Origin: Xiphophorus maculatus
Lineage: Eukaryota > Chordata > Actinopteri > Cyprinodontiformes > Poeciliidae
Assembly: GCF_002775205.1 (NCBI RefSeq)
Contig: NC_036447.1
Location: 7,738,501-7,802,500, forward strand
Reading direction: 5' to 3'
Length of the DNA: 64,000 bases
This document shows positions 1 to 64,000 of this stretch, in pieces (position 1 is the first letter of the stretch; each line of letters starts with the position of its first letter). The position numbers and the translations under genes were made by a program. Under the pieces are notes generated by a model. It had not been told where the DNA came from and did no database searches. It worked only from the letters and a program-made list of their open reading frames with translations.

Positions 1-182
1 TGTCTAAACATTGTTTTTTAAGTTCATTAATCTTGAATTGTGAGTTTTAACTTAATGTTGTAATTTAATCCAAATAATTTTTCACAATATTCAAGAAAAA
101 AAAACTGTCCTCACCTTGTTAAAGAGCCACATTTCTCTATTATTTTACTCACAATATCAAGTTAAGATAACAACTTATTTTA
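1..182. repeat. Dispersed repeat, copy 1 (edge-truncated)
   Basis: This segment matches 2851-3034 in the same orientation over about 180 bases. Shared blocks include a stretch ending in CTTGAATTGTGAGTTTTAAC and a block AAAGAGCCACATTTCTCT. Differences are scattered substitutions and small indels, which fits two old insertions of one family rather than a recent tandem duplication. The copy begins before the window. Confidence 0.75.
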
Positions 183-1414
183 CTTTAGAATAATTTAAAT
201 TCTTGTTTCAAATTGCATGAACAAAATTTCTGATCTGATAATGAATTTTATTAAACATCTCAATGAATCCAGCTCAAAACATTTAGTGTGAACAGGACAT
301 TATCCTCAACCAATCAAAAAATTACAGTTTTTATCTGTTAAATCACTTTGAGATCTCTTTGACTCTGTGGTTCACCAAAAAAATTAAACATTTCTGAATA
401 TTTAATTTTATTTTGTTCTGTGACCCCATGAAAAAACACAAACTGGAAAATTTAGTCTACAACGGCCACTGGATGTTTCTTGTGTTTCGTCTGGTCCTAA
501 AACCCTGCAGGCCAGCTTTTGTCAGCAGCAGAGGTGTGGCCGTGTACGGCAGAAAATAAACATTGTTCATAATAGATATTATCTGAGTTATTATCCTTTA
601 TCTTCTGTTCAATCTCATGTAGATGCAAGAAGCAGCAATACTGGTTAGCGGCAACATTGATACAAGTAATCCCGCTTTGTCTACTCCAAATGGTTTTTGT
701 TTGGATTATTTTTTTCTTTACGTAGCTATCTCCATGACAATCCTAAAAAAGATTATTAGAAATAACTCCATGAAGAATTATTAGAAATTTAAAACTATAG
801 TTCAAAGCAGATTAATGATTAACTTTTTAGATCAAAATGACCGAGGAAACTTAACCATATTGAACACAATTATGATTCATGTTTTATATCCACAAACTTA
901 GAAACAGCTTTCTAGATTAATCACTTCTCTTTCTGCTGCTTTATCAATAAGTTGATAGATTCTGTCATGCACATTAAATAATTCTGCACTTTTATGTAAA
1001 TTTAAAAAAAATAAAAAACCATTAAAATATCTTACAAATAATTTCTAAGTGTTTGTAAATCTTCAAAAAATAAGTAAATACTTATTATTTTTATTATTGT
1101 TGTTGTTTGGCAATTTAAAACAAATATTTTTGCCATTCAAGTGTTTTAATTGGATCGGTAACAATGGTTATGTATCTTCTATTAGTTTGCTCTGGAGAAT
1201 CCAACAAAAAATCTTCTGCCAAAATCTGTTGAAACTGAAGAATCAGAGTCAAAAATAAAAAATCGGGCTTGGACAACAAAAGAAAAGAAAACAACACTGG
1301 AAAACAAAAGAAAAAACTCTCCGTGAGAAGATTAAATCACACTGGAAACGGCAGCGTGCAAGCCAGGCCTGTGTCTTCATAAATGTCCCACAAATAAGGA
1401 GCTTTTGCTTTAAA

Positions 1415-1665
1415 ATGCCAAATAATCAGAAGAGCAGCAAAGACAGAGCTCAGACGTCCGCCAGTTTTGTTGCTTTGTCTGGTTCTGTTCTGGACCCTAT
1501 AAAGATGATGATGCGAGCAAGGATTGTTCATAAAATTCAGAAAATTACACACAACCCTGATTATCATCTTCATAAAACTGTGTCTGACAGAATCTCTTCA
1601 GTCAGAGGCTTCTCAAGACTCACTGCATAACTGACTGCTACAGGAAATCATTCCCGCTAACACAG
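1415..1665 (+). mobile_element. Non-LTR retrotransposon ORF2 C-terminal fragment
   Basis: The translated frame has the layout seen at the extreme C-terminus of many fish non-LTR ORF2 proteins: a Gly-Ser-Val-Leu-Asp-Pro stretch, then HNPDYHLHKTVSDRISS, then (after a small frame shift) a Cys-x-Thr-Asp-Cys-Tyr-Arg-Lys-Ser-Phe motif. The same family recurs in the window at about 39815-39965, 53485-53775 and 58544-58965. It is a dead 5'-truncated fragment. The exact clade is not decided here. Confidence 0.65.
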
Positions 1666-2660
1666 CCAGCAGCATGTAGAACAAATATCTGAGGAAATAT
1701 TTTTAATTTCCCTTGAAATTACTGATGTATTTTTTAAATTAATTGAGTAAAATTATTGTTGTGTCTGTTTCGTGTTGAGATTTAGCCTTTTTAAATGTAC
1801 CTGCAGGTTTTGGTTACTATAAAAAGATGTTACAGAAAATATGTTACTTTCTTCACATCGAATTTTTGGAAAAGGATTTCATATTTAAATGCAAAAAGTA
1901 TTATTTAATTTGGCTTTTTTTTTTAATAACCAACCTGGCCTCATGTCAGCTTATGCTCATTTTACCCCACCTGATCTTCTGCTGCCCCTGTCATTAATAT
2001 TTCTGTTTTATTCAGGGCATCAGGGTTTAATTTGGCACCAGCTGCTGTGTCCCAGTTTGCTCTTTATCGTGTAGCTGCAGGAAAATTCCACGTGAAAATG
2101 GATCCTCATTGTTCACAGACTGATGCCTGTCTTCCAGCCAAAAGTCCAGGTTTACTCTTATCCAGGGCAGAGGGTCTCACAAAGGCAGAACGGGAAAACA
2201 AAGGTACGTAGTGAGGCGTGGCAGCAGAGCAATGTGTGGCCTGAACTATGTTTTACTGCAGAATGATAAAGCAGATATCAACGTAAGGGACTGGGCCAGA
2301 CGGTGAAATGTTTACAGTCGTGATTTGTCAGTTGACAACAAACTGGCTCTTGGGTTTTTATTTGGTTTCTATTTATTCATTGCGGAAATGTGACTAGATG
2401 TTAGACCATGATTGAGTCATTGTTTCCTTTTGATTTCCATAAGTGGAGATCCTGGTTTCTAACTCACAACGCTGCTATCCACTGTGTCACTGACTGGATA
2501 ATCACAGATAAAAATATTGTTAAAATTTTTTTATTAAAATTGTTTTTGTTGATTTTGGTGAATAGCTTAATCACATTAGATAAATCGATACATGGATTTT
2601 AGGTTTGGAAACAATCAATTAGATGAAGTTTATGAAGTTCTGGTTGGATTTTCTTACCTT

Positions 2661-2676
2661 CCATAAGGGGGCGCTG
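2661..2676 (+). promoter_or_regulatory. CTCF-like motif
   Basis: The bases CCATAAGGGGGCGCTG fit the CTCF core consensus (CCAC-N-AGGGGGCGCT) at 14 of 16 positions. This is a motif match only; occupancy cannot be inferred. Confidence 0.4.
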
Positions 2677-2699
2677 CAATTTCAGATTTTTTTTTTATG

Positions 2700-3035
2700 T
2701 ACACTGTAAAACATTTGAAGTTGGTTTAACTTGAAAATGAAAGTCCACCTGCTGCCTTGAAAACACAATGTAAGTCGACAAGAAAATTGTTTTGGTTTTA
2801 ACTCAGAAATTAAAGTTCATGAAGTTGATTTAACAACAAGAGACAAGTTGTCAAAACATTGTTTTTTAAATTTTATTCATCTTGAATTGTGAGTTTTAAC
2901 TAAATGCTGCAGTTTAAACCAAATAATTATTTCACAATATACAAGAAAAAAACTGCCCTCTCCTGGTTAAAGAGCCACATTTCTCTTTTATTTTACTCGC
3001 GTTATCAAGTTAAAAAAAAAACTACTTATTGAGCT
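2700..3035. repeat. Dispersed repeat, copy 2
   Basis: Fuller copy of the family at the window start. It opens near 2700 with TACACTGTAAAACATTTGAA, a start common among small non-autonomous DNA elements of fish, and carries the AAAGAGCCACATTTCTCT block near 2970. A matching inverted terminus is not clear, so the class is left open. Confidence 0.6.
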
Positions 3036-5109
3036 TTTAACCATTTTTTTCTGCAGTTTGCTACCAGTACAGACACAAAATCAATAACCTGGTCATGCGG
3101 CAACTTCAGTCACAGCTTTATTAATCAAACATTTTAAAACAGATAGCAGTCATTCATAGACATTAAAATAAATATACATGACAGAGGTACAGATATCCTA
3201 CATATATCTGATAACATCCACATGTTAATGGATATACAAGAGAATGTTGTTTAAAATTTTACTCCAGAATATCTTATTTAACGTAGGGTTTTGCCAAGGT
3301 TGGACCTACATACATGTATATATATGTATGTACATACATTTCATTATAATTCTTACAATTTCAGGCTACAAACAGAGCTCATTTTTGGATGATGTTCATA
3401 AAAGAAAATTCTCAAAATGTTGAGATTTCAATATTTTTAATTTAACTCTAACTCTTTTTTTTTTTTTGCATTTGACCACATCAAATAAAAATTTCTCCAC
3501 ATTTCTTCAACAACTTTCATGCGAACTTGCTTTTTTAACATTTATGCTTAATTCTTCTAAATCCAGAAAGCATTTCTACTTCACCTCAGTTTATAAGTTC
3601 TCACATTGTTTAGCATGTGCAGACAATTTTCATATAAGTCAGTTCTCATGACAAAGTGATTTGAGTGGTCAGTATGACGAGAAAAGTGCTTAATATATTC
3701 AGTATATTTACCTTTTAGTGTGACAATCGTACAGAAACAGGAGTAACACACAGATTAATAATACAAGCAATCAAAACTTACCTGGAATGAATATCAGAAA
3801 TACCAACAGAATATTTTTGTCCTGAAGTGCCATCGTTCACTGAGTTATTCCAGCAGAGGATGAAGAGTTACTGAAGATACTGGGGGGATTTAAACTCCTG
3901 GTTGGGGAGTTAAACTTCCTGTTTCTGTGAGCTCCTGTGGTCCTTTTTTTCTTTTTTTTAGGTATTTCAGGTTTGGCATGTTGTTTTCTATTTGTTAAAA
4001 AAACAAAAGAAAGAGATGTTACAAGCTGGGCTTTTGTTCAAAAGTATAATCTTATCTTTTCTTTTAACTTCCTGTCTGTTGCACCAGAGACCTTGTTGAC
4101 TATGTTGATGAGGAAGTCAAGCTGCAGTTTCACCAACTGTGGTTTTGGTTTTACAAGATAAATACAGACTCACACAATCAATTAGAATATTACCAAAAGC
4201 CCACTTATTACTGGAACTTTATCTCTAAGTTATATTATATTATATTATAGAGACTAATTGCACATAGCTAGATGTTAAAAAGCCTTTATTTTGTTAATTA
4301 TAAAGATTTTCCGTTTACAAATGAAAACATGACATTTAAAATCAGAATATGGCACCATTAAAAATATATTTAATACATAAATGTGGGTTTATTTAATACT
4401 TGCTTAAAGGTTATCTTTCAAAAAGATATTTGAATGCAAATTTTAATTTATTGAATATGGCTGTAAATTCCTGAATCACATGGAAAATATTTTAAAAACC
4501 CATTTATGTTTTTATGTTTAGTGTTTTTTGAAGATGGGAGAGTGGGCGACTTTTTTGGAAAATGCTTATCTATTTGTCTCCTCAAAAGCCTCACAGGCAG
4601 AAGATGTACTGACAGCGTTGATGTCATCATCCACTAACTGGAAGAAGCGTGTTCCTGTTTTCACCTTATTCCCAAACAACATTTTCAAATTCCGGTTTGG
4701 CCAGTTATTGGCTTTTACTGGAAGAATAATGAAAAAAAGGAGTTTGAAAATCGAGCTTTGGTTAGATAATCTGATAATTTTGCTTGGTCCTGCCCCCCTC
4801 CAGGTTTTTGCCCCAACCTGGTCTTCCCATGCAGAACTTCCTGTGCAGGCCCCTGGGTACTGATCCTTCTTTCCTTTTCTCTTGCTGCTGTTCATCAATG
4901 AGCTAATTCTGCGGTAGCCTGCTGGCCTTACGTAACGCTATAATATACATTTTGGGTTGCAGCAGCCTTCATATCCCTTTTCCCCTGCATTGACGTCACT
5001 GACTCCCACACACACCTCCTTCATACACCAGTTTTACTGTAAAACCATTAACACTTTTTATTTACACCTGTGTCACGCATGAAACCCTCCATAGCGTCCT
5101 GGTCAGAGG

Positions 5110-5451
5110 CTATTTGCGGACTCAAAATCTTATTAAGCGACTAGACTGGGCTCGGCGCTTTGGGTTTGCGTATTTGTGGGCTGCAGGAAGGGTTGGGCGG
5201 AGGTGTGAGTCGGAGCCGCTCGTAAGAGAAGCAAGAAGGCGTGAAAGTCGGACTGCAGCGCGGTTAAGGACGCCTCGGAGGTATCCTGTCCTCTTTACTC
5301 TGCCATCTTTCTGTTGGGTCAAGCCGCCATATTATTTTTTTTTCCCCTTCAGAGGACGGCTGTTATCGTTTGAAGGCAAGCAAAACACGGCGGGACCATG
5401 CTGACGCTGCTGACGTCCATGTATCTGGTGGTGCGGGCTGTTTCCCAGCAG
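5110..5451 (+). promoter_or_regulatory. GC-rich island with putative first exon
   Basis: A locally GC- and CpG-rich block stands out in an AT-rich flank and looks like a promoter. Near its end an ATG at 5398 has A at -3 and opens an 18-codon frame (MLTLLTSMYLVVRAVSQQ) that meets a good splice donor, gtgagc, at 5452 in phase 0. The peptide is hydrophobic enough to suggest a signal or membrane sequence, but I do not recognise it. No convincing downstream coding exon was found before mdh1. It could be the 5' end of an unidentified gene, a long noncoding RNA, or an orphan island. In human, WDPCP starts opposite MDH1, but nothing resembling WDPCP is visible. Confidence 0.35.
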
Positions 5452-8079
5452 GTGAGCTAAAAGCAGCACAGCTAGAAAGACCGGGGGGCGGAGTTGACTT
5501 TGAACGCACCACGGCAGAGGAATTCATACGTAAAACCGTTTCTGTCTCAAATGTGTCTTTGTTTTCCCCCTTTTCTTTTGCTACATTGGTAAATATAGGA
5601 TGCAGCACAGAGCCCTATATTTTGTTAGGTAGGCCTTTAAAATAAAAGTATTAAAAAAGTCTCTCTAGACATACTAACACGTTTGTGGGAATTATCTCTG
5701 ATTTATTCAATAATACAAGTCAAAGACTGCGGTTTTGATAAAGTATTTACTCCAGTAGATCAGAGAATGTATATCAAACAACTTCCGCTTACTGGTTTCA
5801 GAATAAAAGTCTGCAAAGAAAGCTAACTTAATTAGCCACGAAGTGCTAATTTTTCTGTAAAACGTAGTAACAATAATTGTAATTATTGGTATGTATTTAT
5901 TGTTTAAAATTACACATTCAGAGATATAGTTTCATTAAAACTTTTAAGGACACATGGATGTATGTCAAACCTAATCTTTATTCAACTGAAAACATGAGCT
6001 ACACAATTTTATAAAGTCATGCAATGGAGATATTGTTAAAATTGACAATAAGACTTGTTGAGTCCACTTTTTTTTCTCATGCTATTTTGCAGCCAAACGC
6101 ATCTGGGCACAGTCATTTTTTATATCAAGTGACAGTGAGATTACTTAGAACAGGCTGAATGTGTAAATTAATAACACTTGATATTATGACTGTATGTAAA
6201 TATTAACCGTTAACACTTTATTTGCCGTATTATGCAGGCAGCTCCAGTGAAAACATTTGAATTTAGGTACATAATTTAGGTAAATAATTCTTTAATTGAT
6301 GTAAGGTTTAAACTAAACACCTCATTGTTTATTTATTGTTGTTTTTATTTGCTAATAAATGTTAATAATAGAAGAAAATTGACTCGAGTGACCCCACTAG
6401 AACGACTAACTTCAGCAGGAGCGGATCTAATTTTACTTTGAAAGTTACATTTTCAGACTTCCGGTTGTGTTCTCTGTGTTTGCCGGTGCTTTGCAGCAGC
6501 TGAACAAACTGCAGCTTATCAGCACCACGGTCAGTTCCTCACACTGCTGAGCTGCTGCAGCTCTGAGTAGCTTGATAAAAACAGAACTTGAAAATCCAAC
6601 ATGGCTGCTGTGCCCTTGACCTGCTAATACCCTGGCATCAGTTTACCTGGAAACACCACCTGATTCCCTGTCTGGTCTCTCCTGCACAGTGCCTCACAGC
6701 CCTGATCCTGCATGTTGTTTAGACGTTTGCCAGCCTCAGCACACCTGATTTTAAAGAATGAGTTACCTCAGCAGCTTGTCATCAGGTTTTCCTGTTAGTT
6801 GGTCATTGATTTAAATCTTGCAGCCTGCTGTACTCTAAGAATCAACAGCATTTATCAGCCTCATTTATCACTCTCTCTGTTGTTTTTCATGCAACGTGTC
6901 TGGTTTCAGATGAGGTTTTTGCACAGTAGTGAATAAATACAAGAACTGAAAACTTGTAACCTTTTTGAACTTGAACCTTGTATTAAAAATGCTCACTAGA
7001 GAATTTATTTAAGAGTTTCAAATTACAAAGTCTAAAAATGCATATTTCTGATTTTAACATCTACAAAATAACTTTAAGACAATAACCTCTTTACTGTTGC
7101 TTGTAAAAGCAGAGTTGTCCTATTCTCTAGAAGGTCAGACGGGATTCATTACAAGGATTTACCTCCTGCCAAGCTACACATAACAGGTTGACAACTTGAC
7201 AAGTTTACAGTTAACCCAAGAGACTTCCTGCAGTAGAGGGAGAGACTTTTACTTTGAAATTAAAGTAATCATCTAATTCAACCCAGTGAATTCACCTGGG
7301 ATGAATCAGTTGCTTTTATTTATTTTTAGCACAAATGAGCACTTATTTTGTTATACAAAATTAGTGCTTAGGTCAGGATTTATCAGAAAATAACAAGAAT
7401 GGAAAATTAGTGCCTTATCTTTGAAAATGTTTTTTTTTTTTTAACCCTCCTTGGGTCTTTTTGAAGTCTTGGCTTTTTAAGTGGCTTGGCTTACACAAAT
7501 TACTTATTTTCTTCTTCAAGTCTTTTATAAACATTTTAAACTAAATAGAACAAGTTAATGAAATCCTTTCAAAACTTTGTTCCATTGTCATCCACTTGGT
7601 GAAGATATTTTATTATGTACTGTAAATTTCCCAAGGTGGATAAGCACAACACAATCATTGAAGTAGTAATTTAAAGCATCACTAATTCAGGATGTTAAAT
7701 AATTTTATTTGCTACATATTGTGAGGACTGAAATTAAAGGTATTCCTGAAAACAATTTAGAAAAACATCTGATGACACTTAATAATATCATAAAAATGAT
7801 TAAAAGTGCATTTTTGTGTGTGACAGAGAGAGCACAAAATAAACTGAAAAACCTTAGAGTTTGAATTGACCTGTTTACTTTTGGGCCTGTATTTTACTAT
7901 AATTTAGTAAAATGTTGGTGCATAACACCGGCGCTGGCTTTGCTTCACATGCTCACAGCCTAATGCAGGATTGATTTCAAGATCTTCTTATTATGTTTAT
8001 ATAATAACGTATCCACATCCCATCAAGAAACCTGAGGTCAAACTACCAAATGCTCCTTATCCTTTCTAAATCCAAAGTA

Positions 8080-8225
8080 AAAAGCAATAATGATGATCAT
8101 GTGTTTACACTAGCTTATCATATTCTCTGGAATAATCTACCTTTCCACATTATATCTGTTCAGAAAGTTGATCATTTAAACACATTTTTAAAGATCCACT
8201 TTGACTCAGACCTTTGACTGAGTCT
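8080..8225 (+). mobile_element. LINE ORF2 tail fragment
   Basis: The frame reads LWNNLPF, then about 24 residues later HFDSDL and a stop. This is the layout at the end of fish L2/Rex-type ORF2 proteins (Leu-Trp-Asn-x-Leu-Pro, then a Phe-Lys-x-x-Leu-Lys-x-His-like helix). The fragment is short, 5'-truncated and inactive. A related, longer copy lies on the minus strand at 28260-28950. Confidence 0.6.
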
Positions 8226-8728
8226 GTTTTTGAGCTGTTCTTATGCTTTTATAGTTTTTACATGTGTTTCTGTTTAAATCTTGAGTGCTTTCTGTAAACA
8301 CATTGGTGTTTTGCTTAAAAGATTTTTCAAAAAGTCCCCTCAAGAATATGCATTCGAATACAATAAATTAAGGTTTGTGATGTATTTTTTTTTAAAAAGG
8401 AAAGAGTTTAATACTTTTGCAGTTAACCCTTACTGAACCTTATTCAGTGGCTTTGCAGATAATTTTTTAAAAGGTTAGGTGATTCCTCAAATGTACATAT
8501 TTTGTGTAATTTTTGTTGGTCTTTTTTGTCTCAAAAGTTCAAAATCTTAGAGGTTCTTAAATGTCAATGGGATCTAATGGGCTTGTATCTTGAAATTTTA
8601 TTTTAAAATGAAATATTAATGGTAGGGAAACAGACTTATCTATTTTTCTTATTTTGTTCGTAAATACTTGGAATCTTGTAGCGTTAAAGGCTGAAGTCTT
8701 AAAGAAAATCATGTAATTTCTCAGTTGG

Positions 8729-8743
8729 CCACAAGATGTCGCT
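8729..8743 (+). promoter_or_regulatory. CTCF-like motif upstream of mdh1
   Basis: CCACAAGATGTCGCT resembles the CTCF core with one weak position. It lies about 330 bases before the mdh1 start. Motif match only. Confidence 0.3.
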
Positions 8744-8799
8744 GCTGTGCGGCTTAAAGAATCTCCTCTCTAAAAAGGGAGTCTTTTCAGAAAATCGTT

Positions 8800-9059
8800 C
8801 ACTGTTGAATGTGGCACGAGTGGGCGCGGTTTGATCAGAGCAATGCATTCTGGGGCGTTGCGTTCTTTTTGAGGTAGTTGCAGTCAGAAAGAGTGAAAAA
8901 GCATCGTAAAAAGACTACAAGTCCCGTACTTACGTAGGAAGTGTCACTTCAACATTTGACTGTACAATACACGGATAGAGGTGACCCCTCAGTCTACCAG
9001 TCCGACTCTGAGCAGGGAGAGCAGCAGCTGAGCCAACGCAACTTCATCCTTTAGCAGAA
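8800..9059 (+). promoter_or_regulatory. mdh1: mdh1 promoter and 5' leader
   Basis: This stretch is richer in GC than its surroundings and immediately precedes the mdh1 initiator. Two blocks resemble the ZNF143/SBS promoter element: 8843-8855 (inverted CCCAGAATGCA half) and 8914-8925 (ACTACAAGTCCC). No clear TATA box lies at a useful distance, as is usual for housekeeping genes. The transcription start is not fixed by sequence; the leader probably begins around 8950-9000. Confidence 0.55.
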
Positions 9060-16572
<7,513 letters not shown>

Positions 16573-16629
16573 CTCTCCCCTCCTGCTGACCAGCAGCAGC
16601 TCTTACATCCTGGCTGTTCTCGCCTCTGA
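16573..16629 (+). other. mdh1: MDH1 stop-codon readthrough extension with PTS1
   Basis: After the UGA at 16570-16572 the same frame stays open for 18 codons (LSPPADQQQLLHPGCSRL) and then meets UGA at 16627. The last three residues, Ser-Arg-Leu, form a canonical type 1 peroxisomal targeting signal. In mammals a fraction of MDH1 is made by readthrough of UGA-CUA into an extension ending Cys-Arg-Leu, giving peroxisomal MDH1x. Here the stop context is UGA-CUC. The tail was therefore probably kept by selection, but readthrough efficiency in this fish is inferred, not shown. Confidence 0.8.
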
Positions 16630-16698
16630 AGATGTCCTCCACTGCTAAACCATCTGAGCTGGAGTCTGTGTGTCACCTCTGAGAGTATGTGTGGAGGC

Positions 16699-16722
16699 GT
16701 GTGTGTGTGTGTGTGTGTGTGT
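16699..16722 (+). repeat. (GT)12 microsatellite in mdh1 3' UTR
   Basis: Uninterrupted GT dinucleotide tract of 24 bases, about 125 bases after the stop codon and before the polyadenylation signal, so it should be present in the mRNA. Confidence 0.95.
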
Positions 16723-16875
16723 AACTTGGCCCCTTCTTCAGGTTTCCAGAAAACCTGTTATAACCTCCACAACCTGGCCTGACCTGTGTCTGTGTAAGAC
16801 ACCAAGACGTCTCTGTTAGTAGATAAAAACACACACATTAGCTGTGCAGAAACTGTAACGAACCATCTTCTCTTC

Positions 16876-16881
16876 AATAAA
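16876..16881 (+). terminator. mdh1: mdh1 polyadenylation signal
   Basis: AATAAA about 300 bases after the stop codon. Cleavage is expected some 15-25 bases further on, giving a 3' UTR of about 320-330 bases. Confidence 0.8.
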
Positions 16882-16904
16882 ACTAAGAAATCTGACCAAC
16901 CCTC

Positions 16905-18170
16905 TCCAGCCTCATCGATTCTCATCACTCTCACTACTACACACCTCAGCCCACTTCTAAACTTCTCTGCTTGTTTTAAACTGAGCTGAAACAAGAGCTC
17001 AACGATTTAGCATTCGATGTAAAACAAATAATATACTTTGTATACATTTTACACACTCAGTTTTACATACTTGTAACATCCTTTTGTCCATCGGTTGCTT
17101 ACAGTAGATGACAGCAACCACATGGGGGCGGCATAATTTCAAATTCAATTACGTGTTGGTGTATGTGTACACAGTAAAAAATCTATTAAATTAATTTTTC
17201 AATATGAAACTAATAGGCAGTACATATAGACGCATAGATAGATAGATGGATATAATATTGTTTACCTTGATTACTAAAAACCAACAACATTTGTGTACAA
17301 ACATGAGGTACTGTGTTTGTTTTTGGTCAAAACCTGTTTATTTAGTGGGTGGAGTATCTAGAAACTTTACTCAAGTAAAGGTGGTGACACTGAATAATAA
17401 TATTACTCAAGTAAAAGTAAAAAGTACACCAAATAACATTTTTATTTCTACATGCAGAGTTGAGTAGTAACTAGTTACATTTAAGCAATTACATTTACTT
17501 GAGTAACTTGGGGGGAAAAAAGTATTTTTTACCACACTGCAACTTTTTACTTTTACTTGAGCAATTTTATTATGAAGTATTGCTACTCTTACTTGAAGAA
17601 CAAACATGTTTTAAGCCAAAATTCACCAGACACTGACACATACCTGCAGTTTTTGTTAAAGTTTATTAAAAGAAACTGATTTTGAAAAAAAAAAAATCTT
17701 TCCTGATTTTACTCTTTGTTGCTTATATGATTTTCTTCCTTAAAATACCAAAAATTCAATTTTGATCCATCTGTTTAAGTTATTTTTAAATATTAAATGA
17801 TCGATAATTTGATCAGTTACATAGTACTTGAATAGACTTTTTACCAAATACTCTTTTACTCTTACTTGAGTAATTCTTGGATGGTTACTTTTTACTTCTA
17901 CTGTAGTAAAATATGATGACGTAGTGCTACTCTTACCTGAGTACTATTTTTGGGTATTTACCCACCTCTGAGTAAATGTAAGTTACTAACGTATACTGTA
18001 CTCATTTTATAGTAACATCAAGTTACCTGTCAATATCGATCAGGAAAATAATAAAATCAAATAATAATATATATAACTATATAACTTAAATATATTTTGA
18101 TTTTAGTAGCTGTTGACCGGACGAAAACATAAAAGCAAAAGAAACTTGTTTTGACTTGACAGGCGATCGA
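16905..18170. other. mdh1-ugp2 intergenic region
   Basis: About 1.3 kb with no coding signal. A CTCF-like site (CCACATGGGGGCGGCA) is at 17118-17133. Most of the rest, 17344-17970, is an hAT-like non-autonomous element. Confidence 0.7.
17344..17970. mobile_element. hAT-like non-autonomous element (ACTCAAGTAA family)
   Basis: The ends are related inverted repeats: the right end is CCCACCTCTG, the inverse of the common hAT terminus CAGAGGTGGG, and the left end begins with a GTGGGTGGAGTA variant. The interior is full of short inverted and direct copies of TTACTCAAGTAA. There is no transposase. Related copies occur at about 41440-41855 and 60859-61310. Flanking target-site duplications are not clear. 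Confidence 0.65.
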
Positions 18171-18174
18171 GTTC

Positions 18175-18467
18175 CTCAGTGGGCGGGGCAAACATTGACG
18201 AACACCTTCCACCAATAGCGGCCATGATTTCCAGCTCCTCCCATTACGTCACTTCCGTTAGAGGGAGGAACGAGCTCGCGCTGCAGAAGCCACAGGCTAA
18301 GCTTCTCGGGCGGCGTGATGACGCTGCTGCCAGTTTCCACCTTGTTACTCGCCTTTTTCCTGTCCCAGCTCTAAGTCCCCGGGTGGTCCATGGTACCCAG
18401 TGTGAAACTGTGTGTCCGAACCGCTGAGGGTTTCTTTTTTTTAGGCTTTGACTTTTTGAGCAGGTGG
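18175..18467 (+). promoter_or_regulatory. ugp2: ugp2 promoter and noncoding exon 1
   Basis: A GC-rich block carries a GC box (18181-18189), a CCAAT box (18212-18216), a CRE-like TTACGTCA (18244-18251) and an overlapping ETS-type ACTTCCG. Downstream, two overlapping donors (gtgggt at 18464 or gtaaga at 18468) would end a noncoding first exon. It would join to the initiator exon, whose acceptor is at 19797-19798. The transcription start is probably near 18270-18300. An alternative start in the moderately GC-rich 19440-19800 region is possible. Confidence 0.6.
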
Positions 18468-19005
18468 GTAAGAGCTTCGTTAGAGAGAAATGCAGCTCTT
18501 AGTGCAAGTTTGGTGTCCTTTTTCACGGCTGTAGGCTGACATACATGTTTGATTTAAATGCACTGAGTCGTGTGCTTCTGCCCTGTGTTTGTGGTTTTAT
18601 GTGTCACAGAACTTGCACACACACATTATTAAAGTTTGAAACATCACTAGGGCCATTTTAAGACCAGATAGGTGTATTTTCTAGCAAATCAACCTATTTA
18701 ATTATGTTTTATATGATGTTTAAATGCCCAACTGAAGCTATAGAAATGTTAAAAACACATATAATGTGATGAATCTGAGAATTTCAAGCAGGCTTTACCC
18801 AAGTAGTTGCTTTATTTTGAAGTTATAGTAGCTTGACCTTTTGACCTCGTAAACAAAGTCGCTGTTTAAACCTCTCCGACCTACTTGTTTTTGATGCCAA
18901 AATGCTGAATATTACATTGCACCTGTTCAAGGTCTACTTTAGTGAAAGCCTCTGTCAGTCACTTAAACATTAAATTTTACTCCTTTAATGGAAAATAGAT
19001 GTTTT

Positions 19006-19030
19006 AAAAAAAAAAAAAAAAAAAAAAAAA
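19006..19030 (+). repeat. Poly(A) tract in ugp2 intron 1
   Basis: Run of 25 adenines with no recognisable retroposon upstream. It may be the remnant of a retroposed tail or simple slippage. Confidence 0.9.
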
Positions 19031-19810
19031 CCTGAATGGGGTTGCAAAGATTAAAAGAACTTAAAAAAATTATGTTTGGCTGCTGGGAGTATTTTATTTA
19101 ACTCCCTAAAACCTGCTTTTCTTTGTAGCTTAAAACCTAAAAAATTTTCAAACAGAACCTTTACTCAAAAAGATGCAGACTAATCCACTTTGAATTCTTG
19201 CTCATTTATTAAAGTGGAAGCTTTTTTTATTTCTGATACTTTATTTTGTTTTTAATTTGCCCAAATGTTTGAGTGTATATGAGATTACCACAGGGCATGC
19301 TAATCAAAGAAGAAGAAAACCCAAGATAATAATAATAATATAATAACAATGTTTACAGTGTAATGCTGCTTAAATTTTATCCAGATGATTTAGTTGCAAA
19401 TGTAACATCAGCTGTAAGCGGCAGAAGTTTCAGCCCAAAACTTTAAAGTGTTCTGGATTTGGAGTGCGGTCTGGAGGGTGTCTGACAGAGACACTCCCAC
19501 CCCAACACACACTTTGACTCTCTCTCTGGTTGTGTGTGATTGGTGTGTGTGTCTGTGGGCTGGCCCTGCGTTCAGATTAGAATCACAGTCCAGAATGTGT
19601 GAGCTTCCTCTGAGCTGAGGATGAGGAGGCTGTGTATTGTTATGGGACAGAGACTGGCGCTGCGGTTTTAACTAGGGACCATTTTTGACTTTTTAATGCA
19701 TGCAAGGACTCTTAGAGGGCTGCTTGACCTGCCTGGAGAACCTGCGAGCTGCTGACAGTCTCCACAGCTTGTTACCGTAATCTTTGTTCTTTAAACAGAC
19801 TCTGGTAAAA

Positions 19811-32942
<13,132 letters not shown>

Positions 32943-33131
32943 GGCCTTCTGGGAGGAAAAGGAGCCCACACAACACCATGTGCACTTTGGAGAGATTTCT
33001 GCTGTTTCCCAGACAGGAAATGTGAATGTTTAGGTCAGATTTGTTCTCCTGATGTTCTCTGAAGACGCTGGATCATCAGGGAACTTGCTGTTTCTGCAAG
33101 TTCTGCTGCAAGACGTGCAACATTTCTCCTT

Positions 33132-33137
33132 AATAAA
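33132..33137 (+). terminator. ugp2: ugp2 polyadenylation signal
   Basis: AATAAA about 190 bases after the stop codon, followed by a GT-rich stretch (GTCTTCAGTTGTCTGTT). This gives a short 3' UTR of about 210 bases. Confidence 0.8.
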
Positions 33138-33154
33138 ACTGTATGATGATTGGA

Positions 33155-33745
33155 GTCTTCAGTTGTCTGTTAAACAAACTGAAGTGAGCTTTATCTTTTA
33201 TTAAATTTGGTTGATTTAATGAAAGTAGGACAGTGTTGTTTTAAAAATTATGTTTATTCTAAATAATTGTGATAGAAAAATGTGTGCTCTGATTAAATCA
33301 ACTTCTGTTTTATATTAGGAACTGTGGCCAATTTGAACTGAACGGTTTGAGTTCACTTCCACCGTTGCTAAAACCACAATCAGACGGCAAATCTAAAACA
33401 GCGCAGAAAATCGACGTCATCGTTAACGTTTGCTTGCTGATTGGCCCGGTTGAAATTATACCAGAGAAATCCAGGTCAATGGCAGAAATATGGAGTTAAA
33501 TTGGGGCCATAAAGTGTGTTAAGTCTGAAACTGAGAAAAAAAATAAAAATAAACCTTTAATCTGAAAAGTACACATTTTTCCTGTGTCAAAATAAACTGT
33601 CACCAATTTACCCCAGATTGAGCTGTGAACTGAGAGTGAATAAAGTGGGACAGCATAGGAAGGCAACAGCCAGGCTAATGAAGTGTTGAATAAACTCCCT
33701 ATTTGAAATGAAATCTGACTGACGGCAGAAAACAGAACACAATGC
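33155..33745. other. Gap between converging ugp2 and vps54
   Basis: About 600 bases between the two predicted cleavage sites. AT-rich, with no coding or transposon signal that I recognise. Confidence 0.6.
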
Positions 33746-33760
33746 AGTCCACCATCCCAT

Positions 33761-33766
33761 TTTATT
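33761..33766 (-). terminator. vps54: vps54 polyadenylation signal
   Basis: AATAAA on the minus strand about 1.16 kb after the vps54 stop, followed downstream by a GT-rich stretch. No earlier signal is as well placed. It implies a 3' UTR from 34929 to about 33745, which includes a short (ATC)n run near 34245. Confidence 0.6.
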
Positions 33767-34929
33767 CACAGCAGGACTGAAGAAATCAACATCTTTTGGA
33801 CTCTCATACATGCTTCCAGACTCTCTCTCTCTTTCCTTTGCACAGACACAGTGGTATGGTAGGCACACAGTATCGAAGAGCTCAGATGTGTCGTCTTACA
33901 GCAGATCAAAAGGAGGCACTTCTGATGCAAACAGTGATGAGCGTTCATGCTTTGAGCGTCGTACAGGAGACAGATGTGCTCGAGAAGTTTCCAGTTCACC
34001 GACTTCAAACTATCACTGATTCACATCTGATGTTAAATTAGGATTTTATCGGTTTTCCTTCGTAGGAGAACGTAGCACCCCGATTTCCCCCTAAATTATG
34101 ATTGAACAGAGGCAGCTGAAGTGGGGAAACGCTCCTGAACAGAACTAAACGCACTGAACCGTAACCTGTAGGGATTTTAACTCAATCCAACCGTTTCATA
34201 ATCTGCCAGTGAAAAGCTACAAGCTGGTCTCTGCTCTCTTCTTCATCATCATCATCATGCTCTGATAATTACAAAACAGCGAGTGTGTATGGGATTCTCT
34301 GATGATCGACAGTGGGTAAAAAAAGAAAAGAAAAGCCTGAGTAGCAACCAGCTAAAGAAGATGTGATGCATGATTGGTTAAACAGCAGAATCCCCACGTT
34401 AGTAACAATTTGACTTTGGTAACGACAGGATGAAGCTGAGGTTTGAGATGCCTTCACAGTCGGGGATGCTTTAGATTCTTCAGGATCACGATTTCCCCAC
34501 AACAAGTCCCAAAAAGCTGTTTTGTTAATAGTATAAAAGTAAGAAAAACCCTTTAAACATTGCAGCCAGCTGAAGGAAAAAAAGTTTGTCCCAGTTACGA
34601 ATGTTTGCAAGAAGTCAGAAAAATAAATTACCCCACCATTTGTTTTCCTTCTTCCCACTAAGCAACTCCAATAATTTACTAGCGTTTGTGTTGAATTGCA
34701 CACAGTGGGATGAGGTGGCGATAGCTTAAAGGAGACTGTGTGCGTTTTCTTTAGTCTCTGTAGCAGTCAACGTTCCAGCTCGCTGTCGCTGCTCCTCTTC
34801 TCCTATATTAGTGTTGTTTGGTCCCTGCGGGGCCTCCTCCACCCCTCGTCTCAGATTGCCACTTTTGGCCAGGATCACCCGTCGTTTCTGGGCGTTAGGG
34901 TATCGTCTGATCTGGACGTCCAGACTCCA

Positions 34930-37900
34930 TCACCTCTTCTGCTCCCAGATCTCGGCCATGTTCAGGTCGAGTCGCTCCAGGCTCTTCAGAGCCAGGATGT
35001 TCTCTGTGTAGAAGGCCACATCCACCACCACCAGCCTGCAGACACAGTTTATACCAAATAACTCCTATCAGGAAACCTATTGCAAGTGTTTCATTATTTT
35101 AATAATTACAAATGACAGAAAATATTTTCAAAAAGTAGCTTTTATTATCCTGTGACTTGTACAATGGCATATACAGGATCATCATTTTTGTTTAATTGTG
35201 AGAATAAAGTGGTATAAGCAGAATAAATATGCAGCTCTGCTAGAAAAAACATCTTGAAATTACAGACAAAAAGTTGATTTAATGTGAACTTTGATAAAGT
35301 CATCAGGATCTGATGCAGCCAGATCCGTTTCTGTTGTTTCTTCTCCAAAATAGACTCTGTTGTTTACACAATTGTTTGAAAATCCTGCTACTGATAATTT
35401 GATTCTGATGTGTTTAAAAATTAAGTATTCTATTAAGTATTACGTGTAAAACTTAAGCCAAAGTACAACCATTTTTTAAGTTGGAATTTTTATGAAACTA
35501 CCACTTTATCCTTATAACATGATGACTTTATTCTCCTAATAAATAAAAAAAAAAACTAACAAAAAACAAGCTTATTCAAGCAGAAGTTTGCTTACTTAAA
35601 AACATTTCTGCTGGTATTTGGCCAGTTTTACTCATTTTAAATACGGTAACATTTTTCTCCAGCATCTAACTGTCCCTGTTCGCATAGTTTAATTTTTCAC
35701 ATATTGTAAACAGTCTGATGTCTTCCAATGCAGAAACACACAAGCACATTTTTGTACATTTTATAAAAATATTTCTACTCAGTTCAACGTACGTTGGACT
35801 GAAATGTGCCATTTTTGACAACAAAACAGTATTTTATGTTGTAATTTTGTCCTTATGGTGCAGCAGTGTTAGGCAAAGTAAATATGACTCTAAATATCCG
35901 GCGACTTTTTACCAAAAAAAAACAAACAAGAAAACTAGAGCACATTAATTTGATTAAATGTGTTAATGGAAGGTTTTTTTTAAGAAAGTTCTCATTTTTG
36001 TTGCTGGGAATCAACTCAAAGATTTTGTAGAACGAAATCAAATAAACTGGAAAAAAAATAGTTACAGCAAAAGTTAAGAAATTGCCTTTTATCAAGACGA
36101 AAAAGTGCCTCTCTGTTTCATTAAAATATTCTATGTTTAATTTATCGTGCAGATTAAAACAAAAAAAAGATTTAGTATTTTAAGTTGGAAAAACAATTTG
36201 GCCCAACAGAGTACTTTCAACTTTAGGATTCTGGTTTTTGTTGCAGAAAGTTTTATTCTATTAACATTGACGTAAATCTCTGAAGAAGACGTTGTTGAGC
36301 TATACGAACTGTTCAATGCTGCTTATGTTTCAAATTTGAGTTTAAAAGAATGTATGAAATCACAACTAAGACTAAGATTATTATTAGTAAGAGGTAGTAA
36401 GTGACTTGTGTGTGTGTGTAGGGGTGTGTGTGTGTGTGTGTTACCCATGCTGCGGTCCTCCATCATTACTGACCCCGAGTCGAGCCAACTGCCTCTTAAG
36501 GTGCATTTTAAAACAAGCATTGATCCTTAGAAACAGCATCTGTGCAGAAAAACACGTTTCCATTCCAGCTCAACTTTTCTTTTTCTTATTAAATAAAACT
36601 TTTTAGATTACTGGAAGGTGACCTTTAACCCAGAACCTCACCTGAGTCTGTTCTTCAGGCAGCAGATCAAAGATGGCTTCATGCATCTTGGCCATCTGTT
36701 TACAGATGTTTCTGAAGCAGGCCGACGGCATCGGGGCTTTCACTTCATACTGAGGGAAAAACAAACACATCAGAGCACGTAACTCACTCAGCTGCTGCAG
36801 ATCAACCTGGACTTCACACCCAGCAGAACCAGCAACAAGGCCACATACTATATCTGATAAAATCCTCCACATATGATCTCTTGATTGATTTGGGATTTTG
36901 TTTTAAGGTGCTGCAGTGCAAATGTCGCAAAGGAGGTAACAAAAACAAAACACTACTACTTATAATCATTTAATTTTGACAGTTTCCAGATTTAAAAAAA
37001 CAACATAACTTTATGGACAAAATGTTTCCAACAGAAGAAAAGGGGAACTCAGAGAACCTTTACTAATACATTCAGTTTCCTGTACATCCCCACTTAGCTG
37101 CCTGGAGGAACAGCCGACATCTCTGTGTAAAAAAATAAAGTTTCCTTTCTAGAACGTTCCTACCCCACACACCACAGAGTCTGCTTCAGTTCAGCACCGA
37201 GGAGTGTCGTCTCCCCTCTGACATGGCAGCATTTGAGCATGGTGCATTTACTGAGCAGGAAACATGGGATTTTTAGAATAACGCCGTCTGAATCACCAAG
37301 GCAGAGCTCACAGCAGGTCTTGATGCTCAATTCAGATTCTTTTTTCTTTTTTTTTTTACAGAAATTGGATTTTCTTTTTCTACAGTCATTCCAACTACTG
37401 AATGACGCAACCAGACTTCTGTGTAAATGGTTTGCAACTCCAAAGCAACTCATATGTGCAAACGAGGAATGCTGACGCCACACAACAGCAGACCGTTTAC
37501 AGAAGTAATAATGAACTGAGACATTTCTGGATCGAATTCAAAGTTTATTCAGCAATGGGAACCGACACCATCGTCAAACAATCATACCAAGAGGAAGGAA
37601 GCTAATAAAAAGAAAGCACAGAAGTCTGTTTGGATGTTTAGTTGGAGCTAACAATGGTGTGATTGTGATGTGATGCGCTTCAGCGACTCAGACTAATAAT
37701 TTTCATTCATTATTTATACACTTTTCAACAATGACGTAAAAGTTGGATGAAATTTGGAATCATCGTTGAGACTGCAGACACTTTGAAAACAATCAGATTC
37801 GTATCTGATTTAGTAGTACATATGGAAGAGGCAAAAATCTGATTTTTGGGGGGTGAAAAGTTCAGAATTGGGTTGTTCAGACTGCGGTGAAAAAGTCACA

Positions 37901-40900
37901 TTTGCCTGTGAACTTAACCTAAATTTTTTTCCAAAACCGGAACAAAATGTTCCCAAGGCTGGTACAAACCAACGTGATTAGTATAAAAGTACCACTGGCA
38001 GCCCGGTCGCTTTCAGAACCAGAGAAAAAACCAAGATGGCCAAAGGATGAAACAGCGAAGGAGTGAGATGACCAGCTAATCATTTGGTCATGTGAGAGTT
38101 ATACAGAAAGAGTTTCTGATGTTACCTTTGATAAAAACTTCTCAAACAGACTGTCCATGATGGCCACCAGCTTAGCAGAGATTTCTGCGATGTGATCGTT
38201 GTAGTCCTGCAAAACAAAAAACAACCTCCAGAGATCACACCAGATATCTGGATATAAATTCAAAATTATTTTTTAAGTTACCTTCATGATGTGGTCAAAG
38301 TGTCTGAGAACACTGAACTGTTTGGGCTGTAGCTTGGTCTCAAAATGTGCTCTGATGATGGGAATGTAGTGAACCACCAGCTGCAGGCAGCGGGATGCTA
38401 ATGCTACACACACACACACACACACACACAGCAACGCCATTCAGAATCAAACAAGACCAAGTAAAAATGACGGGTTCAGTGTTGGTGCGTACCCAGGTTT
38501 TTTGTAGTGATGGTCTTGAGGCCGACGACCTGCAGCGCTCCTGCTCCTAGAACCAGCTGGCAGCTGCGGGAGTTAAAGTGCTGCAACAGGAAGAAAACAG
38601 GAAGTAAACCTCAAGATTTCTGATTAATCTTGACTTTCAAAGTGTCAATTTCACAAAAACAGAAGCTAAAAAACATACAATACACCACACATTTGCATCT
38701 ACAGTCCTGATACTTCTGTGTTTTTGAGACATCTCTGACATTATCCGTTAGCTTCCCACTGCACAGTCGTCATGGCGACTCTGTTCTGATGAACTGGGTT
38801 GGGACGTCCCTGCTCACCTTGAACAGGTCTGACAGACGCGTTAGCATGTCTGTGGTGATGGATGGGATGTCGTTCACACACTGACAGTATTCCAGAAAGA
38901 TCCGGATCAGCAGCAAAACGGTTCTGAACAAACAGGAAGGAGATTTTCAAAACAAACCTGCTCTGGTTGCTGCATTCAGTTCATGTGTTACGGCTGTCGA
39001 TGGATAAAAAAGTGTAATCAGATTAATCCCACTATAAGCCACTACGTCATTAAGCAAACTTCAAAAAATATTCAAGAAAATATTTTAATGTCTCAAACCA
39101 AAGATTTCAGTTTTCTAGGTTTTCATTTTTATTAAAAGATGTAATTTTATTTCCAACGTATTTTGAAATGTTAACTATGAACTGGTTGTGCTTCAGTGGA
39201 CGGATAAAGCGATTAATTTCGTTATATAACACTAAAGCGTTAAACTTTTTAGACTGTGTGTTAACGTCGATAGCCCTAGATTAAATTCATTTATACCCAA
39301 GAATTGAGTTCAAGTTGGTCTCCAACATTGCTAAACCACATTAAAGGTTTCCATTGTGAGGAAACTTACCCGACAACAGCGTATTTCTGGCCGTCAACGA
39401 GCAGAAAGTCTGCAGGTTTTCTGTCCTCTGCGCCTGTTGGATAAATTGTTTTTAACATTTATATACTATTAGTGTCTCACTGAACGGGGAATATTACAGA
39501 AAGCATGTCATTATGACTGATGAATGCAACAACTGTGACAAGACGGTAAAGAATAAACTGGTGTTTGGGCCGACCTGACACTTTGCGCTCCGGTAGAGAT
39601 ATTTTGCCGTCAGCGATGGAGTTGACCAGATCCTGAAACTCTGCTGGAACGTCTGCTTGCTTCCAGCGCTCGTTATCCAGGAGGAGGCTGCGCAGAAACA
39701 ATAAAAACAAACCTTCAGAAAACCTGCCTAGTGCTGGAAGCATTCAGTCAAATTCAATACTGTGAAAGAACAGCGTTACATGTAACATACTTCTACAGTT
39801 CTTAGTCCTTTTTTCAAATTCAAAACATTTTATTGGTCACAAAGGGGAATTAAATGTAACTCGCTTAATTAAAGAGTATTGTGGACAGTTATGGCTGTGG
39901 GCAAGAAAGATCTCCTGTAGCAGTCTGCAATACAATGAATTTGAAGAAGCCTCTGACTGAAGACACTTTTTTTTGCCAATTTTTAAAAATAGCCGAACCT
40001 TAATATGAATATGTGTCAGGTGTTTCCAATTTGTTAGATATTAAAAAGGAAAGAATAAAACTAAAAATGGTTGGATATATTGGATAAATGGATGGAAAAG
40101 CAGATAAATTGATAAATGGACAAATGGATTGAACTTTTAGATAAATATGAGCAAATTAATAAATACAAACACACGTATTTTTCACACTTTTCCCTTTTTT
40201 CATATTTGTCCAAACTTGGAAAGTAGTTTTTCGGACAGTAACAGTGAGGAAAAACTGGATTTGTTTTTATTATTATTCATGCAGCACACAAAGTATAGAT
40301 AACAACCAGTGCTGTCAATAAAAACAAACTGATCAGACTGGTTAAACCAAAGAAAATATTTCCTTTGGATAAACTCACTTGAAAAATTTTACATCTTAAA
40401 AATACCATTTTAAAAAAAAAGTGAAGCTGAAAGGGGGAACAAAAAGGTAAAAACAGATTTTTTCACTGATTTAGTAATGGATTTGTTGATTTTAGAATTA
40501 CACGTATTGTAATTATAGGTACCTTTCTTGTCATTTAAGGGCGCCATACAAAGTGCGTAAAATCAATTAAAAGATACAGCAGTAAAATAATAAAATCTAT
40601 TTAATAAAGCAGAAGGGGGGAAAAGCAAATTTACCTGAGTTTTGTCTTCCGTTCTTCGTGGAATCGGTTGACAAAGCGGTTGGCCTGGCTCTGCAGCGCC
40701 CCCCTCAGGGAGACGCTGCGCCTGCCGCACAGATCCTCCGTATCCCTGACGAAGGTCTCCACCGCCTGAGACAGCGACACGAACTCCGCCGAGCTCAGCC
40801 GCTCCAGGGACCCGTCCTGTCGGGAGGAACGTTTCATGAAACCGAGCAGAAACCCTAAAACCCGGATCTTTTTCCTCTGAAAACACCGATCTCACGCTAC

Positions 40901-43900
40901 CTTGGCTCTGGCCGTCAGGACTTTGACGCAGCGGTCGTGGCTAACGTCAGAAGCTACGTACAGCAGCTCCTGCAGGTTGTTGATGACGCGGTTCAGCTCC
41001 ATGTCAGTGGGCATCGGGTTCTCACCGGAGCTGAACACAAGCAGATTCTCAGTTTATAGCTTTGCTGAGGAGCCTTATGCGGCCATTTCCATCTGAACTT
41101 ATAACGAATTTCAATTAAAGATCGTAGAAAATACGTACAACCATAAGGGGCGGTTGGGAGATTCTGGTGTATTACAATCAAGTACAGCAGATATTGTGAA
41201 TTTTCTGGGGTCTGTTTGTAGCTTTGTGCTTCTCTCACTCCATGATGACTTTCTACACTCAAACCCTGTAGCACCAAGGTTAAAAGTTTCTCTTTTTTTT
41301 TAACAAAATGCAAGTAGCTTCATAAAGTTTGGCAACAGAAGTGAGAAAGTGTCAAAAATGAATATTGTCTAGCCAACTGGTAATAGATTTGCGTGGTCAT
41401 AAGTGGGCAGAGCAGCAAAAAAAACCATAATCAAGTAAGTAGAACAACTTCAACATATTTTTACTCAAAAAGTAGCCGTCCAAGAAATTACTCAATAGTA
41501 AAAACGTATTTCTACTTATACCAGAGTAACTAATGATCAAAACAAATGATGGACCAAAATATAAAAGCAAGTGAAAATTTTGGTAATTTAAAGACCAAAA
41601 TGAAAATTCATATAAAAAGAAAAACAATTCAGGAAGAAACCATTTTCCAATCAGTTTTTCAAAATAAAACCTATGAAACTAACAAAAACTGCAGGTGTCT
41701 GGTGTCTGGTGAATTTTTGATTAAAACAAATGTATTCTTTATTCAGTGAAGATACTCAGTATGCAGGAGTTTTACTCAAGTAAATAAATGGTAAGTGCCA
41801 TGTGCTTGTTGCCAAACTTACTTAAGTAAATGCAACTACTTAACTACCCAACTAAAAAAAGCCAGCTAGCTAGCAATGATGAATTAGCAGCTAGTTAGCG
41901 GTAGCCGCAGCCACCTTGAGTCAGAACGCAGTGAAGATGTCTGCATATGACTGACTGAAAACTAAATATGCTCACCTTCCTAAAATAATGCCCCAAGTCA
42001 TTTTAGGTAAAAAAAAAAAAAAGTCCAAAAATACTACTAATAATAATAATAATAAATCACCCCCTTTATATTGGAAAAAAAAAATAGGGAAAAAATAAGT
42101 TAAGAAAAAACACTTCTGGTTCTGCCACAGCAAAATTTGAGAACTATTAAATTTAGGGCTAACTTAAATTTTTTATGAATTTAAAATGCTAAGACTTTTT
42201 ATGAGAAACTTAATTACAAAAAATAAAATGCTGACACTGGGAAACTTACATGAAGCTGTGTTCTCTGCCTGCAGAAATCTCAGAGATCCCAGAGGAAGAG
42301 TCGCCTTCTGCAGCAGTTTCAGTCCGGTTCTGCTGGAACCTTGAGCCCGCTGCGGAGTGCTGATCCTGACCCGCTACCCCCGACTCCTGCTGCCGCTGCT
42401 GCTGGGCTTCATTCAACGCATCACTGATGAACAGACCCTCATGGGTGAGATAAGCCAGCTCAGCTTCCCCCTGCAGGGCCAGTTTCTCCTGGGAGATATC
42501 CTGCCCCACTGGCGCTGAACTGGTTTCTGCCAGGAGTCGATTCTTATGGTTTGAAGACAGAACCTGAAGAACTACATTCCTGATCACGTTTAAGGTATCC
42601 TAGGAAAGAGAAAGAGGAAGAAAATAAGATTTTGCATGTCAGTGTATTGACCCAAACATCTCGTTAATTATCTGAGATGGGTAATAAACCTCACCTTGAT
42701 TCTCTGCAGGAAGAGAAGGAAAGTCTCAAAGATGTTTTCCAGAAGCTCAAACCACTGAGGGAATGTCATCAGACGCATCTGGTCAGCTAGCCTTAAACAA
42801 ACAGGAAGTTAGGAAATTCTTACAATATTCATGTGATCCTTTTCATATTTCATCATTAAATTCACAAACAATTGTTTTTTTATGCCACAGAAAAACAAAA
42901 AGTAGCTCAATTTGGAAGTGGAAGGAATAAATACATTTTGTTGTACATTTGGAGTCTATTACTGCAGAAAATTTGAAGTTAGTCTCTCTTGATGCAGCAT
43001 TGATATCTATTATTTTTGGGGCCTGTGGCTACAAAAACGACGAATCCAGACAAAGTGTTACAGTCCCACTTTACAAAACCACAACTGAAGGATCCAAATG
43101 TGAAAAGAAAGGGTTTAAAAGTATGATATGTTAACTTTAAATTTGTGAACCTTGATTCTGACCAGCTTCACTGCCAAAGTGCTATACAGTGTCAGTTTTC
43201 TGCCACTCAAAGCATTTTGCATGCAGGTCAAAGACAGAGTTGTTATTTTTTTAATCTGTAACCTAGGAGTTTTACTGGTTATTATGTTACTCTCAAGCTG
43301 TAGTTATTTATTTTTATTTTTTTTACCCCTCCAGGGGGTCTTTTTGTGGGCTCTAGTGTCCCTTATATCACAGTAGGCTGACAGGAAACGGGGAAGGAGA
43401 GGGGGGAAGATATGCGGCAAATGTCATCGGGTCCGGGAGTCGAACCCGCGACAGCCGCGTCGAGGACTCAAGGCCTCCAAATACGGGTCGCGCTAACCGC
43501 TACACCACCACGGCACGCCCAGCTGTAGTTATTTTTAAAAACATCCACCAATAGCTTAGACAGCAGCTCTATAAAAGTCAATCTTCATTGTTCAAATGTC
43601 ATTTACAGGAGTGGGAATTTATGTAATTTATCATGATAAATTTCTTAAGAATTTTGATTTATAACTGTTATAAATTCCAATTAATGAAGTTTAAAAACAT
43701 CCAAAAACTGATTCATTTGCCTATTTTCTCCACTCTTTCATGCATCTACAAATTTGAAAACCTGACTAAAAACAGGTGCTATGTGCAGTTTAATGATATA
43801 AATCAAATTTTTATGTGACTGGTGTCTAAAAAAAACAAACAAAAAAACCCACTTTATTAGTGGGAATATTTTACAAGAGTATTATTTGTTTGTGGGGCTA

Positions 43901-46900
43901 TAATTGCTTTCTTGCAGTCACAGCCATTAGTTACCTATAAAATAATAGTTCTTATTAGCGTTATGACGGTAGCACAAAATATCGCTCAACCTTAGTCATT
44001 AATACATAATTCATATAAGGTAATTTTATTTGTATAGCATATTTTCAGCAACAAAGCAGTTCAGAGTGCTTCGTATAACTTAGAAGGAAATACAAACAAC
44101 AAAACCAAAAGAAAGACAAAAAGGTGAAAATATAAAACCACATATTGGTTCCCAGCAGTCCATAATTTATAAACCAGTAGGGGTTTCTCTGGTTTTTGTT
44201 CTGATAAAACTAAATGTTGGTTCCAGTTGTGTGGTCTTTATTTCCTGTTAGAGTCAGTTAAAGCATTCGTTTGGGTGGATAAGTTAAGGACTTAACAGAA
44301 AATGAAAAATAAAAATAATCAAGATCAGGATCGATCTGTGTTTAAACACCTTAAACAAACCGAGGTTTCACAGATAGATCAGGGAACTTACTTAAAGATA
44401 ACTTCGGTGTCGATTTCTTCTATGTGAACAACACGTTCTGCCACACACTGCAAAAACAAACAGATCCAATAAACAAAAGAGAAATCTCAACACGTCACTC
44501 TATGATGCACAGACTGCAACAAACTGACACTCTGTACCTGAGAGACGATGGCCTTGGCAGCTGTGATCATCTCGTCGCTGTAAATATCCAGGAAGTCCAG
44601 CTTCCTCTGCCGCAGCAGACCGAACACCAGCGACTCCAGGCGCCCCTTTAAACACAGAAGCAGCAGCAGAAGCTGAGTCCACACAACCTGAGCTGAAGAA
44701 ACACTTCCATTTCAGATTGATTATACGTCAGATTTGTTTTACATGCCAAGGAAAAAGATCAGTAGTAATTAAAACAGGAAGCAATCATGTCAAACAGACT
44801 GAACACGTTTAAACATCAACAATCAGGAAATCTAGATCTCCATCTAAAAAGCAAACAAAAAATTATCTTCATGCAGGTTTGAGCCCTGATTCACAATCTG
44901 GTATCTGAGCCTGATTTCAGCAGTAGATGGGATTTTATGCATTGGCTGAATCGGATCGTCAGTGGTGTGTGTGTCTGTGTGTGTGTCCCACCTTTTGAGA
45001 GTCAGCATTTGGTTTATGGACCTGTGATGAGCACAGCATCCATTAAACACAGAATCAACTCCAAAAATATAAAACTTGGCCTATTCAAACAAAATCCAAA
45101 AGTTTACAGCATAAATTGCTTTTGTAAATTAAAATAACTGAATAGTGGGGGAAAAAAATCCCCAAAAAACAAAACAACAAACTGAACTAGTTTTTTCTTG
45201 CAAAGCAGATTCTGAAGAATCAGTCCGGTTCAATCAACCTGAAATCTATTCTCTTTGCCGCAAAACAGACGAAAATAAAAATAGAAAGTGCTACAAAATC
45301 TGAGAAAAAAACGAGCACTAGTCTAGACAGAAACGTGTGGAAACTAAAAAGTTTTTGTATGCAGAAGCTGCTATGACTCTGAAAGTTTCTTTTTATTTAA
45401 ATTTTATTTATTTATTTAAATAAAAAACAGGAAGAAGAGAGGCTTTTAAAACAAACCTTCTCCAACACCTGCGTTTCCTCCTTTAGGTTGCGGTTCAGGT
45501 CGCTGCGGGCGTACATGCTAAAATCCTCCACCATCATCTTATCGATCAGCTTCTCCAGCTCACACAGCTGGGAGCCCAGATGTCTGAAGAACACACACAC
45601 AGAGAAAAATCAAGAGATGAGTGAGTGGAAGTGGGTTCAGTTTGCACTAGAGATGCAAATAATGAATTGATTTGCAACTAATTGTTGTTTAATGGTTTAT
45701 TAGATTAAATTAGTTCTAATATCCACTTGGATCTTCTTTTAGTTTTGTAGTTTGGCTGCCAACCAGCAGAGGATGTCGCTGGTCATCATTAAGCAGAGCC
45801 AGTTGATACAGAAAAAAAAAGACGGTGGCGATATCCCGGAAAGGAAAAGAAAAACAGCAAAAAACAGAGTCTGGTGTGGGACGAAAAACGCACTTCATTC
45901 GGTTTTATTTTGAAATATAAACACTTGACAAGTTCCTTAAGTTTCATCATAATAGCGCTTTATTCAGCCGAGCTGCACGCTGGCGCAACATCAACTTCTC
46001 AAATAAAAATGACTGATGTGCTGCGAGGATGTCAGAAAAGCTGAAGGGATAATGCAGAAAAATTTTAACATGATGGAAAATGAATACGCAAGGTTGAGTT
46101 TGAAAGCGACCATGAGTTAACTTACTATATGGAGCGAAGATTAAACTTTCTTTCAAGAGCAACTACAGTCTATGTCTGTATGAATATCTCTCTGTTCATG
46201 GGGGATTAAGTGTTTCATATATTTTATTCTTTTCATTTTTTTATTCAGTAACCTAAGAGGTTCCTGTTATAAATGCTTAAGTTTATTAATGTGAGAAAAT
46301 CATAATTTTCTTTTAGTCAGACAGTATTTAATACAGAAAAATACAATAGTGTTAAAATGTAATGACTTTTTTTAGCATATGAAAAGTTTGCCCACTTTAT
46401 ACAAGAGAAAACTCAGCTGCCATTTTGAGGAAATGGCCGCTTATCCATTGTTAGTCGATCAACAAGATTAACCATCAATCACTGATCCAGAATAAGAAAA
46501 AGCTTCTGTCACTTATAGCTGCTGCACTATGAAGGACACAGGAAGCTCCTTCCTACCTGAAGCTGTGGATTCCCTGCAGCTCCTGCTGCAGCACCTCCTT
46601 GGTGGTGGCGATCAGCTCCAGCGCTCCAACAAACTCTGAGGTGGAGAGCAGCAGTTGCACGGTGGGCTGCGTCTGATGCACTGCCGCCATCAGCTTTAGC
46701 TTGTTGTGCAGCTTCACGCAGTTGTTGCGAGTCAGCGCGATGCGGAGGGCCCGGAGCGGCCCCTGGCACATGACACGGTCCATGGCGTCGGTGCGGCCCC
46801 GCAGGATGGCCACCGCCTGCTGCGTCTCCTGCAGCCGATCCTGCAGCTCGTGCTGAGAGGACATGGCGTGGAAAAACGCCTCGGAGCGCAGAGAGATCTG

Positions 46901-49900
46901 CCGAGCGATGCTGACCTCCACTACGTCCAGGTAGTGGCTCAGCTGGAGGAAGGAAGTTAAATCAACATGAATACTGGAGAAAATTCAACCTAAAGGGATT
47001 TCTATTGCTGATTAGTTCCAGAAAAAACGGTACAAATGGAAATTTTGCTAAACTGAAAATATGTTTTAATTCTCCTGAAAGGGAAAAAACACAATAAAAA
47101 TGTGTACTCTTCCTTTAAGCTGAACATTGTGGTGCCATAAAATGAGACTTTTTGTAAAGGTCTAAGAATCAAAAGTTAAGGAAGATTCATATTTGTTATC
47201 CACGATAGAGTAATAGCGCCAAGATAAGGAAAGAAAACAAAACTAAAAAACTAAAAACAAGAAATTACAAGAATAAAGTCACAGGGCAACAAGAATAAAG
47301 TCGTAATAATACAAGAATAAACTCTTAAAATCACAAATTTAGCAGAGTAAAGTTGTAATATTACCAGAATAAAGTTGTAGTAATGAGAAAACGGTGTAAA
47401 ATTCCAAGAATAAAAAGTCAAAATACTTCAAGAATGTGGTGAGAAAAAGTCATAATGTTATGAGTAAAGTTATAATGATACAAGGAAAAATACAATATTA
47501 TCAGACAAAACTAATCATAGTACGATAAAAAAAAATTTATAAAGTTGAAATAATTGTTGAATTAAGTCAAAATAGTAGAATGAAGTAGTAATTTTACGGC
47601 AACTTCTACACACACAAAAAAAGTATTAAAATAAGGGATGTTGAGAGTCTTATGCTACGGCATCAGCATCAGTTTTACAAATAAGAAAATAATCCATCTT
47701 TTAACACATCAGCATCAAACCAGTAGCAGGAATTTGTGTAAACAATGGTTTATGTCAAAGAAAGAGTCAGACTAGAAGAGTTGATCATGTCAGATCCTGA
47801 TATTGAAGATTTTCTCTCATTAATGCAACTATTTTCTAGTGTTTATGCAACTTTCTTCATCATATTAACTTTCTGCTAATATGATGTCATTGTCGGATTA
47901 TCGTGACTTTATTCTCGGAATTAAAAAAGAAGAAAAAAAAATATCTTAGTCTGGCCCCATACTGCATCAGGAAATGTTGAACGCGTTTCGTCTTCTGAAT
48001 GGCCTGCATGTTTCACCTTTTCCTGCAGCAGCTTGGAGGAAGCGACGTCTCTGCTTTTCCCTCCCGCGCTGTGGAAGTGTGACCAAGGCAGGACCATGTT
48101 GAAGGTAGCTGGATCCTCCAAAGCAAACTCTGGCCTCATAAAAATCTGAAAAACAGGTCAGGTTATTGCACAAAGCCTATTGTATTCAGCTTTTTCCACT
48201 GATTTACTTGAATTAAACCATTATTTATATGATAACATCCTCCAAAATATAATTCTGTAGGCAGTAAAGGTAAAAATATCCAGTTTTAGGCAACAACAAA
48301 ACATCAATAATATATAAACAAGTAAAAAAAAACATATTCAGACCAGCAACTAAGCAAAACTTGAGCAAAACGTACATACCGTACATTTTTTATTTAAGAT
48401 TTAAAATAATTCTCCTAAAACCATGCCACTCCTTAAATGGCATCTGCTTAAATGTTACATTTTAGACATTACGTTTTATAATCTGTCATAAACGTGGATA
48501 AAGTGCAAGCAGCAGAAAATAAAGATGAGGTTTTACCTTTGGAACTTGTTCGAGCTCGGCTCTGGATTTGTCTGCAGGAAAACAAACAAACAAAAAAAAC
48601 AAGAAAAAAGTCTGTTATTCAGTTATTTAAAAACCAAGAATAAATGAGGGATTTATTGTCCAAACAATTTTAAAAATAAACAACATCCCATCCGACATTA
48701 ATCTGAAGCGGCTCCTACTTTTCCACCACGTGTAGAAACAGTTCACTTAGTGTACAGATTACTCAAAGTGAAGGAACTTCTAATAAATTTTAAAAGGAAA
48801 AAAACAAAACTGACATTTTTTCTGTAAATTTGTCACCATATTTGTTAAGCCTTTCTTAAAACCTCATCCAACCCGTTTTAGGTTTGGACCTTTGATGAAG
48901 CCATCGCAGCGCCTTCAATTAAGAAATTTAATTAAATTTTCTTTTAAAAAAATAAATAAAAAATTCAAAAATACTAAACTGTTTCACATTCCAATTAAGA
49001 ACAGTTTAATCTAAAGTAGTTAAAAGAAATCTTATTTATTCCAACATTTACGGTGTTTAACCAGAAGCAGGGAGAGTCGGTGCGTTGGTGCCAAACTAAT
49101 AAAATCACTTTTTGTACTTGGAAAAAGAAAACTAAATTGTTAAGCTCAGTGATCGTTGTAACCACTCATCCTTAAGATGCTTATGAAGGCAGATAAGGGG
49201 AAAAACTGCAACAGGAAAACATTTCCAGCAAATCAGATTACAGAGAGTGATCTCAATCCCTCTTATCAATCATAGCAAGCAAAGATCATTAAATGGACAA
49301 CAGCGTCTCTGTTGACCAGGGATGTCAAACTCATTTTCCTTTTGGGCCAAATCAAGATCATAAATGTTCTTAAAGGGCCAGTTCTGCCAGAATGTATTGA
49401 TAAAACTTGTTAAAATATAAATAAATAGTTAACATTAAATTATATTGAACATCTTTTCAGTCCCTTCATGATTTGGCGTTCATTTTTGTGATTTGTTTGC
49501 AATAAAACGTGTTTCTGGTAATTTAGCAATACTTGCACTTTTCTATGATCGTAAATGAGACTTTTTATGACTCGTCGTATATTTATGGATTATAACTCGA
49601 CATCTAGTAAGGCTGAGGAAGGTGTTTAGTAGAAGCAATAAATACTGCCTCCTGCAGGTGGGAGTAAACCATCATTTAGATCCAACGTTTTTCACCTTTT
49701 TTCCAAAAAATCTGGAATAAATTCACAATTATGCATTAGCGTGAAAAAGTGCAGGGACTTGTTGATTTTGCATGAACTTCCACAATAATTCACAAGAAAC
49801 TGAAGTGACTAATTGATGCAATTTGGCAGTAAAAGAATAAAATTAATTGATAAAACAATATTTAAGCACACCTTTATCTTGACGGTTCTATTTATGCGTC

Positions 49901-52900
49901 ACTTTAGAGTCTACTGTAGAGGGCCTCATAAAAAGCTACGGTGGGCCAGATTTGGCCCCTGTGGCTTGAGTTTGACACATGTACTGTAGACAAAGCAGTC
50001 CTTCAAAAATCAAAACAAACAAAAAAATCAGAATGGAAATTATATAGCAGTTGATTTATTGTGACAGACTTAGCTTCAAGATTTTGCTAAAACCTGAAGA
50101 ATAAGTGTTTCCTGCAGTTAATTTAAACTCACATTACATTCTGCTTGTATAAAATATCCTCAGTTATTTTGTCATCTTTAGTCTCTATATTGTTCACGCT
50201 GTGTTGTGCAACACTGCGTTGAAAGCAGCATAATTTTTAATTGATTGGTTTATAGAGGAAGCAAAGGGAGGGAGAGTTTCTGCAACAGCGAGTGAATAAT
50301 TCATACCGTGGTTGGTGGTGATACTGGAAACTGCATCCACATCATCTTTATTGGGACAGATCGTCTTGCAGCGTTCATGGATTCGTTCTCTCTAAAAATA
50401 ACAGCATACATAGAAAATAGATTAGACATTTCAGATCCAGTCTAAACAAAAACGAGCAAAAGCCGTCAGTCAGATTAAGAGTAATAAAACTTCATGCAGC
50501 AGGAGGAAGGAAACAGAAACGTCAGCAGCTGTAAAGTTTATCATTCTGAAACCAAATTGGGGAAATAATAAACAAGCTGGTGGTTGGTCACACGATTCCC
50601 TCTAAACTAGATGACTAATGGAAAGAAAATGTTGAAGTAAAAAAAGAATTTCTATTAAAAGCAAAAAAGGTCAAAATAATTTCCTTTTACAGCTACATGA
50701 AGCTGACTGCAAATAATTAAACCACTAGCAAAATTTCTTTCACTCCTAAAAATGTCTGAAGGGTTTTTGTTATTGGTAAAGAGCAGTTTATTATTTTTAT
50801 ATCATTTAAAGAAATGGGGCTGAAGGCAAAATTTACTAAGTTTAAATCGCTGTTTAAATTTAGGGCTGCAAAAACAATTATTTTAGCAACTGTTCTGCAA
50901 ATTAACCTGATTTAAAAAGGAATAAAAATTACACTCTGCAGATTCTCATTTAACCACTTAAGCTTATGTTATACTATATTAGAAATAAAAATATTTACTT
51001 TTCAAAATAAGAAAAGATTTTATTGCCTAAAATGCAATAACAGAGCAATCCTCTAATGCAGGAGTGTCAAACTCATTTTATGCCAAATCAAAAATCTGAA
51101 TGTTCTTAAAGGGCCGGTTGTGCCAGAATATATTGATAAAATCCATTTAACCGTTAAAATATTTGTAAATAGCTGTAGTTCCAGGATTTTGTGACTGTTT
51201 TTGTGGCTTTTTGTAATCAAAATCACACATTTTGTGATACTAATTTAAAAATATTTGTAAGGAATCTTTATATTTGCGTTAATGCATGATGTTAACTGTG
51301 ACTTTTTAATACTTGTCTCATCAATCACGGACTTTAACTTGACATCAAGTAAGGCAGCAGTCACTTAACCTCAATGTTTTTCACCAATTTTGAGAACAAT
51401 TTGCAGTAAAATTAGAAATAAAAAAAAGCGGAGATCTGTTAATTTTGTGTAAATTTTGAGAATTTGTGAAAAACAAACTGGATGGACTTGTTGATGTAAT
51501 TTGGCGTCTAGAGGGCCACATAAAAAGCTACGGCGGGTCAGATTTGGCCCCCGGGCCTTGAGTTTGACACATATATGCGAGAAATTAGTGTATGCTTGTA
51601 GGAAAGAATGCATGTGCAGCAAAAAATAAAATAAATACTTCTAGCAACATGTGAGAAGCTCAGCCTTTTTGCTTGCCTTATTAATTAAGTGTAGAGCTGA
51701 TCTGTTGATTATTTTTTGGATTGACCAAATAATTTAACAAAAAAAAATTAGTGTAATAGGAGATTTTCTTTACCAAATCTGAACCAGGTAAAGCTAAAAC
51801 TATGCCACTTGAGTTAAAGGTAGAAAATATTTTTTTTATTTTTTATCTTAAATGCAAAATGTATTTTTTGCATAGTTTTGACTGAATTACTATGAATATG
51901 TTGTTCTTTCAGGAATTAGACTTTTTTTAGAGTCTGTATTATTATTATTATCATTATTATTATTTTTCTTTATTGCTTTGTTATTTTTTTTATTATTGTT
52001 ATTTTCCTTATTATTACCAGTATCATTGTTATTAACTTGTAGCCACAACAGACTACAAATATGGGAGAGCCTTAATTTCTTTAAATTTACCGGTAGCCAC
52101 AAAAATGTATTTGCTGTTATCAGATGTAAAGGCAGCCAGGTGTCCAATCAGAGGAAAGTGAAGCTCTGAAGAACAAAGCTGAGTGTTTACCTGAGTCATT
52201 TCCTGCGAGTACGGTCCAAACTGTTCCCTGGAGATGTTGGGCAGGTGGAAAGACGGCATCACCTCCATCTCTGTGAAGTCCAGCCCCCATGTTTTGGTAA
52301 AAAAGTCAGACTCTCGTTTCGCCAGCCTCGGGTCGTTCAGCGCGGCGGGGAGGTTGACCTTTGAACTGTACACCGTCCACCGGTCATGCTCCGCCACCAC
52401 GGATGGACCATTGTGCAGACCCCTCCCCTCACCTGCAGAACAGACACACCAAAGTGAATCCAGACCGGATTTCATGCTGGATTAAAACTCAAAGATTCTC
52501 ACAACCATAAATGGAAAGAGCTTTTTTTTTCCATAGAAAAACTAAAGATTACTGCAAAATATCAATATAAAACAAACGACAGGGTTTTTTTTGACACATG
52601 TACAGTCAAAACCAGAAGTTTAGATACATCTGTGTTCGTCCTGACAGAACCGGAGTAACTGGGTCAGGTTTGTAGGCCGCCTTGCCTTTTCAGATCCGCC
52701 TACCGGTTCTCTCTAGTATTCAGGTCAGGGCTTTGTGACGGCTGCGCCAAAACATCAACTCTATTGTTTTTAAGTAACATATATAAATATTTTGTTTTAC
52801 GTTGGGATAATATTGGTTTCCACAATTATTCAAGAAAATAATTTTTTTAATTCATTAAAATTCAATAGAAAAAATTCTTGTTTTGTGACTTTTAAAATTG

Positions 52901-54604
52901 ACCTATTAAGCTACTTTCAGTTACTCTTTCAAACAATTGTAAGACGATTAAAACACTCCATTTACTATTCAAGTTCAATTTATGTATTTGATGTTGTAAT
53001 AACCCCTGGCAGCTGCTGTTACTATTTTATATGGTGTACCGTTCCTTGTACACTTTATGTACCTTTTTTTTTTAATTATAAAATAAAAATTGTTATTAAG
53101 CCGCTGGGTCGCCGGTTTGGCTGTAAGCTTTGGGTCCATTTGGACAGAGATTTAATTTCCTGTCTGAAGTTTTTTGATGGCGTCCACATTCAATTCTTTC
53201 CTTAAGATTCCATCTAGTTTATGAAGAGCACCAGTTCCTCCTGCAGGAAAAAACAGCCCCACAGCATGATGCTGCCACCTCCACACTTGACAGTTTGGAT
53301 GGTGAAAGCATTCCTGTTTTTCCCCAGATGTAATGATTATGCCCAAACATTTCCACTTTAGGTTCACCAGATCATTTTAGGACATGACACCAAAAATGAA
53401 GCGTTGTGTTCACTGACACGGTTCTTTTGGTGTAAAGGCTTCCTCCTCGCTGAGCGGCCTTTCAGTCCATGTCGGTACGAGTCTTTACTGATCCCAAAGG
53501 AATAATTAAATGTCATTGTAACTCATTAATTCAAATTCTTCAAAGCGTTATTGTAGATAGTGATGCTGTTGGCAGGAAAGATCTCTTGTAGCAGTCTGTA
53601 TTACAGCGAATTTGAAGAAGCGTCTGACTGAAGGCAGTCTTATGAAGAAGGTGAAGAGGATTGTGGATAATTTTCTTGATTTTATGACAAATCATCTGCA
53701 GAGGTTCCACACTTATTCCCAGAACAGAACCAGCCTTCTCAATCAGGTTGTTAATCCTCAATCTGCACATTTTGTACCACCTGATTTGTTTCGACTTTCC
53801 CATCGTGTCAAAAAAGAAAGCGGTGTGTTTCAGGTGTGCCTCCAATTAACTAGTGCATTAATTAACCTGCCAGAAGTTTCCAAAGCAATGACATCATCAT
53901 CATCTGGGCTTTCCCTCATTGCATGAAAAGACTGTAATCATTCTGATTCTTTAGAGATCAATACATAAATATTCTCATTATTGTGGCATTTAGCAAATAG
54001 AAATAATCTTAATTCTAACTGACCTGAAACAAGAGTCGTTTGGTCATTTTGTGTATGTAAATTTCTGGTTTCAACTTTATGTCTACAATTGGGAAAACAT
54101 GTTCAGAAAGAACAAAAGATCAGAAATTCAAAAAAAGAAAAACACCTGAAAACAAGAGTAACTAGGTCGACTTTAGCAAGTGAAACTCTGCACCAATTTT
54201 CTAATTTGGCCATAAAGGATTATTAAAAAAAGAAATTACATCAGCTTATTAGAGAAGAATATTAATAACTTGCTAAGAAAAAAATGTATAGAGAATCATC
54301 TAATTTTAAGCCATAAAACAAAACTTTAAGTGGTCACAGACTTTAAGTGAAGTCAGATGAAGACTTTTTAATTTTTCCCAGTTCTTCAGGTGCAAATAGA
54401 TGCAAAAAAAGTAGTAAGAATAGTTCAGTACAATGAAGAGTTGTGTTTTTTCGGCTAACCGGTTGGCTCCTTGGGGCAAACGTCGGGCAGGGAGCGGATG
54501 CCCCGGCTGCGAGGCGAGGAGAGGCCGCGCTCCTTCAGGTGGACCCCGTCTCGGCCCCCACCGGCACGGCGAGGCACTGGGGAGGAGCTGCTACTGAAGG
54601 CCAT
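34930..54604 (-). CDS. vps54: GARP complex subunit Vps54, 22 coding exons
   Basis: VPS54 joins VPS51-53 to tether endosome-derived vesicles at the trans-Golgi network. Coding exons from the start: 54604-54460, 52432-52191, 50391-50307, 48571-48537, 48145-48017, 46942-46557, 45583-45457, 44645-44538, 44447-44392, 42791-42695, 42599-42250, 41030-40901, 40816-40635, 39687-39575, 39433-39370, 38923-38818, 38580-38493, 38403-38282, 38206-38126, 36749-36642, 36539-36445, 35035-34930. All are GT/AG and phases close to 984 aa (human 977). Conserved blocks include SLPDVCPKEPT (38-48), LALNDPRLAKRESDFF-like sequence in exon 2, GSQLCELEKLIDKMM (about 344-358), a Gln-rich variable linker in exon 11 (about 471-586) and the terminal DLNMAEIWEQKR. 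The leucine mutated in wobbler mice (L967Q) corresponds to Leu974 and is retained. No damage was seen. Confidence 0.97.
36406..36441 (-). repeat. vps54: CA repeat abutting a vps54 splice donor
   Basis: On the transcribed strand a CA tract starts within four bases of the gtaaca donor of coding exon 21 (exon end 36445) and continues, with one CCCCTA interruption, to 36406. CA-rich intronic elements are known binding sites for hnRNP L, which modulates nearby splice sites. Regulation here is inference. Confidence 0.8.
38404..38430 (-). repeat. vps54: UG repeat forming the acceptor of vps54 coding exon 18
   Basis: On the transcribed strand the intron ends with about twelve TG units directly followed by the AG of the acceptor (exon starts at 38403). 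The usual pyrimidine tract is absent. Human CFTR exon 9 has a comparable UG tract, where TDP-43 binding promotes skipping. Exon 18 is 122 bases, so skipping would shift the frame. Confidence 0.85.
39815..39965 (-). mobile_element. Non-LTR retrotransposon 3' fragment
   Basis: Matches 53510-53640 in order: AAAGGGGAATTAAATGTAACT, AAAGATCTCCTGTAGCAGTCTG and TTTGAAGAAGCCTCTGACTGAAG. This is the inverse of the ORF2 C-terminal end and 3' UTR of the family also found at 1415 and 58544. It lies in a vps54 intron. Confidence 0.65.
41440..41855. mobile_element. hAT-like element, ACTCAAGTAA family copy
   Basis: Contains TTACTCAAAAAGTAGCCGTCC, GAAATTACTCAATAGTAAAA, TTTTACTCAAGTAAAT and ends AACTACTTAACTACCC, as in the copy at 17344. 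Ends are decayed. It lies in the vps54 intron between coding exons 11 and 12. Confidence 0.55.
43296..43534 (-). mobile_element. tRNA-derived SINE with perfect target-site duplication
   Basis: On the minus strand the element starts at 43520 with a tRNA-like head: an A-box-like TAGCGGTTAGCGCGACCCG and a B box GGTTCGACTCC (43446-43436). A conserved SINE body follows (GCCGCATATCTTCCCCCCTC, TTTCCTGTCAGCCTACTG), and it ends in an A-rich tail at 43310. It is flanked by identical 14-base duplications AGCTGTAGTTATTT at 43296-43309 and 43521-43534. The intact duplication points to a fairly recent insertion. It lies in a vps54 intron, in the same orientation as vps54 transcription. Confidence 0.92.
44010..44105 (-). 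mobile_element. Retroposon 3' tail
   Basis: GGTAATTTTATTTGTATAGC followed by CAACAAAGCAGTTCAGAGTG and CTTCGTATAACTTAGAAGG is a phrase known from the 3' ends of fish LINE/SINE copies. It is short and without flanking duplications that I could see. Confidence 0.5.
47265..47605. repeat. Degenerate AATAAAGTCGTAAT tandem repeat
   Basis: Units of about 20-27 bases built on CAAGAATAAAGTCGTAATAT recur with decay across about 340 bases. The sequence resembles a minisatellite common in fish introns. It lies between vps54 coding exons 5 and 6. Confidence 0.7.
49317..49986. mobile_element. hAT-like MITE copy 1 in vps54 intron 3
   Basis: Starts CAGGGATGTCAAACTCATTT and ends CTTGAGTTTGACACATGTAC TG, an inverted pair of the CAGxxATGTCAAACTCA type. 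Subterminal blocks AAAGGGCCAGTTCTGCCAGA and GGCCAGATTTGGCCCC face each other. It has no transposase. The eight-base flanks do not match clearly. Confidence 0.75.
51059..51577. mobile_element. hAT-like MITE copy 2 in vps54 intron 2
   Basis: Same family as 49317: starts CAGGAGTGTCAAACTCATTT, has AAAGGGCCGGTTGTGCCAGA and ends GGCCTTGAGTTTGACACATA. It is shorter and more decayed than the first copy and in the same orientation, 1.1 kb away on the other side of coding exon 3. Confidence 0.75.
51936..52030. repeat. (TTA)n-rich low-complexity tract
   Basis: Interrupted TTA/TTG trinucleotides in vps54 intron 2. An antisense open frame with long asparagine runs is a by-product of the repeat. Confidence 0.85.
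52603..54077 (-). mobile_element. Tc1-like DNA transposon, disrupted
   Basis: Ends are inverted repeats (CAGTCAAAACCAGAAGTTTA at the left, TAAATTTCTGGTTTCAAC at the right) next to TA dinucleotides. Between them the minus strand retains the transposase signature GGSIMLWG, then GTGALHKLDGILRKEL, with frame breaks. The middle, about 53485-53775, is occupied by an unrelated LINE fragment. The copy is inactive. It lies in vps54 intron 1. Confidence 0.8.
53485..53775 (-). mobile_element. LINE fragment nested in the Tc1-like element
   Basis: On the minus strand it encodes LINNLIEKAGSVLGISVEPL, then HNPLHLLHKT and RCNTDCYKRSFLPTA, the C-terminal layout of the non-LTR family also seen at 1415, 39815 and 58544. 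Tc1 sequence resumes on both sides, so this insertion came later. About as much Tc1 sequence is missing as LINE was gained. Confidence 0.75.
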
Positions 54605-54778
54605 GGCATTGGCACTCACCTCCCAGGAAGCTAGCTGGAAATCCCAACAAGAAAAAACACTTAGAGGTTTATGGCTCCAATAATTAATCATTTTTTAAGA
54701 AATTCATGATGACAGGAGAAACTAAAGTGTGAATCCGAGGAAAATTCAACCCATTTAAGCATTGTTGTAGTATTTTTA

Positions 54779-55790
54779 GAAGGGCTGCAACTATTAATTT
54801 TAATCAATTAATCAGTCAATTATTAATTAATCATTTTTGAATTATATAATTTTATAATTGAATTATGTTATGATTTAATTATTTATGTAATTGTATATAT
54901 AAAATAATTAAATTCTATATTTAGTTATATATAATGATATATAATTAGTAAAAAATTTTAATAATGTACTAATTATTATAATTACAATTAGTAAATTTGC
55001 ACCAGGTGAAACCAGCAGATTTTTTCTGTATTTTTCATATATACATTTTTATACATTAAAAGGTGCATTAAAAAATTTTTTTAAATAAAAAAACATTGCC
55101 TAAATTGCAGCAACAGCATTCATTTAGTTTGATTTTGATTAATCAAATTAATAATTGGGTAGCAAAAGGTGCTTAAGAGTTTTTTGTTTTTTTACAGAAT
55201 TTGAACCAAATGAAGCAAAATCTTTGCTACTTGAGGAGCTTTGGATAAAACTTATGTACAGACCACAACAGTTTTTTTTTTTTATCTTATATGCAAAATG
55301 AATAATGTTTTTGGTGAAACTAATAAATCAACTGAGTAGACTGGGATAAAAAAAAAAACGTGATCATTTGTAACAAAAGATGCATCTGTAGCTTAAAACA
55401 TACTTTTATCATCAACATGTGAAAAGCTCCGTTCTTTCTGCTCAGCTTGACATCAAAACTGTGTAGGGCTGGTTTTTAAATTTTTTTTTTTTTTTTCATT
55501 AATTGAATAACAGCTGGACAGCAAACTGTGCTTAATAGGAGATTAAAAAAACAGAATTTGAACCTGGTGAGTTTTGGGCAGAAAGTATTTATAAATGTTT
55601 TGTTTATTGTTTTTGTCTTAAATGCTAAATGTAGAAATGTTTTGTAAAGTTTTGGCTTTATTACTGCTCTGAATGTTGTTCTTTCATCAAATTGCATTTT
55701 TGAGTCTGTATACTGTAGCTAATGATTGCTAAATTAGTTGACAATTATTGAAGTAATCAATCGTTAAGATGTTAAACTGTATAACAAATT
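54779..55790. mobile_element. AT-rich GGGCTGCAACTA-type element
   Basis: Starts AGGGCTGCAACTATTAATTT with TTAATCAATTAATC next to it, and ends near TTGAAGTAATCAATCGTTAAG. This matches the usual ends of a widespread fish non-autonomous element (GGGCTGCAACTAACGATTA). Internal phrases such as AATTTGAACC recur at 56430-57230 and 51700-51900. Boundaries are approximate. Confidence 0.5.
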
Positions 55791-56429
55791 CTTTTCTACC
55801 ACATAATGTAGCAAAGCAAAAACCAACACAGAATGCATTTTCACTTCTACTCAACACTTTACTGGGTTCCACTTGTGTGTTTTTTTGTCACGTTGACAGA
55901 ACATCTTAGTAAAAGGAAGTGACACCTGCTCATGTTTGCCTTCAGGCTACAGTTTGCACAAATCACAGCCGCTGCTGCACCAGTCAGCATTCAAGCAACA
56001 TGAAGCCTCATGTGCCGCTTCTTCCACACCTGCAGCTTTTTATGAGTAGAAACACGAGCTGATGTAGTTTAATAGTAACTACTGGTGTTTGGGCTCATTT
56101 CAGGACCAGTTGTACCAGTGGGGTCCCACTTTAGCTCACTGCAGTTTTCTTTGTCCTGTGTCATTTTCTACAGAAAGTGTTGGGATGTTCAGACGGTTAC
56201 AGTTCTAACTAGAGGATGAGGCGTAAGACCCCCTGCTGCTAATCCCATCACGCAGATGAAAGGATTACATGAAACATATGGAACCTTATTATTGCCATCA
56301 CAGCTACTAGAATGCAAATGTCCGAACAATCTGAAAGTATAATTCTTTAGACTCGCTTGGCTTGTTTTCATCACATTATAATTACACGAGGCAGTTGAAA
56401 TAACTGACAAAATTTAAAATTGAATTATT

Positions 56430-57230
56430 TTTAAAAAACAAATTGAGTAATTGATTAATCGCTAGCTGGAGCTTAGACCCAGAAAAGGCCGTCTGCTCAT
56501 AGAACAAAGTGATAGCCGTAATTAAGCCGAAACTGTACACAAATATATACATGTTGCATCTAAAAAACCCCAGAAAAACTTAATTTTTTACCCTGATCTA
56601 CTCAATTAACCTAATTTCAGCTTCAGCTCGTACAAACTTTTAAAAAAAGCCAAAAATGTACAATATAGATTTTGCATCTAAAACCCCCCCAAAAAACAAA
56701 ACAAATATTTTTACCCCAATCTACTTAAAAGTCCTAATTTTAGCTTCACTGGGCAGAAATTTAGTAAAAAAAAAATTTTTTTTAAACTAAGCCAAAATTG
56801 TACAAAAAAAGTTATAAATTTTTCATCCTTCCGAAGTGTCATGGAGAAAAAACGTTGGTCTGTAAAAATGTTTTATCCAAAACTCCTCAAGTAGCATAGT
56901 TTTAGTTTCATCTGGTTTAAATTATGTAAAAAAAATATTTTTTTAAAAATCTCTTAAGCACCTTTGGCTACGCAATTATCAGTTTCTCAAACAATAACAA
57001 CATCAGCGCTACACCATACTGATATTAAGACAAGCAGAAAGAAACAAGCTTTTCGCTTTGTGATTTTAGGGATTTTTTGTTTTGTTACAAATGATCAAGC
57101 GCACATTAAATTTAAAATTTTACAAAAGGAGGCTTAAAAGAAAAATTTGAAGAATGTGATTTTTTTTTATCCGATCAAAAAATAATCAGGTACTAAAATA
57201 ATCGTTAGTTGAAGCTCTAGTCCCATGACA
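56430..57230. mobile_element. Second AT-rich element of the same family
   Basis: Begins near TGAGTAATTGATTAATCGCT and ends AATAATCGTTAGTTGAAGCT, the inverse of the GGGCTGCAACTAACGATTA type terminus. It is noncoding and in the long vps54 5' intron. Confidence 0.5.
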
Positions 57231-57234
57231 GGCA

Positions 57235-58540
57235 CAGATTTATGAAACTTTAAGGAACCAAATAAAGTGTTAAGCGCTACAATACCACACTTATTACAGT
57301 TTGACATACATTTTTAATTGATTTTGGTCAGTAATCAGAGATTGAAATTGAGAATATTTATAAATTCTGTTTATTAAAACCTTCAGAAACAAGACCTTCC
57401 ATCACTTTCTGTCCATAAACAGAAAACATGTCCTTCAAAGACAGATTATGGATGAGTAATAAATGGGGTTTTGATGTAAATCTACCGCAACAAGTAGATA
57501 GGAAACAGTTAAAACCTCAAATAAAACCAATAGTTCTTATTTCTCAAATCTATGCAAATTATGCTTAGGGATTCCACCTGCCTTTTTTCCCCAAGAGAGA
57601 ATAATTAGACCATAAACTGGTATATTTAAGAAAAATATTAATGTCTGATCATATAGTTCTGACATTTGTAAAAGTTCAAAATCTTAGTTAAAACATTGTT
57701 GAATATCCTAAATGTTTAAATAGATGATCAATGAACCTTTAGGGGACTCAGTTGATGGAGTTTTAATGTTAGTTTCAGTTAAAAAAAAATGGGCAGAAAA
57801 AGGAAGCAAACACCTCATAGTGAGAAAGAACCGTTTAAAAAAGTGTTGTTTCTGAGCCCACACAGGCTCTGGTATTTAAATTAACTCAGGTCCAAACCGC
57901 TTCTTTAATTTTCTACAAAACGTGTCCAAGTATATTCAGTCTATACATCTAGGAAGGACCAAGCAGCTGGAAAAATATGCATTATTGTAATGAAGATTGC
58001 AGATGCATGCAAAATACATACAAGGAGCAAAGATAATGCACTAAACACTGCATAACAGAAGTCCTTAGCAATAGCATAGATATTGGAAGAATGATTGCAA
58101 GTCATTATTTTGTGCAGCTCTAGTTCTTTTAAATATTCCATCTCGAATGTCCACACTTTTTCTGACTCTGTGGCAAATGTCTGAACACGATGCATGAAGA
58201 ATCATCTAAAAATCTCTGGAGGCAAAGAAGAGATTCTGCTGCTACAATGAAGTTCATTTTCCCTTAAATGTTGACATTTCAGTTCCCAGAGAAATTGGCA
58301 AAATTACTATCAGAGGTCAAATAAAATAGATGGAAAAAATATAAATACAAAAATATTCATCTCTGCGTCTTCTGGGTCAAATGGACATCAAAATACTAGG
58401 ACTGGTCTAATCCAGAGTGTGATGTGATATTGTGGTTTATCATGTGTATACTAGGACTGTAAACAAGTACAATATTAAGATAAGGAATGTTAAAAATAAA
58501 AATAAATAAAAAAACAAAGTAGTAGAGGAACATCCATTCT
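57235..58540. other. Unassigned part of the vps54 5' intron
   Basis: AT-rich intronic sequence between the coding-start exon and the noncoding first exon. I see no conserved exon or intact element. Confidence 0.5.
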
Positions 58541-58543
58541 CTG

Positions 58544-58965
58544 TTGCAACCCCAAAACTTCACATGTCAGAGTCCTGTCATCTGCAGAAGTACTGAGACA
58601 CCTCTGCAGTCGTCGGGTGATTCAGACATGAAGAAGAAGTGCAGAGGGCTGATGGAGCCCTTTGTGTCATGGTGTGGGAACAATCATCTTATTTTAAATA
58701 TCAACAAAATGAGGAAGAGAACTAGATCAAACTATTTTCATCATGGGAGAAAACATGGTGGAGGTTTAGGAGAACAAACGGCTCAGTGTTCATCTGAACA
58801 ACAGACTGAACTGGAGACGCAACAGTGAAGGAAAAACAGAGTGTCTTCAGTCAGAGGCTATTTCAGAACCGCTGTAATACAGACTTCTATGGGAGATCCT
58901 TCCTGCCCACAGCCATCAGAATCTACAACAACTCTCAACAATGTGGGGTAATACGAGTTATAACA
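58544..58965 (+). mobile_element. Non-LTR retrotransposon RT fragment
   Basis: The plus strand encodes FVSWCGNNHLILNINKM, a reverse-transcriptase palm/thumb motif of fish LINEs, then (shifted) NNRLNWRRNS. After an internal deletion of the following region it reads FQNRCNTDFYGRSFLPTAIR at the C-terminus. The copy is collapsed and disabled. Confidence 0.75.
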
Positions 58966-59652
58966 TTTAAATTTCCCTTTGTGATAAAGAAAGTATTTTG
59001 TACTGAATTGAATTAATCTACTAATTCATGTAAGTGCTGCTCCTAATATCGCCTTTTTGTCCTTTTAATTAAATCAAATGTTATATTTTAAGTTCCATTT
59101 TGATCTTGAATCTATTTTAAGCTAAATTACTTTAATCATATCTGTGTGTTTTATTTAGCCCTATCAAATACGCTGTTCTCACTGTGCAGCACTTAAGTGT
59201 AACTTAGTGCAATAGAAATCAAATGGACATTAACATATTGGGACCTACAGCTAGCATAGACAGAGGGAGGCTGATCGGTAGGGGACAATACTGACATGTT
59301 TCCAGGTAAAAATTAACTTTTTATTGAGATTTTGTGTTGCTGGGCTGAACTGTCAGATCATGGTTGAGGCTCCCTTCGGAAAAAGCAACAGTGACGGGAG
59401 CTAGCCAGCTAGCTTTAGCTAAGCTCTCTTCTTCGCCTGTGCTTGTTAAATTATTATTTCCAGAGCTGAAGTTAAAACAAAATACCAAAAAACACGACGT
59501 ACGCAAGCACTTTTACTTTTGATATCCCAAGGTGAAGCGGCGCAGAGTATCTGTTGCCTGTGCCTCTAGCTAATGCTAATGCTATCAGCTGTAGTTACAC
59601 GTAGACTGGCTAATGCTAACAGGCTTAAAAAGAGCAACCAGCCAGACCACAT

Positions 59653-59670
59653 ACACACACACACACACAC
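59653..59670. repeat. (CA)9 microsatellite
   Basis: ACACAC tract of 18 bases in the vps54 5' intron, 50 bases from the first-exon donor. Confidence 0.9.
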
Positions 59671-59717
59671 CACGAAACAAAATGTTCAGTGACTGTGGAG
59701 CTCAGCCATGTTCGTAC

Positions 59718-59830
59718 CTGTCTAGTAAAGCGCAGTAGCAGGTATCTCTCCTCTTCAGCATTACAGGAACACAGGAGGAACTGCGAGGAAAATGACAAAC
59801 ACTCACACAGAACAAGCTAGCACCGGTACA
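59718..59830 (-). other. vps54: vps54 noncoding first exon and promoter side
   Basis: A good donor (gtacga) at 59717-59712 on the minus strand ends an exon whose upper edge is approximate. It would join to the acceptor at 54636-54635, about 30 bases before the vps54 ATG. The exon contains an upstream ATG at 59761-59759 opening a short frame (MLKRRDTCYCALLD) that crosses the junction and stops at TAG right after it. The upstream side is moderately GC-rich. A CTCF-like motif lies at 59907-59918. Confidence 0.5.
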
Positions 59831-60367
59831 ACGACCATCATGCACTGCTGAGGCAAAGCAAAACTGCTGTTTTCCTTCAGTTTCTCTCTGCAGGGCTGCT
59901 GCTGCTGCCACCTGCTGGCCAAAACATTTTCTAGCATAATTTCTTGATTTACTCTCATGAACCCATTCCATTGCTTTAAATTAATCAACAGGACCAAAAC
60001 GGATCTTAAAACTGTTGTACATTCAACTGCTATAATGTTAATAATTCAGAAACGATATCAGAACAACTTCAACACCTCCATCTCTAACTGGTAGCAGGAC
60101 CTTTCCTCAACAAGCTGCTACTAAAACAGTCTGAACTATTACACTGAACACAGGAAAGGGCTTTCCTCAGGGATGTGTACTCAGCACCCTCCTCTTCACG
60201 CTGCCGACAAATGACTGCCAGATGATATGCATAACCAATCACCTGCTCAAGTTTGGGAATGGCACAAACTTTACAGCAGGGGTCTTCAGCTCCAATCCTT
60301 AAGAGCTAGCATCCTGCAAGTTTTAGAGGCATATCTGCTCCAAAATACCGAATCAAATAAATAGCAA

Positions 60368-60766
60368 CACTACAAAAACACAAAATCTTACAAAGTATTT
60401 TTGGGCTAGTTTCTAGTGCAAATTTCTTTGTATACTTAAAATAAAACAACTCTAACTTACAGGTAACTTTTTAGCAAAATGTAGAGGCTTGTTTTAAGTA
60501 AATAATTACTTAATATTGGTGGAAAAAGTACTTGTTCCATAAGATTATTTCACTTATAAGACATTTTCCCCATGTTATAAGTTAATTTATCTGACAATAG
60601 AGCAAGTACCGTTTCATCAATATTAAGGAATTATTTACTTAAACATGCCTCCATATCTTACAAAAAATTACCTGTAAGTTAGTTTTCTCTTACTTCCAGT
60701 GTTCTAAAATATTTGCACTATAAACTAGACCAAAATTACTTGGTAATATTTTGTGTTTTTGCAGTG
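60368..60766. mobile_element. Complete palindromic MITE (CACTGCAAAAAC family)
   Basis: Starts CACTACAAAAACACAAAATC and ends GATATTTTGTGTTTTTGCAGTG in slightly varied form. Both halves carry ACTAGACCAAAATTAC-like and GTTAGTTTTCTCTTAC-like blocks in mirror order. It is 399 bases and noncoding, the sister of 29796-30162. Confidence 0.85.
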
Positions 60767-60858
60767 TAGTTGCCAAGCTTCGATGACTTCTGGAGGTAAT
60801 TCAGACGTTTTATTCATAAAGTGTACACAACAAAGCACCGCTACTAAAACAAGTTTAA

Positions 60859-61310
60859 AGAGGTGCGTAGTAACTAGTTACATTTACTTTGATAGTTTTG
60901 CTTCACTTTTTACTTTTGAGTAAGTAGTCTTGAGTAAAATTTCTCACAACCGCAGAATAGAATAGAATCACTTTATTTATCCTGTATGGGTAACTGAAAG
61001 GACAAGTAGCAGACAAATAATAAGAAGTCAAGCAATATAAAAGCAAACAGTTAAAACAAACAAAAAAATGCAGCAAATGAATAACAAACCAAAAATGCTA
61101 AACATTTTTCTTTTGCCTGAATGTGTTATGTTGTATTTGTTTATTTTTATTAGAGAGCAGAATTTGAACTTTAACATTTTAAAATATCAACTCAGATGTT
61201 AAGATCAGTAACTCAGTACTTGAGTAGCTTTCAAACCAAATACATTTTTACTTGAGTAATTTCTTGGATGGCCACTTTTCACTTTTACTCGAGTAAAAAT
61301 ATGTTGTGCT
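60859..61310. mobile_element. hAT-like element, ACTCAAGTAA family copy
   Basis: Left end AGAGGTGCGTAGTAACTAGT is close to the hAT-type CAGAGGTGGGTAGTAACTAG. The interior repeats TTACTTGAGTAATTTCTTGG as in 17344-17970. The right terminus is lost, and a LINE-tail-like insert lies near 60957-61040. Confidence 0.6.
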
Positions 61311-61717
61311 AATCTTGAATAAAAACTTAATTTAGTTCAGTTTGTGTTTTTTTCTATGAACAATGTGGTATTAAAAAGTCTTCTGTAACTTTGAAATATT
61401 GTCCAATTAAAACAGTATTTTAACTACATTGACAGGCAACAAAAGTTGTTTTGGGATTTATGCATTTGTTCAAAACTCTTATACATCAGTATTATAAAAT
61501 GTTAACATTTATTTAGATTTTGCACAGTACTCAAGATCTAATTCAAGTTGTGTACTTGACTGTTTTCTATTCAAAACTCTTCATTGCTTACATTTGATTT
61601 GTTGGTACAACTGAAAGTTTGGGCTATAACTCATTACTCTTCCAAAAGAAAAGAAAATACTTGTGTTATAATTGTTTTAATCAAAAATAAAGAGGCAGCT
61701 AGTAATGATCAACAGTC

Positions 61718-61723
61718 TTTATT
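61718..61723 (-). terminator. peli1: Pellino gene polyadenylation signal
   Basis: AATAAA on the minus strand about 1.04 kb after the stop codon. It implies a 3' UTR from 62757 to about 61700 that is AT-rich and carries a CTCF-like motif at 62055-62069. Confidence 0.55.
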
Positions 61724-62757
61724 TTTTTTTGGACAGTACAAAAACAGTCAAGCGGGCAGAAGCACTGAATGAAACTAAAACAAAGCTCAGTGAAAATCTA
61801 AAATGAAACATCAACCGTCAGTAAAGTGGTTATAATATTATGTGTATTGACTTTAAATTAAATCTGAAAGATTTTATGATAATGTTTTCAAGCTTAGTTT
61901 CCCAAAAGACCATCAACCAACAAACATACAGAAACACAACTTAAAATATGTTAAAAAGTTTCCAAAGTGTTAAAAGTTAAAATATTGACTTAGAGGAGTA
62001 CAAGTTGAGGATATTTTAAATAATCTCTTACATTCAAAAAAGCAGTAAATTCAGCCACTTGGTGGCACTGTAGAAAGATGTTACATATCCTCAACAATGG
62101 TTTGGTAAAGATTTTATTGCCCACATAACGGAAAATTGCTGGTTTACAGTGTCTGAGGTTTACAGTTCTTTGTTTAAAAAAATAGAAACATTACTACTTA
62201 AGACACAAGACAAGGGTTTCAAAAGCTTCCCACATCTACATCTGTAGATAAAATTACAGATTCTTTCTAATCATGAGATACCTGGGAAGGGAGTGACTTA
62301 ATTTTAAAAGAGAAGATGTAAAAATGTAATCCCACAGTTTGTTTCTTGCTTTTTAATCCAGTGTTTTTGTCAGAGCTACAGAGGGAGCCCAGCGTTACAC
62401 TGGACCCAAAACAATGATCATCCCTTGGCGTTACTAGTATTTAGAGTGAAGGACATACTGGTATCCTGCTGCTGTTAATCTCTGCACTGCTTTAAAAACA
62501 CAGTACTAAAAAGAGGTAAAAGAATAAATAGAAAAATAAGGCAAATTAAAAATTATTACCACTTTCCCAGAGTTTTTCTGAAGGTGCTCCTTGAGAGGAA
62601 ATCCTCCTCTAAAAGAGAACGCAGCCAGAGACACATTAGATATTCAAAAAAAGTGACAGGAATCCATAGATGCACTTTGTGTTTAACGAATTTAATTTCA
62701 GTTTTTAGAAACCTCACACTTCCAGGTGTTTTGTTCCTCTTCCATCAGAAGTCATTT

Positions 62758-64000
62758 CTAGTCCAGAGGACTTTGGAATATGAGTCTGACAAAACCAGTG
62801 TCTCCCCTGAGAGGGTGGATGCAGAACGGGCAGGCGGCGTGGAACGCGTGGGTGCCGTGTGGCAGCGAGATCTGACTCCAGTACGCTGTCGTCTTCTCCG
62901 AACAGACGTGGCCGCAGGGGACGAAGGCGTGAGTGGGGCCCTCGGCGTCTACGTAGAAGGCCGGTTCGCAGCCCAGCCACAGCGGCACGTAGGGCCCCTG
63001 CGCTCGGCACATGGGACACTCCCTCTCCTGGCACTCCGCCTCCACCTCGGGCGCCCGCCGGCCTCCCCAGCAGTGGTAGCCGTGGACATGTCCGCAGCGC
63101 AAGTACGCCCACGGCTGCTTCTCATCCAACACGTCCTTGCGTCGCATGCTGGGGAAGGCCAGGGTGTTGAAGCCGACGGGGCACTGGGGCCGGCCGGCGT
63201 TGAACTCCTGCCGCAGCGCCTCCAGGTGTTTGACCGTGGGAGTGCGAGCGAGGCCCTCTGCTGTACGCCACAGGAGGGTGGCGCCGCAGAGGTCAATCAG
63301 AGAGCCATCAACCAGCTGGTTGCACTCAGAATCCACCTGCAAAACGCCAAGATGTAGACGTTCTTTATTGTTACACTGGAAGTCTGATAAATGTCCCTCA
63401 ACCTCCCTGAAAGAGTTTTTTTTTAAAGCTTGAGAAAATTAAATACACTTCACCAAGATCAACACAAAGGTTTTACAAAAAATGGGAATGTTTTCTTTCC
63501 TGTTTCTCAAACTCCCTTCATGAAAAGAGTTACTGAAACAAACAAATATTCCAATAATATTGTAATTTATTGGGTGGGTCTGTATGTTGAGAAATAAACC
63601 AGATTAATGTATGTTTAACGAAGCATTACCCACCATCTTGCCTCTCTGCTGAGCAGATCTGGTCTCTCGCAGTGTGAAGACATTTCCGCAAACAGAGATT
63701 TCCCTCCACACACCCGGTCTGGAGTCCTGGGCGAAACCCTGCCGGGGATGCATGACCAGAACTCCGTTTGTGGTCAGCCCGTCCATATGACCGTCATGCA
63801 TTCTCCACTTGGCTGCCTTCTCCTGTGACAACAGCATTATGCAAGTCTTAGAAAATAAACAGTGAAGAATCGCAGCGCTAAAATAGACGTAGCTTTCGAG
63901 GTTCTTGAATCGTACCCCGAGGAAGATGTTTTTGGAGGAGTCGAACCCTGCAGCGTAGATCCGAGCAGAGAAAGGCGGGTTCCTCTGGCAGATGATGCGG
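62758..64000 (-). CDS. peli1: Pellino E3 ubiquitin ligase, last three exons (partial)
   Basis: Pellino proteins bind phosphorylated IRAKs through an FHA domain and attach ubiquitin chains in Toll/IL-1 receptor signalling. Exons in the window: 64000-63916 (continues beyond), 63822-63634, 63336-62758. Donors are gtacga and gtgggt; stop TAG at 62760. The sequence ARIYAAGFDSSKNIFLG and GLTTNGVLVMHP is the C-terminal FHA part, and LRETRSAQQRGKM follows. The last exon (192 aa) has the RING-like zinc ligands CGHVHGYH, ECPMC, CGHVCSEKTTAYW and CPFC, ending RLIFQSPLD. The loop before ECPMC is about four residues longer than in mammalian PELI1, and the last exon is much more GC-rich than its surroundings. 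The paralogue is chosen by synteny with vps54 (PELI1 in human); sequence alone would also allow another pellino. Confidence 0.9.

Follow-up and report, generated by a model that had tools for sequence, protein, structure and literature searches.

An mdh1 gene of Xiphophorus maculatus with a candidate readthrough extension ending in a peroxisomal targeting signal behind UGA-CUC, and a second mdh1 copy with a like arrangement behind UGA-CUG

The window, meaning the whole 64,000-nucleotide stretch of Xiphophorus maculatus DNA analysed here, carries at positions 9060 to 16572 of the plus strand the gene mdh1, encoding cytosolic malate dehydrogenase. Splice sites and translation define nine coding exons with GT/AG at every internal junction and a product of 333 amino acids, followed in frame by a short additional open frame.

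9060-9062, 9937-10035, 11303-11399, 12196-12371 and 13376-13498, plus strand: mdh1 exons 1 to 5 (splice sites, translation)
14126-14302, 14394-14507, 15532-15621 and 16450-16572, plus strand: mdh1 exons 6 to 9 (splice sites, translation)
16570-16572, plus strand: first mdh1 stop UGA, after ...DFLSK, in the context UGA CUC UCC
16573-16626, plus strand: putative readthrough extension of 18 codons, LSPPADQQQLLHPGCSRL (open frame; length as in the published human extension)
16618-16626, plus strand: terminal tripeptide Ser-Arg-Leu, a type 1 peroxisomal targeting signal (PTS1) (translation; SRL is published for non-mammalian vertebrates, amphibia excepted)
16627-16629, plus strand: second in-frame stop UGA (translation)
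16876-16881, plus strand: AATAAA, a likely polyadenylation signal (sequence motif)

The Pfam families Ldh_1_N and Ldh_1_C both match the predicted protein, and cytoplasmic MDH1 chains in the PDB match it over residues 1-332 with a best E value of 8.4e-178; the window copy is a cytosolic MDH1 coding sequence with UGA at its end. Exon 1 codes for the initiator methionine alone and is followed by an intron of 874 bases. The polyadenylation signal, if used, would give a 3′ UTR of about 0.3 kb, in which a TG run (16700-16722) lies soon after the second stop. Open reading frames farther along the window match ugp2 on the plus strand and vps54 and peli1 on the minus strand; human MDH1 has the same neighbours.

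An earlier note on this DNA had described the mdh1 UGA as followed by 18 in-frame codons ending in SRL and then by another UGA, with CUC in place of CUA directly after the first stop; both descriptions, including their positions, are confirmed, the longer context of the stop being CCTGTCCAAG TGA CTCTCCCCTC. The 18 codons and the stop position together give 19 residues, equal to the published human MDH1x extension. Work on human cells in 2014 and 2016 demonstrated a peroxisomal MDH1 made by readthrough, the UGA being decoded there by a near-cognate tRNA that inserts Trp or Arg. According to Hofhuis et al. 2016 (PMC5133446), the extension and its PTS1 are conserved among vertebrates, with the C-terminus CRL in mammals and SRL in non-mammalian vertebrates other than amphibia, and the MDH1 PTS1 has been traced as far as Hydra (Stiebler et al. 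2014, PMC4207609). The suggestion that SRL is a stronger signal than the mammalian CRL agrees with the 2016 paper, in which the zebra finch SRL peptide works in HeLa cells and targets better than the human CRL peptide (PMC5133446), and is accordingly not new. With MDH1x by readthrough, the non-mammalian SRL and a zebrafish Mdh1x ending in SRL already reported, the interpretation of the window gene is largely published.

A DNA search of the fish's own genome (704,300,149 bases in 101 contigs), using window positions 16400-16800 as the one query, so that further mdh copies are possible, returned beyond the window itself a single match, 77% identical, at 23559865-23559975 on the minus strand of a contig here called C22. 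The lengths of exons 2 to 9 in this second mdh1 match those of the window copy, their internal junctions show GT/AG and the frame is uninterrupted. Its exon 1 was not found, and for the comparison an ATG was supplied by hand. Counting that added methionine, 275 of the 333 residues are identical, and codon by codon the two copies agree at 148 positions and differ synonymously at 127 and nonsynonymously at 58.

C22:23559856-23559858, minus strand: stop UGA of the second mdh1 copy, context CCTGGGAGTA UGA CUGCACUCGG
Locus L004, 3791-3859, minus strand: extension of the second copy after UGA CUG, 22 codons, LHSVGPTPPLPQCRPKTPEARL, ending in ARL and followed by UGA

The second copy thus has the same arrangement, a short in-frame extension with a terminal PTS1, here ARL, which is a PTS1 but not SRL and fits both the strict pattern used below ([SAC][KRH][LM]) and the wider pattern of Stiebler et al. 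The UGA, the CU at +4/+5 (the UGA CU core motif) and the terminal [SA]RL are kept between the two copies of this one genome, and the A at +6 is absent from both (the window stop reads UGA CUC U, that on C22 UGA CUG C). The bodies of the extensions are unlike and their lengths differ (18 against 22 codons), so that only the ends look constrained.

In the window, ugp2 (28932-32940) lies downstream of mdh1. A ugp2 copy, 80-92% identical in three stretches (L007, L008), lies downstream of the C22 mdh1 on the same strand and marks a duplicated block. Because the second mdh1 keeps its introns and an intact frame upstream of this ugp2 copy, as in the window, a retrocopy origin was rejected in favour of membership in that block, which is most simply attributed to the teleost genome duplication.

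The second copy was absent from the material behind the earlier note and therefore served as a fresh test of the extension claim, which it passed. The assignment of the extension to the MDH1x type is supported by gene identity, frame, SRL and the ARL of the second copy, and the proposal that the dual targeting is old gains from the finding that this copy, too, keeps UGA-CU and a PTS1. Many synonymous codons differ between the copies, yet both elements were kept; this speaks for selection on a peroxisomal form, although retention in two copies does not measure its strength. The new observation here is the second mdh1 of the same genome with UGA-CU and a PTS1-ending extension; in the portions of the literature available we found neither a fish with UGA-CUC or UGA-CUG at mdh1 nor a statement on both duplicated copies, though figures or supplements may show such cases. 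At the level of sequence, the capacity for dual targeting has been retained by both copies, not by one alone.

A random 3′ UTR frame that merely happened to end in SRL would explain the window extension without any function, and comparable frames do end in a strict PTS1 at a rate of about 0.24-0.68%, depending on the null. On both strands of the window, 2173 TGAs, the mdh1 site among them, have an extension of three or more amino acids; a strict PTS1 closes 7 of these extensions, the Stiebler pattern 27 and SRL 2. Over 244 kb of the fish's own genome, including both mdh1 copies, the counts are 22/8294 strict, 80/8294 Stiebler and 7/8294 [SAC]RL, TGAs that share a downstream stop not being independent in these counts. 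Removal of both mdh1 sites leaves 20/8292 strict (0.24%) and 78/8292 Stiebler; at TGA-CT sites in the 244 kb the strict count is 4/525, again with both mdh1 copies included. Nucleotide shuffles of the 3′ UTR gave 0.39% strict and 0.12% SRL, and codon shuffles of the extension itself, the least favourable null, gave 0.68% strict. As a local control, three neighbouring stops (ugp2 of the window, ugp2 of C22 and peli1) were translated onward, and 0 of the 3 has a PTS1 extension; these end in DVL (UGA GG), LIM (UGA GG) and a single K (UAG stop), respectively. Chance is a poor account even of the first copy, MDH1 being the gene in which published work leads one to expect such an extension, and the extension length equals the human one. 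A PTS1 in the second copy would itself arise by chance in about 0.2-0.9% of cases (20/8292 strict or 78/8292 Stiebler background), and its presence strongly disfavours chance, to which we assign a negligible probability.

The stop context departs from that of human MDH1, in which the stop is followed by CUA G where this fish has CUC, or CUG in the second copy. In human MDH1 reporters, changes at +5 or +6 of UGA CUA lowered readthrough from 4.34% to 0.4-0.8%. Table 1 of PMC4359377 lists 0.26% and 0.31% for two natural UGA-CUC contexts, 2.91% for MDH1 and 0.10-0.20% for its five UAA contexts. These human-cell data suggest a level for UGA-CUC several-fold below that for CUA, and the loss of the A probably lowers readthrough in this fish, leaving both copies weaker than human UGA-CUA; if fish ribosomes act like human ones, the level may lie between a few tenths of a percent and about one percent. 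The core motif as published is UGA CU, to which the A adds: UGA CU is enough in Ustilago, and the A stimulates further in human cells (Stiebler et al. 2014, PMC4207609). A search for literature on UGA-CUC stops found no dedicated paper, the matches treating UGA-CUAG or readthrough generally.

The two fish stops were also scored with published regression weights. LINiter gives 0.41 for the window copy, 0.41 for the C22 copy and 0.816 for human MDH1, and LINfs3 ranks UGA CUC second and UGA CUG eighth among the 64 triplets. Within the window, the score of the mdh1 stop is equalled or exceeded at 101 of 2599 TGAs, counting that stop itself. LINiter orders the 18 constructs of Table 1 of PMC4359377 with a Spearman coefficient of 0.61, a value that is not an independent check, since the authors of the model added sequences from that study.

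The context without the A bears on whether the extension is a relic: an ancestral UGA-CUA would have decayed to CUC and CUG and readthrough fallen near to background, with the PTS1 still awaiting loss. The missing +6 A in both copies and the diverged extension bodies are in keeping with such decay, as are the UGA-CUC values of 0.26-0.31% in human cells, little over the 0.10-0.20% of the UAA contexts (PMC4359377). However, PTS1 and UGA-CU persist in both copies despite 127 synonymous and 58 nonsynonymous differences beside 148 identical codons; without selection, a frame of 18 to 22 codons ending in [SA]RL would be unlikely to last twice; and the core motif given in the literature is UGA CU (PMC4207609). 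We regard decay of this kind as improbable, though it is the one alternative to which we give appreciable weight.

Downstream RNA structure could in principle drive readthrough in place of the missing A, and structure prediction does place a small hairpin 10 nt past the mdh1 stop. The 120-nt fold is, however, no more stable than shuffled sequence (168 of 200 shuffles fold at least as well; z-score 0.93), the 60-nt fold has a z-score of -0.60, and no Rfam family reaches its gathering score in 16400-16950. In human MDH1 the 50 nt downstream are reported not to be needed for readthrough. A structural stimulus of this kind is accordingly very unlikely.

The PTS1 might instead be exposed by alternative splicing, as reported for the malate dehydrogenase of Yarrowia, and a pyrimidine-rich AG at 16593, together with other AGs, does lie within the extension. 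Joining the exon 8 donor to these AGs would remove exon 9 and with it the C-terminal 40 residues, and exon 9 itself (123 nt) offers little space for an internal intron; in addition, targeting of human MDH1x is reported to require the UGA stop. Splicing into the extension was judged unlikely from the exon layout, and with the human result added we consider it an exceedingly doubtful explanation.

The arrangement is thus very probably the fish counterpart of MDH1x, a peroxisomal form of mdh1 made by readthrough, with a weaker stop context. The readthrough, its level, the import and the metabolic role that we infer for this fish would fit together as follows. Most ribosomes would halt at the UGA and release cytosolic Mdh1, while a small share would decode it with a near-cognate tRNA and add 19 more residues ending in SRL. 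PEX5 is the PTS1 receptor that carries proteins into peroxisomes, and it would bring the extended Mdh1 there, where the enzyme may re-oxidise NADH from beta-oxidation. The SRL and ARL signals, the presence of two gene copies and a possible import of unextended subunits together with an extended one, as is known for LDH, may offset weak readthrough.

Neither mdh1 copy falls in the human UGA CUA (G) high-readthrough class, and the window mdh1 is a fresh instance of the known MDH1x system that lies outside the UGA-CUA(G) class. It shares the gene, the UGA, the non-mammalian SRL and the human length of 19 residues with vertebrate MDH1x as described for human and zebra finch (PMC5133446). The zebrafish inventory of 2022 lists Mdh1aa with SRL by readthrough (NP_001303854.1, PMC8919083); a fish mdh1 with SRL in an extension behind UGA is common to both, whereas the second stop is UAA in zebrafish and UGA here. 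With the UGA CU(A) motif of Stiebler et al. (PMC4207609) the window gene has in common UGA-CU and a PTS1 extension, but not the stimulatory A. Mammalian LDHBx (Schueren et al. 2014, PMC4359377) is a related enzyme that carries a readthrough-encoded PTS1; unlike this fish mdh1, it has a UGA CUA G context and is reported from mammals only.

Since both copies lack the A of UGA-CUA yet carry a PTS1 to which readthrough alone would give access, a working supply of peroxisomal malate dehydrogenase may be able to run on UGA-CUC and UGA-CUG, the lower rate being offset by SRL/ARL and two loci, or fish ribosomes reading CUC and CUG more readily than human ribosomes do; we put this forward tentatively, at somewhat less than even odds. 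The UGA-CUA(G) rule rests mainly on human-cell reporters. The fish gene pair, its PTS1 kept twice without CUA, offers a natural test of the amount of readthrough required and of whether signal strength can be traded against stop leakiness.

In searches with two exact degenerate patterns of the mdh1 3′ end, virus contigs gave 0 matches. The sole match among prokaryote contigs, on a Halococcus contig, was dismissed as chance, its translation having no wider similarity to MDH1. The window also contains dispersed repeats, among them 1-175/2849-3023, 29860-30141/60403-60731 and 39871-39962/53542-53640/58838-58932; they are about 75-86% identical, some are inverted, and they are probably transposon remains.
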